From: Vigna angularis
Taxonomy: Eukaryota > Streptophyta > Magnoliopsida > Fabales > Fabaceae
NCBI RefSeq assembly: GCF_016808095.1
Contig: NC_068975.1
Coordinates: 18,421,501 to 18,485,500, forward strand
Reading direction: 5' to 3'
Length of the DNA: 64,000 bases
The notes beneath the pieces were generated by a model. It was not told the origin of the DNA and made no database searches. It worked only from the letters and a program-made list of their open reading frames with translations. Numbering within the stretch: the first letter of the stretch is position 1; every line of letters starts with the position of its first letter. Of this stretch, positions 1-64,000 are shown piece after piece. Position numbers and translations under genes: made by a program.

Positions 1-626
1 ATACATGCTTTCTTTCATTAATAGTTAAGGTTTTTTCTTTGCTCAAAGCATGCATAGTTTAACTCATTCGATTTCATGATCATTGATTTTGTCGATACGG
101 AGACGTACGGGGAAGTCTAGAAATGGGGAATCTCTCTTAACAGTATATTACCAACCTAGAGATAGAAGTATGATAGTTGGTTGCCTTTAAGCTTCTGTTC
201 ACTATAATGCATGATTAATTGCTAGGGAGACAAGAGATTGTAAACTAGTAGTTATGATTAGGCTTTCTTCGCTGAGAGATCAGGTTTAAAGTGATTTAGA
301 AAGCGACATTAACATTAATGAAAAGATTGATGAATTCCTAATTACAAGAGAGTGGAAAAGATTAACTTGATAAACCCCAACAACATATTCATCCTTATAA
401 TTCAACTCACACTTTTGTTTATCCTTGCTATTGATCATCATATGCATTCATATTTACTTTTCAGTCTTTTGCATTTGAAACCTAACATTTTTGTTCTCAA
501 CTCTTAATTAATTAAATAATCACATAAGTGTCTAAGCCTTGAGTCTCTTGGGAAACAATACTTGGTCTTACTAAGATTATTACTTGCTACGATTCGGTCA
601 CACTTGCCGAGGGTAAAACAAGTGTG
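1..626 (+). mobile_element. 3' part of an Athila/Tat-type LTR
   Basis: This AT-rich, non-coding stretch runs up to a primer-binding site at 627. Its last 40 bases (GATTCGGTCACACTTGCCGA) resemble the end of another LTR in this window read on the minus strand near 62860-62890 (GATCCGGTACGCTTGCCGAG). That ending plus a TGGCGCC primer site is typical of Athila/Tat Gypsy LTRs. The 5' end of the LTR lies outside the window. No gag follows, because CACTA sequence begins within a few tens of bases. Confidence 0.6.
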
Positions 627-637
627 TGGCGCCGTTT
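627..637 (+). other. Primer-binding site (tRNA-Asp type), degenerate
   Basis: TGGCGCCGTTT directly follows the LTR. The first ten bases match the complement of the plant tRNA-Asp 3' end used by Athila/Tat elements. The usual continuation (GCCGGGGA) has decayed to TTTCGG. Confidence 0.55.
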
Positions 638-639
638 TT

Positions 640-2397
640 CGGTGTTCATAAATTTGTCAACAGAAAGCAATCACAGTATGTTATCAGGTTTCCTGACACC
701 CAACCATTGGCAGACGGCAGTACTCGAGCTGATGTTCGATCATCTCTCCCACCACGCCCTACTCCGCGACCCACACCTCCTACTATACCGACCACACCCC
801 CTACTATATTGACCCCACCCCCTACTATACGACCCCCTACTATACGACCCACTCCTTCTATTGTACCACCCACACCAAATCCTATTGTGGATCCGACACC
901 AATAATTGATCTCTCTCCTTCTATCACCAAGACATCTTTTATACAATCTATAGATGTTGAAGAGCAATTGGATGATCCTGATAATATGATTGATCCTTTC
1001 CCTAATCATCAGCCATCTATTGAACCTTATGGAAAAGGGTAATACCACATTTTCTTCTTAGTCATTATTTGTAGTAAATTATTTCTTGTACTATGCCTTT
1101 AGATTCATAACTTTCTTGCATTCATACTTCACGTTTCTTCCGTCCAGAGTAGCTTCACAAGCTATCACTAGAACTATTAAGCAACAATTTCTTCAGCCTT
1201 GGACATCATGGGGAGCAATCCTCGAAGATGATCAGGAAAATTTCTGGAAGAGATTTAAGGTAAAAACATTTTGTTACTTAATCATGTTGCATTAATTTCA
1301 AATAGGAATTTCATCTTCTTTATTTTAACATTATATATTGTAACAGCAAAAGGTGCATTGGATACTGGAGCATGAAGTTCAAATTAAAAGAAACTTCCAC
1401 AACAAAACATCTCATAGACTATCTGAAATGTTTAGAGATGCAAGGATCATAGGACAATGCCCTTATTAGGTGGGGGAGCGCATTTGGAACTCATTGCTGG
1501 CACATTGGAATACGCCAGCATACCGCGTTAAATGTGCTACTGCCCAGAAAAATAGGGCTTCAGAAAAAGGTGGTGTGCTCCACATTGAGGATCGATTACT
1601 ACACATGCATTTGTATGGTAGAAATCTTCATTTATCTATTATCAATTTTTCCATAACATCATGTACTTTGAAATTATATGTTTTATAATTTTACAGGCAG
1701 CAGAGTTGGGACGTGCTGTTAGTGTTGATGAGGTGTTTACACAAACTCATATTCGGAAGGGGACTGACACATTTGTTGATGAGATGTCTCGCAAGACCAT
1801 TGTAACTAGTTTTGCGTAATAATATTCAATGTTCTACTATTTATTTTAGTTTCACACTTTGAAATTAAAGTTACTAATGTTTTTTATCTTATTTAACAGG
1901 AAGAGTTTTCTACTAGACTCACACAGGCGAGATCGGAGGTGGGGTCTACTCTTGATGCTGCCTCAAGAACATATGCAAATGACGACATCATGAAGACGCA
2001 ATGTTGGGTTGATGTTGTCGGGGGGAAGAAGAAAGGAAGAGTTTATGGGGCAGGACAACTTGCCTCCAATTACAGTGGTGCAAGAGGAGGGATATTGAAA
2101 CATCAACCATCTACATCCAACAATACTGAGCAAATCAACATGGTCAGTAGAGAGGCTTATGATGCAGTTATAACCAGATTGAAAACTCTTGAAGATATGT
2201 TCAGGAAATACATACCTCAAGAAGAAGTATCCGGCCCATCATCTTCCCACCAGCCACACTCACCGACACAGCCCATGCAGTCCACTCCAGTGCAACCACC
2301 TCTCCAACAACAGCACACTCTAGTGCAACAACCTGTCCAGCAACAACTGCCTCAGGAAGAAGAAGAAGATGATTATGATGAATATATTGGCTATTAG
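640..2397 (+). pseudogene. CACTA (En/Spm) transposon second gene, Transposase_24-like
   Basis: Five exons can be assembled: about 640-1038, 1148-1259, 1347-1617, 1701-1801 and 1900-2397, all with GT-AG introns that keep frame. Exon 1 encodes a proline/threonine-rich stretch with repeated PPTI units. Exons 2-4 encode the conserved block (WKRFK, then AQKNR, EKGG and ELGRAVSVDEVFTQTH) seen in plant Ptta/En/Spm-family proteins. Exon 5 carries TQARSEVG and QCWVDVVGG, then a Gln/Pro-rich tail and an acidic end. An in-frame TAG at 1467-1469 inside exon 3 makes it a pseudogene. The product is thought to accompany the CACTA transposase. The catalytic TNP2-type gene is not in the window. A related, more decayed copy lies at 28419-39255. 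The true 5' start is unclear. Confidence 0.75.
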
Positions 2398-2485
2398 GAG
2401 TTGATGAACTTTTAAAACTTAGTTGCTTAGTTTGAAAACTTTTGTTAGTTTTGACGTTTATTAGTCTTAACAACTACTTCTATGG
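2398..2485 (+). repeat. CACTA gene 3'UTR, duplicated at 11998-12090
   Basis: This stretch (GATGAACTTTTAAAACTTAG and onward to the ACAACTACTT end) recurs in diverged form at 11998-12090, on the other side of the inserted Copia element. The target therefore already contained a tandem repeat of about 95 bp. Confidence 0.6.
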
Positions 2486-3452
2486 TGTAGAAAGGTACCA
2501 GATAGAGTGTAACGCAGCGGAATAAAGCTTAGAGTAGCAGAAAGCGTGTTCGGTCACCTTTTTAAAATAAATTGGCCTGTTTTTAGAAAATCAATTTTCT
2601 TTTAGAAAATTTATTGAACAGTTGATATGCGTAAAAGATAAAGAGCGTAAGGAATAGAAAATCACACGAGTAATTTTTATACTGGTTCGATTCAACAGAA
2701 TCTACGTCCAGTTGTTAATCACTATAAAAAGTGATTAACAGTTCCACTAAAAAGATGTTTCACAGATTACAACAAATAGTGAATAAAACAGATAAATAAA
2801 CCTTCCTTCGACGAACGAACCGAAAGAAGAACACTTTGCCAACTCGAAGAGAACCGCACTGACTATCGACAAACGAAATGCGAGCTTCTCCTATTCACGA
2901 GACCAGGCAGAGCACCTTGCTAACTCGAAGAGAGCTTGCTCCGACTATAGAGACACGAAACGCGAGCCTCTCCTGTTCACGAGACCAAGCAAGGGAACTT
3001 GAACTATAGCTTCTGAGAACTTCCTGTGACAAGCAGTATTCTGCAAGAGCTTCTGTTCAATAACCTTATTCCTGAACTTCACAGAAACCCAATATATAGC
3101 CAGTTGCTCTGAATATCTAAGGTCAAGTCCCAACTGCCACGAATAATCGATTATTGTAAGTGATAATCGATTATTGAAGTTCGTTACAGGTTTTTCAAAA
3201 ATGTGATAATCGATTATATAAGGTGATAATCAATTATTCCTGGATGACTTTGTGATAATCGATTATTGCCATTCCATAATCGATTATTGCAGTTAAAAAT
3301 GCAAGTTTTACAAAGTTTACATGACTTTCCTACTATATTTAATTTCTACAAATTGCTTTTAAATAATTCTAATATCTTCTTCAACTAAAACTTCTTGCAA
3401 CATCATCAAAACAATTTTCTTCAAGATTTACCAATACTCCTTATTGGTAACA
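2486..3452 (-). repeat. 3' LTR of Copia-1
   Basis: This 967-bp LTR matches the split 5' LTR (496 + 470 bp) closely. On the minus strand, U3 carries a cluster of AATCGATT-core palindromes (3140-3295), and a TATA box (CTATATAT) lies at 3091-3098 just downstream of them. Confidence 0.85.
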
Positions 3453-3660
3453 ATCTCCCCCTTTTTTATGATGATCAAAAATTCAATTTTAAAAGCAATT
3501 TTGGCTTACTTGCAAAACATACAAGCTAACAGACAACAACAGAGTTAGCAATACCTGTATTAATTTAATTAATTTATATTTCTCCCCTTATATTATTCTT
3601 CTCCCCCTTTTTGATCATAAGAAAAAAGATTTGATGTAAAAAGCTCCCCCTATATCTAAA
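3453..3660 (-). promoter_or_regulatory. Multiple polypurine tracts of Copia-1
   Basis: Minus-strand purine runs adjoin the 3' LTR (AAAAAAGGGGGAGAT at 3453-3468) and recur near 3580-3590, 3599-3612 and 3644-3651 (AAAAAGGGGGAG-like). The LTR-adjacent copy is the likely plus-strand primer. Repeated polypurine tracts are characteristic of Sireviruses. Confidence 0.7.
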
Positions 3661-3683
3661 ACATGCTAACATAGAACCTATAT

Positions 3684-4835
3684 CTAAAACTCAGGACTAG
3701 GAGATCTTTCTCGAGGTTGAAGGTTGAGATGATTCTTGATGTTAGATAAGTGAACATCAAGATCAAGAAATTGATCAACCATGTACTCATCAATAGATTG
3801 TTGCCACTCATAAATCTCCTCAAAGTGTGTTCTTTGTGCTAGACTCATATCCTCTAATTGCTTAGATAATCTAGCAAAATGTTCTTCCATGGAGAGTAAG
3901 GAGGATGAGGACATGGTAGATGGACCAGCATCAGAAGGAGCAGCAGCATTAACTGATTCTGCCATATCAGTATCGATGTCATCATCTTTGTGAATGAGAA
4001 CTCTTCCTCTAGTAATGAATCCGATCTGACGAAAGGTAGTATCTCCAATTTCCGAGCCAACAACTTGAATGGCTTGGACAAGTTCTCCTTCAACATTTAC
4101 ACCTTTGTACTCCAAAATCCTAGAAATAAGAAGAGCATAGGGAAATTGATAAGAATGGGATTTCTTAGCTTTTACCATTGTGTTAGCAATGAGAGTAGAC
4201 CAATCGATGTGTATGTGCTTTAGGATCCCATACAGAAGAAGTAGATCCTGCTCAGAGCATTAAGCATGATTGGTTGCTCTAGGACATAGTATCCAAACAA
4301 TCAAGTAGTGAATCATCCTTTCTTCAACCTTGAAACCTCTAACAAGCAATTGCCTTCGATTAGTCTACTATTCAGGGTGACGCAAGAAGGATTGGAAAGT
4401 CATCAACCTATTGAAATCTTAAAGTCCTAGATGAACTTTTACAGCATCATCCCTGATGGTAAGTTGGGCAACATTGGTCCACACATCATCATCTAAAATT
4501 ATGCGGACACCCTTTACTTTAGTGGATATAATCCCATCCCGATATCTCAAGTTGAAGTAGAAAACTCTTATGAGATCGGGATAAATGCAACCTTTTTGCT
4601 CCACCAGATTCGTGAGTCCTTGAACAGCAAAAAGGTCTGGAAATTGAAATCCATGGAAACGAAAAAAATCAAGGCGAATATACTTTACCGCCATGATTCT
4701 TCTTTCTTGCCAAGAATTAACATAGTTCACATGTTTTCCTTGATCTGAAATCCACCCATCAATGGTTGCAAGACGTGGTTGAGAGGAAGAAGATGCTCCA
4801 GCAGCTCTGCGGTGATGTCTTCTTGAATCCGCCAT
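3684..4835 (-). pseudogene. Extra ORF downstream of pol, putative plant transposon protein
   Basis: One reading frame of about 384 codons runs from the ATG at 4835 to the stop at 3684, broken by four in-frame stops (TAA near 4419, two TAGs near 4370, TAA near 4261). The N-terminal part (DGWISDQGK, then FRFHGFQFPDLFAVQGL and VFYFNLRY, VKGVRIILDDD) and the middle (HIDWSTLIANTM, PYALLISRILEYKGV) resemble the domain often annotated in plant genomes as putative plant transposon protein. The C-terminal third is Ser-rich with a short coiled-coil-like segment ending in RERSPSPEF. It occupies the place where some Sireviruses carry an env-like ORF. I see no transmembrane segment. Function is unknown. 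Confidence 0.6.
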
Positions 4836-4957
4836 GGAGAAAGTTTGAGGAAGTAAGATTTTGAGAAAGGTAATAAAAATGGAGAGGTTTTGAGCTCAAG
4901 ATTTGATTTCAGCAGTTTCTGGATGCAAAGAAGTGTTTAATAATTGATTATATGAGG

Positions 4958-5205
4958 CTATTTATAAGAAGAATGGAAAAACTAGCCGTTTATGGCCGTT
5001 TATAGCCGTTATGGGATGCTCCAACGGCTCTATTTTTGAAACTGTCAACGTGATAATCGATTATGGCTCAAGAATCACTACCCAGAAATTGCATGATAAT
5101 CGATTATGCTTGATGATAATCGATTATTTGTTCAAAATTTCCTAGATTTGAGTTTTAAGTTTGAATAATCGATTATTGCCTTGTGATAATCGATTATGAA
5201 GCGTT
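4958..5205 (-). promoter_or_regulatory. Internal promoter-like region before the extra ORF
   Basis: On the minus strand, five AATCGATT-core palindromes (about 5049-5200) precede a TATA box (CTTATAAATAG, 4958-4968). The TATA box lies about 125 bases before the ATG at 4835. The layout of palindromes then TATA copies that of the element's own LTR U3. Confidence 0.55.
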
Positions 5206-5280
5206 AATTTTACGAAAATGTGAAAATTTTCATAAGCATTGATCCTAAGACATGTCTAATACTCCTAACTCTTTTCTAAG

Positions 5281-8200
5281 CTAAAAAAATCTATCCTTAG
5301 GTAGCGCCTTGGTGAAAATATCAGTTAATTGATGTAAGGTATCAACATATTCAATTTGACAATCCCCCTTTTGAATATGGTCTCTCAAGAAATGATGTCT
5401 AATCTCAATGTGCTTAGTCCTTGAGTGCATTATGGGATTCTTAGTTAAATTTATAGCACTAGTATTATCACATTTTAAAGGAATATTATCAAGGAAGATA
5501 TCAAAGTCTTCCAGTTGTTGTTTCATCCACAAAATTTGGGCACAACAATTTCCAGTAGCAATATATTCAACTTTAGTGGTAGACAAGGCTACACACGCTT
5601 GTTTCTTTGAATGCCAGGATACCAAAGAACAGCCCAGAAAATGACAAGTACCACTAGTACTTTTCCTATCAATTTTACAACCACCATAGTCTGCTTCAGA
5701 ATAACCTATTAAACTAAGTGAAGCATCAGATGGATACCAAAGTCCAAAAGAAGTGGTTCCCTTAAGGTATTTTAAGATTCTCTTTACAGCAGTCAAATGA
5801 GATTCGTTAGGATTTGCTTGGTACCTAACACACACACATACACTTTGCATAATATCTGGTCTACTAGCAGTTAAGTACAGTAAAGATCCTATCATGCCTC
5901 TAAACATAGTTTCATTTACTCCTTTTCCAGATTCATCCTTATCTAAATAGCATGAAGTACCCATAGGTGTACTAGCTTCTTTACACGTATCCATACCAAA
6001 TTTCTTAAGAATTTCTCTACAATATTTCGTTTGGGAGATAAAAGTACCTCCATTCATCTGTTTTATCTTTAGTTCTAAAAAGAAATTCAGCTCACCCATC
6101 ATAGACATCTCAAACTCACCTTGCATTACTTTTGCAAATTCTTCACATAAGGAGTCATCAGTTGACCCAAAGATAATATCATCTACATAAACTTGCACAA
6201 TCAAGATGTGTTTTCCTACTTTCTTTATAAATAAGGTTGAATCAACCTTACCTCTAGAAAAATCATTATCAAGTAAGAAGGTACTAAGTCTTTCATACCA
6301 AGACCTAGGTGCCTGTTTAAGACCATACAAGGCCTTTTTCAACTTATAAACATGATCAGGAAATTTGAAATCCTCAAAACCAGGAGGTTGACTAACATAT
6401 ACCTCTTCTTTTATGAAACCATTTAAAAACAAACTTTTCACATCCATTTGATACAATTTAAATTTCATCAAAGATGCATATGCAAGCAACAATCTAATTG
6501 CTTCTAACCTGACCACTGGTGCATATGTTTCATCATAGTCTATACCTTCCTCTTGACATTAGCCCTTTGCAACTAGCCTTGCTTTGTTCTTTGTGATGTT
6601 TCCATCCTCATCAAGCTTGTTCCTAAATACCCATTTGGTTCCTATGACTTGATAATTATCTTGCTTGGGAATAAGTTCCCAGACTTCATTCCTTTCAAAT
6701 TGGTTTAGCTCTTCTTGCATAGTAACGCACCACTTATCATCTTGAAGAGCTTCCTTTATATTCTTGGGTTCTATGTGAGACACAAAAGCTACAGTTAGAC
6801 AAAAATTATTAAGATTATGTCTAGTAGTTACTCCTTTTGAAATGTCTCCAATGATGTTGTCCAAGGAGAGTCCTCTTGGTTGTTGATAGCTTTTAGAATC
6901 AACAGCTTGAGGTGTTTCTTGAAGTTCTAGAGGATAGTTCTCATTTAGATATTCAAGAGCTTCCCTCAAATAATCCTCATCACCTGCAATAGGTTTTTTT
7001 TGACTCAAGAGGGTTTTCCTCAAGGTCCACAATCTCATCAAAGACAACATGCATTGATTCTTCAATTATCAAAGTTCTTCTATTAAATACTCTATATGCT
7101 TTACTAGTCAAAGAATATCCTAGGAAAATTGCTTCATCAAATTTTGCATCAAATTTACCTAGATTATCTTTTCCATTATTCAAGACAAAGCATTTGCACC
7201 AAAATATTTTCAAGTGAGATACATTTGGTTTTCTACCATTCAACAGTTCATATGGAGTTAATTTCAAAATTGGCCTAATAAGCATCATGTTTAACACATA
7301 ACAAGCAGTACTAACTGCGTCAGCCCAAAAATATTTTGGCACATTAGATTCATTCATAAGGGTTCTAGCCAATTCTTCTAATGATCTATTTTTCCTTTCA
7401 ACAACACCATTTTGTTGGGGAGTTCTAGGTGCAGAAAAGTTATGTGCTATGCCATATTCTTCACAAAAATTTTCAAAAGATTCATTTTCAAATTCTCCAC
7501 CATGATCACTTCTCAATGTTTTGATTTTCAAGTCTTTTTCATTTTGAATACGTTTTGCAAAAGATTTAAAGGCTTTGAAAGCTTCACTTTTCAAAGTTAA
7601 AAAGAAGGTCCAAGTGAATCTTGTGTAATCATCAACAATTACAAGAGCATAGTAATTTCCACCAAAACGTTTAATTCTAGATGGACCAAATAAGTCCATA
7701 TGCAAAAGTTCTAAAGGTTTTGATGTTGAAATCATGCTTTTGGATGAAAATGAAGATTTGGTTTGTTTACCTTTTTGACATGCAGTGCATAATTTGTCTT
7801 TCTCAAATTTCAGTTTAGGCAAACCAATCACAAGATCTTTTGAAATCAATTTATTCAAATGTTGCATATGAATATGTGTAGCTCTTTCATGCCATAGCCA
7901 AGGATTTTCTTCTTTAGCAACTAAGCATGTTATACTATGATTAGATGCACTTTCAATATCAATTAAATAAATATTGTTATGCCTAACACCTTGCAAAGCA
8001 ATATCAGCAGAATCTTTAAAGTAAACAGTGCATTTATCACTTTCAAAAGTTACCTTGAGACCTTTGTCGCATAATTGACTTATGCTTAAGAGGTTATGCT
8101 TGAGGCCTTCAACATATAGGACATCTCTTATAGTCAATGTGTTTCCTCCTCCAATGTCTCCGGTACCCATGATTCTACCTTTGTTGTTATCCCCATAAGT

Positions 8201-8290
8201 CACAAATCCTTGCTTTTTCTTCTCAAAAGAGATGAATCTTTTCTTGTCACCGGTCATGTGTCTTGAACATCCACTATCAAGATACCACAA
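5281..8290 (-). pseudogene. Copia-1 pol: protease, integrase, reverse transcriptase, RNase H
   Basis: The protease site (WYLDSGCSRHM) is at the start, near 8280. The integrase has its HHCC zinc finger (ending CTACQKGKQ) and DDE residues in LHMDLFGP, LRSDHGGEFE and NGVVERKNR. After it comes a +/-1 frameshift in an eight-base homopolymer (6996-7003), then the reverse transcriptase start (ELIPKQ, GTKWVFRNK). A TAA at 6556-6558 interrupts the conserved RLVAKG block. The rest of the reverse transcriptase (YVDD box in VYVDDIIFGST) and RNase H (ending in DIFTKALPKD) are open. The domain order protease-integrase-RT-RNase H is diagnostic of Ty1/Copia. The polyprotein cannot be made without bypassing two lesions. 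Confidence 0.9.
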
Positions 8291-8391
8291 TGACTTCTTT
8301 GACTTAGTAGATTCCTACAAAACAAATTAGCAAGAATTTTAGGTCCCCAATCTAATTATGGGTCCTTGGGGTTAGTTCATGCGAGTATAAA

Positions 8392-10015
8392 TCATTTCAC
8401 AATTTTAACCCATGCATATTTACCATTTGGAACACCAAAATGTTTAATGTTGCATTTGTTTGATGTGTGTCCATGCTTCATACAGTAAAAACAACAAGCA
8501 TTACTTACTTTATTTTTAACAAAAGTCTCTTTTTCAACCCAAACTCTACGAGTTCTTCTTACTTTGGACTTATTTATTTGATGCATATTTCTATTTTCAA
8601 CATTGCTTCTATTAAGGTTTGTCTTAGCATGTGAATTAGTCTTGGTTGCCTTTGCAAGTAAGTTTTCAAGTATTTCAATATCAAACATATGACTCTTACA
8701 AGACAAGCATTCAACAGGTTCAACAGTAGCATTTGCATCAGATAATTTTGTTTCTAAAGTACTAACTTTATTTCTTAAGACAACTTCATCATCAAGCAAC
8801 TTTTCATAATTCAATTTTAATTCATTGTGCTCTTTCTTAAGCTTTTTATGTGCAGCATCATGTTTTTCAGATTCAATCATCAATTCAAAGAAGGCCTTTT
8901 GCAAGTCTAATTCACTAGATTCAAAGCTGGAATCACTTACTTGGCTTCCAGTATCTTTTGAGTCAGCCACTAGACAAATATTGGCTTCTTCATCTGAATC
9001 ACTTGAGCTTGTTGAGCTAGATGCATTGTCTTCCCAAGCTATGTAAGCTTTCTTCTTCTTTGGGAATTTCCTTTCTTTCTTTTCTTCACTTTTCTTGTTC
9101 TTTGGACATTCAGTTTTCATGTGCCCTCTTTCTCCACTTCCATAGCATTTAATACCTGAAGGAGATTCTTGATTTTCTCTCCTTTCTTACAAAATTTTTC
9201 CTTTCCTTTTGCCTTCATAAACTTGGCAAATTTCTTTATCATGAGGCTCATGTTCTCCTCATCATCAGAATCATCATCTTCAATCCTTTTAGAGTTCTTT
9301 CCTTTGGAGATCTCGGACTTGAAGGCTAATGTCTTTCTTTTGCCTTGATCTTCTTCAGCCGTCAATCTTTTCAACTCAAGCTCATGCTCACGGAGTTTCC
9401 TAAACAAAATTGGCATCGACATTTGAGTGAGATTTTGAGACTCAGAGATGGCAGTCACCTTTGGTTTTCACGACCTGTCTAATGATTTCAAAATTTTTAC
9501 ATTCAATTCATCAGTATCAAAAGTCTTACCCAACCTTGTCAAGTGGTTCACTATGTGAGTGAAACGCTTTTAGACATCAGAAATTGTTTCTCCAGGTTGC
9601 ATTCTGAACATCTCATACTCCAGAATGAGAGTGTTCTTCCTTGCACATTTCACGTCCTTTGTTCCTTCATGTGTGACTCTGAGAACTTCGCACATTTCTT
9701 GTGCTGTCTTACACACTAAAATTCATCAAGCACAACAACAGATGAAATAATATTACGAGCTTTAATATCAAATTGGGCTCGTCTATTTTCTTCATTAGTC
9801 CACTCAAAAAATGGTTTTTCTACTTTTACACCTTCAACTCTAATTTTAGGAATATAAGGACCATTTTGTACAGCTTCCAAGATGCCTCTGTCAACAGACC
9901 CCATAAAAATTTCCATTCTGACTTTCGAGAACGCATAGTTATCACGAGTAAAAAGTGTTGGTCTGTAAATAGAAGCACCCTCGGCATATACAAGGTTTTG
10001 GTTGTGACAGGCCAT
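8392..10015 (-). pseudogene. Copia-1 gag (frameshifted)
   Basis: The start is taken at 10015, just after the primer site, where the N-terminus carries the EGASIYRPTLF-NYAF-KVRM motif of the Copia gag family. The coding sequence falls in three frames: 9716-10015, 9117-9458 and 8392-9120. It is therefore broken by at least two shifts. The C-terminal part has Lys-rich and Ser/Asp-rich segments, the AYIAWED motif, a coiled-coil-like region and a CCHC knuckle (CCFYCMKHGHTSNKC). This long tail fits Sirevirus gag. Gag would form the virus-like particle. Confidence 0.85.
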
Positions 10016-10047
10016 TTTCACAAATTTTAAAAAACTATCAAAGCAAG

Positions 10048-10060
10048 CTTTGATACCAAT
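10048..10060 (-). other. Primer-binding site of Copia-1
   Basis: On the minus strand TGGTATCAAAGC lies two bases from the end of the 5' LTR. It is close to the complement of the initiator tRNA-Met 3' end (TGGTATCAGAGC) used by Copia elements. Confidence 0.75.
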
Positions 10061-11993
10061 TGTAGAAAGGTACCAGACAGAGTGTAACGCAGCGGAATAA
10101 AGCTTAGAGTAGCAGAAAGCATGTTCGGTCACCTTTTTAAAATAAATTGGTCCGTTTTTAGAAAATCAATTTTCTTTTAGAAAATTTATTGAACAGTTGA
10201 TATGCGTAAAAGATAAAGAGCGTAAGGAATAGAAAATCACACGAGTAATTTTTATACTGGTTCGATTCAACAGAATCTACGTCCAATTGTTAATCACTAT
10301 AAAAAGTGATTAACAGTTCCACTAAAAAGATGTTTCACAGATTACAACAAATAGTGAATAAAACAGATAAATAAACCTTCCTTCGACGAACGAACCGAAA
10401 GAAGAACACTCTGCCAACTCAAGAGAACCGCTCTGACTATCGACAAACAAAATGCGAGCTTCTCCTATTCACGAGACCAGGCAGAGCACCTTGCTAACTC
10501 GAAGAGAGCTTGCTCCGACTATAGAGACACGAAACGCGAGCCTCTCCTGTTCACGATGTCGGAACAATCGGTACCGTTATAGAGTCACGCAGCGGAATTA
10601 AAAACTTGAAAGAGAGTGGAAAGCATGTTCGGTCACCTTTTTAAGATAAATTTGTAAAAATAATTTTCTTTCAGAAAATTTATCGAACAGTTGATATGCG
10701 TAAAAAATAAAGAGTGTAGGGAATAGAAAATCACACGAGTAATTTTTATACTGGTTCGATTCAACAGAATCTATGTCCAGTCATTAATCACTATAAAAAG
10801 TGATTAACAATTCCACTAAAAAGATGTTTCACAGATTACAACAAATAGTTAATAAAGCAGATAAATAAACCTTCCTTCGACGAACGAACCGGAAGAAGAA
10901 CACTCTGCCAACTCGAAGAGAACCGCTCCGACTATCGACAAACGAAACGCGAGCTTCTCCTATTCACGAGACCAGGCAGAGCACCTTGCTAACTCGAAGA
11001 GAGCTTGCTCCGACAATCGACACACGAAACGCGAGCCTCTCCTGTTCACGAGACCAAGCAAGGGAACTTGAACTATAGCTTCTGAGAACTTCCTCTGACA
11101 AACAGTATTCTGCTAGAGCTTCTGTTCAACAACGTTGTATTCTAATTTCTCCAAAACAAAATATATAGCCAAGTACACTGAGTGCCAAAGATCAGCTCCC
11201 AACTGCCATGAATAATCGATTATTGTAAGTGATAATCGATTATTCAAGTCCGTTACAGGTTTTCAAAAATGTGATAATCGATTATATGAAGTGATAATTG
11301 ATTATTCAAGTATGACTTGTGATAATTGATTATTGCTTAATCATAATCGATTTTTGCAGTTAAAAATGCAAGTTTACAAGGTTTACAAGAATTTCCTACT
11401 ACATTTAAATTCTACAAATTGCTCTTAACTAATTCTAATATCTTCTTCAACTAAAACTTCTTATAGCATCATCAAAACAAATTTCTTCAAGATTTACCAA
11501 TACTCCTTATTGGTAACACACGAGACCAAGCAAGGGAACTTGAACTATAGCTTCTGAGAACTTCCTGTGACAAGCAGTATTCTGCAAGAGCTTCTGTTTA
11601 ATAACCTTCTTTCTGAACTTCACAGAAACCCAATATATAGCCAGCTGCTCTGAATATCTAAGGTCAAGTCCCAACTGCCACGAATAATCGATTATTGTAA
11701 GTGATAATCGATTATTCAATTCTGTTACAGGTTTTTCAAAAATGTGATAATCGATTACATGAGGTGATAATCGATTATTCCTGGATGACTTTGTGATAAT
11801 CGATTATTGCCATTCCATAATCAATTATTGCAGTTAAAAATGCAAGTTTTACAAAGTTTACAAGACATTCCTACTATATTTAATTTCTACAAATTGCTTT
11901 TAAATAATTCTAATATCTACTTCAACTAAAACTTCTTGTAGCATCATCAAAACAATTTTCTTCAAGATTTACCAATACTCCTTATTGGTAACA
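10061..11993 (-). repeat. 5' LTR of Copia-1, split by a solo LTR
   Basis: The two halves are 10061-10556 and 11524-11993. Joined they give 966 bp, against 967 bp for the 3' LTR. A related solo LTR lies between them, flanked by CACGA on both sides. Confidence 0.85.
10557..11518 (-). mobile_element. Solo LTR of a related Sirevirus family
   Basis: The unit starts TGTCGGAACAATCGG and ends TTGGTAACA, with an exact 5-bp target duplication CACGA (10552-10556 and 11519-11523). It is similar to the LTR it interrupts but clearly diverged at the start. It carries the same AATCGATT-core palindromes (about 11210-11360). No internal region is present, as expected after LTR-LTR recombination. Confidence 0.9.
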
Positions 11994-12447
11994 TGGTATT
12001 AATAGTCGATGAACTTTTAAAACTTAGTTGCTTACTTTAAAAACATTTGTGTTTTGATGTTTATTACTATTAACAACTACTTATATGGTATTAATGATAT
12101 ACATTTAATGTCTGTTGTTTTGATGTTTCATACATTTAATGATATACATTTTATAAAACAAATAGAGTGCATTGATGTATGATGATATTGATTGGCAGGT
12201 GTATTGTGGTGGCAATGTACAAATAGAAGTGCAACCTGCATTGTATGAAACAAATATCATGTGCATTGATGTATGATGATATTAATTGGTAGGTCTATTG
12301 TACAGGATAAACCGCAAACAAACAGGACTGCAATCTTGTCCGCCCATTACCGACAGCGTTACCAACGGAAGATTCGTCGGTAAAGACGTCAATTCTGTCA
12401 AACATAATACGCTTACTAATATCCAAAAGCCTAGGGTAAATACCGAG
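11994..12447 (+). mobile_element. CACTA 3' region with subterminal repeats
   Basis: The 3'UTR-like repeat continues, followed by short imperfect repeats (ATTGATGTATGATGATATT twice). Copies of the subterminal motif TACCGAC/GTCGGTA follow from about 12346. No coding potential is seen. It ends in ACCGAG directly before a Gypsy LTR. The missing terminus appears to be 20359-20660, inverted. Confidence 0.6.
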
Positions 12448-13142
12448 TGATGGCAACCCCTTTAGGGACTTCCCATCCTAAGAAGTATCAACTTAAGGCT
12501 AAGAAAGGGAAGTTGAATAACAAAAGTTATTTTCTTTCTAAGTCTTAGAATGTTTACTTTACTAAATACATCTACATTGTTTTGTAGGACAATAATAAGG
12601 CTTGGAACCTATAGCAAACAGCCAAGAAGCTTTGCTGCTGCTCATCCTCAAATAGCCAAGTTAGAAACACATTTTACTTGTGCAACACGTGGAACACAAG
12701 CCAACCATGTGGCTTCATTAATTCAGCACGTTTTCCATGAAGAACACATGAAACACATGGCCTGGAAGGAGCTCTTGCACGTTTGGGATCTGCACATAGC
12801 TGATGTAACTTCCATTGTACATTTCCAAGCTCATCTTTGCCTATAAAAAGAGAGCTTCGTCATTGTAAATTCAACTTGATTTGAAGTAAGGAAATGCTGC
12901 CAATTTTCAGCTTTTACTCTCAAGTTCATCCTTGTGCATTGTTATCTTGCACCTCCTCTAGCTCCTTTCCCCTTTGGAAAGCCTGATGAGCTAGAACTCT
13001 ACCAAACAGCCACTCCAAAACACCTCCAGCATATTCACAAACACCTTGAGTGCATCCAGAAACTCCACTGAATTCATTCAATCCGCTGCCAGTTCTCTGC
13101 TTCGTGAAGCTTCTTCTGCATATTCTGAAGAAACTTCCATCA
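12448..13142 (+). repeat. Gypsy LTR, plus orientation (5' LTR)
   Basis: This 695-bp unit begins TGATGGCAACCCC and ends CTTCCATCA. A TATA box (CTATAAAAAG) is at about 12840-12849. It is the inverted, diverged counterpart of 20661-21354. The preceding five bases are CCGAG. A primer site follows, so it is a 5' LTR. Confidence 0.8.
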
Positions 13143-13143
13143 T

Positions 13144-13157
13144 TTGGCATCAAGAGC
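13144..13157 (+). other. Primer-binding site next to the Gypsy LTR
   Basis: TTGGCATCAAGAGCC lies one base after the LTR end and resembles the tRNA-Met-complementary site TGGTATCAGAGCC with two changes. Confidence 0.5.
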
Positions 13158-15066
13158 CAGCCGTTCCATTCACGCTCCAAGAGCTAAGCCATTCTCATCT
13201 TCATTTTTTTTCCATTTCCGTGTTGTGTTGTTCTTCTATGTACTGTTTCATCAATTTTCATTTCTGTTTTGTTCGAATTTTTGCGTTTCTGTGGATATTT
13301 AAATGCATTCACGTGTTTCTTAGTATTCTTCTATCATTTTCATGGGTGCAAATCATTTGTTTCAGCTCAATTCAGCTTTGATATTTCATTTCCAGTTTTG
13401 TCAAGTCATGGCTGTGAGTGCAATTTCATTCTGTCATGCTGTCTTGAATCTGTTCAGCTCTTTTGATTCTTTCGTTTTTCTTTGAATCCAGTGCACTTGC
13501 AAGCTATATGTTGATCGTGTAAGCAATGGCATCATGTCCAGCTTTGATCATTGGAGCTAAAAGCAATGAACACATTGTTTTCCAGTAGCATATTCTGCAG
13601 AAAACTGATTATTTCGGGTTTGATTTGTAAAATCTGTTTTCGTCCAGATTTCTGGTGTTGTAAGCTTTGTGCAACTTTATGTACTGTGTTTGAATGTGTC
13701 TAAAGTAATTGCAACTCATATTCATCACATAATTGCAAATTGAATGGTTAAGTTCATCCAAATCTGATTTCAAATTCTGCATAAAAGTCACTTTTGGCTT
13801 GATCATGTGCACATTGTGTTGGTCCAGATTTCTGAATCCTACTGCTTGAGACAAGTTTATTTGATGCATTTTTACATGTTTCAAGAGTTACCAATCAGAA
13901 TTCAACACTGAATCTTAAAAAGACTGGTTGAGTTCTTCATAATTAGTCTTCAAAATCTGCATCAAAAGTTGCTTACTGGTCATATTATGCAATCTGTTTC
14001 TGTCAAGATTTCTTAAGTTTGAAGTTGAACACAAGTTTGTTTCAAGTTTCCAAACATGTTTCAAGTAGTCTCAACTCAGATTTACCACTGATTTCAGAAA
14101 AGCATACTTGAGTGCTTCAAAAATCTCTAAAACTGTGCTGTCATATGCTGTTTTCAAAAGCTTTTGCACCATGTTGCTATCATTATTTGTATTAGGACAT
14201 TTGCTATTTCCCTAGCTCAATTTCTGAAGCTAGATCTAGACTTAGGACCTTTCCTACATGTTTCTTGATCTAGCCATCTTTGCTTCTGCTGTTTTTAGTC
14301 ATTTCAAGTGATGTTTTATGCACTTTTTCTGCATAATTTGGCAACTACCACACTGTTTTTGAGATGGCGTGCCTGCCTGTGCATTTTCAATGGTTCAACA
14401 AGTGTATTTGGTCAATTTAAACTTGTCCACACTGTTCATTTGGTCATTTTTCAGTTTATGTGCAAAATCACTATAAAACCATTAAATTTGCTTGAATTTG
14501 GGAAGTGAACCAATGATATTTTGTTGTGGTTACTTTCTTTGCTGCCTAAGTGATTGCACACATTCAATTTCATAATATAAACTTGTTGGAACTATCATTT
14601 GAGCATTAACCACACTAGCATTCAAGTTGACTACTGTTGTTTCCATTTTTTTTCCAGCTTTTGTTTCTGGTGCAGTCACAAGTCCTTTGCTGTTTGACAT
14701 TGTACATTTGTTTGATTTACATTTCTGGATTGGCAAGAGCTGGGATTTTGTTTCCATATATACTTTTCACTGCTTATACCAATGAAAACAAATAATATAA
14801 AAAGCAAATTACTCCTTACAATCTAGTTTTGAAAGTCAAAAACCAGAAAACACAAAAATATGTTATTCTTTGTGGCATTTCATCAAACAGTTTTGTATTT
14901 CATCAAACAGTTTCATTCCACACAATTCAATCACTGTTTTTGGGTTTTTTTCTTGCTTTTCTAATCTGTTCTAGACCCTATCTTAAGTTCCTTTTGTGTG
15001 CTAGCCTTTATTCCAGCCCCAAAGTGTTTAGAAATCACTTTTCTTGACTTCCATATTTTGTTGTCA
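13158..15066 (+). other. Non-coding leader-like stretch
   Basis: About 1.9 kb of T-rich sequence with no convincing ORF or domain. A loosely repeated theme (TCCAGATTTCTG, TGAGTTCTTC and GTTTCAAG motifs about every 150-200 bases between 13600 and 14150) suggests a decayed tandem duplication. It follows the Gypsy primer site and may be that element's long leader. Confidence 0.35.
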
Positions 15067-15548
15067 TAACTCGGGTGGAGACAGTGACAAACCAACTTGA
15101 CACGAATGGAGAACTATTGCTAGCAAGCCAGGTTGTGGTGAAGATTCTCAGGTCATTAATCGGTGACTTTGAGAGCATAGTTTGCGCCATCAAAGAATCC
15201 AAGGACTTGTCAACACTCTCAGTGGAATAAGTTGTCCGATCCTTAGAGGCACACAAGCAGTGAAGAAGGAAGAATTGGCCGGAGCTCGAAACACTCAAGG
15301 CCAAAGTTTTGGTGGAAGAGGCTGAGGTAGCTTGAGGTCGAGGAGGACGTTGTTGAGGACAAGGTAAAGCCCGAGGAAGGTCGGTTAAGAGTTGAGTGTT
15401 TTAAATTTGACAAGCACAACCACTATGCAAATGAGTTTAGATCTAAAAAATGTTATAACTATGGTAAGGTCGATCACCTTCCTAAGTATTGTTGGGTTGA
15501 AAGAAAGGAGGAGATAAATCTCCAACTAAAGAAGCTAATAACGAAATA
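15067..15548 (+). pseudogene. Relic of a Copia gag (UBN2 and zinc knuckles)
   Basis: Frame-by-frame reading gives SLIGDFESIVCAIKESKDLS and SLEAHKQ, the conserved end of the Copia gag helical domain. It is followed by a Gly/Arg-rich linker and two decayed CCHC knuckles (CFKFDKHNHYANEF and CYNYGKVDHLPKYC, with Cys replaced by Phe or Tyr). Several stops interrupt it. It is an old, plus-strand fragment without LTRs. Confidence 0.6.
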
Positions 15549-16829
15549 AGAATTTTGTTGATGTTAAAGAGCTTGGACGTCGAGCTATCGATATTGAGCT
15601 GTATGCAGGTTGTATGTTGGTGAGAAGACTAGATGTTGACATAGGTTCGAGTTGTGTCAAGCTAGATTTGGGTTATGTCGAGCTTAGTTCGAGCTATGCT
15701 GAGCTGAGTCTTGATTGTGGAATGGCGACGAGACCAAATGTCGAGTTGACTTTGAGCTGTATAATGTTGAGGAGTTCGAAAGTCGAGTTGTGTTAGAAAG
15801 GGAAATAATAAGTTGAGCACGAGGAGAACTCGAGAAGTTTTTCGAGTAGCAAGGAGAGGCCGAAAAAAAATCGAGTAATTAAGAGAGCATGGACAAACAA
15901 CTGAGTAACAAGGGGAACTCGACAAAGAGAAGGGAAAAGAAAACTCAAATAGCCCGTGAGGGGGCATTAATAGTTCAATGGATATCTTGCTAGAGAGCTT
16001 GGAAGTTTGAGTAAAGAGCTCGGCGTAGAGCTCAATGTAAAGTTCAATTAAGAAATCAGTGTAGAGCTTAATGGAGGTGAAGGACTCAGAAGAGAGCCTG
16101 AAATAAAGATCGACGGAAAGGACGAACATCCTGCTAGAACAAGTAGGAAGCATGGTTGAGTATGGTGAGTGGGGAGCCTGAGTAGCTCGGTGGAACATGT
16201 CATCCACTCGGAAGAACATCATGCCAACTCGTTTGAGAGCTTGGTGGAGAGCTCAAAGGACCCTATAAAGAGTTTGATGGATAACTTAAGAGAGACCACA
16301 GTGGAGAGCTTGGACGAGCAATGAAAGAGCCTAATTATCTTTGTTCAAATACTACAAAGCTCACTAGAGAATGTAGATAACTAAGATAAGTCTGTAAAGC
16401 AAATGTAGAGTTCAGACAGCTTGGTTAGCCATCTGGTTAGATTGGTGGTGCCTCTAGCTTAAAAGAGAATATAGGGAGCTCGATGAAGTGTGAAAAAAGC
16501 GAAGTCATCTTGATGTGATGCTTGAATAGCCTAGAAAGCTTGGCAGAGAGTGTGGCTAACCCAAAAAGGGATGTGTAGAGCTCGTTGATGGATGAGATTA
16601 GCTTGGTCAATCATGAAGGTACTTTGGAGGAGCCTAAGATAAGCTTAGTTAACTTAGTGAGCAAAAACTTTAATGTAGCAAAGATGGTTGAGGTCATGAT
16701 GACGATGACAAACTTTGAGATGGAAATGGCAAGGATAAAGCACGATAAGATATTGGAGATTGACCGTTTCATCGTCAACACACATAGAGATAATGTGGGT
16801 GGAGCTCGAAGAGCATCAAATGAGGCAAT
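15549..16829. repeat. GAGCT/TCGAG-rich degenerate repeat region
   Basis: More than thirty copies of GAGCT or TCGAG-type words recur at irregular short spacing (for example GAGAGCTTGG and AGAGCTCAATG). This gives long spurious ORFs on both strands. No recognisable protein is encoded. It looks like a decayed short-period tandem array. Confidence 0.45.
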
Positions 16830-19315
16830 CAAAAATGTTGGTTAAAAGTATTGTTATCTGTGATGCAATTTTGATATTAAATTAATCCTTTTTTTGACTT
16901 GGAAGCTTGCTTGAACTCGTGTTTTTAGTTATTTTTGGGAATAAGTGAGTAGAAGGTATACTTAATGATTTTCTCACTAAATTCCCTTGATTTTATAGGT
17001 TATTAGAATGATTTGAAAGAGGAGTTATGGTACCAAAGAGTTGGGATGTAGAAAAAGAGAAAAAAAAACGCAGTGTAGAAAAGTCAAGTTGAAGCTAAGG
17101 GCCCCCTCAAAGGCCCTGACCGCCAGCCAGTCAAGGTTAAGCACCAGCCCTCATTGGGAGGCAACCTAGTTTCTGATTTTTTTTATTGATTATTTGTGTA
17201 GTTTGGATTTGATTTTGCTTTGCAGATGATAACATCTACTAATGGATGCTAGGAGGACTCAGATGACAGCATCTACTGATGGATGCTGCTATGATGAGGG
17301 TGATGAATGAAAACATCTACTGATGGATGCTATGTGATTAAGTGTCTATTGATGGATGCTACTGACGACATCTACTGATGGATGCCAATGAAGATGAGAA
17401 AGATCAATATTTACTAATGGATTCTGATTAGAAAGATTAGACATCTACTGATGGATGCTGATGAAGATGAGAAAAATTATCATCAACTGATTGATGCTGA
17501 TGAGAAGAATTCGCATCTACTGATGGATGTTGGAAGATTCAGATGATAGCATCTACTGATGGATTCTGATGAGAAGGATTCACATCTACTAATGGATGCT
17601 GGAAGATTCAGATGAGTGCATCTATTGATGGATGATATGCTACTAGACATCTACTAATGGATGTTACTGACAACATCTACTGATGGATGCTACTAGATCA
17701 TGATTTATTGTGCTTTATTTTTATGCTTATTTAAATTTTGTTTATTTTGTTTTTATTTTAGCTTGCTTATGTACTTGGTTTAATGAATTTTGCTGCAATG
17801 GTTTGGTATAATGTGATAAACTGTTTGTGATGAGTAATATTGTTGTGTTTGTTCTATTGTTCTATGATGCATGTTGCGTTAATGATTGGTTGGGCTTTTA
17901 AGCATAAATGGTGGTTGCTCATACTTTTGTTAAAAACAGATGCATGGTTTTAATTGTGATTAATGTGTTGGGCAGGATGTTTATCAAATTGTGGAACTTG
18001 ATTTAACCTATGAAAGGTTGGACTCTAGAGGTTTTGATTGATGGAATGCTATTGCTTTGGAAGCATTATTGATTTTGCTTAAGTTTCTATGATTAAACAT
18101 CTTGCTTTCTTGTTACACATGATCAAAGACATTTGTTCTTCTCCCATATAAGTCAATGTCAATATGTGAACCCAACAAAGAACAATGTTTTTCTATCCTT
18201 TGAACCTTGAGCCTAAATATGAAAAACCTTTTTGAAATCCTTGCCTTGAGTTGAGTATAGTATGTTTATATGGTAATGGAGAATGGTTCAAGTTTGGGGT
18301 TGTGAGAAACCGGAAAGAACTTTGTGAAAATCTTTAAAGAGCATTGAGAAAAAGAAAAAGCAAAAGAAAAAGAATAGAGAAGAAAAGAAAGAAAAGGGAA
18401 GCTCAATGAAAGGAAAGTTGGGAATGAGTTGAAGATTGGTTTCTCACATAAAAGGAGAAAGAGAGATTATTGTTAATGTAAATAAATGAATTATGCACTC
18501 TATTAACTCAAGGAATTTTGTTGTCTAGAAAAACCAATTTTCTTCTTAGCCCGGCCATGTTACAAGCCTTGAAAAGCCCTTGTGATGATAACTTGCTTGT
18601 GAGTTTGTTTAATGGTATTTAAATGAAAGGCAAAGTTGATTCATGTGACATTGTGATGGTATATGTAAAAGTGTAACCTCACTATACACCTTTGAGTTTG
18701 AGTGAAGCACTTTTGAGTGCTTGAGTGAAACACTTTTGAGTGCTTGAGTGAAACACTGTCTTTGGTGAGGAATAGTTCCATGCACATAGGGTAAACATTG
18801 TATCTTCTTGTTGATCACTCATAAGGTTGTTGCATCTGCTGTGTATTCTTTGTTATGTGAGAACCATAGTTGAAGCTTGATCGGCTAAAGCATCATTATT
18901 TCTTGACTAATCTTTCTATGATGAGTAAACATGAGTGATTTACTTGTCCTAGAGGAAAATGTATTTTTGTGTGCTAGACCATTATAGTATGGTTATTTTG
19001 TTTAAGCCAAGTTACATTTCGCTTGAGGACAAGCAAAGTTTCAAATTTGGGGTTGTGATAACGGTTGAAAATACCGTTATCAGTGATACAATTTTGATAA
19101 ACCTTTTTTTGGACTTAGAAGCTTGCTTGAACTCATGTTTTTAGTTTAGTTTTGTGAATAAGTGAGTAGAGGGTATACTTGATGATTTTATCATTAAATT
19201 CCCTTGATTTTGTACGTTATTGACATGATTTGAAAGAGGAGTTAAAGTACCAAGGAGTTAGGATGCCAAAAAAAAGAAAACAAACGCAGTGCAAAAAAGT
19301 CAAGCTAAAGCCATC
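16830..19315 (+). mobile_element. Degenerate Athila-like non-autonomous LTR element
   Basis: Two direct repeats of at least 240 bp (about 16830-17097 and 19056-19315) share a common run (CAATTTTGAT, GAAGCTTGCTTGAACTC, TGATTTGAAAGAGGAGTT). The right copy starts TGATAACGG directly after a polypurine-like AAATTTGGGGTTG, so it is a 3' LTR. Between them are a minisatellite and a purine-rich tract (18340-18440). No gag or pol is detectable. The 3' LTR limits are uncertain because similarity fades beyond 240 bp. Confidence 0.55.
17225..17700 (+). repeat. CATCTACTGATGGATGCT minisatellite
   Basis: About fifteen imperfect copies of an 18-base core are separated by variable spacers such as GATGAGAAGA and AGATTCAGATGA. 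The core contains a short inverted repeat (CATCtactGATG). The same motif occurs in reverse complement at 33168-33205 inside the young LTR element. Confidence 0.85.
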
Positions 19316-20284
19316 ACAAGGACTTTGATTGGCTTGTAATGTGACTGGGCTAAGAAAGAAATATGGTTTTTTTTGGACAACAAAGCACCTTGAGCTAAGA
19401 GATTAAACAATTCAATCATGCACATAAGTTTCTCTTTTGCTTCACTTAAATTACAACCACTTTCGAACTCATAACCCAACTTTCTTTCATTCAATTCTCT
19501 TTCTTTATCTTTTTCTTTCTTCTTTTTCCTCAATTTTTTTTTTCAATACACCCTTACATAACAAACTCCCCCAAACTTTAGACTATTCTCCTGTAGCAAA
19601 CATGATTACTCTATTCAGCTCAAGGTAGGGAAATAAGGGAATTCTCATTAAACTTAAGGTTCAAAGAGGGAAGTCATCTTTCATTAAGGTTCAAGGGGTT
19701 TGAATTGGCTTATTTGGCTCAAACATGTAGATGAGGTAAAAGACAAAGATGGCCTTGACCATATGTAACATGCAACAAATGATTCAATTAAGAGAAACTC
19801 AGGCAAAGTCAATTGTGATCTAACATTATAGTATTCACAAGAAAAATCTAAGGCACAACATCTCACAAGGTTAACTCAAGGTTCCACAAACATCATCAAG
19901 CAATTGCCAAGAGTATTGATCCCAATTAAACATAAAGCATTCTCAGACTTTTCATGAAGAAATCAACCACAATTTGAACTAAATTGACCCATCTCAAGCA
20001 TCATTTCATAGTCAAGCATAAGCATCATGAATCAGCACAATCTATCAGGCCAGATAACTTAAACAACTTACCCAAAGACACAAGAAAAACTGTACCGAAA
20101 CAGAACAAAAACTCATTTTAATCGGTTTAAATGGAAGATAATCAATCAAAGACTAATTCAATCGGAGTAAAAGTACGTTTCAACGGTTCAAAAGAGTCAA
20201 AAACGCACCTGGAAATGCAATGTCGCAGAGAGAAAAGGCGATGAAGTCCTCGTAACCGAGGGTTCAATTTCTGATTTAACAACA
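19316..20284 (-). other. Non-coding Athila-like relic
   Basis: No ORF of interest is present. The phrase GGCTTATTTGGCT and surrounding words near 19705-19790 resemble 32608-32670, in the polypurine-proximal non-coding part of the young element. The stretch is therefore probably a relic of a related element in the same orientation. Confidence 0.4.
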
Positions 20285-20358
20285 AACAAGACGTCGGGCA
20301 CCTAGGGAACCGACGTCTATTCTCGCCTAGACGTCGGGGCCTTCACTAATATGACGTC
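20285..20358. repeat. GACGTCGG subterminal repeats of another CACTA
   Basis: Inverted copies of GACGTCGG/CCGACGTC occur in quick succession. This is typical of the ends of a CACTA subfamily different from its neighbour. Confidence 0.4.
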
Positions 20359-20660
20359 CACTACAAATTAGAAATTAATTACCGACGGCTTAGATCCGTC
20401 AATAATTTCAAAAGGTCATTGGTAGTGTCCGTTTACCGACGGCTGTTCGACAACCTCTAAGCTCACGATAAAAAGCTCGTCGGAAACACCTTCCGACGAA
20501 TAGCGGCCGTCGATAATTTTTCCGATGGATCTTTTCGACAGCTAAGGTCGTTGATAATTACCGTTAGAATTAAGCGTAGCTATAAGCTGTCGGCAACTAT
20601 CGTAGGTTTTTAGCCGTCGGTAATTACCTTAGGCTTTTGGCCGTCGGTAATAACCCTCGG
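20359..20660 (-). mobile_element. Terminus of the first CACTA element, inverted
   Basis: It begins CACTACAAATTAGAAATTAA on the plus strand, a CACTA terminal sequence. About 300 bp of subterminal repeats (ACCGACGGC, GTCGGTAATTACC) follow. The inner words (CCAAAAGCCTAAGGTAATT on the minus strand) match 12423-12440. The end borders the Gypsy LTR at CCGAG (minus strand). Confidence 0.65.
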
Positions 20661-21354
20661 TGATGGAAGCTGCTCGAGGATGTGTAGAAAAAGCTTCCCG
20701 AAGCAGAGAACTGGCAGCAGATTGAATGAATTCAGTGAAGTTTCTAGATGCACTCAAGGTGTTTGTGAATATGCTGGAGGTGTTTTGGAGTGGCTGTTTG
20801 GTAAAGTTCTAGCTTAGCAGGCTTTCCAAAGGGGAAAGAAGCTAGAGGAGGTGCAAGATAACAATGCACAAGGATGAACTTGAAGTAAAAGCTGACAATT
20901 GGTAGCATTTCCTTACTTCAAATCAAGTTGAATTTACAATGATGAAGCTATCTTTTTATAGGCAAATATGAGCTTGGAAATGTACAATGGAAGTTACATC
21001 AGCTATGTGTAGATCCCAAATGTGCAAGAGCTCCTTCCAGGCCATGTGTTTCATGTGTTCTTCATGGAAAACGTGATGAATTAATGAAGCCACATGGTTG
21101 GCTTGTGTTCCACGTGTTGCACATGTAAAATGTGTTTCTAACTTGGCTATTTGAGGATGAGCAACAACAAAGCTTCTTGGCTATTTGCTATAGGTTTCAA
21201 GCCTTATTATTGTCCTACAAAACAATGTAGATGTATTTAGTAAAGTAAACATTCTAAGACTTAGAAAGAAAAGAAATTTCGTTATTCAACTTCCCTTTCT
21301 TAGTCTTGAGTTGATACTTCTTAGGATGGGAAGTCCCTAAAGGGGTTGTCATCA
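20661..21354 (-). repeat. Gypsy LTR, minus orientation (3' LTR)
   Basis: This 694-bp unit begins TGATGACAACCCC and ends CTTCCATCA on the minus strand. It is the inverted counterpart of 12448-13142. The sequence after its end is CCGAG. Confidence 0.8.
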
Positions 21355-21372
21355 TTCCCTCCCTCTTTAAAA
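21355..21372 (-). other. Polypurine tract of the Gypsy element
   Basis: On the minus strand TTTAAAGAGGGAGGGAA directly precedes the LTR start TGATGACAACC. This marks the LTR as the 3' copy. Confidence 0.7.
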
Positions 21373-21421
21373 ACGATTTGTCCTCAAATGGGGAAGAAAG
21401 AAAGAAGCACAACTTTGGTTT

Positions 21422-23154
21422 TTATTTTAATGAAGAAGTTAACAACATGCATACCTTTGTCTCCGGCTTCTTTTCTTGAGAAGTTTGCTTGTCCAACCTA
21501 TTTTCTTGTTTTCTTTCTTTTTCAATTTTTTCTTTGATTTTTATCTCATCCTCTTTCACTTGTTCAAGTGTAAGAGGAATCAATGTGATTTTATTGCCTT
21601 TACGGAGGAAAGTTATCTTGTTGGTATAGCCATCATGAGTGGAATTATGATCAAATTGCCATGGGCTACCAAGTAATACATGCCCAGCATCCATTGGAAC
21701 AACATCACATAAAACATTTTCTTCATAGTTGCCAATGGATATTGGTATGGTTACCTGTGTGTTCACAACTATTTCTTCATCTTATGTTATCCACTGAAGC
21801 TTATAAGGCTTGGGATGAGAAATAGTAGGTAAGGCCAATTTGTTCACCACTCTAGAACTACAACAATTGCAAGAGGAACCACTATCCACAATCAATGAAC
21901 AAGTGTTTTCAAAGATTTTACATCTTGTTCTGAATAGGTTTTCCCTTTGTGATTGTTCTAGTTCATTGGTTTGACTTCCAAGAAGTCGTCTTACCAATAA
22001 TAACTCACCTTCACAAGGTAAGACTTCTTCCTTAGATATAGAAGTATCTGAGTCACTAGAAGAATCTTCACTTTTACTTTGTTGGTCTAAGAGATAAGTA
22101 GACCTTTTGTGAAGACACTCAGAAGAATAATGACCTCTCTCTCCACACTTAAAGCATTTGGTCTCTCTACCCCTTGTTTCTTTTGAAGATTCTTTGTGAA
22201 AGGTATTTCTTTCTCGCTCTCTCTCTTTTTCTTTACCTCTCACTTTATCTTTCTCTTTTTCTTTTTCTTTTTCTTGAGGCTTTTCATACCTCTTTGGACT
22301 ACCCTCCCTCTTAGGATCTTTCCTATACTCAGAGGTGGTAGGGTAATTCTTTTTAGTGGAAGCTTTTCTTCTAATTTGTTCTTCCACTCTCACACATAGC
22401 TGCACAAAGTCATTGAGATCTACATAAGGTAAAAGCTCTACCTTATATCTGATCTCATAGTTAAGACCGCTTTGGAACCTAGATATGGTGAATCTTTGTT
22501 CCTCTTTGATTCCAGCTCTTAACATGAGTAATTCCAATTTTTTTCTATATTCCTCAACACTGATGTTTCTTTGTTGAAGTCTATGGAGCTTATCCATGAC
22601 CTCTCTGGCATAGTAGGCTGGAACATGCCTCCAATGCAAGGCTGCCTTTAACTCATTCCAGTATTGGATGGTATAGTCGCCATGCATCTTTTGATCTCTA
22701 ATGATGGAGGTCCACCAATAGAGGGTTGCACCTTGAAAGGTCAAGGTGGCTAAGGTCACTCTCCTCCTATCATTTATGTGGTAACACTCAAAAATCTGTT
22801 CAACCTTCATTTCCCACTAAAAATATTCTTCCACATTGTCTCTGCCATAGAAGGGGGAAGGTCAAGTTTGGGTTCCACATGATGGTTTCTATGATGATGG
22901 TGTCTCCTAGGAGGGTGTTGATAGTGATCATAAGGATGAAAACTATTGTGATCACTATGTTGGGAATGATCACCATTATCATGGTGTTGCCTATGAGAGT
23001 GTTCCTCATTATTGTGTCCTCTCTGATTGAGAGTTAGGTTTGCAACCATCTGTCTGAGTTCATTTAACTCAGCTTTAGTTCTATTAAGTTCCTCTCTCAA
23101 TTCCATATTGTCCTCATCATGATGAAAGGTGCCTTGAATACTAGAGTTACTCAT
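21422..23154 (-). pseudogene. Ty3/Gypsy gag-protease, no reverse transcriptase
   Basis: The N-terminal segment (22807-23154) has a coiled-coil-like part (LNRTKAELNELRQMVANL) and a His-rich tract. After a frameshift near 22810, the gag domain (VEQIFECYHI, ATLYWW, YWNELKAALHWRHVP, QSGLNYEIR) continues into Lys/Glu repeats. A CCHC knuckle follows (CFKCGERGHYSSEC), then the protease (VDSGSSCN). One in-frame TAA (21782-21784) interrupts the protease, which continues with VLLGSPWQFD. The frame stops about 70 bases from the polypurine tract. Reverse transcriptase, RNase H and integrase have been deleted. The ALYWW-type gag is common in plant Gypsy elements. Confidence 0.8.
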
Positions 23155-23879
23155 ACTTGTGAACTAGAGAAAAGATTTTCAAAAGAGATTTGAAAAGCTT
23201 CACAAGTGTTGAGTCAAAATACTTTTCAAAGATTATTTTTGTATTTTTTTTTGGTGAATGACTTCTAGATAGATTCTAAAGGTAAAGAAACCAAATAGCT
23301 CCCAGGAAGGAGAGGTGAGTCTCAATGGACAAGCTTAAAAACCTTGCCCTTCCTTAGCCAGAGTTTTTCTGTCGCTTCTTACCCAAGTTTCAATGGAGAA
23401 GTCTTTCAAAAGCAGTTAGAATGCAACAATGAGATGTGCCTAAAAACCAAAAGAAGGTTTATCTATATGAGCACGCACCTAGATATCATGGAGACTTAAA
23501 ACAAAAATATCAACAAGCAAAATTAAAGAAAGATGATAAGGAAATGAAAGAGTGAGACACGGCCCTAAGTGAAAGTGCAAGTGACACTTGGAGCCACTTG
23601 CACACTTTCACACTAAGAAGTGGAAACTAAGCTATTACAATGTTGGATGGTGCACTTGGAATTGCTTGAAAAGCATTTTTCCAAGTCACTTTAAGTTTCA
23701 AAAGCAAAGAAAACTTTACTACAAAGGTTCCGTGATATAAAGCCAAATACACAATGAAATATAGAACAACTTAAACTAAACCAAGTATGGTTGCAACAGC
23801 AAAATAATTGAGCTGAAATGGAACTTTAAAGTGGTGTTTTTCTGCTGCAAAGAAATGTTGGACAGCCAATGTATATAAT
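23155..23879 (-). other. Gypsy leader and junction to a Copia remnant
   Basis: The non-coding part upstream of the Gypsy gag (minus sense) contains no LTR or primer site where one would be expected. Copia integrase similarity starts near 23880. The stretch therefore contains a truncation or rearrangement junction. Confidence 0.45.
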
Positions 23880-25482
23880 ACTTACTGCCATTCAATGATG
23901 GTGTGCTCATAGGACCTTCAACATCTGTATGTATCAGTTGTAGATTTTGTATAGCCCTCCAAGTCTTGTTTTGTGGAAATGAAAGTCTTGTTTGCTTTCC
24001 ATATTGACAAGAAATGCATGTAGGAAATGCTTCTTCTATATCAGGTAAGCCTCTGACCATGTTATTCTTCTTCATGAATATTAGAGCACTATGGTGAAAA
24101 TGGCCCAATATTTTATGCTAAAGTATTGTATTGATGACCTCTTTGTGCACTGCAGCTTGTTCTTCACTCATGAAGTCCAAAGCAAAGCTTTTTCCTTTCA
24201 TTATAACTTTAAATACTTCCTTGCCTGCTGAATCTTTAATCATGCAGATTTTGTCTTCAAACAACACCTTATAACATTTTTCAAGCAATTGAGGAACACT
24301 CAACAGGTTTTAGTTAATTTATGGAACTTATAAATCATTTGACATCAGTTTCAAACCTGTTTGACCTTCAATTGCCACTATTCTTTTTTTCTTTTACTGT
24401 AATATATGCTCTATTACCTACTCTGACTTTAGAAAGTGCAGTTTTGTCAAGTTCTTGAAAGAGTTCTCGATCATAACTCATGTTGTTTGTGCAACCACTG
24501 TCTATTAGCCAACTTTCTGTGGAGCTATTGGTAGCGAAGCATGTAACAACAAACCATTGTTCCTCTTGTGGTTGATCCTCAACAACATTAACTTCTCCTT
24601 GTTGTTGATGAGACTTGTAAATCTTGTCCATGTGCCCTAGCTACCCACACTTATGACACGTTGCATCCGGTCTCCACCAACACCTTTTTTGTAGAGATTG
24701 GTTTTCTTACAGTGAGGACAAGGTAGAAAAACCTGAGTATTATTACTCTTGTTTTTTATCTTGTTCAACCTTCCAGGTCTGGTATCATTGTTCTGCTTCT
24801 TCTTGTGTTTTTTGCCATTGCTCTGGAATTTGACTTGAAAAGCACCCTCCACAAATGCTTCTTACCTCATAAGTCTTCTTTGCTCTTGGGCCTGTAAGGC
24901 ATGCAAAACCTCTACCAAAGTGATCTTAGATAGATCCTTTGTGTTCTCCAAGGTAGCTATAGAAGCTTCATATCTTTCTGGTACTGATACAAGAATTTTT
25001 TCAACAATTCTTGAATCAAAAAAAGCGGTGTCCAACAATCTTACTTTGTTGGCAATACCAAGCAACATATTTGAGTACTCTTTGATGATGTTAGATTCTG
25101 TCATTTGTTGCAGCTCAAATTCTCTCATTAAATTCAATACTTGCATGCTTCTAATTCTCTCATCTCCTGCATATTCTTCCTTCAAGTAATCCCAAATTGC
25201 TTTTTTTGTGTTGTGAGACATGATCCTAGTGAAAATTAGTTTTGAAACACCAGAAAATAAACATGCATTTGCCTTTGCTTTCCTAGTTTTTTTCTCCTTA
25301 TTGTTTTTCATCTGGGCTATATTAGGGTTGTCGGGCAGTGAAGCAATATCGTAATCCTCCTCCATTGCTTCCCAAAGATCCAAAGCCTCTAGGAAGTTTT
25401 GCATTTTTATGGCCCAGAGATCATAACTATCTCCATCAAAGATAGGAGGAACAACTTGAGAAAAACTTGTTTCAACATCCAT
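23880..25482 (-). pseudogene. Copia gag-protease-integrase start, truncated (Copia-2)
   Basis: The gag (24862-25482) is open for 206 codons with the typical start PPIFDGDSYDLWAIKMQNFL and the RIVEKILVSVPERYEASIATL block. A damaged zinc-knuckle segment follows, then the protease (WLIDSGCTNNM, about 24560), the pre-integrase domain (FPTCISCQYGKQ) and the first integrase residues (LIHTDVEGPM). Similarity ends near 23880. The catalytic integrase core and reverse transcriptase are missing. Several frame changes and stops separate the blocks. Confidence 0.8.
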
Positions 25483-25505
25483 TTTTCAGGTCCCTAAGAT
25501 GTACC

Positions 25506-25519
25506 TCTTGATACCAATT
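25506..25519 (-). other. Primer-binding site of Copia-2
   Basis: On the minus strand AATTGGTATCAAGAG directly follows the LTR end and approximates the tRNA-Met site TGGTATCAGAG. Confidence 0.65.
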
Positions 25520-26033
25520 TGTAGGTTATTTTACTAAAACAAATTGAGAGAGTGGAATATCTTTTAGTGTGTTTAAGGAAAACATTATTTTGCTCATTAT
25601 TTCGAAATATATTGTGAAGGCTTGTTTAGCATATTTTAGAAAAATATAGCAAGAGCGCGTTTAATAAGACTCTCTCATAGAACATTGACTCATTTTGTGA
25701 GGAAATCGTTTGGTAATGTGTCCACTAAGATATTGGTGAGTTCACTAAAGCTTTTCTTAAAACATTATGTTCTTCTCAATGCTTTTTCATAAGAGTCATT
25801 TCTTTTAATAATATCTTTTACACAAAAAGCTTATCTTCAAACTAAATTATTTTCCACAAGGATAATGCTTCGTCATATGCTTATTTCGTTTATTATTGTT
25901 TCTTAAACCTCATAACCTATAAAGATGTTAGACGCTCGGACTTTGTCTTAGCAATCTTCCTCTCTTCTTATAACACTGATTTTATTTTATATCTCTACTC
26001 AAAAGTGAAGTTTCGTTTTTTGTACTTACACCA
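25520..26033 (-). repeat. 5' LTR of Copia-2
   Basis: The plus strand starts TGTAGGTTATTTTACT beside the primer site and ends near TACTTACACCA at 26033, giving about 514 bp with TG and CA ends. The outer limit is inferred from the CACTA sequence that starts there. The 3' LTR is absent. Confidence 0.55.
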
Positions 26034-26170
26034 CACAAAAATGATAAACTATCGGCGAAATATTACTGGCGGCCTAAGGTCCGTCAGTAAAATAAAATTA
26101 TAGACGACATTTTCGACGGGCACTACTATTGTCTTTGTCGGCAGATATATGGTCGTCGATACGTTGCTCG

Positions 26171-28018
26171 ATCATTAAAGGCTAAAACTTGGGTTTCCCT
26201 CCCCTTAGTTTCATTCTTCTCGCCAAAGAATCCTCCCCCTACTTTCATTCTTGGAGCCACAAAACCCTTCCCCAACTTTCGCATTTCCATTCCCCCAAAT
26301 TGGTTCCTTTGAACGCCCTCATTGGTGGTTTTCATTCACGGACGTCGTCTCCGTCATTCGCACAGGCATTCGCAGACCCTCCATTGGTGGCACTTCATTC
26401 TGTTGTTGTAGATACTGACCGTCGTGACCTCATTTGAATAGAGCCATTCATAGGGTTATTGTTTGAGGGTTTGGAGTAGGCTATTAGTAGAGTGTCCATC
26501 TCCTTCCCTCACGCATAGAGGCAGAGCGATCCTTAGAGGATCGTTGGAAAAATTGGTAAGTGCCTCGTTCTGCCAACTTCAATCCATGGGCGTTTTCCTG
26601 ATTTAAGGTTTGTCTAATGCATTTTGCAGGCCATGGTAGTGGTGCTTTGAAGGTCAAGTGAAGCACAATTGAGAACAAAGGTGTGAACATTGTTCCTTTT
26701 CTCCCCTATCGTGGTCTTAGGAAGCTTTTTTCGTCTAAGGAGTCTATAACGTTGAGGTAAGTTGTCTGTTTGTGAATGAAGGAGGTGTTGATGAAGATTA
26801 TGTGATTATGTTGTGTGTGTACTATGATTGTATTGAAATGTAGATTATTGAATGGTAATTGTGTTGTCTTTTGGTTGTTATGAGCATGGCATGAATTGTT
26901 ATTGTGTTAACGCTGCAATGATTGAAATGGGCATTGATGTAGGATTCATTGTTTGATTATGTTAGTATTGATGTAGTAATTTGTATGATTTCTTAGAAGG
27001 TATTTTGTTCAAATCAATACATTGCCTAGATTGGTTAGAAGGTATTATGTTAGTGTTGATCTAGTGTCAAGCTTGAACATCATAGATGTTATATATCTTT
27101 GTAGGTATTGTAAAATAGAATTAGGGTTAAAATTCTTACTTGTATGGAAATGCTCCTTACCTATACTTGACCTTTATGACCATTTTCTAGTAGATTTAGT
27201 CACTTGTTTGAGGTCTTTTCTTTTCCAAATATATAGCATAACTCCTTTAATGACCTTATATACATTGTGTTGCATGTTTTCTCCCTTATTCTTATTACAA
27301 TATAGGTTGCTAAACAATTCAGTTTTGGAAATGACCTTATACACATGCATGATGTATTTCCTAAATTTGAAATGGATTTACATACACTTTCCATTAAGAT
27401 CACAATAAAAATTGATTTAAAATCGTTTTGGGTTCAAGGACCAATATAAGGTTTAATGCTACTCAAATCAAAGTTTAAGTACTCCCCTTATAAGACTAGA
27501 GCAATTCTTCAAACTTGATGGAATTGGACTAGTCAAACGATTTTCATTGGCTGCAAAATATACAAGTGGCCCTCCAACGTTTGAAAGACATATTCAGTAA
27601 ACACCTTGACATGTGTTATATTTAGTTGTTTGCTAGGAATCTTGGTTAATTAGTGTTATTGGACTAGTCTTGCACTAGATGCTTACCTAGATTATAAGTA
27701 TCTCATAAGAGCCTTAAGTTAACCTTTTTGCATTAAGACTACATCTAATTATCATTGAACACAATAGTTCTCTCTTTTCCACCCTTTCTGAATTTTTAAC
27801 AATGACAGACATACTAAAATCTTTCCACCAAATGTATTCCATTCATAATTGACCAAGTTTGACTAGATAGTTGACCAAGAGTTTACTTTTTGAATTTGGT
27901 ATCCAATGTTTGATTGAGTTCATTGAATGATACAGGTTCATTAATTAATGCTTTTGCTAAGGTATAAGACCTGAAATTCCTATGAAAGAAGTTCTGAAAA
28001 TGAACTTAACTGTCAAGT
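26171..28018 (+). other. Non-coding interior of the second CACTA
   Basis: Short ORFs (for example 26189-26437) have no recognisable domain. Alternating T-rich sequence and GTAAG/TTGCAG words would suit untranslated exons and introns at the 5' end of a CACTA gene. Nothing more can be supported. Confidence 0.35.
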
Positions 28019-28415
28019 GAAACCTAAAAATCTATACTAAATAGGTGAGAAATTGGAAATTCACCTAAAGTGACCTAAGAATGTGTATTCTACACATCCT
28101 AACAAGTATAAAGTTGTTAAATGAAGCTAAGAAACATTTCAAATTAGATCAAATAGGTAAATCTCAAAGTTTGGCTAGTTGAAACCTAAAAAGGTGTACT
28201 AAATAGGTGAGAGATTGGGAATTCACCTAAAGTAACCTTAGAACGTGTATTCTACACATTCTAACAAGTTTAAAGTTGTTAAATGAAGCTAAGAAACATG
28301 TCAAATTAGATCAAATAGGTAAATCTCAAAGTTTGGCTACTTGAAACCTACAAAAGAGTACTAAATAGGTGAGAAATTGATAACTCACCTAAAGTAACCT
28401 TAGAATGTGTATTCG
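28019..28415. repeat. 162-bp tandem repeat, about 2.5 copies
   Basis: GAAACCTA-starting units begin at 28019, 28181 and 28343, a constant 162-bp step. They differ by scattered substitutions. Confidence 0.9.
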
Positions 28416-29206
28416 CAATAAGTGTGTTACTGCCCAGAAGAACAGAGCTTGTGAAAAGGGTGGGACCATGCATACCATTATATTGATCACGATTCATGAA
28501 CATGTCATTCGCATGGTAAACCTTGATTACTTTTCTATCTTTTTCATATATAACTTATGTATTTTCTATTTTATATTCACTTCTAACTCCAAATTTTGTT
28601 ACAGTCAAAAGCGTTGGGACGGGCGGTCCATGTTGATGAGGTTTTTACATAGACTCATGTTCAGAAGGGAACTAGTTAATTCGTTGACGAAAGGTCTCGG
28701 AAGACTCATGTAAGCAAGTTGTTATTACTAGTAATGTGTTTCCTTATGTTATTGTATCATTCACTAACATTGCTTTTAATGTTTGAATAGGAAGATTTTT
28801 CTATGAGACTTTCACAAGTTAGATCCGAACATGGATCAACTCCTACACTGGATAATGTGAATAATGAAGACGACGACATCCGTATGACACAATGTTGGGT
28901 CGATGTCGTTGGTGGGAAAAGAAATGGACGAGTGTACGGTGTAGGACAACTTGCTACAAACTACATAGCAGAAAGAGGAGGTACTCTAAAACACCAACTT
29001 TCTTCTTCCACCACCATTGCTGACGAGAACGTTGTCCGCCTCAAGCAGAAACTAGAGTAACGTGACTAGGAATACTCTGATTTAAGACACGAGTTTACAA
29101 ACTTTAAACAATTGGTCATGAGATTGTTGCCTGAAGCTTCACAACTTAGTCTATCGTCCCTCTGAGCCAGCAACGACCCTCTCCATCACCCCATTCTAGA
29201 GCAGCC

Positions 29207-31707
29207 TGATACGACTGTCGCGGTCATACAAATTTGATGTGCAATTAAAAATGCAGTATAACTAGGAAGTGACACCTAGGTCGTCTCTCAAGGACCAATT
29301 TATGTGGTTCAGTCTTAGATTTTTGACACAAAGTGGGGGGGTTTATGGTGTTTTTGTGAATGCAATAAAATAAAATTGGAAATTAAATGAAAATACAAAA
29401 ACATTGAAGTAAATTTTAATAACGGTCAAAACTAAATGGTAAAGGACAGTAAAATCACAAACAGAAAATTACGCAGTGTTGAAATTTACCCAAAAACATC
29501 AGTAAAAAATAAATCATAAAAACGACGATGAAAATAACATGAAAAATAAAACATGATGACAAAATTTAACTACATAAAAAATAGTAAACGGTCAAATAAA
29601 ATAGACGGTAAAAACAAAAGTACCTTGAAAATCAAATTTATTTAACATTCAACATTAAATTAAAATTCCTGGACGGATAAAAAAATAAATGAACAAACTG
29701 ACACAGTACAGAAATTAAATTCTACATTTTTTTCTGAAAATGAGCAAGGACCTAAAGCTACTGGAACTCTCCTGAGCTTTTTCTACTCTACTAGAATGGA
29801 GGTAGTGAGGAGAGGAAGACTCCCCCAAAAAACCGTGCCCTTGCTGGAAATCTCGGTCCTCTCTTTATACACACACAACACCACTTTTTCAATCCAAATA
29901 ATGAGAGACATACTTGTCTCTGTGTGGCTTTCCCGTGAGTGTCTCCCAATACACTTTTTAAATTATTCTTCCATGAATAGCTTCTTTCATGGGCTAAAAA
30001 TAATGTAGGTAGGCCCTCCATTCTCGGTGCATCTACTTCAAACTTCCCTGTTCCTATTCAGCGTTTCTACCTTCGCATGTTGCACACCATTCTGGCCGTG
30101 GACTCCATCTTCAAGCCAAGAATCAACTCTTCTCTTTCGTAAACATGCTTTCCTTCCCAACTGCTGCCACCATTCCAGCCCTTCTTCTTTGCTGGACTCC
30201 ATATGAAGGTCTCTTCCCTACTGGACCGTGGGGATTGCTTTCCACACTGCTGGAACGTTAATTTTCTCTGCTGGATTGTGTCCATCTTCCTCCAAGCTGC
30301 TGGAATACCGTATGCTTTCCAATACTTGCTGGACCATGAGCTATTCAAGGGTGGCTGGACTGCTCCGTGAAGGCTGACCGTGATCTGCATCCAATATAAA
30401 TCTCGCATGCTACACCTCCACGCTGCTGCTCGGTGGTGGCTGCTACCTTTCTTACGGTGCTAGCTCCTCATTCCCGTGAACTCTAAACCAGTTGTTGCAC
30501 TCTCTTTTCATGGATGTGACAAAGCTGCATGCGGGGAGTGGCTGGTGTGCTTAAGGCCGTGTGGTGTATGAGTACCAAGAAGACCTCTGCAACTTGCCAT
30601 GTCTTTGTCCAAGGGAAAAAAAATATTGAATATTCTACTTCCTTTCTAGTAAATGAGTGACTCTTTCTTATCTTTTCGGTAGCTATGCTGACTCCTCTTT
30701 CTTCAAATAATTGTAGATGTGCCAAAAGCCATGAGGGCCCTCTTGTTTCTTATACAAGCCAAAATACAATTTAAAATGAATGCATGTGGGCCGTGACACC
30801 ACTTCATATTTCTATTGGATATAAGTGTTTCTTCAACAAAACCGTCAGCTTCATTAATGTGTGAAAGACGCCTTTATCCTTAGTGGCAGCTGTATGGGGC
30901 CGTGTGATGTGTTCCAAATAAGACTTTCATTGCAACAATTTGCACTTTCACGTGGACCCTTGCCAAATTTCTTTGCCCATTCCTTTTATTCCCATCTAGC
31001 ACTCTCATTTTGGAAATCCTCCCATGGCCGTGATGTCTCAAGAAGTGTGGTCCCTTTATTCCATTAATTTCCATGCTATTCTTTTACATTGCCATGGATT
31101 TGATTTCAATGTGGTTATGCTTTTCAATTTGGATTTGGACCGTGCACATACACTCACATGCTCCTCTACGTGAATCTTTGCCAACCATTCATACAAATGT
31201 TTCTCAATAAAATCGTGATGGCCACAACTTTGGTCACATGTATCCTTTGCTTGATGCTTTGTCAAATTAAATTTGCCTTATACACTTCATCATTGAACTG
31301 CAATGTATTGGCTTATCAAAATGAATAGCCACTTTCTTCAAAAGCCGTGAGTTGCATGATTTCCAAACCAACCAATATTACTTCTTGAAATGAGCTACAA
31401 AATGTACCAATATTTCACTTCAACTTTTCCATTTCAACACACAAACTAAATCAATACAGCGTAGCTTCTTTTAACAGAGTGTGTAAATGAATATTCTTCT
31501 AAATGTCCTAAAATATTTTCAGAATTTTCCCTGCATTCAATAACGTAAATAATTATTCTCAGATAATTCAAATTAAGTAAAATAAGAATTTCTGATCAAA
31601 GTAAGTACATTCAGTAAAAACGGGGAAATACTGGACAATTAAGCACAATTCCCTAATTAAATCTAGCACAATAAACTAAGTGCAGTGAAGAAAATAATGA
31701 TTCATCA
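29207..31707 (-). repeat. 3' LTR of the gag-only element
   Basis: This 2,501-bp LTR appears identical to 36617-39117 wherever I compared them (constant offset 7,410). The short ORFs within it are repeated exactly in the other LTR and have no recognisable domain. Confidence 0.95.
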
Positions 31708-31724
31708 AAATAGACCACACTTAG
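31708..31724 (-). other. Polypurine-like tract
   Basis: On the minus strand TTAAGTGTGGTCTATTT precedes the 3' LTR start TGATGAATC, which resembles the AAGTGTGG tracts of Athila elements. A second such tract is at about 33038-33055. Confidence 0.5.
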
Positions 31725-33303
31725 TCTTTTGCACTCCTGGGCAAAATTAAGACGCAAATCAGGGAATGGTTCAAATGACTTCAAAGGACTGACACAGACG
31801 CAACATACAGAAAATAAAGACTCACGAGAAAAATAAACCAAATTTACACAATTCTCAAGAATTCTAGACAGTTAAAAGAAGTAGAAATTATCCAACACAA
31901 ATCAAATAAAACAGATACTTACAGAAATCATCCAAACAATTCAATACACAGCAAAATGATTAATCAGTTCAAGAGGTGATTTAAAAATAACAAAACCTCA
32001 CAGATGCACTACATTGTTTCTCTCAAGTGTTTAAGGTAAATTAATGTCACTCAATGCACTCAAGAAAACAAACACAATTAGACTTGGCAAGCTTCTAATA
32101 TCAACACTTAAAACATATGCATGTTCAGATCTAAAGGTCTTTCAGGGTTGTAATGGGGCCAAGGACAGGGGAGGATAAATTTGGATAAGTGGCTATAGCT
32201 CAGAAGAAATAGAGGTGCACTAGGGAAAAAAAATGTAAACACAGTGAAATCTCACCCAAACCTCTAATTCAATCCTCTTCTCGACTCCATTATTCACAAA
32301 ATTATTTTTCAATTTTTTTCTCTTTTTCTCATCATTTTTTTTTATCCTGTCTTTTTTTATTTTTTATTTTTTTTATCACACAACAGGATATAAATTTTCA
32401 TTTCAAAACATGATGAGGAACCAACTAGCCAATTCATCAGAATTCCCAAGGAGACCACACTTATTCACAAAATACTCTTATAGCTCCAGACCTTCCTAAG
32501 GTTAAGGTAATCATTTGTTTTTCACTTAGGATCAGTGTATGAGCTTTAAACAAAGAAATGAATACAATATAGGCTCAAAAGGGGTATCAAAGGATAATAA
32601 CAAGGTAGGCTTATTTGGCTAAAGAGGCTCAAGAATAAAAATGCCTTTATCACGTCTGAACATGCATATAAATCAAGTATATCAAAAAGAATCAAGCCAA
32701 GGCATATGTGCAAGAAATCAAGAGTCATATCACACAAGAAAGAACATTAAGTGGCTCAAATCTCACACAGGGTATCCGTGTTATAATCAATTCAACCTCT
32801 TGAACACATAATCATCTTGCCAAGCAGAGAAAAGCAAGGATTTCAAACCATAAGTATTAAGTAAGTGAAGGAAAAATCTACAACTTAGAAATCATCCAGA
32901 AATCAAGTGAAAAATGTAAAATTTATTTCACACAAAACACACAAAAATAATCGTGAAACAGAAAAAATTTAACACTCAAAAACAAAAAATTTAACACACA
33001 AAATACATACTAACAGAAAAATCAGAATTTCTTCCCAGTAGACCACACTTAAATCACACAATGTCCTCAGTGTGTTACAATAATCAAATTATCAATTTCA
33101 GAGCAGTCAAATAATATAGACAAGTGCAATAAAAAGTAGGAAAAAGGGAAGAAATTTTCAGTAACATCCATCAGTAGATGTCTAAATCACCTAGCATCCA
33201 TCAGTAGATGCTAAATTTTTTTTTTTTTTTTTTTTTAATTTTTATATTTTTTTTTTAATTTTTTTTTTTTTTTTTCAGAAAAAGGAGATGACCGGCACTG
33301 TGA
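31725..33303 (-). other. Non-coding interior of the gag-only element
   Basis: No gene is seen. The stretch holds long T/A homopolymers (about 32330-32385 and 33208-33275) and two copies of the CATCCATCAGTAGATG motif (33168-33205). That motif is the reverse complement of the minisatellite at 17225-17700. Confidence 0.6.
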
Positions 33304-33336
33304 CAACAGTTTCGGTGGCAATGACCGAAACTGTTG
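33304..33336 (+). promoter_or_regulatory. Perfect 13-bp inverted repeat upstream of a TATA box
   Basis: CAACAGTTTCGGT (33304-33316) and its exact reverse complement ACCGAAACTGTTG (33324-33336) flank a 7-base spacer. The unit ends 22 bases before the TATA box. The arms contain CTGTTG/CAACAG, which fits the MYB core CNGTTR. An operator-like role is inference. Confidence 0.6.
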
Positions 33337-33358
33337 CTACAGTGGAAAGCAATCTGGC

Positions 33359-33366
33359 TATAAATA
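33359..33366 (+). promoter_or_regulatory. TATA box of the WOX-like gene
   Basis: TATAAATA lies in a locally GC-richer context. A CT-rich 5'UTR (CCTCTCTCTCTGCTCC) begins about 40-50 bases downstream, as expected for a plant core promoter. Confidence 0.65.
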
Positions 33367-33530
33367 GGCCATTATCGGCGTCTGAGCAGCATTTCCTGAC
33401 CTAGCCTCTCTCTCTGCTCCTCTCTTCCCTCTCTTCTCTCAGCATCAGGATCAGCAAGGAGCTCTGCCCCCGTGTGTCTCCGAAGGCGTCTGAATCCTCC
33501 GACGAGCTTCTCTAAGCCTTTCTTCTCCGG

Positions 33531-34114
33531 GTAAGACCTCTTTCCTTCCTTCTTTTCCTTCATTATTCTTCTTCACATCCCTCTTGCGCTTTCTTTGCTT
33601 ATGCTTCTCTTTTATGTATTATCAGCCTCTCTCCCTTTACTGCTTTCCTTTACAATTTTCTTTTCTGCATTACCTGCCCTCTCTCCCTGCCCCCTGTTAT
33701 TGCTTTCCTGCCCTTACTATTATTTTTGCATTTTTTTTTTTTAGCTTTTCCAGTTTTCTGCTTATTATTACGCACACTAAAAACAACTAAAAAAAATCAA
33801 ACTAAAATCAAAAAGAATGGACAAAACACTGGACCTAGATCCGTTAGGACCCTTTGCGAGGACCAGGACCTAAACATGGACAAAACAGATGGACCGAAAA
33901 CTGGAAAATGGACAAACCTGAGACAAGACACAGAAACATCAAAGACTCAGAGGACAAAATAAATAAATCTAAAAGGAAACAAGATCAAATAAAGAAAACA
34001 CAGAACTAATCTAAATTTTTTTTTTATGCTTTTTATTTTTCTGTTTGTTATTTTTTATTTTTTATGTTTTTATTCTTTTTATTTTTTGGTTTTTTTTTTT
34101 TTTTTATGTTTTAG
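33531..34114 (+). other. 5'UTR intron of the WOX-like gene
   Basis: The donor CCGG|GTAAGA at 33530/33531 and the acceptor TTTTAG at 34114, behind a long T tract, bound a 584-bp T-rich intron. The start codon lies three bases after the acceptor. Confidence 0.55.
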
Positions 34115-34117
34115 AAT

Positions 34118-34654
34118 ATGATGAGCGAGATGGAAATCGAGAGATACACCAGTCAGCGGTGGCGTCCTACCGAAGATCAGGTCAAGATGATGACCAACAT
34201 CTTCAACTATGGGGTTACCCATCCAAGCCGAGCGCAAGTCGTCGAGATCACGTCTCGACTGAGGACCTTCGGAGATGCCAGCGAATACAACGTGCACTGC
34301 TGGTTCAACAATCACGGCAATCGGGTCAGGCGCTGGCAAGCGGAGATAGACCCCACTGGCACTCAGTTTTCACAACTGCCGCTGTATATGTATGGTAAGA
34401 GCTCTCATCAGATCTCACTTTGATTGAATTTTTTTTTTTTTTTTATTATTAACAAGATTTTTTTTTTGTTGAAAGAAAATGGCTGGGTGGTAATGAGGGC
34501 ACCGAGGCTGCTGCATCTGTTTCCCATTCCTATCATAATCGATCCAGAAACAGAGATTCCTCCGCCTCCGCTCGTGACTTTTCGTACCAGAGCTCCCTCA
34601 ACAGAGCTCTCCCTTAGACCACCACAACCAGCTCGAGAATTCTTCCAGTTTTAA
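34118..34654 (+). CDS. WOX-like (WUSCHEL-related) homeodomain protein inside a retrotransposon
   Basis: Two exons, 34118-34394 and 34476-34654, are joined over an 81-bp GT-AG intron that keeps frame. They give 151 residues with no stop. Residues about 10-74 form a homeodomain with the WOX pattern: RWRPTEDQ, then a Gly-containing loop, PSRAQVVEITSRLRTFG, and helix 3 NVHCWFNNHGNRVRRW. The WF-N-H pattern and ITSRLR block fit the WUS clade. Helix-3 positions usually Q and K-A are changed to N and G-N. Exon 2 encodes LLHLFPI (about 104-110), close to the WUS-box T-L-x-L-F-P, and a tail with TELSLRP, a weak EAR-like motif. The expected role is a nuclear DNA-binding regulator. Function and expression are unknown. 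The gene runs opposite to gag and lies where pol would be. Confidence 0.75.
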
Positions 34655-34786
34655 TTTTTTTTTTTTTTTATTATGTGTTTTTATTTTATTTGGTCTGTAA
34701 TATTAACGATCATTACTGATCGAACACCGAACATCTTTTATTATGTTTTTATGTATTTTTGTTATATTTGCTTTTTTTTTTTAATT

Positions 34787-34792
34787 AATAAA
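34787..34792 (+). terminator. Poly(A) signal of the WOX-like gene
   Basis: AATAAA lies about 130 bases after the stop codon in AT-rich sequence, which suits a plant 3'UTR. Confidence 0.45.
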
Positions 34793-34799
34793 TGCACTT

Positions 34800-35290
34800 A
34801 AATTATTATCTCAGCTCAAACTATATCTCACTGCCCTATTGCAACTTTACTCTCAGATTGATTTTTATTTTTTTATTTTTTATAACAAAAAACTAGATAA
34901 AAACAGAACACATATTAACGAAACAAAAGACCTAATACTTAATCAAAAAAAATCAAACCAAATAAAACACATAATTCAAAAATAGCAAACAAAACACATA
35001 TTTACAAAACATACATTAACAAAATAACAACTTGAAACAAAACACAAAAACTCTCTTTTTTTTTTAAGATAATAATTCGTAAACTAAGAAATAAATACAC
35101 ATATCAGAATAAAGATATGATACGCTTAAAACAAAATATTTTATCACAAAGTTTTTTTTTTTTTTTTTTTTTTTTAATTTTTATGCCCACAAAAAAAATA
35201 AAATAAAATAAAATAAAATGAAATAAATGCAACCATCAAAACACACCAGAAAAGCTAAATAATATGTACATAATGAGGAGAAAGAGTGCT
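34800..35290. other. Low-complexity A/T stretch between gag and the WOX-like gene
   Basis: Long A-rich and T-rich tracts (for example 35152-35176 and AAAAT repeats near 35200). No coding potential is seen. Confidence 0.6.
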
Positions 35291-35296
35291 CCCTGG

Positions 35297-36217
35297 TCAT
35301 GGTGGCAATTGCCAAACTTGGACAAGCAGGGAGATGTTCTTCGCCTCAGGATCCAGCAAAGAAAATTTGAGGAAGAACTGCTTCATCAGTATTTTTCTCG
35401 TAGCAATTTGTTTCAGCAGTATCTCTCCTTCCACTAGCATTTGTCGAGTGTGTGACACCAGAATAGATTTCTCTAGCTCGCTCAAAGAAGTAGCAGTATA
35501 CTCTCCTTCATTAATTGTGCATTCCTTAATGTCAGCACCTGCATTCTCTTTTAACTCTGCATTCTTGTCATCAAACTCACATTTGATAGCATCAATCTCT
35601 AATTCATCAGCAGCATCCTCAGGGATATCAGTATCAGAATCCAGAATAGGCTCCTCAGGTTCTTCCTTTGCTACCTCAGTTGGACTTTCACCAGCCAGCT
35701 TGCAGAGCAACGTCCTCGCTTCTGTTGGGGTTATATCCATCAAACATCCACCAGAAGCTACATCCACAAGTATCCTTTCACTGTCCAGGAGCCCTTCATA
35801 AAAATAAATCAAGAGCAAATGCTCTGGAATTTGGTGGTTTGGACAAGTTGTGCAGAGTCTGTTAAACCTCTCCCAATAATCTGCTAGGCTTTCTTCTTGA
35901 AACTGCTCAATGGCAGTGATCTTCATCCTAATGCTGGTCACCTTTGCTGCTGGAAAGAACTTGTCGAAGAATTTTTGTTGTGTTTCCTGCCAATTATTAA
36001 AAGGATACTGGTATATGAACCAGTCTCTTGCTTCATCTTGCAGGGACATGGGAAACATTTTAATCAACACTGTCTCCTTGGAAACACCAGCAGGCCTCAT
36101 AGATAAACACACCAAACTAAACTCCTTGAGGTGCCTGTATGGATCTTCATGTGCCAACCCAAGGAATTTGGGAAGACACTTGACTAGATCATACATCCAA
36201 TCTTGAGAATCTGTCAT
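35297..36217 (-). CDS. Gag of the Athila/Tat-like element, intact
   Basis: A single open frame of 306 codons. The retrotransposon gag domain spans about residues 30-165: FPMSLQDEARDWFIYQYPF, WQETQQKFFDKFFPAAKV, then YWERFNRLCTTCPNHQIPEHL and DVASGG. This is the pattern of Athila/Tat capsid proteins. The C-terminal half is acidic (EEPEEPILDSDTD) and ends in QVWQLPP. No CCHC knuckle, protease or reverse transcriptase follows. It would form capsid-like particles, with enzymes supplied in trans. The ATG at 36217 lies about 375 bases from the primer site. Confidence 0.85.
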   Translation of the reverse strand: MTDSQDWMYDLVKCLPKFLGLAHEDPYRHLKEFSLVCLSMRPAGVSKETVLIKMFPMSLQDEARDWFIYQYPFNNWQETQQKFFDKFFPAAKVTSIRMKITAIEQFQEESLADYWERFNRLCTTCPNHQIPEHLLLIYFYEGLLDSERILVDVASGGCLMDITPTEARTLLCKLAGESPTEVAKEEPEEPILDSDTDIPEDAADELEIDAIKCEFDDKNAELKENAGADIKECTINEGEYTATSLSELEKSILVSHTRQMLVEGEILLKQIATRKILMKQFFLKFSLLDPEAKNISLLVQVWQLPP

Positions 36218-36592
36218 TTTCTCTATTCTAGTTCAAAACCTATCTCAGACCTGGACTTTCACTTCAAGCAAGGATTATAAAAAATATACAGAAGCATAAC
36301 ATGGAGTAAAACTAATATTTTGAGTTTTTTTTTTATTAATTTTTTTTTTTAATTAACAGACATAATACAAAACACAACACAATAAAAATATAAAAGACAA
36401 AACATATATTACAACAAATATTAACACAGTAAAAATTTAAAACAAAAACCTGGACTGAAGTGACAACGCCGCCAAAATTTGCTGAAGGTGTCGTTGTCGC
36501 CTACAAAAATATACAAGACAAAACACACAAAACAAACATATTAACAGAACAAAACTTTACACAACAAGAATCTAAAACCAAACCGTCATTGG

Positions 36593-36610
36593 TCCCCGGC
36601 AACGGCGCCA
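36593..36610 (-). other. Primer-binding site, tRNA-Asp, 18 of 18 bases
   Basis: The plus strand reads TCCCCGGCAACGGCGCCA, identical to the 3' end of plant tRNA-Asp including CCA. It lies six bases from the 5' LTR at 36617. This fixes the element's orientation as minus. Confidence 0.9.
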
Positions 36611-36616
36611 AAAATT

Positions 36617-39117
36617 TGATACGACTGTCGCGGTCATACAAATTTGATGTGCAATTAAAAATGCAGTATAACTAGGAAGTGACACCTAGGTCGTCTCTCA
36701 AGGACCAATTTATGTGGTTCAGTCTTAGATTTTTGACACAAAGTGGGGGGGTTTATGGTGTTTTTGTGAATGCAATAAAATAAAATTGGAAATTAAATGA
36801 AAATACAAAAACATTGAAGTAAATTTTAATAACGGTCAAAACTAAATGGTAAAGGACAGTAAAATCACAAACAGAAAATTACGCAGTGTTGAAATTTACC
36901 CAAAAACATCAGTAAAAAATAAATCATAAAAACGACGATGAAAATAACATGAAAAATAAAACATGATGACAAAATTTAACTACATAAAAAATAGTAAACG
37001 GTCAAATAAAATAGACGGTAAAAACAAAAGTACCTTGAAAATCAAATTTATTTAACATTCAACATTAAATTAAAATTCCTGGACGGATAAAAAAATAAAT
37101 GAACAAACTGACACAGTACAGAAATTAAATTCTACATTTTTTTCTGAAAATGAGCAAGGACCTAAAGCTACTGGAACTCTCCTGAGCTTTTTCTACTCTA
37201 CTAGAATGGAGGTAGTGAGGAGAGGAAGACTCCCCCAAAAAACCGTGCCCTTGCTGGAAATCTCGGTCCTCTCTTTATACACACACAACACCACTTTTTC
37301 AATCCAAATAATGAGAGACATACTTGTCTCTGTGTGGCTTTCCCGTGAGTGTCTCCCAATACACTTTTTAAATTATTCTTCCATGAATAGCTTCTTTCAT
37401 GGGCTAAAAATAATGTAGGTAGGCCCTCCATTCTCGGTGCATCTACTTCAAACTTCCCTGTTCCTATTCAGCGTTTCTACCTTCGCATGTTGCACACCAT
37501 TCTGGCCGTGGACTCCATCTTCAAGCCAAGAATCAACTCTTCTCTTTCGTAAACATGCTTTCCTTCCCAACTGCTGCCACCATTCCAGCCCTTCTTCTTT
37601 GCTGGACTCCATATGAAGGTCTCTTCCCTACTGGACCGTGGGGATTGCTTTCCACACTGCTGGAACGTTAATTTTCTCTGCTGGATTGTGTCCATCTTCC
37701 TCCAAGCTGCTGGAATACCGTATGCTTTCCAATACTTGCTGGACCATGAGCTATTCAAGGGTGGCTGGACTGCTCCGTGAAGGCTGACCGTGATCTGCAT
37801 CCAATATAAATCTCGCATGCTACACCTCCACGCTGCTGCTCGGTGGTGGCTGCTACCTTTCTTACGGTGCTAGCTCCTCATTCCCGTGAACTCTAAACCA
37901 GTTGTTGCACTCTCTTTTCATGGATGTGACAAAGCTGCATGCGGGGAGTGGCTGGTGTGCTTAAGGCCGTGTGGTGTATGAGTACCAAGAAGACCTCTGC
38001 AACTTGCCATGTCTTTGTCCAAGGGAAAAAAAATATTGAATATTCTACTTCCTTTCTAGTAAATGAGTGACTCTTTCTTATCTTTTCGGTAGCTATGCTG
38101 ACTCCTCTTTCTTCAAATAATTGTAGATGTGCCAAAAGCCATGAGGGCCCTCTTGTTTCTTATACAAGCCAAAATACAATTTAAAATGAATGCATGTGGG
38201 CCGTGACACCACTTCATATTTCTATTGGATATAAGTGTTTCTTCAACAAAACCGTCAGCTTCATTAATGTGTGAAAGACGCCTTTATCCTTAGTGGCAGC
38301 TGTATGGGGCCGTGTGATGTGTTCCAAATAAGACTTTCATTGCAACAATTTGCACTTTCACGTGGACCCTTGCCAAATTTCTTTGCCCATTCCTTTTATT
38401 CCCATCTAGCACTCTCATTTTGGAAATCCTCCCATGGCCGTGATGTCTCAAGAAGTGTGGTCCCTTTATTCCATTAATTTCCATGCTATTCTTTTACATT
38501 GCCATGGATTTGATTTCAATGTGGTTATGCTTTTCAATTTGGATTTGGACCGTGCACATACACTCACATGCTCCTCTACGTGAATCTTTGCCAACCATTC
38601 ATACAAATGTTTCTCAATAAAATCGTGATGGCCACAACTTTGGTCACATGTATCCTTTGCTTGATGCTTTGTCAAATTAAATTTGCCTTATACACTTCAT
38701 CATTGAACTGCAATGTATTGGCTTATCAAAATGAATAGCCACTTTCTTCAAAAGCCGTGAGTTGCATGATTTCCAAACCAACCAATATTACTTCTTGAAA
38801 TGAGCTACAAAATGTACCAATATTTCACTTCAACTTTTCCATTTCAACACACAAACTAAATCAATACAGCGTAGCTTCTTTTAACAGAGTGTGTAAATGA
38901 ATATTCTTCTAAATGTCCTAAAATATTTTCAGAATTTTCCCTGCATTCAATAACGTAAATAATTATTCTCAGATAATTCAAATTAAGTAAAATAAGAATT
39001 TCTGATCAAAGTAAGTACATTCAGTAAAAACGGGGAAATACTGGACAATTAAGCACAATTCCCTAATTAAATCTAGCACAATAAACTAAGTGCAGTGAAG
39101 AAAATAATGATTCATCA
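36617..39117 (-). repeat. 5' LTR of the gag-only element
   Basis: This 2,501-bp LTR matches the 3' LTR at a constant offset. It contains several ACCGTG/GGCCGTG words and short ORFs without domains. Confidence 0.95.
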
Positions 39118-39589
39118 CAGCCCACATCAGTCTAGCCCACTCTAGTCTAATCCAGATCAGTGTAGCTCATAGTAGTCCAATTCACACTAGTCCAGCCACC
39201 TACACAAGAGTAGGATGTTGAAAACCATTCTGATGATGACTATGTAGATTATTAGTCTTCTTGTTATTATTGAACATAGTTGTTAATTAGAACATTATGA
39301 TTATGTTATATTACATTGCCTCATGTGTTTCAATCATATACTTTATTGGTGTAGATCATATAGTTTTATGTTTTATGTTTCATGCTTACTTTACAAATAC
39401 AAGTTCTTAAATTTGAACAATACAAATTCTATCATATTGTTTATTGATTAGACTATTCTGGGATGTATATTAATTATGCAGGTCTGTCTGTGTTGTGAAC
39501 ATTTTATGCAAGTTTGGGTTGTTGGATAACAAATACAATTGAACTCAACTTTGCTTGGTTGTTTTATATGGAACTATGAACGGTCTTTT

Positions 39590-39893
39590 CCTTCGATATT
39601 TACCGACGATTTTTTCTTTCAGTAATTACCAACGACCTTTTCCTTTGGTAATTACCGACGGTCTTTTCCTTTGGTAATTATTGACGATCATTTTCTTCTA
39701 TAATTATTGAAGGAATGGGTCGTTGGTAATTATCGAAGGTCAATAGTCATCGGTAATGGTTACCAACAAAGGATTTATCGACGAATATCTGATGTTGGTA
39801 ATCAATCAAAAATAGCGTATTAACGACAAATTTTGGACGTTTTCAATGGATTCTGTATATCGATAATCCCTTTTTCTTGTAGCTTAGTGCATG
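39590..39893 (+). mobile_element. Right terminus of the second CACTA
   Basis: Repeated ACCGACGGTC/CGATAATTACC subterminal words with short spacers end at TTTTTCTTGTAG near 39885, followed by CTTAGTG. The left counterpart is 26034-26170. Confidence 0.55.
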
Positions 39894-39984
39894 TGTTCTT
39901 TAGATGATGTTGTTTCTTTTGATAGATTTTTTTTACGCCCCTTGTATAACGAGATTCACTTAGACACTTTTAGATCTATTATTT

Positions 39985-40193
39985 TAAGCATAGTGTCTTG
40001 ACTTGGACTGCTACATTGTACGCGAGAAGATCCAAGCCAATTGTGTGCATCTTCTCCTCATTCACTTGGATGAACAACTCACCGAAATCTTCACAAAATT
40101 TCTTCAGTGTGTTCATTTTCGATCTATCTTCTCCAAACTTGGATTAGTCAATATATATATCATCAACTTGAAAGGAGGCTATCAAAATGATTA
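39985..40193 (+). pseudogene. Copia RNase H C-terminal fragment
   Basis: DCYIVREKIQANCVHLLLIH, then EQLTEIFTKFL and FSKLGLVNIY, matches the last part of Copia RNase H (normally HIVREKIQ, TADIFTK, LGMLDIY). Nothing of the polyprotein upstream remains. It directly precedes an LTR-like end. Confidence 0.65.
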
Positions 40194-40340
40194 TGTTAGT
40201 TAATATCACTGCTTATGAGCAATAATTAGTCAATTAGAGTTTAGTTAGTTAGGATTTGGGATTTTTTTACATTTTTCCTCATTCTCTCTATTTTGCATGA
40301 ACCCGATATAAACTAAGGTTCTTTTTTTTCTCTTCTAACA
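40194..40340 (+). repeat. Short LTR-like unit after the RNase H fragment
   Basis: A 147-bp stretch starts TGTTAGTTAATATCAC and ends CTTCTAACA, with TATAAAC inside. It follows GGAGGCTATCAAAATGATTA, a plausible 3' end of Copia internal sequence. It is probably the 3' LTR of the truncated element. Confidence 0.5.
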
Positions 40341-41697
40341 TATATAAACAGAAATACACAGATTACATGAGTTTTCAAGTTTTCCCCTAATTACTTGTTT
40401 TGATATTCTTTTGTTTTCATGTTTTTCTCCCTTGTTGTTGACATGGATGCTTTATCTACTCTAGCTTTCTCTCTTCCATACCTTATAATAAGTAAGAATT
40501 CTTAAAACTATGTAACGTGATTAATTTCTATTAAGTTATTTCACGTGTATTACATATAATTAAGTTAGGTTCAATAAAAATTATAGGCTTCTGAAATTCA
40601 ATATATTTTGTATTCTTGTTCAATTGTTTTCTTCTATCCTTAAAAAGGAAAAAAACAGAGAAAAATACTCTTGAAAGTTCATTATGTCATCCCGGTTACA
40701 AATTTGAATGTATTGACATTATCAATGCTCACATACCATGATATTAATCAGGATAAAGAGAAAAGAAAATATACTTTTAGAAAATTCTCATGCGCATGCT
40801 TCAACCTCAATGACTTTTGTCCACCATCTGCAACCTCCACATTCATTCTTTTTCCACAACCATACCTTTCTATCGCTTGTATCCTTGTTCTTTGTGAGCA
40901 TATACTTTTCAAGTGCAAAAGGAGAAACATATTAGGTGATGCATGATTTTAACATCTTCCAATTTTCTAATTTCTACCTTACGTTTTATATACTTAAGTT
41001 AACTCTTTTTCAAAGTAATCCAACCTATCAATGTTGTTTGTCAAAAAGAATTTAAACTTTTCTACTTGTTATATCCAATAAAATCATTACAAAAAGTAAC
41101 TTTGAATTGATAGATTTTATTTTGAAGTGATGGGATGAAGCAAAATGGCTGGTCCTTCAATGCATTGTGAGATTTAAAAGTGAGTCCAAGCACGTGCAAC
41201 AGAAAGAAACAAAGTTGATAGCAAGAAAAGCCACAAAACCTTGCATTATTAGTAGGACCACGCCAACACTGATGACCGAAAGCATTGACTTCGCCAATCT
41301 CACCTCACAAACCCTAATTCACTCCAAATGTTTCGATCCTTCACGTTTTTAAGGAAAATGACAAGCGAATCTATAATGTTCGCAAATTTTTAATTACTCC
41401 AACAGGAATAAGCTCAAACTGTTCATAAATATTTTTTGTTATAGTATCATTCAATCACAAATAGTCATACAAGAAAATCATTAACTTTATTACTATAACC
41501 TTGTAATTAGATGAAGAGTCTTTGTAAAAGAATTTAAATGCTTTGTAATAAAATACACCGTTTGAATACTTTTTTTAAAAAATTAAAATTTTGGAAATTT
41601 ATAATAATAATTTAATTGCTTAAAATTAGAAAATTTCAAATTTTATATAGTATTTAAAATTCACACTCTCTTCTCTATCAACTTTATGTGTCTCTTT

Positions 41698-41736
<39 letters not shown>

Positions 41737-43220
41737 TATGTGTGTGTGTTCATGTGGTTGATATTGTTAACTTAGATTTGTCTAGAACATTATTACTCTT
41801 AAAAGATTACTCAAATAGTAGTAGTTGTTATAGTTAAGAGTTTTGAATTAAAAAACATTTTAATTGGTAATACTTTGTTTAAACTTTAAAACATTTGAAT
41901 GTTTAAACCCGGTTGATCTAGAGCAATCTAATATGTTTGTAATCAAAGTGATTTTGTTTGAATTAAACAATAAAATTACAAAAACTCAAACAAATTCAAA
42001 ACAACATTCACAATTTTATTTAATGAATAATAAATTCACCCATACCCTATCCAAATACACCTGTCTTTGTCCCTGCGTGCTTCATTGAATAATTGTATGT
42101 ATTTTGTTTAGTACTAATTAACAAATTATTATAAAGTTTTGATATATAAATATCGTAATTCTAATATAGTCACTTAGCTATCTGTCTGAAAAGAGCATTC
42201 ATACACCACTCAGAAAATTGTACCCATTATGGAAGACTACTAATAAATAGATTAGCAAAGATTATATATTCACATATTTTATTTTTATTTAGGGTATCCA
42301 TTAAATAAAAATAAATAAAGTAATCGACAAAATATTACTTTATAACAAATCAATAAATTTAATACAACAATATTCTATTTTTTCTTAAAAATAGAAAAAC
42401 CAAAATCATTTATTAGTTGTTTTTATTTTAAATATAAAAGTAATAAATATTGAAAACTTCACTTATATAACATACTATGTTTGATTTAAATTTTGTATAT
42501 ACTTTGAAATAGCTTGTATTCTCATATCAGTATGATATTATACTATTTAATAGTTTTTGTATTATAGTGTGTTATTAATGTTTGGTTCAAAGAGTGCTTA
42601 CTCGATGGTGTTTTATTCTTTAAGAACTCTTACGTCAATACGTCAATCACTATTCTTCAACAAGAAAAATCTATTCAATAATGAAGCTTCTTTGGTTACG
42701 ATATTTTCTGAAGTAAAGGAATATCCATATCACGTTCTACTGCCCTTTTTCTTCTCTCACTACTGTTCTTATTCTTCTTGTGATGCACCATCTATCTCAT
42801 TCACCAACCTCACCACTTTTCACAAGTGATGTGTCTCCTTTACTCTACCAAGTCTTGTTTATTGCTTCCTGTGTTGTGGCTATGAAAAGAAGTGAAAGAC
42901 TACCTCAGACAAAAGAGTGAGAGCATTAGATTCCATAGTTTTGGTTTCTTGTAATTCAAGTGCAGTTTGTAACTTAGTTATTTTTTGTGTTCAATCGTGT
43001 GTTATGCTTACTAAACTACTTTCTGGTGTTGTTTGTGCTTGCATACCGGAGACTCCAATGCTTAGGATCGTAGCTTCCCATGTTTGTTAAGAATTTGGTG
43101 CTGTGTCTATTCTTTTGTGGTTGACTTTGTAAACATGTCTGTGTAAAACATGTTTTCTTGCCAATTATATACCTTGATTCTTATATAGGATCCTCTGTCA
43201 CAGGTTGTTGTGTTAACAAC
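40341..43220. other. Intergenic region upstream of the ABC transporter
   Basis: AT-rich, without convincing genes. The small ORFs at 40671-40946, 41167-41352 and 42557-42829 have no domain I recognise. The last 350 bases (about 42840-43190) are less AT-rich and pyrimidine-tract-containing, so they could be 5'UTR or an untranslated exon. An acceptor-like CTCTGTCACAG lies at about 43193-43203. Confidence 0.5.
41703..41734. repeat. (TA)n microsatellite
   Basis: About 16 uninterrupted TA units are followed by a short TG run. Confidence 0.95.
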
Positions 43221-48269
<5,049 letters not shown>

Positions 48270-48553
48270 ATTCAAACTGATTTTAAATTTTCCTCCAACC
48301 AGATATATTTGTAATATGTAATATGTATAATCCTACCTTGCTGAACTGCGGTAGAAATTTTCTAAAGCCTTTTCCCTGTGGGTTGATCGCCAACCCATTT
48401 CCTTATATTAAAAATTAAAATAAAAATAACTTAAAAAATTAATTTTTTATGATATTATTTAAATAATGTAAATATATAATAGCAATATAACAAAATTATT
48501 AATAATTTAGATTTAATTATTAATTATAATAATATTTATATGACTAAATGTGT

Positions 48554-48608
<55 letters not shown>

Positions 48609-49259
48609 GACATTTGATTATATAAATATTGTATAAGTTTTTTGATTGATAGAGTAATATTTAAGAAAAAAGAAATTTGAAAAACAAAAATTAAAAAAAA
48701 AATAAAAGAACAATTTTAACCTGCTTTATTATGATATTATTTCTGATATATTTTCATAATTTTTTTGGCATCTTTCTAAATGATTATTTTATTTTTTGTG
48801 AAAATGATTTTTGATTTATCTGTTTTGGATCCTAGAACAAGTTTTAAAAAATTGTTGGATCATGATATCTGGAACTGGATTTCCAAAACGAAGTTTCTTA
48901 AATGAGAATTTCAGAATGTATGAAATGTATTTTTGGAGAATTTTTCTGAAGCAAAATTTCAAACAAATTTTTTGGAATATATAATACTTTCCAAAATTAT
49001 TTTTTAAGAATGAGCTTTTTAAACAAACTTTTTAAAACACATTAAAAAACGTTCTCAAAAGAACTTTTCAAAATACAATAAAATACGTTCTAAAATACAT
49101 TAAAATACGCAGGACACATATGTAACTCTCTAGTGGAAAGCATTATGACGGGTAATAAAATTTCAAAACCGATCTGACAGCAAAATACTTTGTACAATCT
49201 CGCCCGAGGTTCTTAACAATACTTTCTAAGAGATAAAGAGATGGCAGTTTTTGATCACT
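48270..49259. other. AT-rich 3' flank of the ABC transporter
   Basis: The 3'UTR presumably lies in the first 100-150 bases. Beyond it there is no gene. GAACTTTTCAAAATAC/AAAATACGTTCT words repeat near 49040-49110. Confidence 0.5.
48558..48604. repeat. (AT)n microsatellite
   Basis: About 23 uninterrupted AT units. Confidence 0.95.
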
Positions 49260-49639
49260 TAACACTAGTACAATAAACAGAAATGGCATCGGTTAGTTTC
49301 GTTTATACGCACCGGTTTTACAACCCGTACATATAAAAGCGAGGTAAAAAGGATACGTTTAATGCCTCGGTTGTAAACCGGGTCAAAAAGGGATTGATTT
49401 TCGTCTCGGTTATCTTTTGAACCGAGTCAGTATCTTAAAAAATTCAATAAAAAAAAATTTCAGAAAACTGCTGAACCATTTACCATTTTCTGGGTCTTTC
49501 CTCAATCCTTTAACACAGGAGCCATGTCTCAATGCAGAATTCGAACTCAAGCATTTTCAGTTATAATTCCAAAACGCAAACCAACTCCAGAAATCAGAAT
49601 AAGATACATCACAGAGCAGATAAAACCATAAATCAGAAT

Positions 49640-49910
49640 AAGGATACATCTAAGAACAGAGTATAACAAATGGAAAAAAATGAAAGAAAATCCTCATTTG
49701 ACGTTGCCATCCTCGGCCCCCATTTCCCAGCTCCTTCCTTCTCCCCCATTTCCCAGTACAAAGAAGTCACCTTTTCAATTGGTAGAACCCAACCTTCATC
49801 CTCATTGACGCTGTCATCCTCGGCCTTCGAAGCGGAGCCGGACGGTCCCAAAACAGCTTCATCCACGGTGATTGAGGGCTCGGAAGGGGGCTGGACCGGG
49901 TGCTAGGCCA
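49640..49910 (-). other. Possible captured gene fragment inside the CACTA element
   Basis: GC content rises. A minus-strand frame reads DEAVLGPSGSASKAEDDSVN then DEGWVLPIEKVTSLYWEMGE, which looks like ordinary coding composition but which I cannot assign. Capture of host exons is common in CACTA elements. This is inference only. Confidence 0.3.
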
Positions 49911-50041
49911 GCGGCTCCACCACTGGCACGGGCCGCACCAGGCGGTCCACGAACAACACTAGATCTGAGATCGCGTCAGCTGGTGGAGTGAGATCACATC
50001 CGGTTGGGTGGCGATTGGTGGTGGGGTTGGGGTTGCGGGGT

Positions 50042-50470
50042 GGGAGGCACGACGGAGCGAGGGCCAGGGAGCGGCGGAGCGAGAGCGAGGGAGCGGCGGA
50101 GCGAGAGCGAGGGAGCGACAGAGCGAGACTGAGGGAGCGGCGAAGCGAGAGCGAGGGAGCGGCGAACGAGACTGAGGGAGCGGCGGAGCGAGAGCGAGGG
50201 AGCGACGGACGAGACTGAGTGAGCGGCGGAGCGAGAGCGAGGGAGTGGCGGAGCGAGAGCGAGGGAGTGAGAGATTGACGGAGCGAGAGAGCAAGGGAGG
50301 AGGGAGAGGGAGGGATAGGGAGGGAGAGTGAGGGAGAACGAGTGAGAGGGAGGGAGAGTGAGGGAGAACGAGTGAGAGGGAGGGAGAGTGAGGCAGAACG
50401 AGTGAGAGGGAGGGAGAGTGAGGGAGAACGAGTGAGAGGGAGCGAGAGTGAGGGAGCGAGGTAATGAGCG
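50042..50470. repeat. GAGCGAGAGCGAGGGAGCGG purine tandem array
   Basis: Two related arrays adjoin. One is a roughly 20-24-bp unit (GAGCGAGAGCGAGGGAGCGG, 50042-50280). The other is a 36-bp unit built on GAGGGAGAGTGAGGGAGAAC (about 50300-50460). They are strongly strand-asymmetric in purines. The minus-strand Ser/Leu/Pro ORF is a product of the repeat. Confidence 0.9.
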
Positions 50471-50957
50471 AGGGAGTGTTAAGATCTGGAAAATGAATAG
50501 GTCTCGGTTCTTGCTCGCCTGAAGCCATACATGCGTATAGGTCTCGGTTCTACACCTGACCGAGGCCTATAGTTCTTAAAAAAAATGAAAAAAAAAATAT
50601 GAAATGATTATATACCTCGGTTTCCGTTTAAACCGAGGCATAAACATTATTTTACACTGGTTCTGAACGAACCGAAGCCATAGGCTATGCACTTATTTCA
50701 AATTTCAGAGACTGTCAGGGGGTAGGTGGGCTGTTAGGCTTCGGTCATTACTTTAACCGAGGTAATATAGCTTATATGCTTCGGTTGATTTTGGACCGAG
50801 GCATATAAGTTGGCTTAAACTGCAAAAATGCCACCGCATTTTGATAGACTTCGGTTGCACCTAAACCGAAGCCTATAACGCGAGTTAAAAAGCAGTTTTT
50901 TTACTAGTGTAACCTAGAAAGTCATTAACTTGTTTCAATTACATTATACATTTTTTT

Positions 50958-51331
50958 AAGGGTGAAATATGTTTTTGGTCTCTTAACTTTTAGGGAAAAT
51001 TGGAATTAGTCTCTATTCAAAACTTTTGCCTAATTTAGTCTCCAAACTTTAGACATGTGTGAATTTAGTCCTTTTAACTAAATTTTGTTAGGTTTATTTG
51101 ATGTTTCAAGTGCGTTTTATGATAGCATTTGAGTTGTTTATACCGTTTGACACATTTTTGTTTCAATATTAACTGAGAAATGCGTTTGAAATATCTAATA
51201 AAGTTAACAAAATTTGGTTAAAAGGACTAAATTCACACATTTCTAAAGTTTGGGGACTAAAATTAGTTCAAAGTTTGAAAGAGGGACTAATTTTCACCGA
51301 AAGTTAAGGGATCAAAAACATATTTAACCAT
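50958..51331. mobile_element. Fold-back MITE with about 130-bp arms
   Basis: The left arm starts TAAGGGTGAAATATGTTTTT. The right arm ends ATCAAAAACATATTTAACCA, its imperfect reverse complement. Similarity extends through AATTTAGTCCTTTTAACTAA. No ORF is present. Such elements are common in plant genomes. Confidence 0.75.
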
Positions 51332-54283
51332 TTTTATAAAATTAAAAAACACAATGACAAGAATAAGATTGCCATGAGAAATGCAAACATGGAATACAAC
51401 TAAAAGCAATGTAATCCAACTTATAGAAGTGAGTAGTTAGTGAAGAGACACCACTTAAAAGAAACCCCACTCTTGTGAAATCCTAGCAATGTGCAACTTG
51501 CACTTTTCTCTCATCTTGTCACTGTCCTCTAAGTGGTTGAGATCAATGACCGAAAGCTCGCATTTCTCAACGGCCACTAGGAGACTGCATGGAGGCATGT
51601 CGTCAACGATGTCGACGCTCCGACGAGAGTGCACGGCGTAGAACCTTCAAGATGTGTAGGGTTTCCAGATGTGGAGGTGATGAGTGTTCTTTGCTCAGGG
51701 ATGAGAGAAAAAAATGCAAGATTGGAAAGAAATGAAATGCTGACGAGAAACAAAAGCTCTATAGGACGAGATTTCGAAGAAATGAAATTGGAATGTTGTG
51801 CTGTGGGATGGCGAGATTGAAAGAAAGGGGTTTTGCCTTCATTACACAAGTCTCCTCTCAAACATCTCAGACAAATAGTAAATTGGTAAGAACCTTAATG
51901 TTATCAACTTTTTTTCTTATATAAGTATATCCTAAAACATTCTTTTTTTCATAGTTCAATTGCAGCACATATAATGTTAGAGAAATCAACAGCTAAGGCT
52001 AAAAAGCTTAGATGGTTGACCCTCAAGGTTTGATATTTTGGTCCATATTTTCTTATAATTATCTTATTCCAGCGATTTTCTTTAATTATTTATAATTATG
52101 ATGACATATTATAGTGTAATAGACAAACCAACTCATATGAGTATGGTTATTATGTAATGCATTGGATGAAGATCATTATTCGTGCACATATTACAAGTGG
52201 TTGGGAATCGATAATATTTGCATTTAATAAAAAAAAAATTCTGCATTGATTAGAAATCATATACACTAATTGAAATCATTGTGTTTTATGCAGAGATTCA
52301 ACACTCTTACCATTCTCGACATCGGAGAACCCTCGCAAAATATGTGATACAACTGTAAAATAATATGTTATTGTTAGGATATAATAATTTGTACATTATC
52401 TTATCATAATTTGTACATTGAGTTCATTTTAGGTTATTATTCTTGATTCAAGAATATATTATGGACTGTTTTTGTACTATACATACTTGTTTTGACATGC
52501 AAGTATGTTTCTGTGTGTAGGATATTATCTTTTAAAAAATGTAGGCTTTAGGTTGTGATTATTACAATCGAGACAGAAAAAAGTCTATAACATCAGTTCG
52601 GGCTCCAATCAAAGCTAAATATCTTTAAATTCAATAAATAATTTAATTAAAATTTGATATAAGACGTGGGTTGTTAAAATAATCAAAGCAAAAATGTTTT
52701 ATAGCGTTGGTTTTACTCCCATTAGATTTTAAATAATTATTTAATTTAAAAAATTTAAGTTTTTAATTTCTTTCAAAATCAAATAATTAATTAAAATTTG
52801 ATAGTGTGTATGATCTCGATGTATAACCTCGGTTGATGTAGAACTTCTAGGTTATAAATCCAATTTTTTTAATTTATTCTCAGTTTTGTATTTTGTTTTT
52901 TTATTAATCAATTCAAAATTTTAACCTTTGTGCTTATGTTCTTGAGACTAAAATATATATTTTTATCTTATTTTAATGTCTTGGTTCGAAAACTGCGATC
53001 ATTTGTCAAAAAATAACTATTGAAGTATTATTTCGCTGTATTAACGAGTAAAGGATGGTGATCAAACTTTATAAGTAATGAAAATTTACAACCAAAGCTT
53101 TAACGACCTGATTTAGTTCATTTTCAAATATAACTTTAACATAGAAAACAATAATTTTTTTTAGTTTTTCTTTTTCTTTATCTCATATGTTTCTTACTTA
53201 TCTTTCTAATTTATTTCTTTTATATTATACAGTTTCTTTATTTGTTGCATTAGTTTCAATATTATACTTTTACTAGATGTTTGGACCCTCATGACACCTC
53301 CTTTCAAGCCTTCTCTAGGAAACCATTTCACAAACTTTTCTTTTTTTTAAACCTATTTTGGGGTTAAATTTCAAACAATTTTATTTATTTAAGTTTCTCA
53401 TAATATTGGTTAAGTACAATGTCTATGTTGCACTCTGAGAAATTTGTGTAAGTTCAAAGAAATTGTAATTTGTGGTTGAATTGAATGAACACAATTTTAT
53501 CCTATTATGACGAATTTATTAATGTTGGAACTTCTGCTGTGGCTATTGCATTGTTATCGAAGTTGTGATTTTGATTAATTTTTGGAGCTAATGTCTAATT
53601 GTTCCAAATGTTGTTTAATGATTTTCTCATTACGTGGTTTGACCCATTCAGAATATTTGAAAACAAATTTGTTTAACGCTGGCTCCACCCATACTAAGCA
53701 GAGAAATTTACAAATTCATTGTAGAGTTGGTTTAATCAACACTACCCTATAATAAATTATAATTCTTTTAATTTTATGTGTATGCTTAATCAACATTACC
53801 TTATAAAATAAATATATTATATATTATTAACATCGACTAAATGGTACTACATTATAATAAAATAAAATACTATTAATTCTTAACGGTGACTTAACTAACA
53901 CCATTCTTAGAAAATAAATATATTATATATTATTAGTGTTAGTTTAGTACAAGTTACAATATAATACATTATAATTATAATTTGCGTTAAATATAATTCT
54001 ATTATCTAAACTTTTATATATAACTATAATTCATATTTGTCACTTTTGTTTCAAATTTTAAAAATAATAGATGTAATCTTTTAAAATTAATTGTGTTCAA
54101 TTTTTCTAATGTATCAAATAGCATTTCGGACACACATTATAGTGATTTATATAATTTGATACATTTTAATTCAAAATTTACAAAAATAATAATTTTAATT
54201 TGAAAAAGTAGAAACATTTAATCTTTATAATTTTTTAAATTCTTAGAGTCGGGTTGATGATATTATCTTAAATATTAATGTTT
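51332..54283. other. Intergenic, mostly uncharacterised AT-rich DNA
   Basis: No gene can be supported. The stretch 51540-51870 has higher GC and ORFs on both strands without a recognisable domain. Scattered CTCGGTT/AATCGAG words near 52560-52860 may be decayed CACTA ends. A 25-base phrase starting AAAATAAATATATTATATAT occurs twice (about 53808 and 53910). Confidence 0.4.
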
Positions 54284-54592
54284 TAGGCTTTATTCACTTG
54301 AATGGATTTGGGAGAGAGTGATTGAATGAATTTTGAGAGGATTTTAAGGTAATTTTTTTTTTGTTGTTTATTTGAGTGGATTTGGACGTGAGAGTGAATT
54401 TGGAAATAAAGTTTGTGAGAATTAATGTAGGATTTGATTAATGTGACAGATTAAAAAAATTTACTTTCAAATTCACTCTCACTTACCTCCAAATTCACTC
54501 AAATAAACAACAAAAAAATTATTTTCAAATCCTCTCAAATTCATTCAATCACTCTCTCATAAATCCATTCAAGTGAACAAGGGATTAGTGTC
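54284..54592. mobile_element. Fold-back MITE with about 125-bp arms
   Basis: The left arm reads TTCACTTGAATGGATTTGGG and continues through GAGAGTGATTGAATGAATTT to GTTGTTTATTTGAGTGGATT. The right arm (54460-54590) is its reverse complement with few changes. The central loop is about 50 bases. It is non-coding. Confidence 0.85.
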
Positions 54593-54795
54593 GAGCATTG
54601 GTTTAGTCAACATTATTAACATTTGTCATGAAACAGATTTAACGTAGATCCTTTTACGGTTGTCGCATTAGTTGTGGTGGACAACGTCACTGAGATATTT
54701 AAAAGTGTCAATTTGATCTATAGATCACGGTCAATGCTAATCCATTCTTGAAAAAGTCCTATTTTAGAAAATATGTTCAAGTTAGGACAAAAAAA

Positions 54796-55845
54796 TGTCA
54801 GAGCGGCTGCAGCGGAATGATTAACGCGGAATAACAAACCAAGAGGGTTTTTAATACGAATGTGTGCCTTTTAATTTCTACTCAATTAAACTTACCAAGC
54901 AAATAATAAAGAAAAATAAAGAGGGTAAGGTTGAGAGAAATTTGCACAGATGATTTTATCCTGGTTTAGATCTTACCAATCCTATATCCAGTCGCTTATC
55001 TCAAAACAAGATAAACATTTTACTACTCACAAAACAATTACAAATTACAATCACAAAGAAACAATTTGTAAAAGTTTAGAAACCACCTCTCTTGATACCA
55101 CAAGAGATGAACCTGCACCTCCTTTGAGTCTTCACAAAGGATGAACACCTTCTGCGAATACTTCACGAAGGATGAACTTTCTCTTCCGAACACCTCCTTA
55201 GACACACCAAGGATGAATCGACTATTTCCTCTGTCACCGTAGCAGCACTTCACCAGCTCCACAGACACGAGTTTCACAAGCCGAGCAAGAACACACAAGT
55301 CTCAATGATTTCTGAGTACTAGAGCACAAGGAAAAAGTTGTTGTTGATGAATAAAGAGAGCCTATATATACACTCAAGCAAATACTCTTCCATTCTTCGT
55401 AACTGGCCATTTAACGCTTTTAATCAATTAATACAAGTGTTTAATGGATTAAAATGAGTGCAACGACTAGTTTTCAAAAGCTGGAAAACTCCAACGATCA
55501 GCTTTAATCGATTAAAATGTATTTTAATCGATTAGCTAATAGATTAAAATTTATTTTAATCTATTAAATCGAAAAAAGTTGAGTTTTCAGCTTTTACTCA
55601 TTTTAATCGATTAATACTTGTTTTAATCGATTAAAACAATGCGATTTTGACTCTGGACATTAATTATATAATATAAAATTACACGGAATCAAAACCACTA
55701 AAAATCTAAGTCCTAGACACTAAACTACAATTATTACAAAAGCTTTCCATAACAATACAAGTCTTCATAACATCTTCTTGAATCTTGATTTCTCTTGACT
55801 TGATTTGGACATCATCAAAACTTCATCTTCATCATTTTGCTAACA
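54796..55845 (-). repeat. 3' LTR of Copia-3
   Basis: On the minus strand a TATA box (TATATATAG, about 55365-55374) is preceded by several AATCGATT-core palindromes (55420-55640). The 3' LTR is followed by polypurine tracts at 55846-55862, 55968-55980 and 56008-56020. Confidence 0.88.
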
Positions 55846-56830
55846 TTCTCCCCCCTTTTGATGATGATAAAAAACTCCTTTGATTTAGACCTTTTAGTAA
55901 TAATCTGGATAAAAACACAACTTATAGAGGAAAAGAGCATTAGAAAATAATAAGCTTTAAACATTTTCTCGCCCTTTTTTATGATAATTAAAAAGCTGTG
56001 TTTCATGTTCTCCCCCTAAGATAATGCTCTCCCTTAATAAAAGCATGTATGCATAAAATATAATTCAAAATTAAAGATTTATTCAAGCATACACATAGGA
56101 TATTTAAAGCATATGATTTTAGGATAAAGAACTTTTAGAGAAAAAAAATCATACTTTGAACCATACCAAATAAGAATTTTAAAGCATAGAAAATATGGCT
56201 AAATTTTCAAAAATGCACAAAAATGCACAAAATGAAAAAAAAATGCAATCCTAAGAGATTTTTAAAATTTCTGGATCTCTTCTATTGTTTACCCCTTTAA
56301 GGACAACTCCAAATTCGTTTTGCAATGATAATCCTCTAGGTTGTTACCAAATTTTGTTTAGATCTTCCTCTTGAGGATTGTCATTACTCTTCTCTTCATT
56401 TGTTGTTCTTGTCAAATCTTCAAAATTACCTGCATCAGATTCATCTGACTTAAGAGGTTTTGCCTCAAGGTCCACAATTTTATCAAAGACAACATGCTTG
56501 AAATAAAGTTTTCTTAAATTTTGTTTTAAAAAAAATTAAAAGTTAAACATTGTCCTTTGGGTTATAAAAAAAAAAATCATTTTACAACCCAAACATATCT
56601 ACCACTTGGAACACCATAATGCTTAACTTTACATTTATTTGAAGTATGACCCATTTTCATACAATAAAAGCATGATACAAAGTTTGTGTTCGTATAAGTT
56701 GTTCCTTTTTCTACCCATGTTCTACGGGTTCTATTATTATGTTTATTTTTAATTTTAGGAACATATTTTTAACAATCTTATTTTCATTATTTTTACTACA
56801 TTCTCTTAAGGTTGTGTGTTCTAGTAGTTT
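55846..56830 (-). other. Copia-3 polypurine tracts and pol remnant
   Basis: Three polypurine-like tracts (AAAAGGGGGGAGAA and similar, minus strand) lie within 180 bases of the LTR. Next come A/T-rich sequence and a short pol remnant containing words shared with Copia-1 (CCTCAAGGTCCACAAT). The end of gag (CWVKKG-like, ending near 56600) is also here. Confidence 0.6.
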
Positions 56831-58231
56831 CTAAAAATTTTCGCAAGAAGTACATTCATCACTACTAGTAAATTTACCATTTTCAAGAAATAAAACTTTA
56901 TTTTTCAAATTTTTATTCTCTTCAAGAATATTTTCAAAGTCTAATTTTAAATTTTTATTTTCTTTAGAAATATTTTCAAAATTCAAATTAAAATTTTTAT
57001 TTTCTTCAAGAATATTTTCAAAATTCAATTTTAATTCTTTGAAATTCTTTTTCAGTTTCTTATGAGCTTTATCTAAATTTTCTGATTCTACTATTAAAGC
57101 AACATAAGTTTCGTGCAATTCATCTTCACTAATTTGACTGTAATTATCAGAATCGCTAGATGTACTTACTTGGCTTCTAGCGTCGTCGTCTGCCGTTAAA
57201 CAAATGTTTGCTTCTTCATCCGATTCGCTCAAGTCGAAAATTGTTTCGTTGTTATCGTCGTCATCGTCCCATGCGATGTAGGCTTTCTTTTTCTTGAAGT
57301 TTTTCTTTTCCTTTATTTCTTCATTCTTCTTTTGATTTGGACAGTCCGCCTTTAAGTGTCCCCTTTCTCCACAACTATAACATTTATAGTGTGAGGAAGA
57401 TCCTTGATTTTCTTTCTTTTCGAATTTTAATCTTCCTTGGTCTTTTGATTTCATGAACCTGTTGAGCCTCTTTATCACGAGTCTCAAATTTTCTTCATCT
57501 TCTATTTGGCTCTTGGTCCTTTCTACCTCAGATTTTAAGGCTAGACTCTTTTTCTTAGTTTTTGCTTTTGCTTTTTCTTCATCTAGTCTTCCGAGATCAA
57601 GCTCATGCTCTCTCAATTTCCCAAATAATGTCGCCATAGTCATTGTATTGAGATTTTGTGACTTAGAAGTTGCAGTCACTTTTGGTTGCCACGACCTGTC
57701 TAAAGATTTCAAAATTTTTATATTAAGTTCATCATTTTCGAAAGACTTACCTAGTCCAATGAGATGATTAACGATGTTGGTGAAGCAATTTTGAATGGCT
57801 GAGATTGTTTCTCCTTGCTTCATCCTGAACATTTCGTATTCCTGGATCAAGGTATTCTTTCTCGCTCTCTTTATGTCATTTGTACCTTCGTGGGTTACTC
57901 TCATCACTTTCCACATTTTTTGAGCAGTCTTACAAATAGAGATCCTGTAAAACTCGTCAACTATTAAAGCAGATGAAATAATATTCTGAGCTTTTACATC
58001 ATTTTGAAATCTCTTCTTATCTTCAGCAGTCCACTGAACACAAGGCTTTGGTTCCTACATATTGTTAGTAGGAACAAAAGGGTCAAATGCAATAGCTTCC
58101 CAAATATCAAAATCAATAGACTCAATAAATATTTGCATTCTAACCTTCCAGAATGCATAATTTTCACATGTGAATAGGGGTGGTCTATTGATAGAAGCAC
58201 CCTCTGCAAAAGTTTGATATGATCTTACCAT
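56831..58231 (-). pseudogene. Copia-3 gag with one stop codon
   Basis: A single frame runs from an ATG near 58231 (MVRSYQTFAEGASINRPPLF) to 56831. It is interrupted only by a TAG at 58055-58057. The order is an N-terminal Copia gag motif (NYAFWKVRMQIF), the UBN2 helical domain (YEMFRMKQGETI, ILKSLDRSWQPKVTAT), a CCHC knuckle (CYSCGERGHLKADC), the KKKAYIAWDDDDD motif and an acidic Ser-rich segment. A four-fold near-repeat of LNFENILEENKN-type units, likely coiled coil, precedes a final CTSC motif. The long coiled tail fits Sirevirus gag. Confidence 0.82.
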
Positions 58232-58265
58232 TTGAATAACTATCAAATCAAGCTTTGACGTCAAT

Positions 58266-59315
58266 TGTCAAAGCGGCTGCACCGGAATGGTTAGCATGGA
58301 AACACAAACCAAGAGGGTTTTTTAATACGAACGTATGCCTTTTAATTTCTACTCAATTAAACTTACCAAGCAAATAATAAAGACAAATAAAGAAGGTAAG
58401 GTTGAGAGAAATTTGCACAGATGATTTTATCCAGGTTCGGATCTTACCAATCCTACATTCAGTTGCTTATCTCAAAACAAGATAAACAGTTTACTACTCA
58501 CAAAACAATTACAAATTACAATCACAAAGAAACAATTTGTAAAAGTTTAAAAACCGCCTCTCTTGATACCACAAGAGATGAACCTGCACCTCCTTTGAGT
58601 CTTCACAAAGGATGAACACCTCCTCCGAGTACCTCACGAAGGATGAAATTCCTCTTCCGAACACCTCCTTAGACACACCAAGGATGAATAGGCTATTTCC
58701 TCTGTCACCGTAACATCACTTCACCAGCTCCACAGACACGAGTTTCACAAGCCGAATAAGAACACACAAGTCTCAATGATTTCTAAGTACTAGAGCACAA
58801 GGAAAAAGTTGTTGTTGATGGATAAAGAGAGCCTATTTATAGACTCAAGCAAATACTCTTCCATTCTTCGTAACTGGTCATTTAACGGTTTTAATCGATT
58901 AATACAAGTGTTTAATCGATTAAAATGAGTGCAACGGCTAGTTTTCAAAAGCTGGAAAACTCCAACGGTCAACTTTAATCGATTAAAATGTATTTTAATC
59001 AATTAGCTAATAGATTAAGATTTATTTTAATCTATTAAATCGAAAAAAGTCGAGTTTTCAACTTTTACTCATTTTAATCGATTAATACTTGTTTTTATCG
59101 ATTAAAACAATGCGATTTTGACTCTGGACATTAATTATATACTATAAAATTATATGGAATCAAAACCACTAAAAATCTAAGTCCTAGACACTAAACTACA
59201 ATTATTACAAAACTTTCCATAGCAATACAAGTCTTCATAACATCTTACTGAATCTTGATTTCTCTTGACTTGATTTGGACATCATCAAAACTCCATCTTC
59301 ATCATTTTGCTAACA
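58266..59315 (-). repeat. 5' LTR of Copia-3
   Basis: This 1,050-bp LTR has the same ends as the 3' copy and AATCGATT-core palindromes at about 58880-59110. Confidence 0.88.
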
Positions 59316-59641
59316 AAAAAATCCCAACTTCTAGAATCCCCCTTAAATGGATTGGAATGAAGGTTATACTAGGTTTAGCCCACTATAAAAAAACATCGAA
59401 AAACATAAACTATTTTGTTCATATATATTTTTATTTCTTTTTCTTAATTTCTGATCAATTAATAGACTTTTTTTTGTGGTTTTCTTGATGATCAATAATT
59501 ATTAGGATTTATGTTCTAGATTTCAATAGGAACCATCAATTATTACTTTGATATTCATATTATTTGGATTATTATTTTATTAATCTTTAAATTTCAATCA
59601 AATCTTAACAAACCATACAAATATAAAGAGAGAAGATATCC

Positions 59642-59642
<1 letters not shown>

Positions 59643-59700
<58 letters not shown>
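59643..59700. repeat. (TA)n microsatellite
   Basis: About 28 uninterrupted TA units. Confidence 0.95.
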
Positions 59701-59705
<5 letters not shown>

Positions 59706-59771
59706 TACCATACCTTTAATACAATTCGAGAATAATTTTGTGGAATGGGTTAGCTATCAAATACATTAATG

Positions 59772-61066
59772 CAACTAAGGGATATTGCCTCGGTTGTTTT
59801 AGGTTTATAACAGCGGTTCTGCAATCGAAGTATATTCAGGCGAGGTAAAATGTCAAGACTTTTTTTCTCTGTTCAAAAAACTCGAAGTAGTAACACGATT
59901 AAAAGAAATAAAAAAATGGGTCTATTGCCTCGATTCTAATTTGAACCGAGGTCGTAGACCCCTAAAATTAAATAATTAAAGGGTCTATTGCCTCGGTTGG
60001 ATCCAGAACCGAGGTAATAGATCATTTTTACCTTAGTTTTTACCAGAATCGCTGTCTAAAGTATATATGTATTTTTAAAAAAATTATTGTTTCTATATCA
60101 CATAAACCATATGAAAGAAATCCTAGAAACACAAACAAACGCAAAAAACATTGTTTTCTATTTATCGGGAAATCTTTTTGTTTTTTTTTCAAAGTTTAAA
60201 AAAATATTTAAAATAGTTACATTTTGAATTTTGAGCTAAAAAATTTTGTGCAGGAATTTCATGATTTTTTGGTTCTTCATACAAATTTTCATTTCATTTA
60301 GAGTTCGTTTGAGCATACTCTCAGTTTTACATATACCTATGTTTTGATGTGTATGGTGTATGAAGAACAATCAACCAAACAAAAACTTGAAAAACGTAAA
60401 GCGAAACTAACCTGAAGGTGAGTTTGGGGCTGAAACAAAACAAAATGAACATCCTAAAGCATCTAGTCGAAGAGCTGAAGAACACCTGTGCATAAAATCA
60501 ATCGGTCAAAACGAAAGAAAATCATACCTAAGCACTTAATCAACGTAAAATAAGAGAAAAAAAGCAAGAAAAGTTGAAGAGGATGGCTGCAAAAATGGAA
60601 GAAAGAGAGTAGTGGCACACACCACAAACAGAAAAGCTTCTGTTTGAAAATGCATTTGTTCGCAAAATTTAACCCTAAACAAATGTTATTACCTCGGTTA
60701 TTTTATTAACCGAGACAATAAGGGTTTTATGACCTCAGTTCTATAAAGAACCGATGCCTAAACCTTCTAAAAAATATTCAATTACTTTATGCCTCGGTTC
60801 TCTAAACAACCGAGGTTGTAGACTTTTGCAATAATTATAAAAATGTTATTGTGTTAGTTTTAGGCATCAGTTCTTTTTGAACTGATGCATATACCTTTGC
60901 CAAAAATTACAAAAATGTCACTGCGCCAATTTTAGGCATTAGTTCTTTTTGAACCGAAACATATACCTTTGTGAAAAATTACAAAAATGCCACCGCGCCA
61001 TTTTTTGTTTCAATTCCAAATAAACCAATGTAAAATGCGGGAGTTAAAATCTTTTTTTTACTAGTG
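59772..61066. mobile_element. Second non-autonomous CACTA element
   Basis: The right end TTTTTTTACTAGTG (61053-61066) matches that of the element at 49263. Both flanks carry CCTCGGTT/AACCGAGG subterminal inverted words (59788-60060 and 60690-61030). The left terminus is degenerate (CAACTAAGGG), so the left limit is approximate. It is non-coding. Confidence 0.7.
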
Positions 61067-61203
61067 ATTAATAAACTTCATATAATTATATCTAACGGAA
61101 ATATTGCCTTTTGATAAAGTTATAGTTATAATTTTATTTAATTATTCTTACTTATGAATCAATTTCTAGCATACAAAGAAAATAATACAGAGAGGTAGAG
61201 ATA

Positions 61204-61206
<3 letters not shown>

Positions 61207-61240
<34 letters not shown>
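61207..61240. repeat. (AT)n microsatellite
   Basis: About 17 AT units just left of the plastid-derived insertion. Confidence 0.95.
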
Positions 61241-61242
<2 letters not shown>

Positions 61243-61382
61243 AAGATTTATTAAAATTTCATGAATTGTATGACTATATGTACAACAAGAAATAAAAAAA
61301 ATGAAGTATGAATATAACAAGAGAGCAGAGAGTTTTGTAAATATATATACAAATAATCTACACCTCCTTTTTGATTTCATTC

Positions 61383-62499
61383 ATTGAATTTCGTTTGTTG
61401 ATTCGAGCTAAGTTCTATAAAAACACCTGTCTTTTTTTAAATATGCTGAACAGTTCCTGTAGGTTAAGCGCCTCTTGTCAAAGAAATGAAAGAATAACAT
61501 GAATATTGAAATAGGTTTCATTCTTTATAGGATCCACTTTCTGAAGATCTCTTCCCTCTTTTTCGGGTCAAACATTCCTTGCAACAATTCGATAAACAAC
61601 CCTTTGGGATAGATATAGATACCCCCTAGAAACGTATAGGAAGTTTTATCCTCGTACGGCTCGAGAATATAAAAAATTCTATGTATTTCAAAAATTATGA
61701 TGTAAAATAGAGCAATAAAATCATCAAATCCATTAAACAATGACTTAAGTATTTTTCTTTCGTATTTGCTTTCTGAAAATAAAACTCTTCCTATTTTTAC
61801 CTCCATAACTCAATTTGAAGAATTATAAAAAAACTAAAAAGAAAACCAAGCCTTTAGCAGCTATTTCATTTATTGAGTGGTCTCTATCCCCTTTCTTTCC
61901 GGTGTTTCATTTCTTTATCATTCATTTCTTTTTTCTAAAATTTTTGATAATAGAATTGATGATACAATTTGAAAATGGTATTTCCTTAATTCCCCGATTT
62001 TTTATATTTTCTTTGAATCTTGGGGTTTAGAGATTACTATGGGAATCTTCAATTTTTTAAAAAAAGGGGAGCAACATACGTTTTTTTTCTCTGAAAGAAT
62101 TATACAAAAAGTTAATTCCTGCGGATAAACTTTTTGATCAAAAAGTAGTTTGATTAATTTCAACCATTTTTTTTAACCTTGCGGAAATAAGATCCTTTCT
62201 ATCTTTATAAAAAAATATACTTATGAACTTTTTAGAATTTATTCAATTTTAGATACTTGTTCTTGAGAAATGAATAAATTCGAGCCCCATCATGTACTAT
62301 TTACATCATTAATCCCTTTCCTGTCCCCAAAACCAAAAAAAGGGGGCCTAGTGGAACAGAAAAAATGATGTCAAGTCAAGAGCATGTTCATTTCTAAAAT
62401 ACTAGAAAAAATGGCGGATATCAGAATCCACCCCTAATTGAATCATGTCTTTCAAGACGCACGTTGCTTTTTTTTTTCATTTCAAACGATGTTTTACTC
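61383..62499 (-). pseudogene. rps16: rps16 (plastid ribosomal protein S16) pseudogene
   Basis: Exon 2 (about 61383-61610) preserves words such as TTTATCGAATTGTTGCAA and GAAGAGATCTTCAGAAAGTG but has lost frame. Exon 1 (about 62459-62499) keeps GTAAAACATCGTTTGAAAT and AAGCAACGTG but lacks its ATG. The intron between them retains group II domain V (GAGCCGTACGAGGATAAAAC, about 61652-61672) and the 5' end GTGCGTCTTG. In Phaseolus-type plastomes rps16 is itself reported as a pseudogene, so part of this decay may predate transfer. That point is inference. Confidence 0.85.
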
Positions 62500-62817
62500 T
62501 CACATTCCCTTAGTTTAGATACATTATGTAATTATCGAATCGTGACTAGTCATTGATTCATTCGCTACATAATAATCTATCCTTCTTTTTTACGTTTCGG
62601 TCTTTCTTATATATAATGAAAACCTTTTTCTTTTAAAAGTAAAGACATAAATGAAAATGAACTTGATATTCTAGCAATAGATTTTATACACTATTCTATT
62701 TTTTATAATTTATAAAGTAGAAAAATGGTAATTTTTTTTTCAAAAAAAGGCAGGGGTCCCTTTTAATTATGAGATACAATCTGTATTCAAATATGATATA
62801 CATCATAAATAGATATG

Positions 62818-62855
62818 CTCTGGGACGAAAGGATTCGAACCACCCGTTGCCTTAC
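62818..62855 (-). pseudogene. trnQ: trnQ-UUG fragment (plastid-derived)
   Basis: On the minus strand GTAAGGCAACGGG is joined to GGTTCGAATCCTTTCGTCCC, the D-loop side and T-arm/acceptor of plastid trnQ. The anticodon arm, about 19 bases, is missing. The 5' end is cut by the LTR that starts at 62856. It cannot make a tRNA. Confidence 0.85.
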
Positions 62856-64000
62856 TGTTGAGACCTCGGCAAGCGTACCGGATCGTTCAAGTAATAAATC
62901 AGTAAGTCCGAATATCGTTTTCCCAAGGGATTTGTTTTGATTCACAGATTGATTAAAGTTTACTAATTTAGCAATTAATAAACGTAATTTAGTAACACAG
63001 ATGAATTTTAGCATGCAGATGAAATTAAAGTGGTAAAAACAGTCTACTTAAAGTTCACTGGGGTTGAAATTCAAGTTCATCACTCCAGTAATTTTCTACT
63101 AACACAATTCCTCAAAATTAAGCATCGACATTCTAGGCGCATGCAGTCCTGATTCCTCATAGACAGTTCTTAATCATTCAAACTAAATTGCTAATTCCTT
63201 AGCTAATTCAATTATCAGATTTGCCTTAAACACAATGTCACAGATGACTAAAAATTCCCTCCTATGTCTAGGACTCGAAATCCTTTAGCAGTTTTATCCT
63301 AGGTCCGCGGTCTCATACATTTTCCAATGATTTAACCGTTCAAATAGCTCAGATTTCTATCAAAAGCATGAAAAATAAGAATAGAACACAAAATTCATAC
63401 AAGATCATGCATTAATAGAGAAATTACAAAGAGTTTCAGAAATTTACTCTCAACCCCAGTGAAATGGAGTTTTAGCTACACATATACAACATAGAAGAGA
63501 GAAATGATGGATTGGATGGTGGAAATTGGAAATTTTCCACCATGGAAGCCCCTTGGAGCAGCTGCAGCAGCGTCAGGTCTCCTCCCCGTTCCAGATCTCC
63601 CTCCCGTAAATTCTGGATCTGGTTTGCTTAAAAAGAAGGTCCAATAATTGAGTCACGGGCCATTTTCTGGACGAGCGTCCCAATTCTGGACGAGCGTCAC
63701 ATTTCTGGACGAGCGTTGGACGAGTTCTGGACGAGCGTCCTCACTCTGGACGAGCGTCCTCTGTCTTTCTACCGGACGAGCGCCATCTGCCTGCTGGGCG
63801 AGCGTCCTCTAACGAACGTCCTCTGCGCGCTGGACGAGCGTCCTCTGCGCGCTGGACGAGCGTCCTCTGCGCGCTGGACGAGCGTCCTCTGCTGTGCTGG
63901 ACGAGCGTCCTCTGGCTATGAAACGATCGTGCGCTCGCCATGTGACGAGCGTCCTCTAACGAGCGTCTGCTATGTGACAAGCGTCCTATGACGAGCGTCT
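62856..64000 (-). mobile_element. Athila/Tat-type LTR end, running off the window
   Basis: The plus strand starts TGTTGAGACCTCGGCAAGCG. On the minus strand it ends CTTGCCGAGGTCTCAACA, similar to the LTR end at 590-626. It has inserted into the trnQ fragment. A tandem array fills the right end. The other LTR boundary is outside the window. Confidence 0.6.
63663..64000. repeat. GGACGAGCGTCC tandem array
   Basis: About fifteen copies of GGACGAGCGTCC occur, four of them as a regular 22-bp unit ending CTCTGCGCGCT (63830-63900). The core is self-complementary at its ends (GGACG and CGTCC). The array continues past the window end. Confidence 0.9.

Follow-up and report, generated by a model that had tools for sequence, protein, structure and literature searches.

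An amplified homeobox gene of the WUSCHEL-related family, antisense to gag in an LTR retrotransposon of adzuki bean, under selection at the protein level

The window examined here, that is, the whole stretch of 64,000 nucleotides of Vigna angularis DNA (NC_068975.1, positions 18,421,501 to 18,485,500), contains an LTR retrotransposon that carries an intron-bearing homeobox gene between its LTRs, on the strand opposite to gag. This gene is real, amplified, old and selected at the protein level. The phenomenon is partly known from other species of Vigna; what is new here is the antisense anatomy, the age, the constraint on the protein and the evidence on the donor. The account that we favour, and consider probable, is that a gag-only, Athila-like element lineage acquired a WUS-clade-like gene, intron included, in the antisense direction and has kept it as a transcription factor that the element encodes.

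Anatomy of the element and its gene

The features are located in the window as follows.

29202..29206, no strand: left copy of the target site duplication CAGCC, identical to the right copy
29207..31707, minus strand: 3' LTR, 100% identity to 36617-39117 over 2501 bp, TG...CA ends
33359..33366, plus strand: TATA box TATAAATA, recurring before the splice donor in type-A copies and in the type-D copy L060
33531..34114, plus strand: putative 5'UTR intron, GGG/GTAAGAC ... TTTTAG/AATATG, with conserved donor and acceptor motifs in the type-A copies
34118..34394, plus strand: coding exon 1 (homeodomain); basis: open reading frame, predicted splicing, Pfam and PDB matches
34395..34475, plus strand: coding intron, 81 bp, GT-AG, phase 1; position and phase shared by types A, B, C and D
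34476..34654, plus strand: coding exon 2 (LLHLFPI, C-terminal ELSLRP), stop codon at 34652-34654
34787..34792, plus strand: AATAAA, possible poly(A) signal, read in the sequence
35297..36217, minus strand: gag ORF, 306 aa, PF03732, E 3.2e-15
36594..36610, minus strand: primer binding site TGGCGCCGTTGCCGGGG, read in the sequence
36617..39117, minus strand: 5' LTR, 100% identity to 29207-31707 over 2501 bp
39118..39122, no strand: right copy of CAGCC, a 5-bp target duplication

Paired LTRs (2501 bp each, 100% identical in the window copy), a target duplication, a primer binding site and gag are all present, which identifies the element as an LTR retrotransposon; the full identity of the two LTRs, with CAGCC on either side, marks the insertion of the window copy as recent. 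The element is oriented along the minus strand and the homeobox gene along the plus strand, antisense to gag, and no pol-like ORF was found between the LTRs among the listed ORFs of at least 100 aa. The primer binding site TGGCGCCGTTGCCGGGG matches what we take to be the complement of the 3' end of plant tRNA-Asp; together with gag, this is only suggestive of membership of the pol-less element in the Athila lineage. The elements that we take to form the Athila-like Ty3/gypsy and the TR-GAG-like non-autonomous, gag-only classes resemble the adzuki element in the gag family, the tRNA-Asp-type primer binding site and the long LTRs, whereas the latter is without pol, without a sense env-like ORF, and with an antisense homeobox gene. 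Elsewhere in the genome, gag matches of about 51% identity lie within open frames that reach about 1,900 aa.

The window gag has 306 aa, whereas most close relatives have longer open frames, of 417-453 aa, with extra sequence near residue 209. Each LTR includes, on the strand of the element, an ORF of 113 aa (37477-37818 and 30067-30408) with no Pfam match, and the LTRs of some other copies hold a different, 169-aa ORF. The sequence GACCACACTTA adjoins the 3' LTR at 31713, the polypurine tract position, and recurs twice more inside the element, at 32453 and 33041. A 635-aa ORF at 43158-45065, by eye an ABC transporter of the multidrug-resistance-associated type, is likely a host gene close to the insertion.

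The two coding exons of the homeobox gene yield a predicted spliced product of 151 residues. A TATA motif followed 173-234 nt on by a GTAAG-type donor was detected in 26 of the 29 type-A copies, in one of seven type-C copies, and in L060, the single type-D copy with sufficient upstream DNA, by a loose motif scan without a chance control. The 5'UTR donor of the type-A copies is mostly CAGGTAAGT, with the acceptor directly before the ATG; the window copy is slightly atypical in having a weaker 5'UTR donor than most copies and an H in the LFP box, where most copies have D. In several type C/D copies (L047, L048, L052, L055-L060 and L075), a palindrome, AGTCTCCT..AGGAGACT, overlaps the stop codon; it is not present in the window.

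The window protein matches the Pfam Homeodomain (PF00046) with an E-value of 2.2e-6 and a score of 27.8 bits (cut-off 22.9), and its closest PDB sequences are WUSCHEL (2.7e-11) and STENOFOLIA (3.6e-11); these matches rule out a chance homeodomain. The same Pfam domain was detected in all 13 representative element proteins. A structure model of P0002, a V. angularis relative of 151 aa that is 95% identical to the window protein, has a mean pLDDT of 66, with values above 90 across most of the homeodomain and low confidence in the remainder, and produced its best fold matches with the STENOFOLIA and WUS homeodomains on DNA. Relative to TLxLFP, which we assume to be the WUS box consensus, the LLHLFPI of exon 2 is without the T, which is present in the TLDLFPIPP of type D L060. 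Part of the WUS clade presumably carries a C-terminal EAR-like LxLxL motif, of which the window ELSLRP is without the last L; types C and D carry LSLRL or LTLRL in this place. At homeodomain positions 47 and 53 (numbered by what we take to be the usual convention), C and G, respectively, are invariant in the 13-row alignment, unlike in the host WUS-clade loci; Y47 is retained in L050, a locus not included in that alignment. The combination of the homeodomain, the LFP box and, in types C and D, LxLxL suggests, by analogy with the biology of WUS, a DNA-binding repressor.

The earlier note on this DNA had described a homeobox gene of the WOX pattern with an in-frame 81-bp GT-AG intron and a WUS-box-like LLHLFPI motif, located between the LTRs of one element, opposite gag and in the place of pol, and furnished with a TATA box, a 5'UTR intron and a poly(A) signal as an apparently self-contained gene; it had also proposed a homeodomain HMM search. 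The anatomy, the phase-1 intron, the position of the motif in exon 2, the signals and the outcome of the Pfam search described above all bear out this description.

Copies, types and constraint on the codons

A protein search with exon 1 (150 of 625 candidates scored; the query included 9 intron-coded residues) produced 142 matches without a stop codon and 8 with one among the 150 listed. A 26-base degenerate motif for the recognition helix of type A/B occurs exactly at 429 places in the genome (211 forward, 218 reverse), compared to 0 places for the reversed control. With a type-D query (150 of 700 candidates scored), at least 38 exon-1 matches were obtained at ≥64% identity, 26 of them without and 12 with a stop. 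The 150 listed exon-1 matches and the 429 motif places rule out a chance insertion confined to one copy; the further copies for which the earlier note had recommended a search are thus present in large numbers.

Types A/B, C and D have in common the phase-1 intron, the homeodomain, the LFP box and a C-terminal ELSLR/ELTLR. A spliced open frame with the LFP motif was recovered by a script in 42 of the 51 non-host loci. Among the loci that the script missed, L004 (FFP in the box) and L059 (LFL) are open, as are L075 and L076 when spliced by hand; in L051, both exons are open and the acceptor is unclear, and L050, L053 and L078 are damaged. In L054, a type-C homeodomain continues in frame into an integrase-like stretch (VDYFTKWVEAEP). 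Type D L060, which reads RWSPTREQ..., TLDLFPIPP and VELTLRL, appears by eye to be the element type nearest to ordinary WUS-clade genes.

The gene travels with the element. When 77 gag matches with an identity of 68% or more were compared with 290 listed WOX exon places, at least 44 of the 77 had a convergent WOX exon no more than 4.5 kb away (median about 2.05 kb), 33 had no nearby WOX exon among those listed, and none had one in any other arrangement. A non-coding internal probe (40 scored matches of 749 candidates) gave a similar picture: in a comparison with a hand-picked set of 47 nearby WOX places, at least 28 of the 40 scored copies had a listed exon no more than 6 kb away, on the side where it was expected, and the other 12 had no nearby WOX exon among those listed. 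In 8 of the 10 fetched 10-kb regions, as in the window, the LTR pair could be delineated, with 99.3-100% identity; L064 and L068 showed no such pair within the 10-kb stretch examined. The LTRs of the fetched copies have mainly their ends in common with those of the window. The window-type gag covers more than 600 bp in L065, L066 and L069; six of the other seven regions, that is, all except L068, contain a gag-like ORF (by eye) of 458-512 aa, and no longer ORF was found in these regions. Several type-A series show an even spacing of 8-9 kb, as if tandem elements shared LTRs (G000:C6:890918-917686, C9:14399964-14416514 and C6:1947059-1972123).

The element homeobox protein is under purifying selection, clearly so in four of the five sets of sequences analysed, type C being the exception. 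Omega was estimated at 0.145 for 28 A/B/B2 sequences (lnL -2128.1 vs -2249.6 at omega 1), at 0.209 for 5 A/B representatives, at 0.267 for 12 representatives of all types and at 0.341 for 3 type-D sequences, and in the latter three cases, too, omega fixed at 1 with kappa unchanged gave a much poorer fit; for type C alone (n=5), omega was 0.651, not distinguishable from 1 (lnL -948.1 vs -949.7). The earlier note had called for such an estimate among copies, and outside type C omega lies well below 1; given the homeodomain hit and the many copies as well, the outcomes that the note had named as refuting it and that were checked did not occur. Nei-Gojobori means were dN 0.016 and dS 0.155 for A-A pairs and dN 0.103 and dS 1.03 for A-B2 pairs; for A-D, dS was saturated in all 58 of 58 pairs. 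Most copies came from searches by protein similarity, and the within-A omega is lowered because the type-A loci were the 30 best-scoring protein matches; the between-type figures are less affected by this selection. Across 29 type-A copies, the differences per site and indels per kb, respectively, amount to 0.025 and 0 in exon 1, 0.069 and 2.6 in exon 2, 0.098 and 30.8 in the coding intron, 0.228 and 35.2 in the 5'UTR exon, 0.242 and 25.4 in the 5'UTR intron, and 0.321 and 36.7 in the 3' flank.

Origin of the gene and competing readings

In 6 of the 11 host WUS-clade loci (L031, L032, L033, L034, L037 and L040), a phase-1 donor candidate, called by motif only, follows the homeodomain, 70-142 nt past the WFQNH codons. 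The element intron lies at offset 79-88, in phase 1, and the candidate of the WOX5-like locus L040 is at 88, the same as in types C and D. The host WOX3/WOX4-like loci have phase-0 candidates, the WOX2-like loci have nothing convincing, and in the WOX8/9-like loci the sequence continues without such an intron over the stretch examined; the WUS, STF and WOX2-9 labels of host loci are our own, assigned from signatures. By homeodomain score, types D1 and D2 are closest to the WOX2-like L039, and types A and B2 to the WOX2-like L036. From the phase-1 donor candidates and these scores, we judge it likely that a WUS-clade-like gene was captured together with its intron. Host WUS-clade WOX genes (WUS, STF/WOX1, WOX2 and WOX5) resemble the element genes in the homeodomain, the LFP box and the LxLxL (types C and D), and several of them also in the phase-1 intron after the homeodomain; the element proteins differ from them in a linker of half the size, in changed recognition-helix positions and in the presence of hundreds of copies within elements.

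Capture of a processed mRNA is ruled out by the retention of both introns, the coding one with a host-like phase; the earlier note had argued this from the retained introns, and the phase-1 candidates in the host loci strengthen its case. Its assignment of the gene to the WUS clade holds in part: type D and the box motifs favour it, whereas the window homeodomain alone, the homeodomain tree and the position of type C nearest to WOX8/9-like genes do not. In that tree, the elements group to one side of a weakly supported branch (75/96), outside the host WUS clade; naming a donor from the tree was abandoned because the homeodomain is too short and the support weak. A WOX8/9-like or mixed host origin, or several captures instead of one from the WUS clade, would account for the type C homeodomains scoring best against host WOX8/9-like genes (C1_P0051 scores 181, vs at most 147 for WUS-clade genes). 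We regard this as unlikely, given that the phase-1 intron, the LFP box and the C-terminal motif are common to all types, that no such intron was seen in the stretch examined of the host WOX8/9-like loci, and that the elements lie, if weakly, on one side of the branch.

The constraint itself might be an artefact of the choice of intact copies, of recent bursts or of gene conversion, with the gene a passenger that is merely copied along. The use of the best 30 hits of a protein search, the youth of many copies, as judged by their LTR pairs, and the type C omega would fit such a scenario, yet omega stays at 0.209 and 0.267 in the comparisons between types, where recent bursts matter least; the reading frame, the phase of the intron and the motifs are retained across the saturated A-D distance; and indels are lacking in the exons but frequent in the neighbouring intron and flanking DNA of these copies, so that we give the passenger scenario little credence. 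Points against the explanation that we prefer are the stop codons in 8 of the 150 listed exon-1 matches and 12 of the 38 type-D-like matches, and the damaged or chimeric loci L050, L053, L078 and L054, together with the type C omega, the homeodomain tree, the incomplete box and LxLxL motifs of the window protein, and the gag and probe matches for which no WOX exon is listed nearby. If, instead, the gene served the plant, for example, in the meristem or under stress, and the element dispersed it as a family of host genes, one would not expect hundreds of near-equal copies within elements, the lack of a non-element single-copy orthologue of these types among the matches listed, or a homeodomain changed relative to the host WUS-clade loci (G53 in all aligned element types, C47 in all but L050). 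The protein is host-like, and a paragraph of PMC10714607 on amplified WOX genes in salt-tolerant Vigna, where their contribution is given as unknown, includes a remark on coastal adaptation of V. marina and V. riukiuensis that hints at a role in the plant; even so, a host-directed function appears very unlikely. It is highly improbable, too, that the antisense transcript and not the protein is what matters, by pairing with the genomic RNA and tuning silencing, as proposed for antisense aORFs in a part of PMC7264820: the promoter is conserved, but the constraint is on codons and the reading frame, not on the transcribed intron and UTR.

Related elements and a possible role of the protein

Among the reports found in a literature search for similar cases, LTR-borne WOX amplification is described only in PMC10714607 (Naito), in a paragraph on V. 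marina and V. riukiuensis, where WOX genes that lie between identical LTRs, with target duplications, have multiplied, to more than 1000 copies in V. riukiuensis. Compared by description, this system and the adzuki element are alike in the WOX gene, identical LTRs, target duplications, high copy number and genus; the paragraph concerns species other than adzuki and does not include orientation, introns, gag, types, selection or origin. An expansion of WUSCHEL-related homeobox genes is also on record for V. reflexo-pilosa, a related Vigna, but the passage that reports it (PMC10357499) draws no link to a retrotransposon.

The closest structural parallels are the antisense aORF-3R genes of Ty3/gypsy elements that are listed in the relevant parts of PMC7264820 and PMC4093653, namely, maize Grande gene23, rice RIRE2, Silene Retand and bean pvRetro13 ORF2, in which, as in the adzuki element, the gene is opposite gag and before the 3' LTR. 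In those elements, as described there, the ORF lies between pol and the 3' LTR, whereas the adzuki element, with its antisense and conserved gene, has no pol. The aORF products are presented in PMC7264820 as having no clear protein relatives and unknown functions, in contrast to the recognisable homeodomain protein and the host-type intron of the adzuki gene; for the Grande aORF, an own promoter and a nuclear product are described, compared to sequence signals only in adzuki. An ORF2/SMC-type antisense protein like that of pvRetro13 was considered for the window and not taken further; a homeodomain is present and no such domain match was obtained.

Under the account that we favour, we infer that an Athila-like Ty3/gypsy lineage, which would now retain gag alone and use pol supplied from elsewhere, took up in antisense a short, intron-bearing gene of the WUS-clade kind, with the homeodomain, LFP box and C-terminal LxLxL in this order. 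The gene would have stayed with the lineage for long enough to diverge into types whose silent sites are saturated, with purifying selection holding the protein. Antisense placement would protect introns before reverse transcription, and the retained introns agree with this: the genomic RNA would carry the reverse complement of the splice sites, and no sense ones, so that the introns would not be lost when the element replicates. With transcription from a TATA promoter of its own, and with one intron removed from the 5'UTR and another from behind the homeodomain, the gene would give rise to a small, nuclear, repressor-like homeodomain protein that favours the element, via the element's own LTR or by moving host cells toward a permissive meristem or germline state.

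The starts of the LTRs of 10 related copies contain TAAT at 11.5 vs 6.1 per 200 nt (L064, where the LTR edge was misplaced, was left out of 11); in the window LTR start, the values are 8.0 vs 6.0, a level reached by 49 of 200 shuffles and not significant, and TGAATGAA and CACGTG are absent from the LTR starts examined. Enrichment of WUS sites in the LTR starts is therefore only a lead. A more specific reading, which we put forward tentatively and consider rather doubtful, is that the element protein, with its altered recognition residues, binds the TAAT-rich starts of its own LTRs and/or induces a stem-cell-like or germline-permissive state, and has been selected for this over millions of years; an element with a WUS-type protein would then be a plant counterpart of a retrovirus with a cellular transcription factor.

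Relatives of the protein are found in the protein records of V. radiata (P0066) and V. umbellata (P0068 and P0074); if these are element-borne, the capture predates the split of these species. The 60 hits of the first protein search all carry V. angularis names. For annotation, the hundreds of copies call for caution, since adzuki gene sets list them as WOX genes or as hypothetical proteins, and they can give rise to false WOX family expansions. For the biology of the elements, a readable homeodomain product, from the WUSCHEL-related family that controls stem cells, makes the role that antisense extra genes play for an element directly testable.
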